From: Cladochytrium replicatum
Lineage: Eukaryota > Chytridiomycota > Chytridiomycetes > Cladochytriales > Cladochytriaceae
Assembly: GCA_025526935.1 (NCBI GenBank)
Contig: JAHLKD010000097.1
Location: 1 to 64,000 of the forward strand
Direction: 5' to 3'
DNA length: 64,000 nt
A program made the position numbers and the translations under genes. Below, piece by piece: positions 1 through 64,000 of this stretch (within the stretch, counting starts at the first letter, position 1; every line of letters begins with the position of its first letter). The notes under the pieces were generated by a model. It had not been told where the DNA came from, made no database searches, and saw only the letters and a list, made by a program, of their open reading frames with translations.

Positions 1-1188
1 GAAACAACTTCCTTTCAGAAGAAACAACATTTCTGGACTTTACAGGCGGCAGGGACACAAGTACGGCATTTACAGAGGAATGCCCGTCACTGCAAAGGTT
101 GATGAGTTCCAAGCGACCATCAAACGAGCAGATGAGGACCGTGAAAGGACAAAACAGGTCCTCAAACAGTCAGAACGACTGTTGAACATGACAAAAGATC
201 TTGAAGAGACTGCAATGAACGAGAGAAGGACCCGCATCGCAGCAGAAGTGCGAGAGAAGGCTCTCATTGATGAATTGGGCAGGGCGGGTGCATTGATTCA
301 GCACGGCGAGCACGAAGAGCTAGCAAGATTCAGGGAGATCACCGCGCAATGGAAAGGGAGAAGCAGGCAACTTCCCAGGAGATTTCACAATGGAAATCAC
401 GTGTGACCGCCCTGGAGGGAGAGCTTGCTGCTCTGAAACGACAGGCTGGTCATTCAGAAGCTGCAGCACCTGCGGCGCCAACATCAACAGGCGGCCTAAT
501 AAGCATATCGTCGGCTATCAAGGGGATTGGTAGAATTCCGAAGGTACATCGAACCAGTTCTCCAACGAGTTCCCTTGCATTGCTTAGCCTGCAGCAGCAT
601 CGTCGTACGGCTATCCTTTTGGTGAAAGAGGTCATCCAGGGTATCTGCTTCCAGATGCATAAGATCAATGAGGTTATTTATGACCTTAAATTGCCGTCTC
701 TTCCACCAGCAATCAAGTACGTCAATGTAAACTACGAAGTCCTCTCCCGAAATGAGTTTTTACGGCCCATATTTGTTGAATCAGACGACCGCTCAAGCCG
801 AATATCAACTTCAAGTAGCAGTTCTCGGAGCAGCCTTACTCTTCTTAGGGTGCACATTTTGCTCGGAAACTGGATACGGCACAATAATTCGCTAAGTACG
901 TCTGCCACTATCTATCGCATGTTCAGGGCATTAGTGGATGCATATCCTTCTGAGTGGCTAAGGTTCTGGACGGCATACATCGGGCATCTTTCGTCCATAA
1001 CGCTCCCTGAGGTGGATTGGAAACCTTGGAAGACAGGTTTAGCCAAGGATTTCATGCTTTCAAATGACGACATTGATCGGTTCATCAGGACTGGGTTGGT
1101 GAAGGACGTAACCAGTGGTGGATGGGACTCTGACGATATGAACCAGATACAGAAGCTGATTTGGGCTGTTCCACCTATCAACTTGTGA
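1..1188 (+). pseudogene. hAT-linked coiled-coil gene, copy 1 (3' part, frameshifted)
   Basis: This is the second copy of the gene at about 21300-22960, on the opposite strand. An open stretch from ATG 80 covers a charged, heptad-like coiled coil (motifs RADEDRERTKQVLKQSERLL and EETAMNERRTRIAAEVREKA). A second frame from about 349 to the stop at 1186-1188 gives a 270-residue C-terminal domain with no recognisable family. Compared with the other copy, bases are missing near 24, 50 and 345, each shifting the frame. The C-terminal frame here is intact, whereas copy 2 is broken there. The 5' half is outside the window. The function is unknown, and I recognise no transposase, nuclease or polymerase motif. 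Confidence 0.7.
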
Positions 1189-1473
1189 TTGCTCAGTGGA
1201 GTTTTGTTTCTTTTTACGATAGTGTTTCTAAAATACACACTGTCCACACAGACACAAAGTGTTCATGTAAATATCCGTGGTCTAACTCAAAATTCAATCA
1301 ATCCTCTCCTGGGCAGCAAAAACCCGGCGGGTCAGGGTCGGGTACGGGTTTCAACCACTTCGGGTCCGGGTATTCCCTTTGTACCCGTCAGTGACCCGGC
1401 GGGTCCCCAGACAAACACGACCCGACCCAAAGGGTTTGGTGCGGGTCGCCACTGAAACCCGGACCCGACCCGG

Positions 1474-1488
1474 ACCCGCCGAACCTTA
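1474..1488. repeat. hAT terminal inverted repeat, copy 1
   Basis: The 15 bases are the reverse complement of TAAGGTTCGGCGGGT, identical to the left terminus of the complete element at 20987-21001. Confidence 0.85.
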
Positions 1489-1548
1489 TTCAGCAGTATG
1501 GCTTGTCACTAAGCTACAGTTCCCAATAAGTAAATATTTCTGTGAGTC

Positions 1549-1876
1549 CTAAATAGTGCTTCAATCAGACGATGGATTCTTTGTTGCTAAACGGGAACGA
1601 ACAAAGAAAAACCTTTGACCTGACATAATGTGTAATATGAGTAATATTACCACATAGAAGACACGTAAGCATGTGTTTCCACCATCATAAATACATATTA
1701 CTCTTCCTGAGTAAACGATTGTTATCACCTTAACAATTATAACTGGCAGATCTCTCTGCATCCCGCATAGAGAACCCCTGGAGGTCTCCAGTCTATCCGC
1801 TATGTCATAGTGTTATGTGTATGGCTGTTAAAGTGACTGCAGTAATAGAGTCCTGAAACATTCATAATCCAACATG
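1549..1876 (+). repeat. Dispersed ~320-bp repeat, copy 1
   Basis: The stretch aligns over its length with 29178-29495 and over its right half with 46640-46805. Shared blocks include CATCATAAATACATA, TAGAGAAC(C/T)CCTGGA and TCTCCAGTCTATCC, and the right edge in all three is ATAATCCAACA. No coding capacity, tRNA-like promoter or terminal inverted repeat was found. It could be a non-autonomous element or a solo LTR, and the edges are approximate. Confidence 0.7.
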
Positions 1877-2026
1877 GTTAAGATCTTCTCCGGGACCGTT
1901 CGAATCTGTTTTTCTTCTCAATCTTTTCTTCCGAACATGCCCTCTAATCTTAACTAACCCTAGGTGCTTTTTGTTCGTAGAATTCCATTGTTTGCATTCA
2001 CAGCCGTATTCACGTTTCCTACATAT

Positions 2027-2300
2027 CACTCGGACATGGCCCCAAAAGCAACATAGACACAAGGTGCTCCAGCCAATACAAAGCAGCTAGCAAATAACAG
2101 AAATCATTGTTGGATCTCTTACAAGAGCACCGCCAACACCTTTTAAATTGAGTGAGCGAGCCACAATTTGTCCAAAAACAGTGCTTTGCTCAGAAAAATG
2201 GTCTTTGCATGTTGACAAAAAGTTAAAATACTTTAACACATGCATTGAACAACTTGGGTCTTTGGTTGGATGAGAATGAAACTTCATTACTTGGCTCAGA
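2027..2300 (-). pseudogene. C-terminal relic of the multi-TM family at 2321-3618
   Basis: On the minus strand this encodes the end GAPCVYVAFGAMSE-stop, which matches the C terminus GALCAYVAIKAMSE-stop of the neighbouring gene. A hydrophobic run (FASCFVLAG) precedes it, but no long reading frame extends upstream. It is a degraded tandem copy of the last exon. Confidence 0.55.
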
Positions 2301-2320
2301 CTTGCTTTGAATCCAATATT

Positions 2321-3618
2321 TCACTCAGACATGGCTTTAATAGCAACGTAAGCACAAAGTGCTCCTGACAATAAAAATGCAGGAATAAAATAGAACACTT
2401 CTTTGAGCGGAGTGCTGTGGAAGCGAACGATATGGTCTTTCGGTCCCAAATTGTACGCTAAGCAATTAAATGAGTAACTAGTCACCACATACACCATTAC
2501 ACCATCCCTAACTTACCAAATAGTCCGTAGAGTGGGAAAGCTAAGAAGTAAGTCGAGACAAACACCAAGTTTGCTTCGAAGCTGGGGCTGAATGTCACAA
2601 GCACATTCCCGACGAGGTGGAAAAACGAAGCCCAAAACAGAAGCGAAATGCGCTTGTATAAAGGACTGTCGCTTACGTGATCCCCTTCATATTCTTCTTC
2701 GTTGAGCAGCGCCTGGCGATCCGAGACAGAGTTTGAGTGATGCGAGCGGTTGGCGAAGTATAGGCGAGCGAAATAGAAAACCAAAAGAAAGTCACTGATC
2801 AAACCCTGGAACTTGAAGAATAGGGCATCGACCGGCCATGGAGCTGCAGTGCAAATGGCCCAGACCAGCGAGACGTAAGGGATAATAATTGGGTACGTGA
2901 TCTTGTATCTGAGTAGAAGATCGGTTGAGCGTGCTTGCTAAAAGATAGGAAGATCTCTTACCCGTCAGTGCGCGTCAGCAAGATAAGTATTGCCACTTCA
3001 GAGGCGTTGTGTTGCGCCAGCTGTAGCGAAGATCTTGCTAAGGTCAAAGAAGAGTACTGTGATGATTGAAAGGAAAGTCGACTGTCCGAAGTGAAGACAT
3101 ATGAGTGAACTTCAACAACGGGGAAGTGTTTTCCTTACCAAAATGTACACCAGAATGAAATTAACGAGTGCCTCTCGTGAAACGTACTCTGCCCTCAACG
3201 TTTCGGTAAGACTGACTTTGAATTTGTTGGTGGAGATGTTGTATCGCTTGGCTAGGATAACACTAATAACCTGGAGACACTAGTTTAGAAATGAAGTTCG
3301 GTAGGGATAGCACAGTACCATCGCGAGCATCGTGGCGATCTGCGATGCGATGAATGCATCCAAAGGAAATACTACAATGATCATGATCAGCACACAGAAA
3401 CAAATGAAGGTCGGGTTTTTCTTACCAGGCTCATCGGGCCTCCAGGTAGGAGTTCCGAACAGGCTCTTCCCCTGTGGAGGCGGTGCTGGCAGTGAGATCA
3501 TGTTCAGATGCAGTTTGGATGCTGGAAGCTGGACCACTGGCGGGCTTGTTACCTTGGGCTTAAAGCATTTTAACACGCCACAACATACAACCGCATGCAG
3601 ATCAGCTGGTGGCTCCAT
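2321..3618 (-). CDS. Lineage-specific multi-membrane-segment protein (gene A), possible frameshift
   Basis: I do not recognise the family. The start is ATG at 3618 (MEPPADLHAVVCCG). Exons are joined by short GT..AG introns: a first exon ending in a hydrophobic helix (ICFCVLIMIIVVFPLDAF), one with ILAKRYNISTNKFK and LVNFILVYIL, one with ILILLTRTDG, one with YPIIIPYVSLVWAICTAAP, ISDFLLVFYFARLYFANR and FPLYGLF, and a last exon ending YVAIKAMSE. That gives six or more hydrophobic segments. Near 3015-3025 the frame breaks by two bases relative to the relative at 4290-4440, so this copy may be dead or hold a sequence error. Two further damaged copies flank it (2027-2300 and 3801-4440), which marks a decaying tandem cluster. 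Confidence 0.5.
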
Positions 3619-3800
3619 CACCGTCAGAACAAATTTTTCGTGCAGGCTTCATTGGTGTGCAAATAATGTGGAGACAAGTTATCACTATTAACTTTTAAGA
3701 AAAGGCTTCACGAAAGCATAGCCCACCAACGCCGCAATAACTGCTTAGTGCTGGGGAAACAAATCATATGATCTCTCGGGAAGACTGCAGCATACACCGG

Positions 3801-4180
3801 TTAACTAAAACAGCCAGCTTCAGCTTCGGGAGCAACGAACATACCAAACAGTCCGTAGATAGGAAACGCAATCGCAAAGCTTCCAATAAAGACCAAAACG
3901 CTCAGCTCGGGCTGAATGTCGCAAACCAAGCTGTGTGGAATTGTAGATGCTAGGACCAAAAACATGATGCGTTTATAAAAAGGACCCTCATACTCATCTT
4001 GGAAATAGTGACACCTGTTAGCAAGGTGGAGTCGGACTGTGCAGACGAATAGAAGAAAATCGCTGATGAGACCTTGGAACTCGAAGAATCCGGCGTCGAA
4101 TGGGCACGGCGCTGCTGTGCTGACAGCCCACACAACCGGTAAGTACGTAAGTATAATGGGATACACGATCAAAAAGCTGC
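3801..4180 (-). pseudogene. Gene A paralogue, C-terminal part (gene B, minus-strand piece)
   Basis: This minus-strand frame is a clear paralogue of the 3' half of gene A. It shares YPIILTYLPVVWAVSTAAP, FEFQGLISDFLLFVC, RLHLANR and AFPIYGLFG in the same order, including hydrophobic segments at the same spacing. The expected upstream exon (with the LLTRTDG motif) is not on this strand; it appears on the plus strand just to the right. The N-terminal exon was not found. Confidence 0.55.
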
Positions 4181-4289
4181 AACATGATGTTGTGAGCTGT
4201 GAGCTTGCTGATGATACTATGCCTGACCGTTGATGAACCTAATCCTTGTTAGTTTACATAATGGTGAGCAAATATACGAATCGTTGAAT

Positions 4290-4440
4290 CCTAATCTGAT
4301 TGCAACAGGCAACGATCATATCAGCGGTCTTCGAGTTGACCTTTGATAATTTGAGCACGATGTTTGCGATGTTTGGTGCCCTCCACAATGCCGCGGAGGT
4401 AGCTCTCATCATTTTGTTGACACGTACGGATGGGTACTCG
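4290..4440 (+). pseudogene. Gene A paralogue, inverted internal exon (gene B, plus-strand piece)
   Basis: The plus strand reads AVFELTFDNLSTMFAMFGAL, then HNAAEVALIILLTRTDG. This matches the gene A exon that contains FFDLSKIFA and HNASEVAILILLTRTDG on the minus strand. The piece is therefore inverted relative to the adjacent 3801-4180 fragment. An acceptor-like CAG precedes it (about 4310) and a donor-like GGTACT follows the DG codons (about 4437), so a former exon was probably carried in the inversion. Confidence 0.5.
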
Positions 4441-5025
4441 TGGGATGTAATCGTCACTGGTAATACTGGTCTTGAACAGGCTCATTTTCTCTTGGTTATG
4501 GAAAAATATGAATCGCTTTTCAATGTGTCTTTCGTTGAAGAGGAACTTAGCCCAACCATGAGTTCAGTGGCTCTAGTATTACCGTAGCCAGAATGGTTGC
4601 TAACAAGGATCGCCCAGCGGGAATACTTGAAAAGACCGGTCAGAACCAACGTTGACTCAGTGGACCCGCTCAATCATTACCCGGACCTTCCGGTCACCGT
4701 GCCGCTAGACTCAGCATACCTGTTGCTTGAGGAGGAGGAGACGGGAATGAGAACGTAGAAAGCATCTGCAGTTGGATTCTGCAAGCCGAGAGTGTTTTAA
4801 TCGTTTTCGGCCGGCCCTGATTAAGATCAAATTCTTTTCAAGACACCAATAAAAAAACAGTAGTGCTGAAGCCCAAGTGATAACACGCATAGATTGCGTT
4901 CTGTTGTCTTTGGGTGCCAAAATAAAATGTTTAAAGTTTTTTGGGCACAGATGTGTGGATTCCCAAAATCAACTTAGTTCGAGAGAAGTCATATCATCGT
5001 ATATTCAGAAAAAACAGGTGATTGT

Positions 5026-5560
5026 TCAAGAGCTTCGATTCCGGTTGCGCAAAGCCGCAGGAATGGCCTGGAGCTGATCAAACTCCTGCTTGGTTGCGAT
5101 CTCCTTTTCGACCTGGGTGATGTAAGGAGAGAGGTATGGGACATCCTAAGTACAGTTCTCGTTAGGATGACAAAAAGAAGTTGTGTTGTGTACATCTTTA
5201 ATAATTACCTCCTCCGGCTTGGTCCAAAGTTCCTTCGGAAGCGGCTTCTCGGTGGCAGACGCCTGGAACATGCGTCGAATACGGAAGAGCCTCTCCTGGA
5301 ACTCCTGGTGAGGCAACCGGCGAAGCGCTTCGATCATAATCGGGTTCTCCTCTGGAATTAGGTCGTCGTACCTCACACCTAGAATTCATCATTAACCGTT
5401 AGTCATCATTTAACAGTAATTCGTTAGCCAGTTGAAGAGCTAATTTTCATTTTTTAAACTGACCTTTCTGGCGGTAGCCCATTTGTGTGGACCAGTATGC
5501 TGACAGATTCTCAATGCTCTTGGTGCTCTTAGCAGCCTTGAGTGCTTTAAGGAGCGACAT
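5026..5560 (-). CDS. QCR7: Cytochrome b-c1 complex subunit 7 (QCR7 / UQCRB)
   Basis: This is a small matrix-side subunit of mitochondrial respiratory complex III. Three exons (5560-5464, 5378-5209, 5145-5026) with GT..AG introns give 128 residues, very close to yeast Qcr7 (127). The protein starts MSLLKALKAAKSTKS and contains the family signature GVRYDDLIPEENPIMIEALR, then LPHQEFQERLFRIRRMFQAS, LPKELWT and the C-terminal YLSPYITQVEKE. The start is the only ATG that keeps the usual N-terminal length. The exon phases agree with the frame across both introns. No motif is missing. It is unrelated to its neighbours. Confidence 0.95.
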
Positions 5561-7298
5561 CGTTCTACTGACATCGTCAACAAGCAAGCGTTAGTTTGTA
5601 TTCCAGCGTCAGCTCTCCACTGGCTTCAACTCACGATCGGGTTTTCTCAAACTCAGCCACACCCTGCTCCTCCCGTGCTTTTCACCATTTTGAGAGCATT
5701 TCGAATATGTGTCTAGGAACTATGCATATGCTAAACGGCAATTTGCATAGCCCATTTTTTGGCTCGATAACTTCCATGTAGCAAATAGTGGCTTGTGCAC
5801 ACACAAAGTTCATTTTGCTCGTTGCGGGCCTTACCCCTCATCGAATTTCTGCGCTGGCATAGCGCCCTATCAGCAGCTGGCAAAAAGAAAATAAACCTAT
5901 CGACGAAAGCCCAAGAAAACTTCCTGCCAAACATTGGCCAGCTACCAATTCGCCACAACTATTGGTTTTAGCCAATTAATCAACTGAATTTCCATACAAG
6001 CATTGATTGCTCAGTGAGATAGGGAGCCATGTCCTGGGTGTTTTATCTTCGGCGCATTTGGCAGTTGCATAGACACTGCATTTCCCAAAATAAATTGGAC
6101 TGCTTTGGAGTTATATGGAGTGCATTCCCCATACTTTACCCCAACACACGATGCCCATTCACAAGCAATCTTATATTGTAAATTCCCACCACCATCTCAA
6201 GCTGAGAATTTGTAGCTCTCATCAACAGCCTTACTCACAAACTCCAACTCCTTCCCAGTGTCTGCCTGACTGATGGGTTACCGCGGCTATCCGATGTAAT
6301 TCCAAAAATTAAGATTCGGCCAGCTGACACCCTTAACAAAGTTGGAATCACAATGGTGCACGAATCAAATTGGAACTTGTGGAGGTGGAATGCCTTATAC
6401 GAGGTGGAGTGCAAAAGAGAACTAACCCTTGCTATAGCGAACTGACGCTAAGCGCGTGCAGATCTCCCTTCTAGTTTCACCACAGTAGCTTTCATCTCAG
6501 GGCAACATCCACCTTTGAATTGATTGGTATTAAACGTATGCAGCTTGGTGCTCCAGCTTGTCAGACTGAACAAGTTGTGCTCTTTTCTCTGTCCTCAAAA
6601 ACGGCAGATATATGTATACTCAATGATGGCCAAGGGATCCTAAATCGTGTGCATTTGGGGTGTACTACAAAATTTTGGTTTGGAACACTTCAATGGTCAT
6701 TGAGTTTCGACAGAACTTGCATCCGTTCCACCTTGCACACTGGAACCGTCGGCAAACGCCGCTGAAGTTCGAACATAAAGAACACGGATGTTTGCCATTG
6801 TTTTGTGGATTGTCTCAGTATAGAGATCGATCTGAGTGCGGGATGTCAATCGAGCAGTTGAAGGAGTAAACAAACTCAATACATATTCACAGTATTACTT
6901 ACTCTATTACACTCTTGTGAAAAGGAATGTTACAGGCACAACTAAATTGGGAAGTCCAGAAACTCCAATTTCTAATCTCGCCAGTGTTGAAAACAATTGG
7001 TCTTCTTTGTTTCAATGCAAATATGAATAACTTTCTTTTCTCCATGACCTGCAAATCATGTCGATATATAAAACGCGAATGGGGATAGTGGGGTCCGCAC
7101 CAGTTGAACAAAACACCAAAACCTTTGCCGAATGGAACTCTTTCTCTTTTTCAAAGTGGTTTGAAAAATGTCCGCCAACTCCCAACCACACACACCAGTA
7201 CCCAACAGGAATAAAAGGGAAATTAAACGACGCCTAAAAATGACACCTTTGCAAGAAGACGACACATTGCAAGAGGAGTGAAAGTTTCAAACCAACTT
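5561..7298. other. Intergenic region, no gene recognised
   Basis: About 1.7 kb. Only short open frames without recognisable motifs or consistent splice signals were seen, the longest 81 codons at 6520-6765 on the plus strand. It would include the QCR7 promoter and the 3' flank of the Frizzled-like gene. Confidence 0.5.
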
Positions 7299-10050
7299 CT
7301 ACCATTGGTCTTTTTCTCTCTGCTGCTGTCTTTGCTGGTACTGGTACTGCTGAATCTGCTCGCCGCCTCTATATGCCTGCTCATACCCTGCGCCGTAACC
7401 CGCATCATACCCTCCATACCCACCACCCCCGCTCCCGCTTCCGGCGTAACCACCCTGCGCACTCCCCGCGTAACCTCCCTGCGCGCTCCCCGCGTATCCA
7501 CCCACCGCACTGCCCCCGTACCCTCCATACTGGTTCGCCCCGCTCGTGTAAGAGGCTTCGGTCCCAACACTCATCTTGCGTCTCGCATCCTCTCCAAACG
7601 GCGGAGGCGCGTTCCCACCTCCCGTCGACGATCCCGCGAGCGACACGACGTCAGCGGTCTGCACGATCGGCCTCGCGACATTGCTGACCTGAAGCGCTTT
7701 TGCCCCCGGAGAAAGCATCCCGGTGCTCTGGTTGCCAGGTGCGTTCCACCGCGGCGGGGACACCGAGGACGGTTGCGATGGTGGGTAGGCTGGGTTGTAG
7801 GTTGCAGAGTTGTAGGGCATGCCGTTCGTGAGACCCTCCTGCGAGACAGAGTACTTTGTATTTGAAAAGCCGTCGGAGATGGAGGCTGCAGAGCTGCCGT
7901 TGTAGGCGGATTTGCCGAGGACCCCTGCGTCGTCGTCAAATCCGAAAGGTTTGCCGGTGTTGTTGTAGTTCACCCCGGCGTTCTGGACACGCGCGTTGCC
8001 GAGCCAGCCGACGTTGTTATCATCAAACTTGTCGTTCATCTCGAAGCCTCCGCCGTTGCTGTTGTTTCGGGTGACCTTTCGTCCCATTTTATTGTTGGAG
8101 CTAGTTTGAGAGGATGGGGACCCGTGGTTGCGCCGGAAGACAACGTCCCGCCATTCGGTGAAGATGACTTTCCGTGCACCAAAGACGAAGAAGATCCAGA
8201 GACCGACGGTGTTGACAGCGACATCACTGACGAGGTGGAGTGTGAAGCTCGGAAGGGAGGACTCGGCGTAGGTTGTGAAACAAGTTTCGAAACCCTGCTT
8301 TGTGAAAATACACTTCACGAACGTTGCAAGCCAAGGGTTTGCCTCGAGCTTTTGCGAAAGGGACGTTGTCGGGTCTGCAAGGGATCCGGCCTTGAGGGAC
8401 ACGTCAAGGAAGGCAACCAGCCAGTAGATGGTAAAGGTTGCAACAAACACTACAGCAAGCGCCATCGCACGCCACTGGAGATAGAACGCCTGAAGGATCC
8501 GCTTGGATTCGCGAGCAGTTGACGATGCAGTTGAGATCTGAGAAGTGTTATGAGGTGCGTTACGAGCTTTGAATGCTGACCGGGCGATTTGGACGAAAGT
8601 GGCCAGATGCAAAAGCGCAGCCGGGTATACCAGTGCAGCGAGTGGATAGAAGAAGTAGTAATTGGCAATATCTGAGGAGATAAGACAAGTCGCACCCCAG
8701 GAGTAGTCCAGCGAATTCTTCACCGCCGCCACTATGACCAGAGCGATTGGGATACCGAACGTGAGAACTTGGAAGTACATGAAGTAGGTTTCAAGGTACG
8801 ATTTGCCCCATACGATTTGCTGCACAAAATGACGGTGAGCGTTCAATCTGAGGCAATAACGAAATACCACTTACCACGTGCAAGTTAAAGATCAAATAGG
8901 CTGTCCAAACACAAGCGCCAGTGGTGAAAAGAACCAACGCACCGCCTTGAACTCCACAGAAAATGTTTGTGTCCATTCTACTTTCCTCGAAATCTGAGAC
9001 GCACTGCACCGCCTTGGGGTACCCAAAGCTCACCAACCCCGATAGCATCCACGCAAAGATGCATCCGGATACAAAAAGCACTGTAAGAGCAGGATGGTTG
9101 CGCTTTCCAGGCAGAACACAGTATGAAACAAACACGAAACCGATACCCAACGCACTGACAATACGAATGCCAAAGAAGATCATATTTGCTGTGTTGTACG
9201 GGTAGCGCTGAGGCGGGTATAGAGATTCGACGCGGGGGCAAGGAAGGCAACACGTTCCAATGCAGGTGATTTTTGGATTCTTCTGTCCTGCTAAGGCTGC
9301 GGTCGGAGAGTAAATGAACGGTTCTGCGCAAGAGTTGCTTTCAATCGCTCCAAAGAGGGCTAGAGGAGAAATAGATTACAGGTCAGCAAAAACAATGGGT
9401 AACCCCTTCTCACAGTGATCTACGCAAAATCTTTACTCATTTCTTAAATTAACACACTCCACTTCATCGCCCGTTGTACGCACCGGTGTTAGTGGCTGCT
9501 GGAGGATTAACGCAGCCAGTAGCATTCGAGCCGTATGGAACGTTGATTTTTGCTCCAGCCTGGCGAGGATTGTCGATTTGCAAAAGCACGTCACAACTCG
9601 GCAGAGTCTGGTTGAGCAGAGCGAAGGGAGCGGCACAAGCAACCCGAACTGTCTCACACACGGACTGACAAGGCAGGATAACGGTAGAAGCGGGAGCCTG
9701 CTGGTTTGAACATTGGGGGTACGCCTTCATGCATGCCAGGACATGCAGCGAGTCTACGCAGGTCTGGAAAGCCGGGCGGAAAGGGAGAAGTGGGGCAAGG
9801 CTTTGGGTTATAGAAGCGTCGAGGGCGGAGATGTTCGCTAGGAGAGCGGGTTTGTATGTTACGACTGAGGAGCATATTGAGCCCGAGTAGGTTGCGCATG
9901 GCAGAGTGAGGTTGGCGAGGATCTGCGCAACTTGGGCATTTGCTGTCGAAGTGGGAAGTTAGTTTTGGGGCATATTGACGACTTAAGTTGAGGCATACCT
10001 GACGAGGAGACGAGCAGCAAGCCTGCGCAGAGCAGAAGAGCCAGTGGCAT
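7299..10050 (-). CDS. Frizzled/Smoothened-like seven-transmembrane receptor
   Basis: The start at 10050 begins a signal peptide (MPLALLLCAGLLLVSSS). An intron of about 50 bp follows. The next exon encodes a cysteine-rich Frizzled-type domain: CATYSGSIC, CVDSLHVLACMKAYPQC, then CQSVCETVRVAC and CDVL. The following exons carry CCLPCPRVESLYPP and seven hydrophobic helices, including MIFFGIRIVSALGIGFVFVS, ALTVLFVSGCIFAWMLSGL and FGIPIALVIVAAV, and a last helix VGLWIFFVFGARK. The helix region contains a WGATCLISSD loop. The cytosolic tail is long (over 250 residues), with Gly/Ser/Tyr repeats of the type GGYAGSAQ. Frizzled-like receptors occur in amoebae and some early-diverging fungi. No canonical KTxxxW motif follows helix 7 (here RKVIFTEW), so Dishevelled-type coupling is not supported. 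The ligand is unknown. Confidence 0.88.
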
Positions 10051-11059
10051 TGGTAGCAAAGCGAGAAAGCTGACAGCTCACGAGGGTTGAGATTGCAAAG
10101 TTCACCTTCAGGGCGAGACGGTTGCCAAAATTTGCCACATCGCCAAATCAGACTAATTTATTATTTGTTAATTTCTTATCAGTTAAAATGTCACGCGAAA
10201 AAGAAAAGGGTTTTGACAAATTTGGACACACCTGATGTTGTGTGAGCCTCCACAAATAGGAGAACACTACCTGTGAGCTGTGCGTCATGGGGAGAGCATA
10301 ATTTAAACAGCAGGTGGGCTGAATGGTGGTTGAATACTGCAGTGCTGGTGATTTCCTGGAAACACGTCGGATCCGGGTCAAATTTGGTCTGCTCTCGGGG
10401 TGCCACTTCGTGGAATGCCGCAGCAAGTTGTCGGCAGTTCGGTGGTATAAGTTATTGTTTTCGCTATGCTTGCCCAGTGTCTCCATCGTTCATCACAGTA
10501 TTCAATTTTAAAGTTTGTTTGAGGTTCGCAACGTTTTTGTATTGCAAAACATTACACCTGCCGGATTTCAGTCCTTTTGAATTAAGCTCCGGGCTGATAG
10601 TAGCGAAATTCGTGCAGCCTCTTGATAGCTAGCTTAAAAGGCTCCGCTGGCGAGAATTCTTCTTTCCAACCTAGGACAAAGATGGGCATTTTTGGATACA
10701 GCACAAACGACAATGTTAGTGGCTGTGTGATTAGACAATAATACAGGTCTATCCACACAGGCACCTTGAGAGAGGACAGAGAGAGATCTTGGGTAGACAT
10801 GTACTTAAAGACAATAAATAACACACGTCTATCCATACAGTGTCTTCACAGATTAAGAGTTTTAACTTTCGCCACGCTCTCCCAACCAGCAACGGATGGG
10901 ATCACCACAGGTGGGGCACCTCGTATCATGGACTAATCTAGCTGATACAATCGGTTTTTGTCTTGAAAGATGGCCTTCAGTGCGGGCTAAGTCGTGACGG
11001 CACATTCAGTATTTGCATTTGGTCCATCATACCCAACATTCGTTTCTATTTTCACACTC
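10051..11059. other. Intergenic region upstream of the Frizzled-like gene
   Basis: About 1 kb. No gene with recognisable motifs. One 84-codon minus-strand frame (10582-10836) ends FKLAIKRLHEFRYYQPGA but matches nothing I know and lacks splice or family support. Confidence 0.4.
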
Positions 11060-12215
11060 AAATCTTCGTTGATCGGCTGCTTTCATTGCTACTTTCATAC
11101 TCGCCTGCCGCTACAACTACTATGACATCGTAAAGAATGAGTTTCACAAATATCCCGAAAAACTCCCGAGCATCAGGTAACTAACTGCGGCAGTCAAAGA
11201 GATCGAGGGCGAGCGTATGGAGTCGCGAACGTGACTCTCGGGCTCTTGCTGCGTTGCTCATATTGGGCACAGCGTTGAGGATGCGGCCGGGAATCGTGGA
11301 GAGGGGAGGGCTTTGGATGGGGTTAAAGATACTCCGGTGACGATGGGAACCTGGACGATTCATTTTGGTCTTGATAATGGGATGTGGGCTAGCCACGAAG
11401 GGATCTGTGAAGCCATTCGTGATCTTAATCTCGATGTCGTTGGTAGTTCTGAGCACGCCTTTCTCGTGACTTTATTCATCTGGTTGTATGCAAGGTCGCC
11501 TTGAGTCGGACACGCATCGCATCACCATGGGCAACCACGACTTGACCCAGTACCCCTCCGAAACCTTGCATATGTACACCGACTTGTCCCACGCACACCT
11601 TGGACTGTGGGCTCCTCTCCCGTTTCCCGATCCTAAACTCGACGCACCATCTCCTCCCCTTTCGCGTCAGCGATTTTGCGTGCCCCATCCAAGCGACCCT
11701 CGATGTCCATGGTACGCCTGTCGACGTTGTCGTAACGCACAACGGGCAGGAACCGGACTGGGAGGACCGCAGGCTGCAGACAACGACACTCGCGGACATA
11801 CTTGCTGGGAACGAGGGACTGCCATCGGTGTTTCTGGGCTATGTGATCTCGCATCCTGGAGTGGAGAAAGAGTTGTACAGAATGATTGTGGATAAAGCGA
11901 ATATGAGGGATACGGATACGGATACGAATGAAGAGGATAGGTGAGCCTCGATTAATTTTTTGATGGTTGTTCTCTGACCAAAACTTCCTCAGGTGTTGCC
12001 AGGGTCTAAAGCGGAGTGGGTTTACCAGCGTCTCGAGAGGTCATTTGACAGATTCTGAGATCCAAGCGGGAAAGTACATAGTAGCGAAGAGAATCCAACG
12101 TCAGATACGTGATTGAACGATCCGGCAAGTATGAACGTCGCGTGGGAAGGAGTGGACATACCCAGAATGCTTCAGGGGTTAAGGAGTGAGGGGTTATGAA
12201 TCATGCGAGTCGATA
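11060..12215 (+). pseudogene. CWH43: CWH43 (GPI lipid remodelling) relic with the middle deleted
   Basis: Cwh43 exchanges diacylglycerol for ceramide in GPI anchors in the ER/Golgi. Its C-terminal half is an exonuclease/phosphatase-like domain, which is what survives here: GTWTIHFGLDNGMW, LNLDVVG, then after a short intron LESDTHRITMGNHDLTQY, LLSRFPILNSTHHLLP, ATLDVHGTPVDVVVTHNGQE and DWEDRRLQTTTLADI. Further on, GHLTDSEIQAGKY and a C-terminal GYES remnant follow. The frame shifts at about 11588 and stops occur after 11940. At 11110-11160 the frame reads YYDIVKNEFHKYPEKLPSI, similar to the N-terminal IVKN..YPDEW region of Cwh43, so several hundred residues of membrane domain appear deleted between. 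The C-terminal identity is firm; the N-terminal match is tentative. Confidence 0.7.
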
Positions 12216-13109
12216 GAGGTATTAGTGGATTGATTAAAGCAATAGAATATAAGGCGGCTCATCTTTCACAGCCGATTGTTACAACGATTGTGCTTGAATA
12301 AATACCCACGATGTAAAATACCCTCTTGTCCCACCTAGTTTCTCTTACCCGGAAATCGTTCAAGATTGATTATCATTGAGGAATGGCAATATCCTGCAAA
12401 AAATGTGTCCAGCCAAACGAGTATGAAATGTGCATTGGCCAGGAGATTGGCTCATGCGACATCGACTTTTTCATTGCCGAATGTCGACCAATCAATGTTT
12501 TGCAGGCTGAAAACAATCACTATATCCAACTCCACTTGTGAAGCTACTTTCACATGGTACAGCTCCATTTTCTTTTTCTAAGCAAATTGGCGTATTGAAG
12601 TTCATGTTTTTGGGTTTGGTAACCGAAATGAATACTCATAATCCGCGTTCGTGGATAAGTGACAGAGAATCCCGACCCAAAATGGTCGCCCTAAAACCAG
12701 ATCGAGTCCAAACAGTTCTTGTGGTTTCTCCGCAGACACTCGTGTGGCAGATTTATCGACATAAACTATGCAAGGATGGTCCAAGAAAAAACCTATGCAA
12801 TGATTTATGATCGGTTAAAGAACTGCCCGAGGATACAGGTGGATGAATGATTTTATTTGAACTACTAGTAACCAACAAAATTTAGAGCAAGACTGGGTCT
12901 CTCAGTTGTGCCGCCAGCTGAAGAGAATCATCATGTAAATCGATAGAAATAGAAGTGAATGATAAAGCTCATACAAAGTTTCAAACCAATGGATAGATGC
13001 TCAAATACACGCGCTGCCCAACCAAAAGACCATTCAAGAGAAAATTTCAATCTTCGAGCCAAAACAAATCATTTCAGTGTTGGATAGGTGCTCTTCCAAA
13101 AGACAGTAT
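12216..13109. other. Intergenic region with one small cysteine-containing frame
   Basis: No gene is recognised. A 52-codon plus-strand frame (12383-12541) starts MAISCKKCVQPNEYEMCIG, with a CxxC pair and further cysteines. It has no known family and may be chance. Confidence 0.3.
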
Positions 13110-13881
13110 TCAAGGCTCATATGTGTAGACCTGTGCGCGCCAGGTTCCTCCGCAATATTCGTACTCATCTCCCGAGCAACTCGTCGCGCATTCGGATTCC
13201 GGAGCCGTTCCAAGGTTGTTGTGGAATGTATTGTCGCACCAGCATTCATTTCCATATTGAACAGCAGCCAGGGGATAGCCTCGATTGTTGCACGCATTAA
13301 TGCAGGCGGCGGCAGTCATCGGGCTGTTGTTGAACGTATACGCCGAAAGCAATCGAGGGGAGCTTTGGTCCTTGTAGCACCCAACGTAATGCCAGTTTGT
13401 AGGCAGTCCCGTCTTTTTGATTGCGTAGTGACCGTAAGTCAGCAGATAGTTGTTTCCGCCGCAAGCGTCGCCGGGAGATTGAGGACACGGATACGTCGTG
13501 CACAAGCTGTCGTCAACCTTAGTTGGGCTGCCGAGTAAGTTGCTGCCACCGGTACAGAGATACCCGTAGGAGAGTCCGGCATATCGTAGATCGCGAGCAT
13601 GGACGTCAGAGAGACAAAAGTTGGGTGTCATCGCAACTGAAGAGGGATTTGCGAACTCGTTGAGAATGTTCGGGGAAGTGTTTGGGGCATAGCAGCCTTT
13701 GTACCTCCAACCACTTTCCAAACCCGATTGCTTGATTGTGGCCTAGAAGTTATTTCAATCAAAAGCGATGGTCAAATTTCATCAAATCCAGATAGATATA
13801 TAAACTTACAGCTGCGACTCCCAAAGAGAAGGGAGTTATAGCAGAGAGCAGAATGAACTGGATGGTCGATGGGAAAATCAT
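13110..13881 (-). CDS. Secreted protein with two WSC domains
   Basis: Exon 1 (13881-13810) encodes a signal peptide (MIFPSTIQFILLSAITPFSL). After an intron with donor GTAAGT, exon 2 (13742-13110) gives a 234-residue precursor. Two WSC domains follow in order. The first starts GWRYKGCYAPNTSPNIL and includes CLSDVHARDLRYAGLSYGYLC and DACGGNNY. The second starts NWHYVGCYKD and includes AAACINACNNRGYPLAAVQY, ECWCDNTF, CATSCSGDEYEYCGG and ends VYTYEP. The paired cysteines of each domain are present. WSC domains bind carbohydrate in cell-wall sensors and wall enzymes. No transmembrane helix follows, so this is a secreted or wall-bound lectin-like protein rather than a sensor. Decayed relatives lie at 19800-20060 and 29500-29930. 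Confidence 0.88.
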
Positions 13882-14166
13882 AGCGATGGATGGTTTTTTC
13901 AAACTTGAACAATTCCAAAGTGGTTAAATCGTAGACGATCTGCGAAGAAGCTTCTGTGGTTGGAGATAGGAAACCAGCTCTCCTTTTATCCAGCCCAGAA
14001 ACGGAGCCACCGGCGAACGCATCCACTTAGAGCTGCATTATGGCGTTTATGGCTGAACAGTCAAGGTGAGAAGTGCCAAATATTTATCATATTATCAATT
14101 AAGTTCCACACATGTTTTCGTTCGTTTAATATTTTCGAAAGAGAGCTCACCAAAAACGGGAAAGCA

Positions 14167-14415
14167 TTATTCTTCAACAAGCATGGAATGCCAAGCAGGA
14201 ATATTATTTCCATGCTCATCCAGAAACCCAAACCCTACAACATTGGACAAAACATGTGACTGAAGGGCTCGAAAAGCAGTTTTGAAGTCCTTAGTCTTGC
14301 ATGCTATCACCTCGCTGTCGCTTTCTATCGCAGCAAGATCAGATGCACGGACAGCTGCAACACTAAAGAAAGCAGTCCGAGTGAAACGTCTCCAGAAATC
14401 CATGGTAAAGATCAT
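14167..14415 (-). CDS. Hypothetical protein or lost 3' exon next to the F-box gene
   Basis: This 82-codon minus-strand frame begins MIFTMDFWRRFTRTAFFSVA and contains SHVLSNVVGFGFLDEHGN. It lies 26 bp beyond the stop of the F-box gene on the same strand, so it may be a separate small gene or a former extra exon. I recognise no family and saw no splice pair that joins it to the upstream gene in frame. Confidence 0.3.
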   Translation of the reverse strand: MIFTMDFWRRFTRTAFFSVAAVRASDLAAIESDSEVIACKTKDFKTAFRALQSHVLSNVVGFGFLDEHGNNIPAWHSMLVEE

Positions 14416-14441
14416 AGTGAGCCTACATCATTCCAAAGACG

Positions 14442-15171
14442 TTAGACATCTTCGGCTTTCAATTTCTTCAAATCATCGCACCATGCAAAACTAGTTGCGC
14501 TGTATAACCCAAGTGGGAAGAGCGTGTCGACGTGGGGTACGTGATCAGACGGGGGAGTTTGATCGTCCGCGCCAGCCAAGTCGACGTACAGTCTACCCAT
14601 AGCTTCAGGATCTTCGCGGCAGAATTCGTCCAAAAATCGCGTGAGTGCTCCAAGTTCGACTGATGGGCTGTCAGGCAATGTCCCTATTGATGGATCATCG
14701 ATGGGAGTGTAAGCCAAGGCTAGCTGATTCCTGAGGATATTAGCCAAAATGAAGACACAATAAGTGTTAAGTTTCATAACAACGGCCGATATTCTATTCA
14801 TACCAAAGAAAACGAGGAATAGCGGATCCCCAAGCATATTCCAGAAAGTACCGATCCGAACCATTTATGGGGATCGTCTTCGACAGCCTGGTTGTTATGT
14901 AAGCTGCAAGATGGTCGTACAGAAATGTTCGGGGAAGCCTGAGCCTAAGAGCATTCGCTGCTTGGATTGATGAGGAGCGACCTCCTTGGGATTGTTGACT
15001 AGCTTCAATCGGGCTGTGATGACTGGTGAGCCATGCACGTCGCACGTATGGCGATGCAATGAGAGTGTGAAAGATGCGAGAAGTTGCGCTGAGAGCGAGG
15101 ACATCGAAATGGGAGGAGAGGTGAAGAACACATTTTGAGAGCAGTTCTTGAGGGAGAGATATCAGATTCAT
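14442..15171 (-). CDS. F-box protein
   Basis: Two exons (15171-14804 and 14730-14442; donor GTATGA, acceptor CTCAG) give 218 residues. The N terminus is an F-box: MNLISLPQELLSKCVLHLSS, then FDVLALSATSRIFHTLIASP and a YVRRAWL helix. This fold binds Skp1 in SCF ubiquitin ligases. The remaining 150 residues contain AFLEYAW-like and VELGALTRFLDEFCREDP stretches and end LKKLKAEDV. They show no WD40 or LRR repeats, so the substrate is unknown. The protein is short for the class. Confidence 0.72.
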
Positions 15172-15962
15172 TTTATCCTGGGTGGCGGAGTTTGGACATG
15201 TGAGAGTGGTTGCACAAAAGCCAATGGAGTTCAATTTTTTGTTCGAAGAGTGATACCAAAAACTTGAAACTTCAAATTTAAACAAGCATCAGCAACTGGT
15301 TGGAACTTTGTGGATATTATTTGTTATTTTATTTAATGCCCCACGAGAAAACTCGAAAAAACCATCTTGGAAAGAAACTCAGCTGCGATTTATGAGTTGA
15401 AGTGAAAAGTAAGATCAGATGTTACGGTTGAAGTTTCCCCAACGGCTAACCTGGAAGTTAGTTTCAGGCACCAAAACAGGTTTCCTACGAACTTCAAATT
15501 AATTGATGCTCAAAGATGAACTCGCACAGGACTCGAATTTTGGTTTCTTATTTTTAGATCCTCCAAATTCGTGCAGTGCATTCAAAGTTTGTAAGTGTAA
15601 ACCTGAGCAAGCAGGGACATGCCACATTACTCGCACTCGTTTCCCGAAAGAATGGACCAAGCATGCTCGCACATAATGGGCTTACTATCGCTCTCGCTGA
15701 TGCAGCTCCTGTGACAGAGACTAATGCGAATTCAAATCCACTGTTATATTTATTGAGTTGATTAATATATAACAACCGACTCAATAATTTCACTGGATAC
15801 AATACTTCTAAATATATTGGTAGGTACAGTGAATATGCTCTACATACCTGGATACATACTTATCGCCAGTGTTATCCGTTAATAAAGCAAGCGTGTGAAT
15901 TGCTGAAATAAACTGAAACAAACTGAAGCCACACCTGTCGAATAGCAAGCCACGCGCATTGG
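15172..15962. other. Intergenic region, divergent promoters
   Basis: About 0.8 kb between the divergent F-box and TFIIIC genes. AT-rich stretches occur near 15300 and 15770. No coding or RNA gene was recognised. Confidence 0.4.
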
Positions 15963-18900
15963 ATGATCGAGCCGTTGAAAGTTTCCGGCTTTGCTGAACA
16001 CCCGCAGGCACTGAAATGGTCGGACGACAACCAGATCGCGGTCGTAACGTCGCAAGTGATCCACATCGTAGTAAGCTGGAACTTCGGCAGTATAACGCAT
16101 TCTCAGTATTCAAAACAGACTCCATCGCTCCGGGGTTGGAAGACAAGTCTGAAGGCATCGAAGGATCTAATCCACAGGACGATCTTTTTCTCACCATCTC
16201 AAGATAAGAGACAGGTCAATTTGATCTACTCCGATCACGTCTTTGGTATGTCTCCCGTTCAATTATGTTGATGCAGCGAAATGCCGTTTGGTGATTCTTC
16301 AGCATAACAACCAGTTGTTTTGTACAGATATGGACGATTTCAGACCAGGTCGTTTTGAGAAGGAAGGCTTTCGCAGCGCAGCGTGGTCACACACCGGCAC
16401 ATCGTCGAACGAAGGGTATGTTCCTGATCCTTTTTACTTGCCACTTCGTGACTATTGTTTCTTCTTAGCTTCATTTCCATTTGAAACGCTCACTCATAAT
16501 ACCGCTTGCTGACCGTTAGATGCCTTCTTGCTGTACTGCAGTACAACCATGTCATAACGATCTACGGGCCAACAGGAAATCCTTACGACGGCGATTGGAA
16601 GCCGGTAGGCCGTTCTCCATATCGTTCGTACCACTGCCTCCTAACCATGAGCTTTCATTCCCAGATACAAGATCTCACTGACTTGATCTACCGCCGCAAT
16701 TTTGATTACATTCAAGAATTACCACCACTCTTTGCACTCGACAGGCTCGAAGCAGTTTGTGCGTCTTCTGTTGATACACCAGCAGTGAATTGATGTGATC
16801 AATTTTGGACAAATAGCTTTGGAGTGGTCTCATGTGCTTCGATTTGAACACTTCGGAGTCTCTTTAATTGCTGCTGCGATGAAAGATGGCTCTTTAGCGC
16901 TATTTTGGTAAGCACATGCGACAAAAATATTAGGCAGGACTTTCAACTCTTCAAAATTGTTATAGTCATGCTCAGACAGCGTACCTAATTGATCAGATTG
17001 AGTTGAATCCACCTGGAAAGATCGTTGCTCTGGCTTTTTCGAAATGGTCGCTACGGCGTGGAGTGTTTGGTAACTTGAAAGAATGCATTGAGTGGCAGCG
17101 TTTTACTTGAGACATCTCGCAGTTGCATACATGTTAACAGGCACATTGGATGGCCAAGCCTGCTGCTGGGAGGTTAATTTTGTCTATTCAACCGATGAAG
17201 CAGACACAAAGGTGCAAATTCAACTTCTGAAGACACTTGCTAACGCAGACGGGCGAGAAGTCACAATGGCGCATTTCTACTGTGAAAATGTAAGCTGAGA
17301 GATTTGTACTATCATCCAAGCTAAACTGATAACATTGAACAGGAAGAGGGAGCTGCACCTGCAGATATCCCTAAGCTAGCATTCACCAAGGGCAGTCGAT
17401 TATATGTGTGGTTCCCGGTCTCCCATGCCGGTGAAGGTTCCGAACAAATTCACCCCGATCCATTTTGTGTGAACCTACCTTTGAGTATGCCAGCGACAGG
17501 TAGTGGGAAAAGCATGCGGACACAATTGATCTGTTGACTTTGTTTACGCAGGTATGCTTTGGAACTCTGACGGCTCAAGGATCCATCTCTACACGATGGA
17601 TGGTAAAGTTTGGGCGATCAGCGCTCAGCGCGGTAGTCCCACTCCTCCATCTTTTGTCGACGACCACACGGGGACGCTATCTCGCCACATATTTAGTGTC
17701 ACAAACATGGATGACCTGGCGGACCACGACGATGGTGATGGTGGAAAGGAAAGCGGATCCAAAGAGGTTGCTGAGGTCACGAGAACCGACCTTAGACAAG
17801 GTGCAAGGATATCTTTCCACGGAGCTGGGGCATCATTTAGTGGCCTAGCACACTGCATCTTGACGCGGTAAGAGGAAGCAAACAACGTGATGTCAAGAGG
17901 AAATGATTCTTTCAATGATAAGTATCACTTGGCCATTAAACAACGAATATCGGACATTCCGGAATGAGTATTCTTTGGTGATTTTCATCGACGCTTTGCA
18001 ATTGGAGGACATAGGGATGGATTTCGTCTCAGATCTATCAAACAAACTAGATTTCCGTCTTCGAAGAATTTTGGCCGATTCAAATGCTTGTTTGTAGTCA
18101 TATGTTCCAAAGGATGAGCTGATCATTCAGGGATCGAACTAGTGATCGTACGGAATCCTATTTGCATGATCTGGGACTTGTTGGAGTCGCGATGGGACAT
18201 TCTAGCCCATTTGCTCCAAAAGGTGCAAGAGCTATGCGTACCATTTGGACGTTTGTTGGATGCATCTACCCATCAAACAAATGTGCATGAGTAAGTCAAA
18301 CTACATTCTTGGTCGTTGAGCTTACCAATGTTTACTGACAGGGAATTGTCGCTTTTGGGATACCGGAGAACGATCGAATATACTCAAGCTAACACAATGA
18401 GATTTGCATACATGCTTTCCAATGTGGCCAAGGTGTGTCACCTGGACAGTCATTTTCAATTCTCTCTGTATTGATCATGATTAAAAAGGGTGTGATGCCG
18501 AGTATTGACAATCAAAGCCCTTTAAACAATCTCGTCCATTCGTACGAAAGGTCACTTGCTGAGTTCCATTTATCATGGATGATTCAGCTTTTCGAACATT
18601 TTGCAACATTGTATTCCTTGAACTCAAGTTAGTACATTTTAGTTGTCTTCGGCTAAATTACCGTGGCTAGATTTGCTCTCAACTTTAGCATCGGATGTCT
18701 ACGTACTCAATGCGTTGTGCGAAAGAGCACTCCTAAGTGAACGTGTTGCTGAATTTGCCCCAAGGCTGTTAGCGCTGTACATTACGACACGAAGTCAGTC
18801 AGTGCCGGAAGCAGTTCAAGCAGTGTGTGACTTGCAAATCGAGCTCATTGGAAAAGTGATGCTTGAGCCCTCTACTCCTGTTCAGCCAACACAGTCTTGC

Positions 18901-19353
18901 CCAGCATGCAACACAGATAAGTACATTTTTCCTTGATTTTGCCCAAAGCTGAACCATCCTGTTTTTGGCAAATCCACCACTGACCGCCGTCTCTTTAAAC
19001 AAGATCAAGTGTTCACATGGGCATATGTGGGGTGAGCTTTTGGTGAGGTCTCTGTCCATCGTTCATCGCTCTAATTCCCTGTTATGTATGTTGCATTAGA
19101 TCGGTGTTGTGTTACCCTTGTAGTGGCCGCAACACCCATGACGCGGACCTGTGCTGGCTGTCATAGGAAATCCCTTAGCGTCGACCAGATTGTGGAAACA
19201 GATCTCATGTCCGGCATGGTAGCATTTCCATCGTCACGACAAGAAGGCGAAAGTCCACATCCTGTGCTGACTTCATTGCTACAAGCATCGCGGACGTGCC
19301 TGTTCTGCTCGTGCAGATTATTTGAACGAGCCAGGAGCTTGATGGTTGACTAG
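15963..19353 (+). CDS. TFIIIC subunit related to human GTF3C4 (RNA polymerase III transcription)
   Basis: TFIIIC recognises tRNA-gene promoters and recruits TFIIIB. The protein starts MIEPLKVSGFAEHPQALKWS, the entry to a WD40-type propeller (TFIIIC delta N-terminal domain). Later exons carry blade-like strands such as CLLAVLQYNHVITIYGP, VIALAFSKW and MLTGTLDGQACCWEV. The C terminus is the TFIIIC zinc-finger domain: CPACNTD, then CSHGHMW, a basic CxVT strand, TRTCAGCHRKSL and a final CLFCSCRLFERARSL before the stop at 19351. The spacing C..C..C.GH.W..C matches the family. More than ten short introns are needed; those inside the zinc finger are clear (18917 to about 19000, and 19031 to about 19100). 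Exact exons upstream are approximate. The assignment rests mainly on the zinc finger and the propeller architecture. Confidence 0.78.
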
Positions 19354-19799
19354 TTTAGCCAATCATTTTATGTTTTGCGAATGTTTCATGTTTCCTTACC
19401 ACAGGCTAACCCTGGTTCTTATTTTGAAAACATAGTTCTAAGAAAGCCATCTTCATACTTCATCAAAGAACTCCTTGCTGAACATTTTCTCACATTATAC
19501 ACAATTGTTTCAAGCAAACTGATGAATTTACCGGACAAATGGAGAAAGAAGGAGCCTTTGTTTGTTAAATATGTTTCATTTGGGTGGGGGGTGAAAAGAG
19601 TCAAGACTGAGGGATTGCTTTGTGGGAAGTTGTTGTACCAGCTGAATATAGAATAGGAATGTTTTCCTCATGTAACAAGGATACTATCTCAGTACTTACA
19701 ATGAATGGCGATGCAAGGATAAACCTGTGAAATTGTAGACGGACTACCATTCTAACAAGGGAAAACACAAAAAGCTCCAGGTACATAAAGGTCATTCAC
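19354..19799. other. Region downstream of TFIIIC with one doubtful frame
   Basis: A 93-codon plus-strand frame (19375-19656) includes SYFIKELLAEHFLTLYTIVS but starts from TTG or an internal ATG. It has no recognised motif. It may be 3' UTR or a relic. Confidence 0.3.
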
Positions 19800-20060
19800 G
19801 ACTAGTAGGAGTTCACCTGATTACGCCAGGTTCCTCCACAATACTCATACTCGTTTCCCAACAACTAATCGAGCATTCAAACTCTGGTGTGGTATCGAAA
19901 CTACTATGTAATGTCACAATAGCATTCACTACCGTATTGAAAAGTGGCACCGGGAAAGCCTCAAGCATTGCATGCGTTAATGCATGTAGTCGCAGTCATC
20001 TCACCCCTGAGGAAAATGAATGCACTGAAAGTGTTGAATATTGTGGTGAATCAGCGTAGC
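19800..20060 (-). pseudogene. WSC-domain fragment (decayed copy of the 13110-13881 gene)
   Basis: The minus strand keeps pieces of the second WSC domain in order: CINACNA, then FPGATFQYGSECYC, TPEFECSISCW and EPGVIR. Stops and frameshifts lie between them. At the nucleotide level it follows 13125-13330. No start, signal peptide or first domain is present. Confidence 0.75.
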
Positions 20061-20765
20061 AGGAGTAGGGAATACTCTATTTGAACGTGACTGAGTCGAG
20101 TCGATCCTTGAGACTTTTTTATCTATAGTGCCCCAGTGAGACCTAGAGTTCATGTTCTACTAACACAATGAATACAAGATAGCAGTCAATGACACAGATT
20201 GCATGCCTAACCAGGGTCAGCCCTGAAGAATCCCCTTTCCACAGAAGTCCCATTGCATGAAACCCCAAGGTAGCCTGCCACCAACTATAAAAGGAAATTC
20301 CAACCCACCAGCCCCACCCTCAGACTCCCACTTAACCATTTCCCACTATGCACTGTTCTGGGTCGTCAGCTCCACAACTGCCTTTACGGACTCTGATAGC
20401 CACCCGCCCCCTTCCACAAACTCGTTGGTGTGTCAGCTCCTCCCAGCCACCAGCTTCCGCCTCTTGATTCCCATATAACCTGCAAACCACACCATCTTTG
20501 CATCAAACCATTCTTTTGCTTCAACAGGACATTCACCTCCTGAAGAATTGTTGATTGCATGATACTCTTTGGTCCTGTGTTGTCTTCGCACCGGGCCATT
20601 TTTCTGCTGCTCCTTCCTGTTCTGTTAGCACCTGTTGTGTGATGTTTGCTGTGACTGTACAGGCCAAGCTGGCTGGAACAAAACCCTGCATAATGGTTAT
20701 GAAGTATTCTCCACCACCACTGGGCTACATGATTCATGTGAACAGACAGTGGCTTGGGTGGAAGT
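20060..20765. other. Region left of the retroelement end
   Basis: No gene is recognised. The stretch is C-rich on the plus strand and probably includes the 3' untranslated tail of the retroelement, whose end I could not fix. Confidence 0.3.
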
Positions 20766-20986
20766 TTAGGGCTGTATGTTGAGGATTTTTTGAATGTTGA
20801 GCAGAAGCTGGGGGTCCAGCACATGTTTAATCACTTCATAGACTCCAGATTGAGGATCTGCATCAATTTCAGCCTTTACTAGCTCTCTGCGGGGATATTT
20901 TTGTGCATCTCTCCCAATCCAACTCCAATAAGACTTTGCCCCTGTGCAGCAGAAGACATGATCGATGTCCTCTATCCCCTCACTAC
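20766..20986 (-). pseudogene. Non-LTR retrotransposon, C-terminal end (left of the hAT insertion)
   Basis: The minus strand reads EGIEDIDHVFCCTGAKSYW, then IGRDAQKYPRRELV, and ends at a stop at 20766-20768. It is the C-terminal zinc-knuckle region of a fungal RNase H-bearing retroelement protein. The first half of the knuckle (KCALCS) lies beyond the hAT element, at 27121 and beyond. Removing the hAT and one target duplication makes the two pieces read in one frame. Confidence 0.75.
20979..20986. repeat. Target-site duplication, left copy (CTCACTAC)
   Basis: These eight bases directly precede the TAAGG terminus and are repeated exactly at 27113-27120. Eight base pairs is the duplication size made by hAT transposases. 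Confidence 0.95.
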
Positions 20987-21001
20987 TAAGGTTCGGCGGG
21001 T
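20987..21001. repeat. hAT terminal inverted repeat, left
   Basis: The sequence is TAAGGTTCGGCGGGT. It pairs with the reverse complement of 27098-27112 and is identical to the end of copy 1 at 1474-1488. Confidence 0.92.
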
Positions 21002-21299
21002 CCGGGTCGGGTCCGGGTTTCAGTGGTGACCCGCACCAAACCCTTTGGGTCGGGGTGTGTTTGCCTGGGGACCCGCCGGGTCACTGATGGGTACAAAGGG
21101 AATACCCAGACCCGAAGTGGTTGAAACCTGTACCCGACCCTGACCCGCCCGGTTTTTGCTGCCCAGGAGAGGATTGATTGAATTTTGAGTTAGACCACGG
21201 ATATTTACATGAACACTTTGTGTCTGTGTGGACAGTGTGTATTTTAGAAACACTATCGTAAAAAGAAACAAAACTCCAATCACAAGTTGATAGGTGGAA

Positions 21300-22960
21300 C
21301 AGCCCAAATCAGCTTCTGTATCTGGTTCATATCGTCAGAGTCCCATCCACCACTGGTACGTCCTTCGCCAACCCAGTCCTTATGAACCGATCAATGTCGT
21401 CAATTGAAAGCATGAAATCCTTGGCTAAACCTGTCTTCCAAGGTTTCCAATCCACCTCAGGGAGCGTTATGGACGAAAGATGCCCAATGTATGCCGTCCA
21501 GAACCTTAGCCACTCAGAAGGATAAGCATCCACTAATGCCCTGAACATGCGATGGATAGTGGCAGACGTACTTAGCGAATTATTGTGCCGTATCCAGTTT
21601 CCGAGCAAAATGTGCACCCTAAGAAGAGTAAGGCTGCTCCGAGCACTGCTACTTGAAGTTGATATTCGGCTTGAGCGGTCGTCTGATTCAACAAATATGG
21701 GCCGTAAGAACTCATTTCGGGAGAGGACTTCGTAGTTTACGTTGACGTACTTGATTGATGGTGGAAGAGACGGCAATTTAAGGTCATGAATACCCTCATT
21801 GATCTTATGCATCTGGAAGCAGATGACCTGGATGACCTCTTTCACCCTAAGGATAGCTGTATGACGGTGCTGCTGCAGGCTAAGAAATGCAAGGGAACCG
21901 GTTGGAGAACTGGTTTGTTGTACCTTCGGAATTCTACCAATCCCCTTGATAGCCGACGAGATGCTTTTTGGGCCGCCTGTTGATGTTGGCGCCACAGTGC
22001 TCCAGCTTCTGAATGGCCACCCTGTTGTTTCAGAGCAGCAAGCTCTCCCTCCAGGGCGGTCACACGTGATTTCCATTGTGAAATCTCCTGGGAAGTTGCC
22101 TGCTTCTCCCTTTCCATTGCAGCGGTGATCTCCCTGAATCTTGCTAGCTCTTCGTGCTCGCCGTGCTGAATCAATGCACCCGCCCTGCCCAATTCATCAA
22201 TGAGAGCCTTCTCTCGCACTTCTGCTGCGATGCGGGTCCTTCTCTCGTTCATTGCAGTCTCTTCAAGATCTTTTGTCATGTTCAACAGTCGTTCTGACTG
22301 TTTGAGGACCTGTTTTGTCCTTTCACGGTCCTCATCTGCTCGTTTGATGGTCGCTTGGAACTCGTCAACCTTTGCAGTGACGGGCATTCCTCTGTAAATG
22401 CCGTACTTGTGTCCCTGCCGCCTGTAAAAGTCCAGAAATGTTGTTTCCTTCTGAAAGGAAGAGCTTTTCAAGCACTCCATACGATAGGCGTTTGCTGCTG
22501 TTATGAACTCCGTTCGTCCACTGCATTCATCGTGAATTTCGTTCAGGGCTTGACGAACTAGCTTGCTGTCAGAGTTAAGTCGGTCGATCAACCCTTGAAG
22601 AACAAATCTTGGGCCGCATTCATCACGATTTGTTTGACAGTTGCTGATGAAATCCTCCGAGTCGTAGCTGTGGCCGCTTGCTTTGAATTTTCGATACCAA
22701 AGTCGTATGTCTGAAGCAGGACAGAGTCCGTCGATGAGCAAATAGTCAGCATCCCCTTTAGTACCACGTCGCGCCGGTTTCTTTGAAGGAGCTGTCGATT
22801 TGACATCTGTCGATTTGACATCAAGGCCAACTTCTGCTTCTTCCACTTCAGAACCGGATCCCAGAGATGTTTCAGGTGCAGTCACAGGTTCTGCACTTGA
22901 TTCTCTTTCAGATGATGGTCTGGATTGTTTTAACGCTCGCTTCTTTGTAGTTCGAGGCAT
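21300..22960 (-). pseudogene. hAT-linked coiled-coil gene, copy 2 (two single-base lesions)
   Basis: The start MPRTTKKRALKQSRPSSERE opens a basic and acidic disordered region with a duplicated VKSTDVKST motif. A folded stretch follows (DADYLLIDGLCPASDIRLWY, DRLNSDSKLVRQALNEI), then about 130 residues of coiled coil and a C-terminal domain. The frame holds from 22960 to about 21990, where one base is missing relative to copy 1. A second base is missing near 21357, which removes the C terminus. Without these lesions the product would be near 590 residues. No catalytic motif is recognised. The gene ends 313 bp from the element's left terminus, as in copy 1, so it travels with the element. Roles in DNA binding, in transposase partnering, or as a captured host gene are all possible; none is shown. 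Confidence 0.72.
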
Positions 22961-23099
22961 GGTGTTTGTACTGTTTGTCGTGGGAAGATACTGGCCCGGT
23001 GTTCTTAGCCGGAATGTTACAGGAATGTATGCTATAATACTTCCCTGACACTATAGTTTTCTACCTGATCTGAAAATAATAATAAGCTAGGGAAGAAAC

Positions 23100-23560
23100 T
23101 GGCTAGTAACATTGATAGAGAGGATTCTGTCCGGGTGGACAGAATCTTATTGCTAGTAAAATTGATAGAGAGGTTAGCTGTACTTGATAGAGATCACTGA
23201 AGTACCGTCAATGAGTTGAGAAAGTGTCTGGGTGGACAGAATCTTATTGCTAGTAACATTGATAGAGATGTTAGCTGTACCTGATAGAAATTACTGAAGT
23301 ACCGTCAATGAGTTGAGAAAGTGTCCGGGTGGACAGAAATCTGGGAGACTGAGTGTCACTGTGTCTGTCTGGGTAGAATAGGATTCTGTCCCCCCGGACA
23401 CTTTCTCAACTCATTGACGGTACTTCACTGATACTTCACTGATCTCGATCAAGTACAACCAACCTCTCTACAAATACTACTCACAATAGGATTCTGTCCA
23501 GGCGGTCGCTTTCTCAACTCCTGGACAGTACTTCAACAGATGAACAGTCTAAACAACAAT
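23100..23560. repeat. Left array of ~97-bp repeats with an inverted half
   Basis: Two to three units of the same repeat as the right array (core AAAGTGTC(C/T)GGGTGGACAG) run in the plus direction to about 23340. The repeat then returns inverted from about 23380 to 23535 (GGACACTTTCTCAACTCATT). The junction forms a near-perfect inverted repeat. Confidence 0.85.
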
Positions 23561-23566
23561 TTATAT

Positions 23567-25994
23567 TTACAAGAGTGGGTAATCATCAGTTGCTTCCAAC
23601 TCTAATACCACATCAAAATCCTCGCCAAAATTATGCACCTTTACAAAATCCTCACTAACATCACTTTTTGAATCTAGGGAATCATTTTTGAACGGTTCTT
23701 CAGCACTCAATTGATGCAACCAGTCATGACGGCACATCAACGCATTTATTGTTCTTGGAGCAAGGCGGTTGCGAGTTGCAGGTACCAAATCAACCCCGGC
23801 TGAAAACTTTTGTTCGACTGGAGCGCTTGTTGCTGGTATTCCTAAATAGTCCATTGCCATCTGGCTTAGGGCTGGAAAGTTCACACTTCCAACGGTCTTC
23901 CACCAGTCCATAATATTGATTGGCTTCCCATCAGAATCAATACCGCGGAGTACCTGATCGCCAAGATAGCGATCCAGCTCATCTTTTTCCTCAGGAATCT
24001 CTTCTTGCCAGATGAAAACGGATCTAATGGCTCTCAAGCGTTCAGCGTCTGTTCTTTTCTGTCTATCACCGGAAGCTCCGCTCGAATCGTGTCAACGTTC
24101 TGGCGTGTTTCCCAAAACATCGGCACCACTGTTCTTGATTTTCCGTGACTTATACGATTCCTCCCAGACTTTCTGCACTAGGGTGACCTGATCCCTTCCT
24201 GCATCTTTCTCCCAAGCCTCTGAAAATCGATAATATTGATCCTTAAAACGAGATCGAGTACCATAGAAACTGCTAAACACGGGCTCTTAGCGATTGAGTA
24301 ATATATTCTCAGCTTATCTAGTGCATTTCGAAATGCTTTGGTGAAAGTTTCATCCAATTCTGCCTCCTCTAGGTCCTCCAGTTGATCGATAAGATCGTTG
24401 TAAAATGGAATAACAAGCAGAAGTGTTGGATATCTAGACCCCTCGATTGCCTTTGATATAACCTCGAAAACACTCAAACCATCCCGGATCTTCTGTAGGA
24501 CCTCCCATTGCTTTGGATTTATTGACCAATCTTTCAAAGAATCTTCAATCCAGCATATTTTGTCCATTGCCTCTCGTAGCTGTAAGGCTCGTTTGACCAT
24601 ATAGAACATGCTATTCCAGCGAGTTGTCACATCGATAATTGGTAATAGAGGAACCAGTTTCACAAATTGGCACGAATCAATAAATGAGCTTCGTCGTTTT
24701 GGGGAAGACCGGATTCCTCTGACTAGCCGTCGAAGAAGGTTTATGACATTAACGCCGGAGTTATCGTCATTTGCGACTGTGTCCCCTGCGGGCGTGAATG
24801 TATCGATAAAATCCTTTGCTGCAAGATTGATAATGTGTGCCATACACCGCATGTGTTGAGTTTCTGCAGACCACGCAATATCCCTATCTTCCAAGAGCGT
24901 CTCCAGCTTAGCACTCATGGTAAAGTTGTTTGAACCGTTGTCGGTTGTAATGCACAATAAGCGTTCACCCGATAGCATGCCAAATTCATCCAGACACTTG
25001 ACAAGCTGACTAGCCATGGCGACCCCTTCATGCTTTCCAACCATCGGAATCATCTGCAGCAGCAAGTCCTGCGGCTCCCATTCTTTCGTGATGAAGTGGG
25101 CGGTAATTCCAAGAAAAGAAATCTGGTTCTTCGATGTCCAACAGTCAGCTGTTATTGATACTTTTGAAGGCGAACCAACAATCAGACCTTTAACGAGCTC
25201 CTTCTGCCTATCGTAAAGATCCATCTCCTTTTGCTTCACTGCTTTTGCTGTCTTTGGTGTATAGTTTGGCTGAAAAGTCTTCAGCATGCTGACAAAGAAC
25301 TCGTTCTCCACAACAGTAAAAGCCTGAGTGTCTGCAGCAATCCAGTCCAAAATCGACCGCCACGCTACATCTGGATTGAACACAAAGTTTTGCTCCTTCT
25401 CCTGCGAGCCGAAATTCAATGTCTGTTGTCCCTTGGGGACGATGTCCAACAGTCCAAGCGACCTGGCAATACTTCCATGGTGGTTTTTCAGATGCTGGAG
25501 GAAGTTTTTTGTTGATCCCGTCTTATCGACCTTCTGGCTCCACTTGCATTTCGCAACCAAACATGTTCTCAGACCATTATCAACCTTATAGTAATCCTTC
25601 GCTATGCCGCCTCGACTACCTCTACAGTCCGACATGCTATCAACATCTGCGTCTGAAAGCATTGATGGTTGAACTGATCCAGCTGCAGGCTCCTGTCGCA
25701 CTGAAGAGTCAGCAAAACTAACGTCGGCAGGAAGCTCTGGTGCATGCTGAGAAGCCAGGCCCAACTCGCTGGAGTCATTGGAAGAAGATGTGGAGCTCAG
25801 CTCTCGAGCGCTGTTGTTGCCACTGTGTCCTGATACACGTCTGCGTTTTGTCCTGCATGCTGTTCCCCTCGCTGGACGCCTCTGAAATTTGGGGGCAGAC
25901 TTCGCTTCCGTGTGTCAAGCGGATGACTGTCCACCAGTCTTTGGCTTGCGTCGGACGCTGCCTTACGCTTTGGTTTAACAAAGGCGGCGTCCAT
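23567..25994 (-). pseudogene. hAT-family transposase with BED zinc finger (frameshifted)
   Basis: The main frame (25764-24178; in-frame start there is TTG, so the true start is upstream, possibly ATG 25994) begins with a BED-type finger (CLVAKC..., NFLQHLKNHHG). It continues into an RNase H-like catalytic core with ITADCWTSKN, ITTDNGSNNF and MRCMAHIINLAAKD, the conserved Asp-bearing and C/H motifs of Ac-type transposases. At about 24253 one base is missing inside the VLDPRFKDQYY motif; the frame then resumes as RFKDQYYRFSEAWEKDAG. The C-terminal dimerisation domain is at 24037-23567: MDWWKTVGSVNFPALSQMAM, YLGIPATSAPVEQKFSAG, RNRLAPRTINALMC. A second shift separates the N-terminal frame (25994-25797) from the main one unless an intron lies there. 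The element is therefore non-autonomous as it stands. Confidence 0.9.
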
Positions 25995-26107
25995 TTTTGC
26001 TGTGGTGTGGCTGGAACGTTACCGACTCTAATGTCCAGGTGCACAGAAAGCACAGCTCTCGAGGTCTGTCGTGGTAGAAATTGTTTGTTACAGAACTTCC
26101 GTTGTGA

Positions 26108-26905
26108 CTTCTTGGAAAGTGTCCGGGTGGACAGAATCGTATTGCTAGTAACATTGATAGAGAGGTTAGCTGTATTGGGTAGAGATAACTGAAGTACGTC
26201 AATGAGTTGAGAAAGTGTCCGGGTGGACAGAATCCTATTGCTAGTAACATTGATAGAGAGGTTAGTTGTATTGGGTAGAGATAACTGAAGTACGTCAATG
26301 AGTTGAGAAAGTGTCCGGGTGGACAGAATCCTATTGCTAGTAACATTGATAGAGATGTTAGTTTGTACTTGATAGAGATCACTCAAGTACCGTCAATGAG
26401 TTAAGAAAGTGTCCGGGTGGACAGAATCTTATTGCTAGTAACATTGATAGAGAGGTTAGCGGTACTTGATAGAGATCACTGAAGTACCGTCAATGAGTTG
26501 AGAAAGTGTCTGGGTGGACAGAATTTTATTGCTAGGAACATTGATAGAGAGGTTAGCTGTACTTGATAGAGATCACTGAAGTACCGTCAATGAGTTGAGA
26601 AAGTGTCTGGGTGGACAGAATTTTATTGCTAGTAACATTGATAGAGATGTTAGTTGTACTTGACAGAGATCACTCAAGTACCGTCAATGAGTTAAGAAAG
26701 TGTCCGGGTGGACAGAATCTTATTGCTAGTAACATTGATAGAGAGGTTAGTTGTATTGGGTAGAGATAACTGAAGTACGTCAATGAGTTGAGAAAGTGTC
26801 CGGGTGGACAGAAAATACATGCCTCGATGTCTGTTGTGATGCAAAATTGTTTGATACATACAAAACTTATATTGCGTCTTCTTGGAAAGTGTCCGCGTGA
26901 CAGAA
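26108..26905. repeat. Right array of ~97-bp tandem repeats
   Basis: Units start at about 26115, 26211, 26307, 26405, 26502, 26599, 26696 and 26792, spacing 96-98 bp, each beginning GAAAGTGTCCGGGTGGACAG or a one-base variant. A diverged last copy is at 26885. Inner parts alternate between two variants (TGTATTGGGTAGAGATAACT and TGTACTTGATAGAGATCACT), so the array grew by duplicating mixed units. Such arrays are typical transposase-binding regions. Confidence 0.92.
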
Positions 26906-27097
26906 AGAACAATAGCTTCGTTTTAGCTTCTCTATCACATCGGGTTTTACTCGGGTCTGACTTTTGACCCGAGAAGGGTTTTCCTACTGGACCCGATACC
27001 CGACCCAGATCCGACCCGAAAATTTTCCATGAAAACCCGGCACTCAGGTCGGGTACATTTGGTCAATGGACCCGGACCCGACCCGAAAGACCCTAAA

Positions 27098-27112
27098 ACC
27101 CGCTGATCCTTA
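27098..27112. repeat. hAT terminal inverted repeat, right
   Basis: Its reverse complement is TAAGGATCAGCGGGT, differing at two of 15 positions from the left end. Confidence 0.9.
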
Positions 27113-27120
27113 CTCACTAC
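27113..27120. repeat. Target-site duplication, right copy (CTCACTAC)
   Basis: This matches 20979-20986 exactly and lies immediately outside the right terminus. Confidence 0.95.
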
Positions 27121-29160
27121 ACAGAGCACACTTTTGTTCGGGATACACATCTAGCCTGCGCAGGTTGAGTTGGCTCATTGTAGGTGCAATGTCATGTAGA
27201 ATCTTCATCTGTGTGGCTCTATGGTGGGAGCTGTTCAATCCCTCAGCAGCTTAGGTGCTCCTTTGTCCACTCATCATCACCTACCATGTCCCAGATACAT
27301 TCATTTGCATCCTTGGAGGTATCCTGCGCTGAGACATGACACTCCATGATTTAGATCTTTAAAGTTTCCATATTTGCCTATTGGACGGTTATTCCACATG
27401 AGATAGTCGTAGTCCGGACCAACCATAAGAAGGAAGTTGACTAAATTGGAGTGTGCCAGGCATTAATTTATGCGTCTCTTCAGCACCCTCATCTGCTCGC
27501 TTGTTGCCAGGGATTCCGGAGTGCTCTTTGACCCATTCAATCTGGTATTGTGTATCAGGATGCTTGTCCATTGCACCCCTCATTGCCGCCTAGATCTCAC
27601 CCCCTTGCCACAGGTGATAAGGAAAAGTGTGTACCTTCCTGGTGTGGTGCACCTGCACAGCCTGAACTTTTGTTACAGCTGCACTGTTGTCTGCTCTGAT
27701 GATGATGACCTTCTGGGATCAACACCAATGGCTACTCCTGCCAAAAGTGCCACTGCCTCTGGGTAAAATGATATATTCTGGATTTTCTCAGCTACCATTA
27801 GCTCCAATGATAAATCTTCTTTCTGCTCGACGACTGAATATTTAATTGAGACAGCACCATCCCAAACAGCTACAGAACCATCTGTGTATAGAGTTTGTTG
27901 TGGAATTCCAGATTGCATATTGTTGTGAATCATCATTGAGTGGAGTATATCCACTACACTGTCCGTATCACTATCTATCTGTACAGGGGACCCTGCTACT
28001 TCTCTGGGAGTATAATAATCTACAGAAGCTCGTCAGGCTCAGTGTGCAGTAAACCAAGTTCTCTAGAGCCATAGTGCGAGGGGAATGCACGCACCATTTG
28101 GCCCTTTAACTGTTGCTTCAGATGAATTACAGTCTCTCTCCACACTCCACATAACACTGTCCTGAGAGCAAGATCTACCTCTGCAAGCTCTTCCCAACAC
28201 CTTCTGCCTCTTTTTCAATAGTTCTTCGAAAGTGGTGAAGCTGGGCACACAGGGTACCTCCCCAATCGGTACACCTCGGCTCCTCTACCAATATAGAATT
28301 CAGCAACCACTCTTCTGCAGGTGCTCCAATTGTGCCACCTTCTCACCCTGACCAATAGCTGAGTGTTGCACTAGTAAGCGTCCAGCAGGGAGGAAGCTGT
28401 TGATGGGCTGCATCTGCTGCCTTATTTCTGGATTTCAGCAGCCACCGTGAGCCTGAGCAGTATGCAAGTTGTTCAATCAGCTCAAGAAGCACTTTTGGGG
28501 TTCTTCTCACAAATCCACCAATCTTGTGACGGAAACACCAGGCGGAGCCCAGCAGAATCACCCTATTTGACTGATCAGTTAGTTGCTCTACATACCAAAC
28601 CGAGTTGCGCCAAAGCCAAGGAAGCCACCGTCAGTGTATATATGGGGAGTTGGCATATCCCATAATTAGTGTTTGCATCAGAGGGAGGATAAGAACACAA
28701 CGTGGTATCTTGCACTGAAGTCCATACTCATCCATCATTCCAAGCACTCGAGCCGTATTGTCCCACCTGGCGTGACGTCCAAGTAGTAGAGGATGTGCCA
28801 GAGGATTATAGTCAACAGCCCACTCAACACTCAAGTGTCGAAGCTGCATCAGGGCCAAATCTCCAACTATTCCAAATTTTTATGTACGCTCAAGCAACCA
28901 ATGTACTTGGTCCTCCAAATGTGCTCTTTCAAAACTGATTAACCCAAGTCTATCAGAGTGCTCAAGAACCACAGTGGAAAAACTCATAAGAGACCACACT
29001 TTTGCTTGACAGTTGTGTTTATAGCACGTTGAAGCTTCACTGATCTGTCCGTGACATTGCAGAGTTTCATCCATCCTAGCGGAAGCCTGTGTGCTATCAA
29101 CCTGTTCTACGAGTTGCTGTACTTCTTTATACAGTGCAGTCACCTTCTCCTCAAGCAATT
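27121..29160 (-). pseudogene. Non-LTR retrotransposon relic: RNase H and zinc-knuckle region (right of the hAT)
   Basis: The minus strand holds, in order, a leucine-rich stretch (SFERAHLEDQVHWLLERT), a thumb-like part (KVLLELIEQLAYCSGSRWLL), an RNase H domain and the knuckle. RNase H motifs are LYTDGSVAVWDGAVS (first Asp), FYPEAVALLAGVAI (Glu) and EWVKEHSGIPGNKRADEGAE (HSG and Asp). The final piece reads ILHDIAPTMSQLNLRRLDVY, then PEQKCALCS up to the hAT insertion. Stops and frameshifts break the frame repeatedly. The reverse transcriptase core with YxDD was not found, so the element is 5'-truncated or decayed. The architecture fits fungal Tad/L1-like elements. Confidence 0.72.
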
Positions 29161-29177
29161 CTGTATATGCCTCTCAA

Positions 29178-29495
29178 ATAGTACTTCCATCAGACAATGG
29201 ATTCTGTGTTCCTAATCAAGAACAAAGAATACACTTGGATTGAAATGACGCATAATAAAAGTAGTAGTACCATTGGTGGTAAAATCATAGAAAACACATA
29301 GATATGTGTTCTCACCATCATAAATACATACTACTCTTCCCAAGTAAACAATTGTTACCAGCTTCAATTATAACTGACAGGTGGCTCTGCACATTGAGAA
29401 CTCCTGGACGTCTCCAGTCTATCCATTATTTCATAGTGTATTTTGTGTATAGTTAAAGTGTCTGTAATAGAGTCTGGACTTGTATAATCCAACAT
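29178..29495 (+). repeat. Dispersed ~320-bp repeat, copy 2
   Basis: It aligns with 1549-1876 throughout, in the same orientation, and abuts a WSC gene fragment on its right. Confidence 0.7.
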
Positions 29496-29499
29496 GAAC

Positions 29500-29930
29500 A
29501 TCAGATAGGCAAAAGTTGGGTCATTTCACTGGAGGAGGGATTACCAAACTTATTGGGAATTACAGGCGACATGTTCACTGGAGGAAGGAATGCCGAACTT
29601 ATTGAGAATAGGCGCTCACTGGAGGAAGGATTACTGAACTCGATGAGAATAGGCGACGTGCTCACTGGAGGAAGGATTATAGAACTCGTTGAGAATGACA
29701 GGTGACGTGTTCGGGACATAATATCCCATGCGCTTCCAGCCATCAAGGAGACTCATTATGTTTATGGTGGCCTTAGTAGTCTGAATCAAAACTAGGTTCA
29801 ACTTCACAAATTTCCACATCAATCCTCCTTTACCGCTATGATGGTAGCAGAGAGCATTGTGAGGATGGAGCCACATAAACATGGATCCAATCAGGATAGT
29901 TATTTGGTTAGTTATTATCACCTAACAGTA
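29500..29930 (-). pseudogene. WSC gene fragment with an internal ~50-bp repeat
   Basis: The minus strand keeps LDGWKRMGYYVPNTSPVILN from the first WSC domain of the 13110-13881 gene. The following phrase (ILNEF.NPSSSE) then repeats about four times in ~50-bp units between 29520 and 29715 (CACTGGAGGAAGGA motif). A hydrophobic leader-like stretch lies upstream near 29880. Stops interrupt the frame and the cysteine-rich remainder is lost. Confidence 0.65.
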
Positions 29931-30133
29931 AGAAGTCCGCTTATTGGTAATATATAGAGAGCCACGCAACCTTTTCCCGAAATTTTGATCCTTTCACATA
30001 GGGGAACTACGCAATTCCATTTTCGTCATTTCGCGGATTTCTTTGTTGATTGCTCCTCTTCATATTTCAAGCAAATTTCACTTATTTTCTACCCCTTACC
30101 GCTCATTCATGGTGCGCTCAAACACTTAAGAGT

Positions 30134-31902
30134 TTATTCATTAGTTTCCGAACCATCAAAGAAGTCTGAAATGATCAATTCCGCAGCTTGGCCTGATGTC
30201 ATTATCCCATCGAATACCGCAATTTCAAGTTCAACTATTAAGTTCCGTAAGCTTGTATCGTTCTTGAGGCTGAATGAAAAACACAGTTAGCTAATATAAA
30301 GAGAAGGGATCCAGTCTTGCTCACCGGAGCAACATCTCTTCCTTTATCTGTCGCCACATCCACACCTTGCGCTGATTTGCGCGGCGAGACTCGAGCAAGC
30401 CCTTTTGCTTTGTAACGAATAAGTAACACAATAAACGTCAATACAGTGTATAATGTACTTGAACCAGGTTGTAGTAATCTGTCATCACCTTCCACGCGTC
30501 ATCAATACCCGCTTTTTTGACAGATGACACTCGCAAGACCTGAGGTATCAAGTGTCGTGTGAACACGATGTTTCCAGAGAGTTTGAATCATACACCACCT
30601 GTGGGCGCCACGACTCCGTAATTGGCTGAACGAACTTCAGAGCGGAAATGTACTCCATTTGCGCCATCCGAGCTGCATTCTGTAGGTCGCCATCAGACTT
30701 GTTGACAAGAACTAGATCCGTCATCTCCACAATCCCTTTCTTCATTCCCTATACAATACAGGCAATGCTTTCAGTGAGAATGCCGCTATCGAAAGAAAGA
30801 ACTTGTACCTGCAATTCGTCCCCTCCCGCAGGTGCAACCAGAAGAACAAACATATCGACCATATCTGCCACCCTGTCAGCTACGTCAGTAATAATACAGT
30901 TGTGCCTTCAGGTTGCCAACATTGTTTCCGATTGACCAACGCCGACAGTTTCCACCAAAACAATATCATAACCTGCGGCTATAAAATGTGATGAGAGCGC
31001 TTTAACAAGAAAAAACATACGGAAAGGTCAAACCTTCACAAATAAGAATTGCCTCATTTGTATTTCTGGCAACACCGCCTAAATTTTGAAATATTAACCA
31101 AACAAGAGCTTAACATTGCGGATCAAGGTACCGAGAGTGCCACTGCTGGGAGAGGGACGAACATAGGCATCGAAGGATCGTGAAAGCTCATACATTCGCG
31201 TTTTATCACCTGCCCGTGCATCAGAAATAGTGGGAATGTGGAGTGTTCATCGCAAACCCAAAATAGATCCCCCTGTTCGAGTTGATGATGGATCGACTGC
31301 CTGGTAAGATTGTCAAAAAACAGCAACCCTGCGTGTGAGTCATATGGCACGGACCAGGACAGCAACACGATGACCCTGATCGAGCAAGAACATTCCAAAT
31401 GTCTCTATGAATGAGGATTTACCTACTCCCGGTGAACCTACACACGCCGAGCACGCAATTAATAACCAAAAATGCCAGCATGTAACTCCAATCCTCACCT
31501 GAGAGACCAATGCGGAACGTGGTTGGGAGAAGCTTTGATTGCGTTATGGACGCATGCATCTTATTTGCTCGTCTCCTCGACTCATCGAGAATGAGTAATA
31601 GCAGCTTCCCCGCCAGTTCCTTGTGATCATTGCGAAGCGATTCGACTTTAGTTCGTTCAAAAAGATCAATTGATAAAACAAGTCAACACAATCATAAAAT
31701 TAGCCTGCACACCTAATGTAATTGCTCTCGACAGCGCGGCACGGTCTTTATTCACCAATCTCCTGTAGAGATCTCTTGCGTCCAAATCGTTTCCTGTCGT
31801 TGCGGTAGCGAGCGACGCTAATGCAGCCCTGTGAGGCACTCTCGTTGCAGCTGCCAAGCAGGCAGCGGTCTTGGAATACTGTGCTGCCAAGTGTCGAAGC
31901 AT
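30134..31902 (-). CDS. MMAA: Mitochondrial MMAA/MeaB-type GTPase (methylmalonyl-CoA mutase chaperone)
   Basis: MMAA loads and protects adenosylcobalamin on methylmalonyl-CoA mutase in mitochondria. The protein starts [20 protein letters not shown], an arginine-bearing, acid-free leader that fits mitochondrial import. Motifs in order: [18 protein letters not shown]-loop [20 protein letters not shown] with [50 protein letters not shown], base-specificity [18 protein letters not shown], and the C-terminal [17 protein letters not shown] and a final helical segment. Introns are short; those around VDPSS use donors GTCCGT and GTTTGC. The stop is TAA at 30134-30136. It is divergent from the next gene with 96 bp between starts. 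All G-motifs are intact, so it looks functional. It implies that the organism keeps a B12-dependent propionate route. Confidence 0.92.
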
Positions 31903-31998
31903 CACTCACATTAGCAGGCACACTCGGGATTAATATAGCCGGGTTTGGAAGGAAGGGTAACACGCAAGGCACGTCGCGTGCGAGTCAACTTTGGGGCA
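31903..31998. promoter_or_regulatory. Compact bidirectional promoter (MMAA / ZBBX-like)
   Basis: Only 96 bp separate the two divergent start codons, so both promoters and 5' leaders must share this space or overlap the coding ends. No TATA-like element was assigned. Confidence 0.5.
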
Positions 31999-33650
31999 AT
32001 GGCATCAAAGCAGAGATCTGGAGCGAAGGCGAATCAACCTTCTGCCAATACATCGTCAGCGCCTCCTCAGAGCTCCAAGACTCGGTAACTAAAACTGCTT
32101 TAATGGGGTGTTGACTTTTGATTTAGCCAAAAGAACTGCACCGGCAAAAAAATTAAACGAGGTAGATAAGCTTGAGCTGGACAATCGACGAATGGAAGAG
32201 CAGCTTGCCGCCCTTCGCGAAGCACTTGAGAAACAAAAGGCTTTAAGAGGGTTAGTTTGAGAACCAACCACTTTGACGAGTATTGAATTCACAAAAATTT
32301 GATCCGGCAGGAAATCGGAGTTTGTCTGGCGGGGGGGTCAGCAGAATCGTTCAGTCAGTGCATATGCGCACGAAGTGCTAGCTCAAAAGAATGTAGCTTT
32401 AAAGGTATGCTATGGATAGTATGCCACATAGGCACTTAGATATGATGTCAAACAAAAGGCGAAGAAGTCTGGATATTCCGGGGTTGGAGCAGAAGGTATA
32501 GTACTCCATTCGATCTTTCGACACCGATTAACAATCATTGGCTTAAGCTGATGCTAAGCGATCCATGATCGAAAAGGCAATTGCTCTGCACAAAAAGCAA
32601 CAAGATGCACCGCGGAATCCAGTTCCTCCAACATTGAAACCAGCTTCGGACCCAGCTCGCGCAAACTTCCTTCTAGCTAGACCGTATCGTGAAGTTAGGG
32701 ATGACCACATTGAACCGACACCGTCTTCTACCAAAGAGCCCACAAAGGAGTTACGGCAGTGGCGTGTGCCCACGGCATTAGGCGATGGTAGTCGTCCTAG
32801 CTCATCCAGTTCATTGATAGCATCTAGCCTGCTTCCTTACAAACCGCCGCCGTCGTACAGCGACGTAATGGAATCTCGCAAGAAAGTTGAAATGAAGAAT
32901 CAAACTCCGACTGAGCGGGATCCCGATGAACCAGAAAAAATAGAGAACGGTGGAGGAGCGTTTTTTGAAGGACAATTCAACGAAACGGAGTCTCGCGCAT
33001 CTTTCCTAGAAGCTTTAAACGCCTGGCGATCAACCTCTGATATCAAAGACACCACACAGGGACCTCAGCGTGAAGGAGTGGAGAATGAAGATGCAAGTAC
33101 CGGAACAGAGGGCGAGTCGATATCTCATATAACACACTCAGAGGTATCCAAGGTCATCGTAGATCTCTTAGAGGCTCAAAAGCATACACAACCTACCACG
33201 GAAGAGAACGTTGATGGTTCGGCAATGTCTTACATGGATAGGTTGCTCTTGCACAAATACCGCACTGAGTCTACCCTGACTCTCAACCCAGAGATGGCTG
33301 ACGTGAACATTGTGGATGAAAAGAAAAGTGCGATATCAACGGAAAAGATCCTGGAACTCGCGCATGACGCTGGTCTTGTAATCACCGACATTGATCAACT
33401 TAAAGAAGAATTGGATGTCGAATTTGGTGAAGATGTGGACAAACCAGCGATAGAACATCTTATTCAAACAGTCCATGATGAAAGCACCAATTTTCCGGGC
33501 AGAGGCAAGGGATACAAAAAGAATAGAATGAAAAGAAGTGCTGAAACGCGAGAAAGGATCAGCATAACAGTCAGCCCTCTCGAAAACTCGAACGATGATC
33601 TGACTCTTAGTTCAAATGAAAGCCCGCTTATAGAAGAACCGAGCACTTAA
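31999..33650 (+). CDS. ZBBX-like, probable cilium/flagellum-associated protein
   Basis: The start at 31999 (MASKQRSGAKANQPSANTSS) is followed by four short introns and a long last exon from about 32550. After an N-terminal basic/coiled-coil part (KLELDNRRMEEQLAALREAL) and HEVLAQKNVALK, the conserved stretch FFEGQFNETESRASFLEALN-AWR resembles the FFEG....SFQEAL.EWR box of ZBBX family proteins, which are ciliary in animals. No B-box zinc finger is visible. The rest is acidic and disordered, with a short SMIEKAIALHKKQQ helix and a C-terminal acidic tail. Chytrid zoospores are flagellated, which fits. The family call rests on one motif plus overall layout. Confidence 0.6.
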
Positions 33651-33841
33651 GCTCCAAACAATGACAAACGGGGCGTTGTTTGAACGAGGGAAATAATGTG
33701 GAAGAAAGATCGAGCTAAAATATCAAGAAAAGGATAATAGAATTGCAGCTTGCTGTAGCAAAATAGGAGGCAGATAGACACAAACGGTAATAAGCATCGG
33801 AAATTTGAAATCCCACGATTGCACAACAAGTAAGGGGAAGT

Positions 33842-36710
33842 TTAATCGGCCTTCTTTCCCTGCATAGCGTCCGTAGTCGCCGCCGCTGCTGCAACTTCGT
33901 CCTCATCCTCAGATCCGTCTTGAGTCGGACCGTAGTTTTCCGCTGGTTGATATTCCCACGGTGCCATTGCCACAGAGTATCGAGCTGGACTACACGGTGT
34001 CAGAACGCCTTGTGAAAACGCTGGAGCAAGGTACTGTCTCCGCGCATCGTCTCCCCTGAAAACTTCACTTCCAGACATAGCGTACCCATACATCGGCCAT
34101 TCATAGGCAGTCCCGACAGCATAAGCTGGCCGCATCGAAAGCGCTGGAGCACTGTACAAGCTCTGGGGCTGGAAAAGTACAGAGGTCCTGTTGCTAGGGA
34201 AAGTGACCGGGGATATCATTTGAGGTTGGACGGCAGACAGAGATGGTGCCGAGGGAACAGACCGAAGCGGGCGAGAGATCCATGCGGTGTGCTGTTCTTG
34301 TTGAGTTGGCTGATTTGGCTGAGTTGGTTGAGGCTGTTGCTCCTGCATTGCTGGTCCTGCTTCGCTATAAGAAGCGTTGAGAGCCTGCACCGCTTGTCTG
34401 TCGAGGAGCCCGTCAGATGGTTGTTCCGGAACTCGAAGCCCTACCGCATTCGAGTCTGAACCCGGAGAGCCTGCTGGAACTATAAAACCATCTTCTTTTG
34501 TGGGCACATGATCGGCTTCATTGGAGTTTGGTTTTGTAGCATTGCGAATGGAGAGAGAAGATGCGGATTTGACGCTATTTGGTGCACTGGCAGTCCGCAA
34601 TATTGAGGGTGGAGCTACCCCTCCAGGAACCTGCGATGGATTTTTCACCGGTTTGCCATTCTCCGCTGGTGGGTACTGAAAAGCAACTTTGTTTCCTGGT
34701 GTTGGTGGAGGTGAGGTTTCCGTGGGCGATCGCGGTCCCTTCAAAGCTGATTTCAACTGTGGCTCCACCGCGACCTTGGTTTTCAATTCAGGCGGCAAGG
34801 TAGCCGTAGGACTTGTTGGCAGCGGTGGAGAGACGGGAACTAAGGTCGAAGCAGATGCAGGAAAAGTTGGTTTTGTCCTTGTGATAGTCGGAATCGTTGT
34901 ACGTCCATTTGTGGAATGAAGAGTTGATGTTTCCCCTCCACTGACCATTGGAGGGGGTAAGTTTAGCGTTGGAAACTTCCCGGGACTAGGTGGAAGATTT
35001 GCGGGTACAGGTGAAACATTAGAGGCAGACTGTGAAGCGGGAAGTCAGTGTTAAATATCAAGAATACAATGACGGCAATACTTACAAAACGATTAGCAAC
35101 ATGGAAAAGACCGTAGTTGTCGACCGGACCCCACTCCTTAGGATTCAAGTCACCTGTGTACCGTGCGTAACGCTGGAGTTCAACAGAAATCGAATGGCAG
35201 TATTCGGCGATGTTCAGGTCGTTCTCATCTTCTCCAAACGGATTCTCAATCTCTCCTGTGACAAATCACTGTAAGTTTTCCGAATGACTAGCAAGGTTCG
35301 AGCATACCGCTGATCATGTCAATGCCAAGCATAGCAAAGGTAGTGACCATGCAGAACGGTATGGTCGCCCAGTACGCAGCCGACAACACTAATGATTGCG
35401 AGTCAAACATAAGCAACACACATTATCACACATATGCTTACTTTGGAAGGGTAGGGCAATTAAATAAACGTATAAGACCGTGCGAACGTGCGTGATATAA
35501 GCCAAAGGCACCGGACTTGTGCGGATCCTCTCCAGGGAACACAGAGAGTCCACCAAGTTATTCACGGCAGAGACCATATTGGACTGAACGATTGCGTCAA
35601 TTTTTTCCGCCAACTTAGCCTATCAACAAATAAGAACCTTGAATAGTGAGAAACATAAGTTGTTTACCTCGCCTATGTAAACAGAGAGATAATTCAAAAT
35701 CTCCAGTGGGATGTTGTCCGAGCCGATTGGTTCATCCGCATGACCGCTGTGAAAACCAGGAATATGTTGCAATAGTTGAAGAAGCTCTGTACCGTTGTAT
35801 CCAACCAAGTCATCTCGCAAATCTGTCCAACAATTATCAAAACCGTCGGCTGCAACAAATCCTACTCACGATGCTTTACTGCATGGGCAAATGCAACCAG
35901 CAAATGCATCGCACCCTTCTTTTGATCAATATCCTCTGGCGTCGACTTAACGTGGCACCAAATCAACCTGGGAGTGAGAGTTTATGGATCGTGAGAGCAG
36001 GCTGTAAATGGGCATCCGAACCTTCCCATATTTCTGAGATCTTTTGAAATTGTCCCCCACACTCTTCTGCCTTCCCAGTAGCGATCGTAAGCTGAATTAT
36101 TGCGAAATACGAGTAGCAACGACAAAACGAGCCCAAGAGTGGTGATCAAGCTCCCTTGAGTGGACCATTTCGGGGTCTGCAAGAGAGTTGCAGCCGTCGG
36201 ATCCATTGTTGATGCGGTTGATCCATACTGGAGTGCCAACATGTACCAAGTAGTCCAAAGCCCTGCCCAAACACCGGACACAATAGTTGGAAGAATCAAG
36301 GCAGGAGTGACAGATCTGTACAAAACAAGAATTAAATGCTATAGGCAACTGAGAAACATGGCTCACCCATTCCAGCGAAAAATGTCGGTATAAATGTGAT
36401 ACCACTGATATCGCCCCTCTGCGACCCGTCTGGGACGATGAATTTCGCGTTGATAGTCTTCCAAGAGACTAGGGTGGTATGATCCAAGGCGCTTTGCTTT
36501 AGCAACATGACTCGTATTTCTTCTAGGCAACCAGGTTGAGAAAGCATGACCCATCGTTCCCGTTGTGGCAGCAGCAGCAGTCCGAGCAGCAGTATCTGCG
36601 CTGAACGGGGACAAGTATGGGCTTGCAATCGGAGAGAGAGTGTTTCGTATCCTTCCATCGCGGGATATGGAATCTCGTTGCGAGTCCTTGGACTTGCGAG
36701 GCATCGACAT
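33842..36710 (-). CDS. Bestrophin-like anion channel (RFP-TM / UPF0187 family)
   Basis: The start at 36710 is MSMPRKSKDSQRDSISRDGR. A basic, Ser-rich cytosolic N terminus precedes YHPSLLEDYQREIHRP. Membrane helices follow: SVTPALILPTIVSGVWAGLW, LITTLGLVLSLLLVFRNNSA with the family signature NNSAYDRYWEGRRVWGTI, then a helical cytosolic part (DDLVGYNGTELLQLLQHIPG), PVPLAYITHVRTVLYVYLIA and a last helix FCMVTTFAMLGIDMISGEIE. The motif ENPFGEDENDL is the acidic Ca-clasp-like region of bestrophins. After NRFVS-like sequence a long Pro/Ser-rich disordered tail (about 400 residues) ends in an acidic DGSEDEDEV stretch. Eight or so short introns are needed. The tail is long for the family. The transported ion is not shown by sequence; anion conduction is inferred from the family. 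Confidence 0.88.
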
Positions 36711-36912
36711 GGTTAGCTAATGATCTCAGCAGTGCGGCGTTGTAATATCCGGTCAATAACAGCGACACTACGAAACTACGCCCAATTCTGATGGACGGAA
36801 AGCTCTCATTTAAGATTGACGGAGCTGACGAGAATCTGATCAGCCTGGGAAGCAAGCGAAGCCACATCCATCACCAGATCACGTCTGATTTTCTGATCTG
36901 TCGGCAAGTCGA

Positions 36913-39209
36913 ATGGGTCGGCCTCTACGAACAGTTCCATGGGCAGATGCGGCAGAGTTCGAATTAGTCTACTCATGCCTATACTCGGAGAATCCACAAG
37001 TTCAACTCTACGGTGTCAAAAGAGTATGCGGCAATGCCCACTTGCCTAGAAGATATTTTTTTGAAGTTAGTTCACTGCAGGTCAAGGCATGGGCTTCCAG
37101 GGCAAAAGTTCCCCATGCGGTCGATTCGACTGCGACTTTTGTGGAGATCCAGCTTCGTGACGAAGCATCCGCCATTTCTGTTGCACCTGCACGCATTGCG
37201 TCCGTTTCAGAGGATTCGCCTTTTGTCAATGTGAGCGGTGTTGTCCCACCCTCGTCAGAGCATGAGCTACGGCTCTCCTATGCGCTTGCATTCATCAGGT
37301 GCGTGACTCCTTCGTGAAAGGAAATCATGTGGGTCGATCCATTTCTCGTTTTTGAACCAACGACCGCTGAATATTTCAACAGATTTGTCAACGGGCTGGT
37401 AGATGCTGGACAGAAAGGCGTATATGCTCAATCTGTTGCGAGCTTAGCTGAGCAAATGGGGCTCCCTTCCTGGTTCGTCGAGTTGAGACATGCTGCTACT
37501 CATGACAGTCTACCGACTCTTTCACTCTTGCGTTCCGGATGCGTTCAGGTACCTATTTAACACACCAGCTAAACAAAGAAAATTCTTAACCGAACTAGGC
37601 TCTTCAATGGCTGGAAGTTCGGTACTGGCTGAAACAAAAGAATCTCGTGGAAGGGGCCGAAGCGAGTATTCGAGAACTCCTTGGAACCTTCGCCCGATCG
37701 TTTGAAAACCCAGATATGGAGACGAAGAACCAGAGTGAGAAAGGAGTTGATCCTCGCATTGTGGAAATAGCATCGATTGTAACATCTGACACGTATTTGG
37801 ATATCCTCATTCCAATTCTGCTTGAAAGCGCGTTTCTTCTGAAAAAGTACACGTAAGCCTTGAGATGAATTATGGTAATTCTTGGGTCTGACTTTCTTCT
37901 GCAAAGCGCGCAAGCACAGGAGCCGCCGAAATACTGGGTTGATGCTGTTGTTCTATTCAGTCGGAAATGGGATGGATTTTTGGAAGACCTGCTTTTCGCA
38001 CTTCTGGATCGTCTTTGCAGCCCGAGTCCCAATGGAGGTAACTGATACTGAGACATCTGGAGGATGAGAATTTGAAAGCATTTTAAAGATACATCTTCCT
38101 GGGAGGATGATCCAACAGGTTATCCAGAAATTGAGCTCGAATCAATCGGTACACCGTGTAATTCTCGCTCTTCGGTTAGGTGGGACTAACCTGAGTTTGA
38201 AGTGAGATGGGCGAAACAACTTCTGCGGATTATGTTGAGAGGATGGGATGGGGAAGCACTGGTAGGCGGAACGCTCACAAAGCGTTCCAATGCATTTTTC
38301 TGGGAGGTTGCTGAGAGGTGCCTTCAGAGTCCCGATACTAGGTAGTTGACACTTCGAACATAAACGTCGTAAACTAAAACTTTACGTCACTTTCAGGACT
38401 TTGAGCATCCTCAAGGAACTCGTCGAGCTACATCCGGACATCAAATTGCGATTGCAACCGCTGCACAATTACCTCGAGCAAACGATGAGTTCATCTAGTC
38501 GGAAGGACAAACAGGGGAAAGAAAAATTAAGATTGAATGCAAGCGAGGTCTGTTTCATCGCAGCTAAAACACTCCACTGCCTCCTCATGTCTCCTGAATT
38601 CAGGTTAAGGTATCAAAGAAATCGATCAGCGATGAGCGTTCTCAGCTTGAAGACCGTGTAAAGAAAATACTATTTGCCAAGAACCGAAGAATTGATTCGG
38701 CATCGACAGTATCAAACGAGGTGCTCATTTCGAATGAAGCGACGAGCACTTGGACTCGACTAAGCACAGCACGAGGATGGCGTCCGTCGCCATTAGGTTG
38801 CCTTTCAGGAACATCAACCATACCAGATTTGCAGCTCGCCGAGATTCCTGATTCTCTAGACAAAGGATATGAGGGGGCAATGGCGACGATCGGTAAGTTA
38901 AGATTACCGTGGTGTCTCGCGATAATAAAACTTTTGACAGGTGTGCTGCAGTATCCGGTTAGTGGTGCAATTCCTACTCCTCACCGTCCCATCCCACCGA
39001 ATCCACCTCGTTTCGTTCTGGTCGCCAAAAGTGCAGCCACGAGCCGAGGACTGGCCAGAGTGAGGGAAGTTGCAAATGAAGAACAGCAAGAACTATTTGA
39101 AGACGAAGAGAATAGTGAAGTGACAATGCAGATCAAGCGGAAGTGGGAAGAAGTGAAACTATCTGATGAGATAATACTGGAAGTTGGAAAGCAAGCACGA
39201 TTACTTTGA
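36913..39209 (+). CDS. LAS1: LAS1 pre-rRNA ITS2 endoribonuclease
   Basis: Las1 with Grc3 cuts ITS2 during 60S subunit maturation. The protein starts MGRPLRTVPWADAAEFELVY, matching the VPW..W.EF..VY N-terminal box. KAWASRAKVPHAVDSTATFV, LSYALAFIRFVNGLVDAGQK and the HEPN catalytic signature GLPSWFVELRHAATHDSLPT follow; RHxxTH holds the catalytic Arg and His. Then ALQWLEVRYWLKQKN and a C-terminal helical half including PKYWVDAVVLFSRKWDGFLE. The end is EVGKQARLL. Several introns of 50-80 bp are needed and sit at expected places, including one directly before RFVNGL. It is divergent from the bestrophin-like gene with 202 bp between starts. All key residues are present. Confidence 0.93.
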
Positions 39210-39291
39210 AAGATCATTTTAAGTAAATGGTGTGATGGGGTAAACATAACTGCAGTCAACAGGCTCATTTACTCACTGCTCGTCTGCCGAG

Positions 39292-41099
39292 CTAGCTGGT
39301 CCACCTCAAATAACCATTCTTATCTGCCGTGCAAGACCTTGCGATGATGCTCTCGATCCTTGGCACAAGCCCCCATGTCTCCACCCTCCTCCCTCTTGGA
39401 CTCCGTGGTTCCGCCGGGTCATCCTTTCCTGCTCCTCGAGCATCTGCAACGTACTTCCGCCCACCGGTGTCAATTGTACGGTCGATGATCAGCGCGTCAA
39501 GATCGTCACTGTCCAAAAAGGTCCCCCAATTCTCTCGGAACCACGATATGACTTCGTCGGAAGTGAGCGCCATCTCCCCCGCCGCTTTGTTGGCTCCCGT
39601 CACGATGTCACGGACGTCGTCGGAAGCGACTACGGATGTGACAGTTCGGTGAACGTAATGGCGGAAGGTTTTTGAGTTGGGAAGTTGGAGCTCATTTGAT
39701 CCTGGTGTGGAAAGCCTCTGAATGGCATTTTCTGACCACAAGTCGATGTTCTTTGAGGTTACTGAGTCGTCGGCCTTGTTAAGTGTGATTGGAACGGGGA
39801 AACAAGTCCAAAGTCACAACACCGAAAGCGTGGAAAAAATATAATCCTCACATCCTTCAGCAATTCAGCCAATCGGTGTTCCATATGCATAACACCAGCA
39901 AAATCCAACATTTCGTTGTAGCACTTCTGAACGATCATGTAATTTATCTGAACCAGGATTCAGAATAAAGAAAAGAAGAGCACTGCTTTACTTACGGCAG
40001 ATGTGCGAAGATCATGTTTGTGAATGACTTCCAGAGTAGATGTCGCCCATTCGGACCCCTTTACAATAATCACTCGACTGGTACCAAATAAATGAAAAAT
40101 AGAGAAGCTCAGAAACTCACTTCTTTCTCAAGCTGCCGAAGTACAGTTCCGAATGTTTTCCCGGTAAAACAGCTGGGTATGAGAAGGCATGAGCATCATA
40201 GGCATCCTGGTCTTAAATTGAAACTCTACCGGTTGATCTTGTGGAGTGTTGCACCATACTTCCACTCGTCCCATTGATCCTTTGCTGGTGCCCCTCCTAA
40301 CCAGATCTGAACGAATTGCTGATAAGGACCACATGTTCCAAGACTTACCAACGAAGTCATCTGCAATCTGATTGAGCCACCTCAAATCTGAGCTCTGTAA
40401 GCCCTTCAATTTATCGAGAAGTGCCGGAATCCTTTCTTCCGGTATGAAATGCGTCCCGAAACCCCCCAATCTAGCCAAATCCCGTTAGACTAACATTAAA
40501 CGCTAAGATCAAACGCACATGAGCTCTATATCTTGGAGCGAATAGCCGAGAACCGAAAAGTACGCACCGAGTGACGGACCATCTGGGAGATGGGCCAACG
40601 AGAATGAAAGTCCCCCGGATAGGGGGGTTGATGGTTCAAGAGAGAAGCGGGCGGACTCAGTTGTGATCCTTAGTGGCGAATGCAAATATATGCTCGCAGC
40701 GGCCGAGGCTGGAGAGAATTAGGGGAGATGTCTTTTGAATTTGAGCGCGATGCGCATACAAACTGAGCCAGATAGTATTGAGATGAGAGGAGTGTCAAGC
40801 GTGGCGATCGTGTGGGAGAGCGATTGGAGTTGGGCTCGCGAATTGTTCTCAGTATGGGCAGCGGGAGCATTTGCTCCAGATATGTGAGCAACGATGCATT
40901 GAGTGCGGGGAGACGAATCCAGATTTGCGAGTTCACTTTGAAGGGAAGGGGTGAGGTGATTGGGTGTGAGTGGAGATGGAAGATCGATGACGGGACATGG
41001 GGACGAGATTGATGCTGCTCTGGAATAACTTCTGATGGAAAAGGCTCGACCAGCGGCTCGCAGTTCTCCTGGTCGCAAATTTCTCATCACCAAAGCCAT
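39292..41099 (-). CDS. Crotonase-fold HIBCH-like protein, probable mitoribosomal mS47 (Ehd3 type)
   Basis: The N terminus (MRNLRPGELRAAGRAFSIRS) looks like a mitochondrial leader. The following part has the order of 3-hydroxyisobutyryl-CoA hydrolase: SPLTPNHLTPSLQSELANLD (NALN..M...L box), TQCIVAHISG, LISILSGSV, TESARFSLEPSTPLSGGLSF, AHLPDGPSLGAYFSVLGYSL, GGFGTHFIPEERIPALLDKL, then SEWATSTLEVIHK and a C-terminal FAGVMHMEHRLAELL. Active-site landmarks of true HIBCH are missing: the FCAGGD loop is replaced by SGANAPAAHTEN and the GGGVG loop by CMRIALKF. Catalysis is therefore unlikely, as in the HIBCH-like mitoribosomal protein mS47. A long extension (ending 39292) with EVISWFRENWGTFLDSDDLD is extra. 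The fold is secure; the mS47 role is inferred. Confidence 0.75.
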
Positions 41100-41147
41100 A
41101 GGGTGACATGGCTTGTTGAAAACGCGGTTCGTTGTTAAGGATCGAAC
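41100..41147. promoter_or_regulatory. 48-bp divergent start-to-start gap (mS47-like / SEC6)
   Basis: The two start codons are separated by only 48 bp. If the upstream-most ATGs are right, the 5' leaders must be extremely short or overlap. Confidence 0.45.
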
Positions 41148-43416
41148 ATGTCAGCTATGATCACACCGGATCTCATCGCCGACGCAAAGGAGGCAGCACA
41201 TCTTAGAATTGCAGACCTTTTAAGATCTCCAGATGATCTTACAAACAAATTACCCGGGATCCGCCGGAAATTCGGGAAGGAAGGAGCGTCAATAGAAGCC
41301 CAATTGAAAACAGTCGTGGAATCACAGTTAGAGGATGCACAGCGCGGTCTCGACGTATTAGGAATGTCTACAAGCATAACTGAGCAGCTTAAGGGAAATC
41401 TCTCCACGATAGACAGGCTTTGTGCTGATGCCCAAAGTTCTATCAGCAACTTCTCGAAGATTGAAAAGGTTTATAACATATGTGTGTTCTGACACGTTCC
41501 TAAACTTTGGAATTGTTAAGATCTCGAAGGCACATCAGAATTTTAAGCGAACGAAACAAGTGATAGATAACTTCCAGCAACTTAGCAACAATGTAACAAG
41601 AGTAAACCAGCTGTTGGAGGTGGACTCAAAGGATCCACAAGGATCAGCTGACAACTTGCTACTGATACACTATCAACTATTCCAGCTTGAAAATTTTCGA
41701 CATGAAACACTTCAAAAGGCACGCGGATTCTCCACAGATGTCATGAACACCCTAAATACCTATTTCCAAAGAGTGGACGAAATCGCCTCGCGCTTTGAGA
41801 CTTTCTTGTGGCAACTCGCAAAGAACGTTATCCCTTTAGTCAAAAAAGGAAATCCTTCAACTGTTGTGCGCTTAGTTAAGATAATCGAGATGGAAGAGCG
41901 AGCAGACGAGATGGCTGCCTTACAGGAGGTTGGCGATGATTCCCGTTCACGACCCATCAAGTCCTACCGCATTAAATTCTTTGATGTTATTCGGGAAGGT
42001 ATTTCTGATCAGATGGCGAACATGTACAACGAGTTCAAAGGAGATCTACCAAAACTCATGTGGGGAATGGATAAGGCGGTTGATGATCTTGTATTGATCC
42101 ATGATGAAGTCGTACCGCTGTTTGCCAAGCGCTACAACATCTTCCAGTTCTTCGTTCTCGAGTGCCACCGGAATGTCTACGAAGTTGTAAACCGGACTAT
42201 TCATGGACCGATGGACGCCGGAGCAATTCTGCAACTTCTCAAGTGGGTCCGAGACTATTACAGCAATATGAGTGGAAGGCTGGGTGTCGGAGAAGAGCTG
42301 CTTGAGCCAAGGTTACTGGATGGGAATGAGGAAGAGCTGATCGGGCAATATGTCAATCTGGTCCACGACAAACTTTCGGAGTGGCTCACAAATTTGTTAC
42401 GAACAGAGACAGCCGATTTTATCAAAAGAGATCATGCACCGGAGATTGATGGAAACGGGATGTACTTTCTCACAGGTTCCATCATCGTGTTCCAGATGTT
42501 CAACCAGCAACTAGACATCATTCAGAATTCGTTCAGGGGACAACTGTTGACCGACGTTGTTAAGGTCTGTACATCACTCATTGAGCAGTTTCAAATGACG
42601 TGGACTGAGGTTCTGGATGCCGAACACAACAAATTCCTCGCCAAATCACCAGAACTCACATTGGGAATCGTGGAGTACACCTGTGCTCTAGCTAATGATT
42701 CAATGCGATCTACTGAGTTCTCTGATATCATTACCGCCCGCTTCGAGACACTTGCTGATACGCCACAACGACAACAAGTCTTGGGTTACATCACAGCTGT
42801 GCGAGATGGATTCATGAAGCTCGCAAAACACTGCTACACGGTCGTGATCGACATCATGTTGACGGATGCGAAGCCTGCTTTCTCTAAACTCCACTGCCCA
42901 GAATGGTACGAGCAGGATCTGATGAAACTTGTTATCGGGACACTTGAAGACTACTGTGATGATCTCCAGGCACACATGACTGAGTATCTATTCAGCAAAC
43001 TATCAACAGACCTCTTGGATCGGTTTTTGATATTATATATTGACACGATGCGATCTAAGAGTGCAAAGTACCGCATGCCAGCAGCAGTCGATCGACTGAA
43101 GAGCGATCAAGCTCTTGCTTTGGAGTTTTTCTCGAAATACAAGAGTGCGAAGAGAGTTAAGGCATCCTTTGATGTCATTGAAAAGCTGGTAGCCATGCTG
43201 GAGAGCAATGCCCGCATTGCTTTCCTCGACTTCTATGCATTGTGGAAAGCCTACCCGGACATCCCTATTCCAATGGTTGAAGACTTGTTTGGGAAGAGAG
43301 ATGACTTGGATCGAACAACACAAAAGGAACTGATTGAAAATGTCCGCCAAAAGGTGAAAGAGGAGCCCCTTGCCGTGACACAACCATCAATCTTCAGCCG
43401 GCTGCCAGCGAAGTGA
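41148..43416 (+). CDS. SEC6: Exocyst subunit SEC6 (EXOC3)
   Basis: Sec6 is one of eight exocyst subunits that tether secretory vesicles to the plasma membrane. Two exons (41148-41468 and 41521-43416) with a 52-bp intron give 738 residues, close to human EXOC3 and somewhat shorter than yeast Sec6 (805). The N terminus is coiled coil (KEAAHLRIADLLRSPDDLTN, ISKAHQNFKRTKQVIDNFQQ). The conserved PSTVVRLVKIIEMEERADEM and the rod-like helical body follow. The C-terminal Sec6 domain includes YEQDLMKLVIGTLEDYCDD, FLILYIDTMRSKSAKY and VEDLFGKRDDLDRTTQ. The alternative ATG in the second exon is not needed. No lesion was seen. Confidence 0.93.
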
Positions 43417-43576
43417 TGTGATCTGTGATCCCAGAACATATTTGTAACTACAGTCACTTCATTCTTTGCTATCGCTCAAGATTAAATAGAGAGCAAATTC
43501 TGCAGCCCTTCATACATCTGAATTGATTGACAGATTACAGATTTGAAAAGCAAAACACTGGGCACAACATGCATGT

Positions 43577-45055
43577 TCAATGGCCCTGTGGGGACCGCTG
43601 CATCTCGATGACTTCGTGTATGTGAGCATGGACTGGAGCTTTAACCAAGCAACTTTTAGAACGAAAGCTCGGCGAGTGAGATTCTCTGGTAACCGTATCA
43701 CGTCGTAGAACCTCATCAGTGGATGGCATTGTATCGTCAGAACTGTTGTCCACTCGTAAATGATACCAAGCACAACCCACGAAAAGCCCACAACCCCTGT
43801 AGCACAGGTTAGGTATTCACAATATGCAACCTAAGCAATCCTCTCACCAGAAGACAATGAGGCAGTTCATTGCGATGTAACTGAAATACGCCGCCATTCC
43901 GAGCTCAGGCTCGTACATGGTCATCCCGCCGTATACAACGAATGTCGTGTAGCTGAGAGCAAACCCGCTAAAAGAGATAAGCAATTATACCCTGAAAAGA
44001 TCGATGTGATGGGAAAACAAACCACGCACAGTTTGTCTACGCAAACCAAAATAGCCACGAGCCGAATCTTTTTGGTTACTGCCAAAATCTTCCGTCTGCT
44101 TCCAACCGAAGTCGATGGAACATCGTTTTCTAATTTTTGACAATGGCTTCCCGTGCCAGGAATTGAACTTCCGCCCGGTTTACATGCACTGAACGAGCTC
44201 GTCGTTAACGTCTTCATGCTTTCTTCGAGCAGATTCGTCAGCTTTGTGGCGAAAACTATAACTGTTGCTGCAAAGAGTGGGTACCATGGCAACATGACCA
44301 GATTGTAAAAAAACATCTAGTTGAATGTTAAACAATATTAAATTAAAGCGAAGTATAATCTCACCATTGTGTTATACCACCATGGATCTTCAAACTTGTA
44401 CCAAGCTGCCCGCAATATAAACAGTGGCGCGATGGCAACGCATACAAAGGCTGTCAGCCAGGTCATCACTCTGCTAATCCATCGCATTAACTCTTCCCTT
44501 GATGCTTCAGTATCTATAACAATGATCTTAAGTGTGATACGAGCCCACACAAGCACGGTGAATGCTTCCTAGTTAATGAGCGTCAGCAAATCAAAGCCAA
44601 TACATCAGGCGGAGCCTGCACCATCGCACAAACTCCTATTGTGGATAGGTACCACCCAACAGAATTCCACAGTGGGCTTCCAAGTATGTCGTTTATCGCA
44701 AATAATCCAGCACCAATTGCACCGACGAAAAAAAAAACGCAAAACGATTTCGTATCGTTCCATTCTCGCACAAGGCGGAACTCACGGATTGTCAAGTACA
44801 TGCCGAATAACCAAGTTGCTCCCACTGACAGGCAGTTGGTGATCTGAGACGCTTGTTCAGATTACCAAACGTCAACCGATTCAAAAATCTTACCGTGAGA
44901 GCGATCACAACTTTGTTTGGTATGCAAACCCTGGACTGGTAGTCTCCGAACTCTATGCTGGAGCCATCGATAGTCCAATCAAAGAAGCTGCATGTTGGAG
45001 TTGGATAAGTCTCCTGTGTGTACCTGCCTACAAACCCATGTTGGAGCAGTGACAT
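43577..45055 (-). CDS. Lineage-specific ~7-TM protein, array member P1
   Basis: I do not recognise the family; the layout resembles a seven-helix receptor. The start at 45055 reads MSLLQHGFVGRYTQETYPTP, then CSFFDWTIDGSSIEFGDYQS, an extracellular-type segment without signal peptide. Helices follow in VIALTV..., FCVFFFVGAIGAGLFAINDI, WYLSTIGVCAMV, EAFTVLVWARITLKIIVI, VMTWLTAFVCVAIAPLFIL, LVMLPWYPLFAATVIVFATK and LVAILVCVDKLC, and a last helix ending in the conserved GCAWYHLR. The cytosolic tail is short (about 55 residues). At least eight small introns are required. It is the most downstream of four tandem minus-strand members. Reading frames and splice sites look intact. Confidence 0.68.
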
Positions 45056-45599
45056 GGTTTTGGCTGCAGATCGGCACTTTTGAGCTCTAAATCTAAAAGT
45101 ATCTAAAAATAAATGTGATCGGTAAAAAAAGATTACCACTCTGGCACGCGTTGCATTAAAAATCGATTTCCCACGATGTTGTCCGAAAAGTGACACCTCG
45201 AAATTTGATCGAATAGAGCGAGTGAAAGTTTAGAGTTCCAATATTTCATTACGTTACAAAATTATTTCCTCGACTTCTATCCACCAGGAAAGCACAACCA
45301 CACATTCAATTCCTTTGCCGAAGTTGTCATGGTTGGGAAAGGATGAATTGGATCGTACAACTCTCTTCAAGTATGAGTAGAATTCGTTCATATGAAACTT
45401 TGGTTAGATGTGAAGTGTCATGATACAGGCATATTGATTGAGCAGAGTCAAGAGTCCTCTCTATATATGTAACGGCATATTCTTAATAGCGACTTAATAA
45501 TGAAATGAAGATGCATTCAAAGTGCTTCGAGCGGAAACAAAATAGATCTTCTACGAGAATGCGTAGAAATCCACTAAAAATTGGTGGTAACGATTTTGC
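45056..45599. other. Intergenic region in the 7-TM array
   Basis: No coding or RNA feature was recognised between P1 and the degraded end of P2. Confidence 0.4.
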
Positions 45600-46594
45600 T
45601 CTTAGAAGACCTTCGCACATGGCACTCACAGTTTATCTGCGAAAATGAGAATGGCGACGAGCCGGATTGTTGTAATAACCGCCAACATTTTTTCCCCTGT
45701 TTGATCTTCCGTGCTGACCATATGCCGAAGGGGCATCAGTTGCCGATCTTTGTCTGCTGTTTGCACCTCCAAGGACCCGCTTCACTTAGTCTCGTATTGT
45801 TTGATAATTCGCCATGAACTGCTTCATTGTTTCTTCGAGCAGATTCGTCGGTTTTGTGGCCAAAGCATAGATAATATAGAAGGGTACCACAGCAACATTA
45901 CCATATTGTAGAAGAACATCTGATGGGAGCTTCCAATTATTTGAATCTTAGAATTGAAGTATTACCATCGTGTTGTACCACCGGGGATCGTCAAACTTGT
46001 ACTAACTGCTCGTAACCAAATACTGGAGGTAAAGCGATGCATACGAATGCAGTCAGCCTGGTCATCACTCAGCTAATCCACTGCATTGGTTCTTTCCGTG
46101 ATGCTTCTGTTTCAATTCCATCTAGAATACTGACAATTTGCGCCCCAAGCACAGTATATGCTTCCTAAGGACCGGTCAGGAGCAAAAGATCAGTTGACTG
46201 ATCCAGCTGTTGCCAAGCACCACCCGACTGACTTCCATAGCGGGCTTCCAAGAATGTCATTTACTGCAAAAATTGCTGCCCAACTAAGTAGAAAACACAA
46301 GATGATTTTGTGACGCACAAGGGAACTCAGGAGTGATAGGTAAATCTCAAACACCAGTGTTACCCCCACCTTCAAGGAAACTTTGACCTGAAAGAAGAGG
46401 TCAAAAACAGAACGGAACATGTTCTGAGATGCAAAAACGGTGAGTGCATTTTCTATTTGTTTGGTATGCAAATCCTGGAACCTTAGTCGCCGAGCACTGG
46501 AGCCATCAACAGTCCCGTCGAAGAAACAGCAGGTAGGCGTCGGTAAGGTCTGTTTTGTGTATGTGACAATGAACCTGTGCTGGAGAATTGACAT
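45600..46594 (-). pseudogene. 7-TM array member P2 (decayed)
   Basis: The start codon region survives at 46594 (MSILQHRFIVTYTKQTLPTP, then CCFFDGTVDGSSARR), where the FGDYQSR motif is broken by a frameshift. Further pieces align with P1: an ILGSPLWKSVGW helix end near 46240, an array of Trp/Lys-rich loop residues near 46000, and the segment before the last helices near 45600-45700. The terminal helix and the GCGWYHLR end are missing. Stops are frequent. Confidence 0.75.
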
Positions 46595-46639
46595 TGATTC
46601 GGTTGAGGAAGCTGACAGGTTTCATGGGATATTTTGTTC

Positions 46640-46805
46640 CCGTAGTATTGCCTTAACAATTTTAACCGTCAGGCTCTTCTGCATCCCGCATAGAGAACTC
46701 CTGAACATCTCCAGTCCATCCGTTATGTCGTAGTGTGTTATGTCTATGGTTGTTGAAGTGACTGCAGTAATAGAGTCCTGTACGTTCATAATCCAACACA
46801 GAAGT
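46640..46805 (+). repeat. Dispersed ~320-bp repeat, copy 3 (right half only)
   Basis: It aligns with 1715-1876 (CTGCATCCCGCATAGAGAAC, GACTGCAGTAATAGAGTCCT) and begins next to the first codons of P2. Confidence 0.7.
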
Positions 46806-47157
46806 ATGAAAGGAGTGATCTTCTTGTTAAAATCACTCATTTCAAGTTGTCGTCGGCCCTCCCATCAATTTGTTGGTAGCATTGATGACGCGGAGACTCT
46901 TGCGATGTTGTGGGGGCGGTAATGGTTATGGCAACGATTGTGCAAGAAACATTGTTGACATAGAAACTAGCTAGTCAAAAAAAAGGGTAACGCAGCAAAG
47001 ACATAGAAAAACCAACCTTGGAACTTAACATTCTCTTTTGTTAAAATATCAGCGGTTATTGCACCCACTAGAATGATCAAACTCGGCAAATCGAAATGCA
47101 GATAGGAAGGCCAAAACCAAACCCGGTGAAAAGAAGTTGAAAGAAAAGAAAGAAAAA
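46806..47157. other. Intergenic region downstream of P3
   Basis: No gene is recognised here; only short shadow frames were seen. Confidence 0.35.
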
Positions 47158-48983
47158 TCAGGAACGTTGAGGTCGCTGCAGTTGCAACTGTTGCAGCGAA
47201 AGATGCTGCTGAATCCACTGGCCATTCCTTTGTTGCAGCTGCTGGATGTCAATCGGTTGATGGGGGATCTGGCGTGTTGGACTTGCAGGGGAAGATGTCC
47301 ACGGGGAAACTAATCCAAATTGGTTGAGTTCTTGTCCCCTGGATGGGCTGGCAACGGGGTTGGGAGAATATACTGATGTCATGTATCCATTGGGGTGATG
47401 CTGATACACTTCTTGAGTTGAGTACAGCAATGCTTGGTTTTGGTAGAAGGCCATCTCCTGAGCTGTTTGCTTTTGATTTGCAACAATGGGATTGGTGCTG
47501 GCTGCATAGTCGAATGCAGTGACCTGTCCGCCATCCGAGTGAGTGGACCCGGAGATTTTCTCCGATTTTAACTCATCTGGACTGCGATCCGCTCGAAGAT
47601 GGTACCAACCACAACCGATCAAAAGCCCGTTGCCCCTGCGATTGGGAAACGTTCAGACAGACACAGAGACGCACTTTCATAATCAACTTACCAGAAAATG
47701 ATAAGGCCGTTCATTGCAATGTAGCTAAAATATGCTCCCATTCCGCGCTCAGGCTCGTACATGGTTGTTCCCCCGTAAATCGCGAAAACTAAATAGCTTA
47801 GCAAAAACCCACTAGACGAGCATCCTCTTTAGATGGAAAAAAGAAGTTCGCTAAAACTTACAGCTTATCCAGACAGACGAGGATTGCCACAATTTTGATC
47901 TTTCGAATAGCTGATTGGATTTTTGCTCTTCTAGAATCCACACGGATTTGAGCGTACGCAGATAGCGGTCTCGTTTCTGATCTTTGGCTGTAGTTTGCTG
48001 TTCCGAGTACCCCATTGCCGCTGAACGTTATGTTGGAGTTGGAGGTGGTATACTCAAAAGACTCCATGGTCTCACGCAGTAGCTTCGTTAGCTTGACCCC
48101 AAAAACGATGACCGTCGTTGCAAACATTGGGAACCACGGAAGCATTATCACATGGTACAACCACATCTTATTGGATTGAACATAAGTACAGCGTAAGGCC
48201 AATAACATGTCAGCCTTACCAGAGTGTTGTACCACCATGGATCCTTGAAGCTATACCATGAAGCTCTCAAGACAAACACTGGAAGCAATCCAATGCAGAC
48301 AAAGGATGTTAACCCAACCATGATTCGTCCCAGCCACCGCATCATCTCTTTTGGTGTGGTGTCGGTGACATGCTTCTTCAGGTTTAAGATCTTCAATGTA
48401 ATTCGTGCCCACAGAAGCACTGTAAAAGCCTCCTGTGTTAAGAGTCGTGATAGTTAGCGGTTGTCGGTTGTCGAAGTATTGTAACATATCACAAACCATA
48501 GCGCACACCCCAATCGTTGCAAGATACCTATTACTTTGAATTAGCATACATACATTCAGCAGAGAGGACAGGCATGTCACCATCCAACCGAGTTCCACAC
48601 TGGACTGCCGACAATGTCGTTCACAGCAAACAGAGCAGCGCCTACTGCTCCAACAAAGTAGAACAAACAGAAATTTTTGGTGTCATTCCATTCGCGAACC
48701 ATGCTGAACTCGCGAACAGTCAAATAGATGCCAAATGTCCACGTTGCTGTTGAAGCGATGCAGTTTGTGACCTAGTGTGGATTTAAGACCTGATTGTAAA
48801 AGGTGCTTTGGAGCATCTTACGGTCAGAGCAATGACCACCTTGTTTGAGATACATATCCTCGATTGGTAGTCCCCGAACTCCAAGCTTGATCCATCAATG
48901 GTCCAATCGAAGAAGCCACATTGCGGGGTTGGGTAGGTGATGTTTGTGTAGCTTCCCGTGAACCCGTACGTCAGCAGCGACAT
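47158..48983 (-). CDS. Lineage-specific ~7-TM protein, array member P3
   Basis: This is the best-preserved member. The start at 48983 gives MSLLTYGFTGSYTNITYPTP, then CGFFDWTIDGSSLEFGDYQS and SRICISNKVVIALTV. Helices follow: TATWTFGIYLTVREF, FCLFYFVGAVGAALFAVNDI, YLATIGVCAMVCDML, AFTVLLWARITLKILNLKK, MVGLTSFVCIGLLPVFVLRA, MLPWFPMFATTVIVFGVKLT, KIKIVAILVCLDKL, FLLSYLVFAIYGGTTMYEP, and YFSYIAMNGLIIFWGNGLLI ending GCGWYHLRAD. A Gln/Ser/Pro-rich tail of about 150 residues follows, ending LQLQRPQRS. The order N-terminal ectodomain, about seven helices, soluble tail suggests a GPCR-like sensor, but no known GPCR motif (DRY, NPxxY) is present. It could equally be a transporter-like protein. Confidence 0.75.
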
Positions 48984-49355
48984 CTCGCTGGAGAGATAAA
49001 ACACCACCTTGTGTTGGGTGGTGGAGCTGAGGATTTGGGATGGACAAGGGATAATCACAACGAACCCTTGAAAAAATTTGATTATGAAAATGATCACAGT
49101 TCATTTTATTTTATTATAACTTATTATGAAAATTATTTACTTTGGTGGCAGCGCAGTAGAACGGCAGTAAAATCCTGAGAGCAGCTGCCTTCTTCCGAAT
49201 GAGTTCAAACCAGCCCAACAGAGCACCTGCAATTGAGCAGACCACTGCTACTGCATTGATCTGTTGTTCATCACATTATTGAACGGTTACAACTTTCAGC
49301 AAGTTTTAAGGCAGATGCTGACAATCAGTTGCATGGCGGCTGGTTATATTGATGA
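48984..49355. other. Intergenic region upstream of P3
   Basis: AT-rich near 49100-49140. It probably contains the P3 promoter; nothing else was recognised. Confidence 0.35.
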
Positions 49356-49655
49356 TTGATTGCCCGACCAAGAATGTCTCACATCCAACATGATGAGCTT
49401 TACGAAACGGCTGCAAAGCGGCTTTTAAGCTATTCGATCACGATGCAACATTTCAAAAAGAAGCAGCAGGCTGAGTTCCAGTCCATTAATAGGAAGCTAA
49501 CGATCGCAGTCCCTGTTGATTGGATTTTTGGTCCAGCTGCAACGCTAGATGATCCTGAATCCATGCCTTATTGTGTTCATTCAACTGCTGGATTGAGACG
49601 TTCTGCACAACACGCGGCTGCTTCTGCTGCTCTTGGATATAATGCTTACTGGTGA
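49356..49655 (+). CDS. Hypothetical 90-100-residue frame
   Basis: The frame can start at TTG 49356 or ATG 49377 (MSHIQHDELYETAAKRLLSY). It contains a basic helix (MQHFKKKQQAEFQSINRKLT) and PVDWIFGPAATLDDPESMPY. I recognise no family. It lies between P3 and the P4 relic on the opposite strand, and may be a transposon relic or chance. Confidence 0.25.
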   Translation: MIARPRMSHIQHDELYETAAKRLLSYSITMQHFKKKQQAEFQSINRKLTIAVPVDWIFGPAATLDDPESMPYCVHSTAGLRRSAQHAAASAALGYNAYW

Positions 49656-49783
49656 GATGGTCCGTTCCTGCAGCCGGAGCGTTGGTGAAATCTGGTCATG
49701 CCGCGTTGGTTCATTGTGCACGTGAATATCCTTGGTAAACACTGTTCGTCAAGGTCGTTGTCGAAAAGTTGTTGGGTCTCCGA

Positions 49784-51407
49784 TTACATTTGGTCCTCCG
49801 CATCCCCACCGTTCATATTTGCTCCGTAGAAGTAATGAGTTGCGTTGGGCTGGTGCCCAGATACGTGATGCAGTGAAGTCTGCGACATATTGCGGCTCGA
49901 GGAATAGGCGGTTGCGCCATCGATAATTCTTGAATCGTTCTTGTTACCGTTGGACCTGTGATGTGAGCCAGACCCAGACCGACCCCGTTCCGCATTGGAG
50001 TCATCTGCGCGATGATCTCTCCGGAGATGGTACTAACCACATCCAAGAAGGAGCATAGAGCCCCTGGTTTCGAAATGTCATCACGTAAGCGCCGGCCAAA
50101 TGAGCATTAGGATCGAGTTGATACCCACGATATAACGATAAGGGCCATTCATTGACCAGTAGCTGAAATAGGCACTCATTCCCCTTGTTGATTCGTACAT
50201 TGTTGATCCACCATAAATTACTTAAGTTGAGTAGCAAGCCAAAAAAAATATCCAGTAAGAATTCTATTCGCTAAAGTTGATCTCCAAACTCACAGTTTGT
50301 CAAAACAAACCAAAACGGTCGCCAAACGAAGCTTCGGTCGCCAAACGAAGCTTCTCAATCATTGCAAAAATCCGATCTATCTTCAAGTCGCCCGAATGTG
50401 TGTGTGGTGCGGTGTTTAGCCGACTGTCGCTCTGCGTTACAACAACCCCGTTTGCTCCAGAGGGTTTGAAAGCAGTACCTGACCGTCCAAATCTCGCCAA
50501 AGTATCTCGCAGAATGGTTGTTAGTCTCATCCCAAACACAGACACCGATAGCGCAAACAAGGAAGCCACGCCAGCATGATTAGATGATGGAGCCACATCT
50601 AGAAGAGAATTGTTACATGTTGGCGAGGGAATTAAAAAGTAGTTCAAACCAGAAGTTGTACCACCAAGGCTTCTCAAAGTCATACCAGGCTGCACGCAAG
50701 GCAAACACTTGGGCTAGGACGACGCACAGAAATATAGTGAGACACATCATCACTCTCCACAGCCATCGCATCAGCGCTATTGTTTTCATTTCGCTATGAG
50801 CGTCCCACTTCAAGTCGGATACATTTAACGTAATCCGTGCCCACGCTATTACTGTAATCGCCTCCAAAAAGTCGCAGTCAAAAGCAGAACCCAACGCGTT
50901 TCGCAGAAGAGCTACCATTGTGCAAACTCCGACCGTGCAAAGGTACCTGGTGAAGGAGTGTGAGACGTGGTAATCTGGAGGAATGCAACGAATCTACTTA
51001 CCATCCAGTCGAGTTCCAGGCAGGGCTTCCAACAATATCGTTAAGTGCGAACATTGCGGCACCGATTGCCCCGACAAAGTAAAATATGCAAACTATTTTT
51101 GTCTCGTTCTACTCGCGGGAGAGCCTAAACTCTCTGACCGTAAGATATACACCAAAACCCCATGGAATGAGCACCAAGGTGCAAGTTGATGGCCTGCAAT
51201 GACATCAATGACAATTGAGAGAGACTGGGTTGCAATTCACTCACAGTGAGGGCAATAACCTCTGTTGGATATGCATATTCTCGACTGGAAATCGCCAAAA
51301 CTCGATGCTCGACCCATCGGCAGTCCAATCGAAGAACACGCAGGATTGCTTCGGGTACGTTTCATTTGTATAGCTGCCGGTGAAAACCGAAGTTTAATAG
51401 AGACATT
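49784..51407 (-). pseudogene. 7-TM array member P4 (nonsense codon and frameshifts)
   Basis: The order of P3 is preserved. The first exon (51407-51240) corresponds to MSLLNFGFTGSYTNETYP but has an extra T after GGTT and another in GAGTTTGGCG, plus a third shift before the VIALTV helix. Middle parts are readable: ITVIAWARITLNVSDLKW, WRVMMCLTIFLCVVLAQVFA, LRAAWYDFEKPWWYN. In the last exon the invariant Trp of GCGWYHLR is TAG. The tail after it remains open (RRDHRADDSNAERGRSGSGS ... to the stop at 49784-49786). A 19-bp direct duplication (CGGTCGCCAAACGAAGCTT) lies at 50316-50355. Gene death looks recent because the tail is still open. Confidence 0.82.
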
Positions 51408-51612
51408 AGAGAGAGCACGACGATCAGGGAGTACTATTTAGTTGACCGGTGATTAAACTTTGTCCCCCACAAGAAAAAAATTGTGTGATGAAAAAATGCT
51501 CTGGATTATGCATAAATGCAAATTGCCGCAAGCCACATGGTGATTATTAAAGGATGGGAAGTGCTTTTTACGAATGTGCCGTCGTTCCTAAATTACTAGG
51601 TGATCAGCTCGG

Positions 51613-52119
51613 TTAGGTGGTGGACAGACTTCCACAGACGGAGCTATGAAACAGACAAATTTTGGTGTGATGGGGTCCGGTGTAGTGGGAGGTTTCTACT
51701 AGAGAAAAATAGTGCGCTTTTGGCGCAAGCAATAATGACGTGATGAAACGGAGGGTTTGGCCTCTAACTGATGTTTCGGGGACCGGAGACAGGTAAGAAG
51801 AATTTTTGAAGAAGAACTTTTGCCTGGGCTCTTCGCCTTCCGCATCAGATTTGCCTTTGTCATCATCAAGTTCTTTGGCACTGTGACGGCCCCCACTGTT
51901 AGAACCACGTCCGCCGCTCCCCTTACTGTTGTGACCACGTCTGCCTCTCCCATTACTGTTGCTTCCACGTCCGCAACTGTTGCAGTCACCAGCGCGACCA
52001 CGCTTGCCACTGCCACGACCATGCTCGACTCCGGCAAGAGCAATTGCGACCCTGTTTGCGTGTGCGTTTATCCCCCTTGGAGGAGGACTCAGTGCAGTTG
52101 CCAGAGGATACGTAGTCAA
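51613..52119 (-). CDS. Hypothetical Gly/Ser/Asn/Arg-rich low-complexity frame
   Basis: This minus-strand frame has a repetitive core (GGRGSNSGGRHS, SNGRGRRGHNSKGSGGRGSN) built on 33-36-bp imperfect repeats, then an acidic patch (DDDKGKSDAEGEE). RGG-like stretches are typical of RNA-binding tails. No ATG-led intact gene with splice support was found, so this may be part of a larger gene or a relic. Confidence 0.3.
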   Translation of the reverse strand: MTTYPLATALSPPPRGINAHANRVAIALAGVEHGRGSGKRGRAGDCNSCGRGSNSNGRGRRGHNSKGSGGRGSNSGGRHSAKELDDDKGKSDAEGEEPRQKFFFKNSSYLSPVPETSVRGQTLRFITSLLLAPKAHYFSLVETSHYTGPHHTKICLFHSSVCGSLSTT

Positions 52120-54273
52120 AATGAGTGGTCTCTATAAATAACTCAACCTGTAAATGAGAATTGATTGCGAAGAATAGCGATTAAATAGTACCAGAAGAGC
52201 TGCTTGTTGACGTTGACTTTTCGTGTTGCCATACTAGATTAGGCTCTCAGTCCCAATGGCGGCCCTCATATCATCAAGTGGGAGTTTGATTGCTTGGAAA
52301 AGCTACAAAGAAATTAATGCAATTCACAAACATTCATATTGCTCTTAATACCTTTCTCTTGAAGTGCTGTTGAAGCGATGTCTTCCTATCTTGATACTGT
52401 TTCTGGCGAATTTTCTTGATGCTTACATTCCTAAGCTGTTCAAGGGTCACTCAACTTATCAGGACCTATTGCATTCTGGATGATCGTTGAGTTAGCAGCT
52501 GTCTTTAAACCAGTGTTTATGTCCATACCAAATCTGGTCCTTTGAAGATATACTCCGAGCATGTTGGGTTGTAGGTTCGTGCTCTGATTCGGTCCATGTT
52601 TGCCTCATATTTTATTGATTAGTAGTTTGCAGAGACATCAATACTTACAGTCAACTGTTTTGTCACTTCAAACCACTCTGCTGCTTGTTTCCCATCTTCA
52701 ATGAATGACAATCTCTGTTCAATGACTTGACATCTTTTCGCGCATGTTGCATCGACTGAACGCGATCAAACAGGAAAACTAGCTGTTGGGTTGAGCTGGC
52801 CAAACGAAATCATGGAATCGACCGTGTCGCGTGGCCGCTCTCAAAATGGCTTTGGATCCAATCTTCAGAAACTGTCGAAAGACCTTAGCTACGCGAAGGC
52901 CGTGTGCTCACAGAAACTCCACTCAAAGATGAATAGCTCGCGGGCGGTGAGTGTCAACAGTATGCAGCAAAACGGTTTGTTCTTGTCGCTTGTCCTTGGT
53001 ATCCGCAGCAGGCCCTTTCCAGTTGACCGTGGAGGAAAGATTCGGGAGCGGCTCACGCACGCGATTTTGCGGTTCCCCTCGATACAGATTTGCAGATCGT
53101 TCCCCTTTGCCCTTTACTGAAAGGAAAGCGGGATGGGGTGCAGGATGATTTTCTTCTGCAGGTTTGGCATTTGTGCAAGTGGATTCCTTGGCTGACAGCA
53201 GGGATTGTACTACGAGTTCCTAAATTGCTGGTTTGCTTGTGCACACCGGAATTGCAAGGAGTTTTGATTGTCGCAGAGTAGCGAGCCGCTGTGGTTGCCC
53301 CTGAGTTGCGAGTAGCTGTGCATGTCCCGGAGTTGCTTAGCGTTGGTTGTGTCAAAGAATTGGTGGGTGTTGCTCCAGCAATGGAGTTCCCTGGAGTTGA
53401 GCGAGAACCCAAGCTTCCAGGCAGTGGACAACTCGCAAAGTTGTTTGGCATTCCTCGAACCCCTGTGTTGTTCCCTCCAGTGGGCACGAGAGTTGGCCCG
53501 AGTCAAAATGTGGGTCTTGGCTTTAAATTCCTGCAATGGCGGGATTGACGAATCGGATAGAAATGCTGTTGTTCAGAGCATGTTCAGAGATGTTGCCACA
53601 TCCTCATACAGTAATTTGGTTCAAATATGTTAATGAAATCAGTGTTTCAAGCTGATTGTCTGCAGAATTAAGCCTAGCATATTTGTGGATATGGATCCAA
53701 CGGCGCAGGCATATCAGTGAATACTGATAACACTGATTGTGGAGGTGGTGATGTTGTTTAATAACGTTGAGCGGAAGGTCGCACCTTCGAATGAGCAGCG
53801 GAGCCCGCCGTCGCCAAACAGAAAACAGGCGTAGCAAGGTTCGTGGTGAAGGGATACTGGACATTCAAAGCCTGTGAATAACCCCCCTCCAACCATCAAG
53901 GATCCTTTGTTTCATCGCCGTTCAATGTAGCAGCAACAACATCTTGCAGAAATCGCTGCACTGGCACAATCCAAGGACATGTACGTTGGTCACAAACGTG
54001 CTCCAGCTGATCACAGGCCAATGCACACAAGCGTTAACACAAGTTGGACTTGGATGCCAGTCGGGATTTGTATTCTCGGTGATAATAAATTATCTCTTAG
54101 CTTGCTAAAACAAAATGCAACGCCAGTACACATCGTATAAACTTTTTGAAGTCAAACAGGGAATGGAAACGTGATGAATGATACAATTTGTGAGAAGGAG
54201 AGAATCACACGAGTAGGAGCAGATGTCGGTAAATAAAACATGTACAACTGATAGCACACATCCATTCAATAAC
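52120..54273. other. Two-kilobase region without a recognised gene
   Basis: Open frames exist on both strands: plus 52791-53120, and minus 53053-53487, which is Asn/Ser/Thr-rich with imperfect short repeats (NSGATTAARYSATIKTPCNS). None shows a family motif. Near 53750-54020 the plus strand has readable pieces (NNVERKVAPSNEQRSPPSPN, KDMYVGHKRAPADHRP) broken by stops, which suggests a dead gene. No RNA gene was recognised. Confidence 0.35.
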
Positions 54274-56260
54274 TCAATCCCTTCCTTTCTGTGGTGGCGG
54301 GCCGCGATTGTCAAAGCTCCCGCCGTGGTGCAGTGGTGGCGGAGGAGGGGGTTGCTGCCCCTTTGGAAGCTGCATCATCGGGTTCGCTGCGCTCGGTCCC
54401 TACATTCAAATCATAATTAAGCAAGTACAACCATAAGGAATCTCCAAATTCATACCTGGTACATGTGGGACGCAGCGTTGGGATGAACAGGCTGCGAGTA
54501 CGAACCGTCCTGAATTGTCTGCTGCCCTTGTAATTGCTGCGGGGGAGGCATTTGACTTAAATGAATTTCAAGAAGACCGCATTAACATTGAATGAGAGCA
54601 GGAGCGTATGACAAACGCTCACCCGCCGTTTGCGTGGGCTTGACGGAGCAGCTCTAAACGTTTCCGGATGTGCGGGTTGTCTTGGTCGAGCTCAAGTGCT
54701 CTCTGGTATGCATCCATCGCATCGACAATTTGGTTGTTGCATGATTCGTAGAGGGTACCCAGATCGTACCTGAAAGGAAAATTTCACGATCAGATTATGG
54801 TTATCGAATTCCTGTTGAATTTTACCAAACTTCACTGATGTATGGGTTCAGTCGGATGGCCCGTGTGTAAGCCTCCAGTGCATCACGATACTGATTGAAA
54901 GCCACAAATTGTATCAGCAATATAAAAAATATTGCCAAGATAAAGCACTAACCTGATTGATCTGGTAATAAAGCACGCCAATGGAACACCAGAAAGTCGG
55001 GTTGCGATCATCGCGGTAGACCGCGTTCTGGTATGCTTCGTACGCCTTGTTGAATTTCTGCTGCTGCATGTAACATCGGCCCAAGAGATAATAGGTTTGC
55101 GCGTCGTTGCGGTCTGGAAATGGAATTGGTTCGAACTGCATTTCAAACGGTGATATAAACTTTTTTTGGATACCTGTTTCGAGGGACCGTAGAAGGTATT
55201 GGATAGCTTGCTCCTGGTTTTCGAAGCGGCCGTTTGCTTGGTGGTGAAGCCACCCCAGTTGTTTAAGTACTTTGGCATGGTTGGGGTTTTCGGCAAGAAC
55301 TTTCTCGTATGCATCCCGGGCAGATTGGTACTGATATACACAAACAGATCAGATCATGAATTGCGTTCACTTTTGAAGAAAGCAAAGCCAAAACTCACAT
55401 CCTTTTGCTGCTCGTACACTAGCCCGATTTGGTACCAGATATCGATCTCGGTCAGGGGCTTCGGAGGGTTTGAAAGGATATAACGGAAGCACTGCAATGG
55501 GTGTAAGGATCTGAAGCCATCATTACGGATGTAAAATTTACCTCCAAGCTCTCCTCGTATTTGCGCTGCTCTTTGTAAATGATCCCGAGCCGGAAATATA
55601 TCTCGCTCGCTTTGTCGAACTTTGGGTCCATGCGGATGACCGCGGAAAATGCTTCCTCTGCGTGCTCATATGATCCGTATCGATCGTAGAGTATCCCAAT
55701 CCCGTACCACAATTTCGGCTCCTGCATATTCCAGTTAACTCCCACATCTTTAACTAGGAAAAAAAATACCTTGGTGTTGGGGAGGTAGCGAACAGCTTCC
55801 TGGTAAGCCGCGTAAGCCTTCTGAAGCTCGTCCATCATCAGGTAGCAATGACCAAGAGCACCCCAAATCTCTCCATTCTCCTTTTGAATGTGTAGAAGTC
55901 GCTGGAAGTAATCGATGGCCTTGAGAGAATAATTTTGAAAGCATTCGGATATTTGTTATGTGAATAGAGGTTGTCCAGTCATACCTTTGAGTGCTGCTCT
56001 CTGGCTTTGCAGAGGTTGGCCACTTGCTTAAGGGCGTGAACGCAGTAGGGATTCTGTCGGAGGGCGGCTTCGTAAGCAACGATGGGATCGGCTAAATCGA
56101 TATCCAGGTTCAGTTTGGACACGGATTCGTTCAGAGACTCAGCGATGGTTCCTAGATGTCAAGGTTAGATACAGGCACAACCAAGCGCAGTGACCTCATC
56201 CGCACCCGCTTGCAGCCAAGACTGTTCCAGCATCTCGCTCAGCTTCCTTGAACTCGACAT
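54274..56260 (-). CDS. CYC8: General transcriptional corepressor CYC8/SSN6 (TPR protein)
   Basis: Cyc8 with Tup1 forms a global repressor in the nucleus. The start at 56260 reads MSSSRKLSEMLEQSWLQAGA. About ten tetratricopeptide repeats follow, among them ALKQVANLCKAREQHSKAID, ENGEIWGALGHCYLMMDELQ, KLWYGIGILYDRYGSYEHAE, EIYFRLGIIYKEQRKYEESL, WYQIGLVYEQQKDYQSARDA, AQTYYLLGRCYMQQQKFNKA and EVWYDLGTLYESCNNQIVDA. The TPR order matches Ssn6 proteins. A Gln/Pro-rich C-terminal tail (QPPPPPPLHHGG) ends PPQKGRD with stop at 54274-54276. The tail is much shorter than in yeast. Introns are 50-80 bp. No lesion was seen. Confidence 0.92.
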
Positions 56261-56442
56261 GGCTGCCATATTTGTGCCTTAGCTGGGGGTTTTGTGTGAA
56301 ACGCGTTCTCTGTGATTGGGGCGGCTCAGGGCAGGGTCTTTTTTAAGCAATTTTAAAATGAACAGAAGTGATGAAGTGTGGCAGTGCAGGTGTCTAACGT
56401 CTGATCAATCGGGCCAAATTCGCGCATTTTCAAACAGAACCA

Positions 56443-58203
56443 ATGTCGCTCGTGGTGCCGTTCCATGCGTTGGCTGTGCACACACAGTCCCGTCGCATCT
56501 TTGCAGTCTTTGGGAGCAAATTTATTGCACTTGACGCTGAGTATGGAATGTTCCGGGGGGTTTCTGCATAGTTATCTTATATGGTCCAAGCACTGCAGAA
56601 TGCCGGCTCACTTACGAAGGCCACAGCATGGCTGCTGATACTAAAATTCCGCTTGATTCTTTTCCATCGACAAACATTCGTGGACTTGCATTTGACAAGT
56701 CCGGAGAGAAAATGGTTGTTGCTCGGGATGACAAGGTTTTGGCTTGCTGGAGTACGTCAGACTGGAAGGTCGTTGCAACTCGGTAATGCAAGAATTTTGT
56801 TCCTTATTATTATGCTCACAAGCTTCCTTTCAGCTCTGCGCCAAAACGAGTCAACGCCATGATCTTTCCAGAGGATGATGCTGTCATGATTCTTGCCGAC
56901 AAATTTGGAGATGTCTACCGGTTTGAAATCCGTGATCCATCTCAAATTCCCTAATCTTAATTGTTTGTTTCACAAATCAGTCATGACTTTGCAAGTCCGA
57001 GTGCAAAAGAACGGCTTCTTTTGGGACATGTCTCCATGATCACAGACATGGTAAAGAGCCCTGAATACTTCAAATGTATTTCACACCAACACACTCTTGG
57101 CGTAGGTCTTGCCACAGGATCGGAAGTTTGTCATTACAGCCGACCGCGATGAAAAGATCCGTGTCAGCAAGTACCCACTCACGTTTTCCATACAGACTTT
57201 CTGTCTTGGCCACAAAGAGTATGTCGACCACAAACGTACTTCTCTCCTCCTACTTTCTGAGAACTACTCGCAGGTTCGTATCGAGCCTGAACATTCCCGA
57301 CTTCGCACCCGATCGCCTTATTTCCGGTGGTGGCGACCCTTTTATTCTCGTTTGGGACTGGCTGCAAGGACGCCGTGTGCAATCACTTCCATTGCCGGAA
57401 CTAATCGGATCAGAGGCCCTAGCACCATACACAGTTCTTTCGATAAAGAGCCACTCAAAGAACTCCGTGGTCGCCATCATCTTCGAGAAGTAGGCTCATA
57501 ACTGGATCAACCATGTAGTAGCATTGATTCACAACAAATCGTCCAGGTTGAACGTGATGCTGATTTTGAAACCCTCGAAGAATGTCGTTGGGGAATTCGA
57601 GCTTGCTCAAAAGATTCCGCTGGAACATGATCCTTTGGCTATTGAATTCGACCACGACGGAAAGTTATGGGTGGCGTACGGCCCTCGTGATGAGAGGCAG
57701 AATAGCTCGCTTTTAGATGTTTTCGAAATTCCGAATGGGAGTCATGAGGTTCGAAAGCTTCATGCTTTTTTCTTTCTTTCCTTATATTGCATTAGTTTCA
57801 GCGTGCCACACGACTTGCAGCAGCATTATCCAAAATCGTCACGCAGAATGGTGAGATTCGACTAACATTTCCAAACTATATCTTTGGTTTTGACTACGGG
57901 TATGCAGCTTCGGAGCTTGGAACATACTACCACGGAGACGAATGGCGAAAAGGTGTCGTGCCTCCTCGTCATCCCCGCAAGGAGAAACAGAAGCGTATTC
58001 AGAAGCGTAAGAAAGGGGTGAAAGAACGAATGGCGGACAGGCTGAAACAGCTGGGAGGAGAGCCCGATGGAGCCAAGGATAATGATGACGACGGTGTTGG
58101 TGAAGATGAGGAAGCGAGCGAGAGAAAGAGGCGCGAGAGGGGCGACGACAAAGTGAGCGAAGGAGGTGGAGAGGATGGATTCAAGAAAGTTAAGACGAGC
58201 TAA
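56443..58203 (+). CDS. TRM82: tRNA (guanine-N7) methyltransferase non-catalytic subunit TRM82 (WDR4)
   Basis: Trm82 is the WD40 partner that stabilises Trm8 for m7G46 formation in tRNA. The protein starts [22 protein letters not shown]40 blades follow: [20 protein letters not shown] with [34 protein letters not shown] with FGDVYRF, then [20 protein letters not shown] with [18 protein letters not shown], and FCLGHKEFVSSL with [16 protein letters not shown]. The [11 protein letters not shown] and LGHVSMITD motifs are diagnostic of this family. The lysine-rich C terminus ([20 protein letters not shown]) and an acidic stretch end FKKVKTS. Multiple introns of 50-70 bp separate the blades. It is divergent from CYC8 with 182 bp between starts. 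Confidence 0.92.
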
Positions 58204-58248
58204 ACATAATTCAATTAGTATTGAAGCACTGGTTGCATAATAATCACT

Positions 58249-58651
58249 ACTAGCCGCCCTTTGCGTTTCGACCTCTATGTGACTGTCCGCGAATTCTGTT
58301 TGGTGCGGGGTGGAATGCCACGAAATCATTTAACAGATTCTACTTTGTAGGGGCTGTGGGAGCCGGGCTGTTCGCAGTAAGCGATGTTGTTGGCAGTCCA
58401 GTGTGGATTTCAATTAGATGGTACATAATTTAGAACTCTCCTAAACTTTTTGTGCGTTATGTTGAACTTGGCAGGTATTTGGGAACCGTGGGTCTTGCTA
58501 TGGTGAGAACCGGATGATATTCACCATCGCTTCTCACTAATTCAGCGTAGGAAGCCTTCACCGTGCTTGTATCGACTCGTGTCACTTTGAGGATCATCGA
58601 TATTCGCAGAGGAGTGGTCTTGAACCCCGGAACCTCTCCGAACGACATCAT
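58249..58651 (+). pseudogene. 7-TM family fragment P5, cut by a copia element
   Basis: On the plus strand it retains FDLYVTVREFCLVR, a frameshift near 58312, then NRFYFVGAVGAGLFAVSDVV with GSPVWISIRW, YLGTVGLAM and AFTVLVSTRVTLRIIDI. This follows helices 1-3 of the array members at 43.5-51.4 kb, but in the opposite orientation and 7 kb away. It stops where the copia LTR start begins (58652). No continuation was recognised beyond the element. Confidence 0.8.
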
Positions 58652-58679
58652 TGTTGATGCATGCACATATATGGAACTA
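58652..58679 (+). repeat. Copia LTR start, left remnant
   Basis: These 28 bases are identical to 60234-60261 and supply an in-frame ATG to the pol fragment behind them. Confidence 0.85.
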
Positions 58680-58680
58680 C

Positions 58681-60148
58681 AAATGGGTTTATTCATACAA
58701 ACTCGATGAAGATGGGAACATCATCCGATTCAAGGCACGATGGGTAGTTAGAGGGTTCTCCCAGATACAGGGAATGGATTTCGACAAAACCTATTCTCCT
58801 GTGGCGAAAACCACTACAATTCGATTACTAGTTGCTCTTGCTGAAATTAGCATATCTCAATGCATCACTTGAGGAAGATGTTTATGTTGAAATGCCTCAT
58901 GGATTTACAGAGACTGACGAATCTGGCAATCCATTAGTTTGTAATCTTGTCAAAAGCCTATATGGTTTACATCAAGCTGCTAGAGAAAGGTACAAATGCC
59001 TCTGGGCAAAATATGACGACATGGGATACATCCGTGATCTTTCAGATGCTTGTCATTTCTGGCAAATGAAATCATCTACTCACAGTTCCACAGTGAAAAT
59101 ACGTGAACACACTACTGTTCATGTAGATGATATTCTTCATTTCTCTGCAGACCCAAATGGCTACCAGGACTTCATGGATGGCTTGAATTCCTCATTCAAG
59201 GTCGGAAGTCACTCTACAGCAAAATGGATTCTGAAAATGCAATTGATCAAAACTACTCATGGTTATTTCATAACCAATGCTCAATATGCAAAGGAAATAT
59301 TGCAGAGATTGAAATTATGGGAATCCAATTTAAGACCAGCCAAAACACCTATTTCTTCTCACTACGAACATGACACAAGCTTGCCTATTTTATCCAAAAA
59401 TGATGCAACAATTTTTCGGTCAGAACTCATGAAAATCTCGTACCTAGCTACAAAGACAAGACCTGATTTATCTTATGCTGTCAATGTCTTGGCACAACAT
59501 CAGGTTGAACCACGAGTTTGCGAACAAAAGGCACTAGCTCGCCTGCATCGTTACTTATTGGGAACATGGGACTATGGTTTGCATTACACACGCAACAACA
59601 TACCCACTCCCAACGTACATTCTGATGGTGTATATGAGTTTGCATCAAATGAACACATCCCTATGGGATATGCTGATGCAGACTGGGCAAATGATCCTGC
59701 TCGCTATTCCAGGACAGGATATGTTGTAATGTTTGCCAATGCAGCTGTTTGCTGGCAATCTACAAAGCAACAGGTTATAACTTGCTCTTCCACTGAAGCA
59801 GAGTTATATGCATTGAATGAATTATCACGTGAGATGAAGTGGATGAAAAACGTCATGGCAACCATTGGTATTTCATGCAAAAGTAAGCCCATGATTCTCT
59901 GGCAAGATAATACCTCTACACAGTCTATTGCCAATGACCTGCTTAATGATCACAGAACTAAACACATGGATGTTCGCGAAAAGTTTGTGAATCTTCAAAT
60001 TGAGCAGAAGCAGCAGGAACTCAGAGATATTGATACAGAGAACCAAATTGCTGATATTTTCACAAAACCCTTGACATTCAAATTATTCTCAAAATTCACA
60101 CGCGCACTTGGTCTTACACGTCAATCTGATTTGACCCTTGTTGACTAA
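58681..60148 (+). pseudogene. Copia pol fragment (reverse transcriptase and RNase H)
   Basis: RVT_2-type motifs are KWVYSYKLDEDGNIIRFKAR, GMDFDKTYSPVAK, LNASLEEDVYVEMPHGF, LVKSLYGLHQA and HVDDILHFS in place of the usual YVDD. At about 58840-58850 roughly 15 residues are missing, with a frameshift. That segment normally carries the first catalytic Asp (QMDV motif). The RNase H part is well kept: GYADADWANDPARYSRTGYV, CSSTEAELYALNELSREMKW, LWQDNTSTQSIANDLLN, TKHMDVREKF and the terminal QIADIFTKPL. A stop at 60146-60148 ends the frame. The enzyme cannot be active. Confidence 0.88.
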
Positions 60149-60233
60149 TACATACATTACCAACAAACAGACGTGCGACTCAACGCTCATACCAATATCC
60201 TCATTGTCTACCGCAGCTTTGACTGCGGGGGTG

Positions 60234-60261
60234 TGTTGATGCATGCACATATATGGAACTA
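60234..60261 (+). repeat. Copia LTR start, right copy
   Basis: These 28 bases are identical to 58652-58679 and are preceded by a polypurine-like tract. The LTR continues beyond 60261. Confidence 0.85.
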
Positions 60262-60339
60262 GCTACTCCAGTCTTCATCTGCTACCGACACTGAGGGGAA
60301 ATAGCCTTACCAGAGACGTCTGGGACAAGTTCATGCGTA

Positions 60340-62474
60340 ATCATACATTACATGAAAGAACTGGCATTTCTAACTATTGGTCATGAAGACATCCTCCTTT
60401 ACTCATTGGAATCTAGTAGAGTTCTGCGAGTGATCACGTGTTTGAGAAAGAATGTGATGCTAATCAGTTTGCTGCTGACAGTTATATCATACTCGAGTAC
60501 ATCTCGTATGATATTAATGCAAGGTACTACACACTTATTTCTCAAGAGAATATTGTCGGAATAAATTAAACAAATTCGTCTTGGTGCAGCTGCCGTAATT
60601 GTGATCAACCTGGCACTTTCGTCTGTGTGCTCGTTTTGTCGCCACCAGCACAATTTTGCTGAGTTTCTTTACATTCGTCATATACGATCATGTAGGAGCC
60701 TGAGCGCGGAATGGCAGCATGTTTCAGCTATAGTTCAATGAATGGGCTCTTCATGTCAGGGTACACAGGACGTTAGTGTTTCTGTGTTTCTCGCAACTCA
60801 CTCATTATGCCAGGGGTTGAGTTTATCTTCTCGGATGTGATTGGTACTACTTAAGAGAAGATCGTAGCTCAGGCAAAGCGAACCTCTCGCATACCACTGC
60901 AGATGATAGTATTCAGTTGGTTAGGCCATTAATGAAGAATTCTTCGCTTGTTGCGCCGCTGTCGTGAAACCGGCTGACTTGTAATGAACCTTTTTGGATA
61001 GAATCAATATAACTTTATTGATTTACAATGAAGCAAAGAAAGATGTAAATTACATTATTGCCACCAACCGACGATATGCACCTTTATCATGCATCTCCGC
61101 TTGGACCGCCGCCGATTTCATCCACCCAATTTTCTTCACTGTTCATTTTATTTGGCTTTATTCATATCTCTTATTTCTTCCCCACCTTCAGCATTGGCAT
61201 CATGGTGCCATATGCATCTTGTTGTTTGTTTTCCCCACCTTCTTATCGCTGTCTTGTTTATGCCAAAATGTATAAACGGCTCGAACCCTCTTCCAACAAA
61301 GATCAGCCAGATTTGAACCCAAACAAAGGCTTGGATGATTTTCTAAGGACATGAGAGGGGAAATTGATGTTAATGAGTGGAAAGAGTATAACATGTCCTC
61401 TTGCACACATCAAATATGGCCTGATACAACGTTCATTTAAGGTACCTTGATTCACTTGTTCAACAGGAAGAAGAGATCAATTGGAACGAGCATCGGAAAG
61501 CTCGGAAATAGGAAGAGGAAGGTTGACGACGCTGGGGAGGATAATATTGATGACCACTTTGATGAACGGATTGAGGAAGAACCGGATGAGCCAGACGATG
61601 AACTTTGATGACGGGATTGAGGAAGAACCAGAGGAGCCAGACAATGAACTTGAGGATCGTGAACACTATGCTGAAGGTGAAGATGGAGCAGATGTTTGAG
61701 GTCTCTCTGTTCTGTTAATACAGATTATAATAAAGAATGGCACTGTCATTTGCAAGTTTTAAACTCATGGGCTGGTCAATAACCCAGTGGGCAGATGGCG
61801 ATTAGAGCACCACCTCCTGAGTTCATGCTTGCTTGCAATCACTGTCAATTATGTCCCCGTTAAAGTTGTGATCTGTTTTTTGATTAGATTGAGATTTAAT
61901 TGAATGTTCGTGACCCAGATCAATAGGTTTCAATCGTTTAGCGATCATGGTTTTCCAATGTCCAACACGAAGGAATTTCAATTGGTTGGATTTGGGGCGT
62001 GTAAATTTCACTCACATACATAAACCCGCACTAAATTTCAAGCGCTTTTCTACCAACATAGACATTACAGATCATTATCAACTACCAAATCTTATTCTGG
62101 TGAGCAAAACACCTCCATCGGCATCATACATCGACTTCAGAATCAGACTCGGATTATAAACACAAGGAGAAAACGGATGTAGAATTATGATATGGTGAGA
62201 CAAACTGATGAGGGATTGAGTTGGCTGCATCGGCGATCACGAATTTCTCGTCCTAAAATGTATGAGTTGAACTTTTGATTTCCGACGCAATCTCTAGTAT
62301 GATTTATCTAGCACTTCTTCCACCAAGCGATTTTAATACTTATTCAAGAATACATACCATACCTTCGCTGCGCCTCTCACACCTACAATAGCTTGGATTA
62401 CTGGTGCTGATCAAATCTGACCAGACGATTTGCAGTGAGACCTTCGGAGACGTTTGGAAGCATAAAACCTTGCC
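60340..62474. other. Two-kilobase region with only relic-like frames
   Basis: No gene is recognised. At 61465-61699 an acidic plus-strand stretch has a tandem ~50-bp duplication (IEEEPDEPDDEL, then IEEEPEEPDNEL) after an EEINWNEHRKARK piece, which suggests the end of a dead gene or element. At 60352-60564 a 70-codon frame has no known motif. The last 300 bp would include the RGP1 promoter. Confidence 0.35.
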
Positions 62475-64000
62475 ATGCCGATTGTGGTGCGCGCATCGCT
62501 CCCCCACGAAGGCATCTTCTTTGCTGGAGAGAAGTTTTCGGCAACTCTTACTTTCACAAATGTTCCAAACACCCCAGCAAGGGATCTGACCCCGTCCACT
62601 TCTCCCACACCCTCCATTCCCGTACAGCAGTTCACGACAACGACAATTGGCAACGGTGTATCGGGCTCTCAGGCTGGTCGGCCCGCAGTTCCCAATACCC
62701 CTATTGCACCGGCACCGCAACCAATACAGGCACCGCAGCGAAAGAAATGGCATGACCCTACTGTCCCGACTCCAGAGCAGATTGCAGGAATTTTGCCCGA
62801 GGAGATTGCAGCGCGCGAAGCGGAAGAGGCTGCGAAGTACGCACCTCCCAAACCACTGAAGCCATTAAACGCTGCCGTTACCAACGATAGGATAGTCCTG
62901 AGTAGCACACCTCGCTCCAGAACGACCGAATCGCCTGCAGGCTCAACCCCAGCACCACAGCCCGACCTTAAAATGTCGAAGTCTTCTGGTGCGCTTATGA
63001 TGAACCCTTCAGATCCTGTTTCGAAAGAAAAGCGCAAAACATTTTCCGGGCAGGGAATTCGTGCCGCTGTTGAATGGCTCTCCAGCACTGTGGGAACTGA
63101 AACCAAGAACCCAGTTGTGGAGACCACCAGGACAATAGACGACACTGGTTTTGTACACAGCACACAATCTCCAAGTCGCACCGGAGGATACATGAGCCTC
63201 AAACCGGGCAAGCCCATTCCACTTCCGGAGAAGCTGGACATCCCGGGAGGTATTGGAACACTTTCTCGCAGGCGGGAATCTGATGGGGAGATGCTTCAAC
63301 TCCAGCCCTCTTCACCTAATGGCGAACTTGAAAGTGCATCAATAGTTGCACCTGGTGGGGGAGGCGGCTTTGGTGGGGCGAACAACAGGTTCTCCGGATT
63401 TTTCAACGACACTGCGTCATCATCGAGCTTAACCGGCTCATTGTCTAGCGCAACTACGCTCGGTGAAGCGGGATCGAGATCAAGTGCCTTCTGGGGAGCA
63501 CCAGGGACTGCAACTACCGTTGTTAGCGAAACGCCAAAAAGTACCGGATTCTGGACCCCGAGTACCCCAGAAAAGGGTTTACCTACCCTTCCCGGACGTG
63601 CGGAAGAGATTACTTGGGCATTTGCGCAAATGACCGGTAATTTCTCGATCGATGGAACCTTTATCAAAGCGAGCGCATTCGAGCCTTTGAAGAACAAGGT
63701 GATGTACCGACCTGCAAACATGGGTGTTGGAGGATTTGGTGGAGGAGGGCAGTTAGGAATTCCCTCTCCGCCTGTAGCGGAAAAGGGTTCCAAAAATTCT
63801 GGTGAGTTTGAAGCTGGATGATTTTCTACTCCACTTCTGATGACGGATGGTAGTGGAGACAAGGAACCTTCCTGTGTATACCACCCCACCAACGATCCTG
63901 TTCATGGACTTGAAATTGCAACCTGGCGAAAGCAGAAAATGTGAGTTCAAACGGTTGACGATCTTGACAGTTGATTTATATTTGTCTGCGTAAAGTCCGC
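62475..64000 (+). CDS. RGP1: RGP1, Golgi Rab6/Ypt6 exchange-factor subunit (partial, runs off the window)
   Basis: Rgp1 with Ric1 activates Ypt6/Rab6 at the Golgi. The start at 62475 reads MPIVVRASLPHEGIFFAGEK, then FSATLTFTNV, the first beta strands of the Rgp1 arrestin-like fold. A long Pro/Ser/Thr-rich insert (about 300 residues) follows. The family box EEITWAFAQMTGNFSIDGTF-IKASAFEPLKNKVMYRP comes next. An intron (donor GTGAGT at about 63804, acceptor TAG at 63851-63853) leads to an exon reading LPVYTTPPTILFMDLKLQPG, which matches the strand after the insert. Another GTGAGT donor is at about 63940, and the rest lies beyond the window. The disordered insert is longer than usual. No lesion was seen. 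Confidence 0.85.

Follow-up and report, generated by a model that had tools for sequence, protein, structure and literature searches.

The window, i.e., the whole 64-kb stretch of DNA analyzed here, contains at positions 20987-27112 a copy of a high-copy hAT element, which ends in terminal repeats, is flanked by an 8-bp duplication without mismatch, and carries ORF1 as a second gene next to that for its hAT transposase; across the genome this second gene belongs to the element, the two genes being propagated as one unit. In addition, arrays of a 97-bp repeat carrying the palindrome TGTCC-N4-GGACA lie upstream of both genes, a new feature, and most of the complete copies also display one palindrome near each end, the left site having one mismatch. 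Our preferred reading, held with slightly less than even confidence, is that the element itself may encode, with ORF1, a DNA-binding partner comparable to TnpA or VANC, which would act on the palindrome sites.

Architecture of the Element in the Window

The element is bordered by identical target-site duplications, CTCACTAC, at 20979-20986 and 27113-27120, exact over 8 bp. The terminal inverted repeats, located by the end search, comprise TAAGGTTCGGCGGGT at 20987-21001 on the forward strand and, as reverse complement, TAAGGATCAGCGGGT at 27098-27112 on the reverse strand, ending at 27112, which bears out the matching ends and exact duplication described in the initial annotation. Both subterminal regions are rich in GGGTC/GACCC. 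The left one (20987-21150 in the window sequence, with motif positions taken in the L028 copy) is a candidate transposase-binding region, and is followed, at 235 bp from the left terminus, by the left subterminal palindrome TGTCTGTGTGGACA (21221-21234), which has one mismatch; in the right one (26884-27112), the palindrome of other copies is damaged near 26891.

ORF1, the coiled-coil gene, occupies ~21280-22960 of the reverse strand and is frameshifted near residue 321 in the window copy (frames 22960-21842 and 22076-21327), while the hAT transposase, at 23567-25994 of the same strand, is broken (frames 25994-25797, 25764-24178, and 24037-23567). The 97-bp repeat array upstream of ORF1 (23128-23338) comprises palindromes at 23128, 23225 (one mismatch), and 23322; that upstream of the transposase (26032-26813) comprises palindromes with zero to one mismatch at 26032, 26120, 26216, 26312, 26410, 26507, 26604, 26701, and 26797. 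Downstream of the transposase stop, an inverted 97-bp-type repeat at 23387-23508 is short in the window copy and reaches ~13 units in L028, with 97-bp repeat arrays facing each other in the middle of the element.

A second copy, at 1-1488 on the reverse strand, is truncated because the window starts at base 1 of contig 97, and retains the left end at 1488 and the 3′ part of ORF1 at 8-1188. The recurrence of the gene beside the same end, pointed out in the initial annotation together with a spacing of about 300 bp, is real: in both copies, ~290-300 bp separate the 3′ end of ORF1 from the terminus.

Membership of the hAT Superfamily and Mobility

The transposase recognized at the outset is confirmed by Pfam, the C-terminal piece of the window copy matching Dimer_Tnp_hAT with E 9.5e-21 and the L028 transposase with E 2.2e-20; hAT-like_RNase-H matches the transposase with E 6.2e-5, under the family cut-off. 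By phmmer, the transposase matches the Hermes structures with E 4e-12, the alignment being weak outside the C-terminus. Three catalytic-site motifs, chosen from what we take to be the Hermes positions, are unaltered in 7 of the 12 tabulated complete copies, the remaining five comprising (i) two copies without transposase, (ii) two without one motif, and (iii) one with a motif altered. Terminal repeats of hAT elements start with the consensus YA(A/G)NG, and the family conforms to it with TAAGG at both ends in all 12 tabulated copies and in L027. The left-end 17-mer is found at 327 sites genome-wide with up to one mismatch. In a Dimer_Tnp_hAT profile search of the genome, the best 150 of 297 candidates span 80 to 68 bits, a narrow range that suggests a single hAT family.

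Inspection covered 21 copies, the window element and 20 fetched loci. Both ends are present in 13, and nine of these (all except L021, L022, L024, and L027) display an exact, distinct duplication of the 8 bp characteristic of the superfamily; ORF1 is found in all nine, and both genes, whole or partial, in seven.

Linkage of ORF1 to the Element Across the Genome

Two ORF1 markers give 305 and 303 genome-wide matches at up to two mismatches and none in the reversed controls, which excludes chance. Ends and markers were paired from exact matches on contigs 1-43 of this one genome. On these contigs, ORF1 markers are found in 45 of 48 left/right end pairs, and both genes in 38; 75 of the 96 exact left ends are followed inward, at close range, by an ORF1 marker, and going outward from the 96 exact ORF1 3′ markers, an exact left end is reached after 300-900 bp in 63 cases. 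One of the 48 pairs, of full length, has a transposase marker and no ORF1 marker. The coiled-coil gene is thus neither located mostly outside the termini nor missing from most related elements in this genome, the two situations with which the initial annotation had contrasted its proposal of an element-linked gene. At the protein level, among 82 scored transposases and 110 scored ORF1 hits, 40 transposases have an ORF1 partner placed in the expected order at a distance of up to 6 kb, against two pairs in the wrong order and four on the opposite strand, and both frames are open in 22 of the 40.

A first pass had left 32 of 100 transposase markers without ORF1 and without left-end evidence. Their reading as ORF1-free hATs was abandoned, since among the eight fetched (L029-L036) five hold ORF1 pieces or remnants and one is cut by a contig end; L032 and L034 display no ORF1 in the 5 kb fetched at each. 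Ten further loci (L037-L046) were picked for their transposase matches, nine without a stop and one, L046, with a single stop, and the chosen copy has ORF1 and a left end in seven. The L038 copy is interrupted inside the array. L042, which lacks ORF1, has right ends at its two borders, and looking for its flanking sequence next to a right end gave no match, so L042 is at best putatively mobile. In L043, a junction with the left end of its neighbor truncates the chosen copy immediately upstream of the expected ORF1 start, and the ORF1 present is that of the neighboring copy, itself already counted as paired. Transposases without their own ORF1 (L032, L034, L042, and the second copy in L043) are each broken or abnormal on the left side.

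The right end or foreign junction on the left side of a few transposase copies (L042, L043) and the facing arrays in the element middle would agree with a nested or composite origin, the transposase element having inserted into a non-autonomous ORF1 element. However, the window element contains no internal terminus within two mismatches, in seven copies a single pair of ends, with a single 8-bp duplication, encloses both genes, and the transposase-less copies have the same outer ends; the nested arrangement that the initial annotation kept as an alternative is therefore unsupported, and we find it hardly credible.

The Palindrome and Its 97-bp Arrays

Genome-wide, the palindrome occurs 3502 times versus 23 for a reversed control pattern, with 25 exact palindromes in L028, nine in the window element, and none in the other 56 kb of the window. 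Most are gene-proximal rather than terminal, and in L028 the array upstream of ORF1 resembles that upstream of the transposase. The initial annotation made no mention of these arrays. With one mismatch allowed, all 12 tabulated complete copies have their leftmost site at 234-246 bp from the left terminus, each time with that mismatch, and eight of them have their rightmost site at 209-211 bp from the right terminus. A diverged 529-bp relative, with ends 76-78% similar, keeps an exact palindrome. Over 137 distinct units, mean agreement is 0.94 in the arms and 0.87 in the spacer, a modest gap stated without a significance test, one arm position (0.847) falling below most spacer positions.

The facing arrays might act mainly as RNA, a read-through hairpin tuning silencing and ORF1 having an RNA-related role. 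The computed fold of 23100-23520 has an energy of -196.7 kcal/mol (z -15.4), and forward and inverted units are adjacent in 8 of the 12 tabulated complete copies; nevertheless, every inverted repeat folds well, and the lone palindromes near the ends, outside the arrays, together with arms more uniform than the spacer on average, argue for recognition as DNA. We regard a principal role as RNA as quite improbable.

If the sites are recognized as DNA, the transposase itself could bind the arrays, with ORF1 doing something else, such as serving as a protein-protein cofactor. Binding of repeated subterminal sites is known for hAT transposases, most complete copies have a palindrome close to each end, and ORF1 has no visible DNA-binding domain. 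On the other hand, the palindromes are mainly found beside the genes instead of at the termini, the GGGTC/GACCC-rich outer ~160 bp of both ends would be a better candidate for the transposase, and the combination of element-specific arrays and a second gene resembles the VANC layout, as given in the accessible text of PMC5735166. Binding by the transposase seems doubtful to us, yet deserves serious weight.

The ORF1 Protein and Selection on the Two Genes

The ORF1 product of L028 comprises 560 residues from the first ATG, with a computed mass of 63 kDa and a basic pI of 9.05; the ~590 codons initially attributed to the gene correspond to the frame measured from stop to stop in many other copies and exceed this first-ATG product. 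Neither ORF1 nor its pieces reach the cut-off of any Pfam family, in line with the earlier description of a gene without known domain, nor do they display a recognized DNA-binding domain, and Pfam gives no TET/JBP match up to E 1. A coiled-coil-like stretch at residues ~190-325 gives weak matches to generic coiled-coil models, and a heptad signal spans ~271-336 (shuffle p 0.01-0.07). Matches of ORF1 to Rab11-FIP3 (E 0.024), Spc24 (E 0.75), HlyD (1.2e-4, far below the HlyD cut-off), SMC, and a phage scaffold (4.8e-5) were all set aside as generic coiled-coil similarity. Among viral contigs, three stretches fit a peptide pattern, none of which codes for an ORF1 relative.

Purifying selection on ORF1 is suggested by three old relics only: (i) L035, with 52 of 121 substitutions synonymous versus 32.8 expected (reached in 0 of 2000 simulations); (ii) L033, with 22 of 51 versus 15.0 (p 0.017); and (iii) L036, with 13 of 22 versus 7.6 (p 0.010). 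Young copies display no selection signal, either in ORF1 (66 of 223 changes synonymous versus 59.1 expected, p 0.16) or in the transposase (81 of 283 versus 76.6, p 0.29). Two apparent signals in ORF1 were discarded: changes found in at least three copies (11 of 23, p 0.04) fall to 5 of 11 (p 0.20) once reference-private changes are removed, and the 4 of 12 single comparisons among young copies with p < 0.05 share one common reference, the polarized test not being significant.

These data bear on whether ORF1 was captured from the host and travels with the element as a passenger, like the histone H3 copies of fungal hATs. Such capture is documented (PMC6710886, accessible text), the match of ORF1 to no known family would allow a lineage-specific host origin, and the young copies lack a selection signal. 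However, the 110 full ORF1 hits listed, for which only the best candidates were scored, share 85-100% identity with the product of the window copy and include no separate host version; moreover, the three old relics suggest selection, the L028 ORF1 has its own upstream palindrome array, like the transposase, and ORF1 markers accompany nearly all paired copies (45 of 48). We judge a mere passenger rather unlikely; an old host-gene capture may be the ultimate origin of ORF1.

A Putative DNA-Binding Partner

With ORF1 as the DNA-binding partner, the reading that we prefer, the protein would dimerize via its coiled coil, and the dimer would bind the TGTCC-N4-GGACA sites beside both genes and near the ends. 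Palindrome-bound ORF1 would then (i) keep the element promoters active, like VANC in Arabidopsis VANDAL elements, and/or (ii) aid end synapsis, like TnpA in maize En/Spm; our judgement leans only slightly toward anti-silencing over a role as transposition cofactor. Copies with ORF1, ends, and sites and without transposase may have been moved in trans, or may have lost the transposase after insertion. Counting against ORF1 as the binding protein, nothing links it, rather than the transposase, to the palindrome.

More tentatively, this hAT lineage may have evolved a two-component system of its own, independent of VANC and TnpA, in which a domain-orphan coiled-coil protein recognizes the arrays, driving both genes and marking the ends. 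If so, the expandable 97-bp arrays would set the activation strength of each copy, another superfamily would join the Mutator-like and CACTA elements in having a DNA-binding helper with arrayed sites, and silencing escape or end assembly of DNA transposons would become testable with one short motif and two proteins in an apparently fungal host.

Comparison with Known Systems

Elements of the hAT superfamily are usually described as one-protein transposons. The family resembles other members (Hermes, Ac, fungal hATs) in its Dimer_Tnp_hAT domain, short terminal repeats, and 8-bp duplications, and differs in its second gene and large palindrome arrays, neither of which, to our knowledge, is present in typical hATs. 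A search of titles and abstract openings in the open-licence PMC literature found no description of a hAT with a coiled-coil partner, and two papers that might have described a hAT with two frames dealt, in their accessible parts, with other elements.

The view of the initial annotation that a partner protein is unusual for a hAT has to be tempered, since second genes are already on record in fungal hATs, which makes the second gene as such only a variant. According to the accessible text of Kojima 2025 (PMC12730594), hAT7 elements of rust fungi carry a TET/JBP dioxygenase as second gene, proposed to counter silencing; they share with the present family the combination of a fungal hAT and a second gene, but display 7-bp duplications and encode a TET/JBP enzyme, whereas the duplications here are of 8 bp and ORF1 has no recognized domain. 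Likewise, Pseudocercospora fijiensis harbors a high-copy hAT carrying histone H3, a captured housekeeping gene inactivated by mutation (PMC6710886, accessible text); the present family is also a high-copy fungal hAT that carries an additional gene, but ORF1 is not recognizable as a host gene and its frame is often open.

The accessory protein VANC of Arabidopsis VANDAL elements is associated with a short element-specific motif in variable-number tandem repeats, in non-coding sequence near genes (accessible text of PMC5735166). The palindrome is likewise a short element-specific motif in non-coding tandem arrays, accompanied by a candidate accessory protein; however, VANDAL is a Mutator-like element, not a hAT, and the likeness is one of layout, ORF1 binding being putative. 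TnpA of maize En/Spm, as described in the accessible part of PMC2613891, is a 67 kDa DNA-binding accessory protein with repeated sites near the ends, produced from an alternatively spliced transcript. ORF1 is similar in size (computed 63 kDa). Where En/Spm has repeated sites near its ends and deletion derivatives complemented in trans, the present family has, in most complete copies, one candidate site near each end, the many repeats adjoining the genes, and its transposase-less copies may likewise have been complemented in trans. In contrast to the alternatively spliced TnpA of a CACTA element, ORF1 has a reading frame to itself, preceded by an array of its own.

Architecture of the Element

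The hAT transposon at 20987–27112 has the ends TAAGGTTCGGCGGGT and TAAGGATCAGCGGGT and the target-site duplication CTCACTAC, and comprises, from left to right, the left end, the coiled-coil gene ORF1 (minus strand), an array of 97-bp units, an array facing it, the transposase gene (minus strand), a second 97-bp array and the right end. The ends and the duplication are intact in this copy, and frameshifts break both genes. The clearest host genes of the window encode a WSC-domain protein (13110–13721) and the exocyst protein Sec6 (41422–43416); a fragment of a Copia-type reverse transcriptase lies at 58832–60148 (RVT_2, E 6.9e-19).

Linkage of ORF1 to the Transposase

The whole analysis covers one genome of 50.5 Mb in 198 contigs, the window being bases 1–64000 of contig 97. 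Genome-wide matches number (i) 327 for a 17-base left-end pattern (at most one mismatch) and 333 for a 16-base right-end pattern, (ii) 305 and 303 for two 24-base ORF1 markers (at most two mismatches), and (iii) 245 for a 24-base transposase marker, with 0 or 1 match for the reversed controls of these patterns. Linkage was counted from the listed matches (the first 100 per pattern, all exact) on contigs 1–43, comprising 96 left and 100 right ends, 96 and 95 sites of the two ORF1 markers and 100 transposase markers; the listed matches on later contigs, which were left out, comprise 4 left ends, 0 right ends, 4 and 5 ORF1 markers and 0 transposase markers.

Among the matches listed, 48 of the 96 left ends can be paired with a like-oriented right end no more than 15 kb away, including five pairs longer than 9 kb that may contain insertions or be mispaired. 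Gene content, scored with a further 2 transposase and 49 ORF1 protein matches from the same contigs, supports the initial annotation in tying ORF1 to the element: 45 of the 48 pairs carry ORF1 markers, 38 of them with both genes and 7 with ORF1 only, one pair has the transposase only and two have neither. The transposase-only pair is 6275 bp long, so ORF1 is probably there with altered markers; an earlier pass with a single ORF1 marker had given 35 pairs with both genes, 6 with ORF1 only, 3 with transposase only and 4 with neither. Seen from the transposase, ORF1 evidence lies on the expected side of 71 of the 100 markers listed and on the other side of none, the first ORF1 marker alone linking 56 of the 100, with 3 on the opposite strand. 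Pair lengths include steps of ~97 bp (6822, 6918, 7012, 7110, 7210 and 7305), as expected from array growth, and 22 linked pairs have stop-free frames in both genes among the best candidates scored.

Mobility of the Two-Gene Unit

Of 21 copies, one in the window and the others at 20 fetched loci, 13 have both ends. Exact 8-bp duplications, all different from one another, flank nine of these 13; at L021, L022, L024 and L027 the flanks are unlike and show no exact 8-bp duplication. Both genes, whole or in part, occur in seven of the nine duplicated copies, in line with the proposed joint element, the other two carrying ORF1 without transposase and none of the nine transposase without ORF1. The two ORF1-only copies (L010 and L026, 2.7 and 3.0 kb) may have moved in trans or may have lost the transposase after insertion. 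A short element-like stretch at L025:301–911 has a left end on either side and unlike 8-bp flanks.

Transposase copies seemingly lacking ORF1 were fetched at 18 loci (8 of 32 from the first pass and 10 others), and at 12 of these the chosen copy has ORF1 sequence. Presence cannot be judged at L029, a contig end, and at L038, which has an insertion; from about position 600 of L038 foreign sequence, perhaps a retrotransposon, begins inside the 97-bp array. No ORF1 was found within 5 kb at L032 and L034, the copy at L042:4467–5301 has right ends on both sides without ORF1 or, when sought, a matching duplication, and the second copy at L043:3487–4301 adjoins its neighbor's left end, truncated just upstream of the expected ORF1 start. 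None of the four chosen copies (L032, L034, L042 and L043) has a normal left end, and movement without ORF1 is established for none.

The Encoded Proteins

The reference copy, L028, encodes an open transposase of 811 aa that matches Dimer_Tnp_hAT (E 2.2e-20), hAT-like_RNase-H (E 6.2e-5, under the curated cut-off) and, mainly via its C-terminal region, Hermes transposase structures (E ~4e-12). Stop-free frames of at least 800 aa occur in 49 of 82 transposase matches, the best candidates scored. One putative catalytic-site motif, of three chosen by Hermes positions, is substituted in the otherwise open L028 frame, so open frames are not necessarily active enzymes.

The ORF1 product comprises 560 aa (63 kDa, pI 9.05), with a heptad signal at residues ~271–336 (shuffle p 0.01–0.07). 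Residues ~190–325 weakly match designed coiled coils, Gfh1 and GCN4 (E 0.4–1), as well as HlyD and SMC models and a phage scaffold, which, judged from sequence, is what a generic coiled coil would give. Its description as a protein without known domain holds in a Pfam profile search, where no family rises above cut-off, the best matches below it being Rab11-FIP3 (E 0.024, ORF1 piece from the window) and Spc24 (E 0.75, whole product).

Selection on ORF1 was assessed with L028 as coordinate reference, by simulations preserving the type of each mutation and its CpG context. L035, the relic that has diverged furthest (84% identity), shows 121 changes, of which 52 are synonymous versus 32.8 expected (0 of 2000 simulations), and the relics L033 and L036 point in the same direction (p 0.017 and 0.010). 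Young ORF1 copies reach p <0.05 in 4 of 12 comparisons, each of at least 20 changes and all sharing the L028 reference; the union of their changes (66 of 223 synonymous versus 59.1 expected, p 0.16) is not significant, nor is that of young transposase copies (81 of 283 versus 76.6, p 0.29; 0 of 9 comparisons with p <0.05). ORF1 changes common to at least three copies (11 of 23 synonymous, p 0.04) give 5 of 11 (p 0.20) once those private to L028 (6 of 12, p 0.08) are removed; selection on ORF1 therefore rests on the three old relics. Frames of at least 574 aa are stop-free in 58 of 110 ORF1 matches, the best candidates scored.

Palindromes and 97-bp Arrays

The repeat unit contains the palindrome TGTCC-N4-GGACA, with 3502 genome sites versus 23 for the reversed pattern; exact copies number 25 in L028, 9 in the window element and 0 in the other 56,394 window bases. 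In L028, 168 bp separate the ORF1 start from the nearest upstream palindrome; for the transposase start the nearest one, which has one mismatch, lies 38 bp upstream. Across 12 tabulated complete copies (the 13 two-ended copies minus the internally rearranged L027), 234–246 bp separate the left end from the leftmost site, which has one mismatch each time. The distance between the right end and the rightmost site is 209–211 bp in eight copies and 169, 177, 261 and 302 bp in the remaining four.

Over 137 distinct units, agreement averages 0.94 at the ten arm positions, one of them low at 0.847, and 0.87 at the four spacer positions, a modest descriptive difference. Agreement of 0.71 at unit positions 17–40 is depressed by small insertions and anchor distance, which makes the arm–spacer comparison the fairer one. 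A diverged 529-bp non-autonomous relative (L033:2699–3227; ends 76–78% similar, 6 of 8 flanking bases shared between the two sides) retains TGTCCGGGTGGACA and another palindrome copy with one mismatch. The facing forward and inverted arrays at 23100–23520 of the window have an RNA fold z of −15.4, and a transcript reading through them would yield a long, strong hairpin, a candidate trigger of RNA silencing.

Comparison with Known Systems

A basic coiled-coil protein such as ORF1, with an inverted-repeat site arrayed next to its gene, fits a homodimeric DNA-binding protein; the putative binder of the palindrome would be ORF1 rather than the transposase. Two described helpers act from arrays of this kind, (i) VANC proteins, which bind short tandem motifs in non-coding parts of VANDAL elements and lower the methylation of these elements (PMC5735166), and (ii) TnpA, which binds subterminal repeats and is required alongside TnpD for En/Spm transposition (PMC2613891). 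The gene-proximal arrays favor a VANC-like role, the single palindromes near the ends a TnpA-like role; ORF1 may act in both ways.

Second genes are already known in hATs, including TET/JBP in rust hAT7 elements (PMC12730594) and a captured histone H3 (PMC6710886), and Mutator-like elements, too, can carry accessory genes (PMC6446971). Among the papers listed in our literature search, none described a hAT that combines palindrome arrays with a coiled-coil gene lacking a recognized domain, a combination that appears to be new. The element is a hAT by membership that, by analogy, perhaps works like VANDAL or En/Spm.
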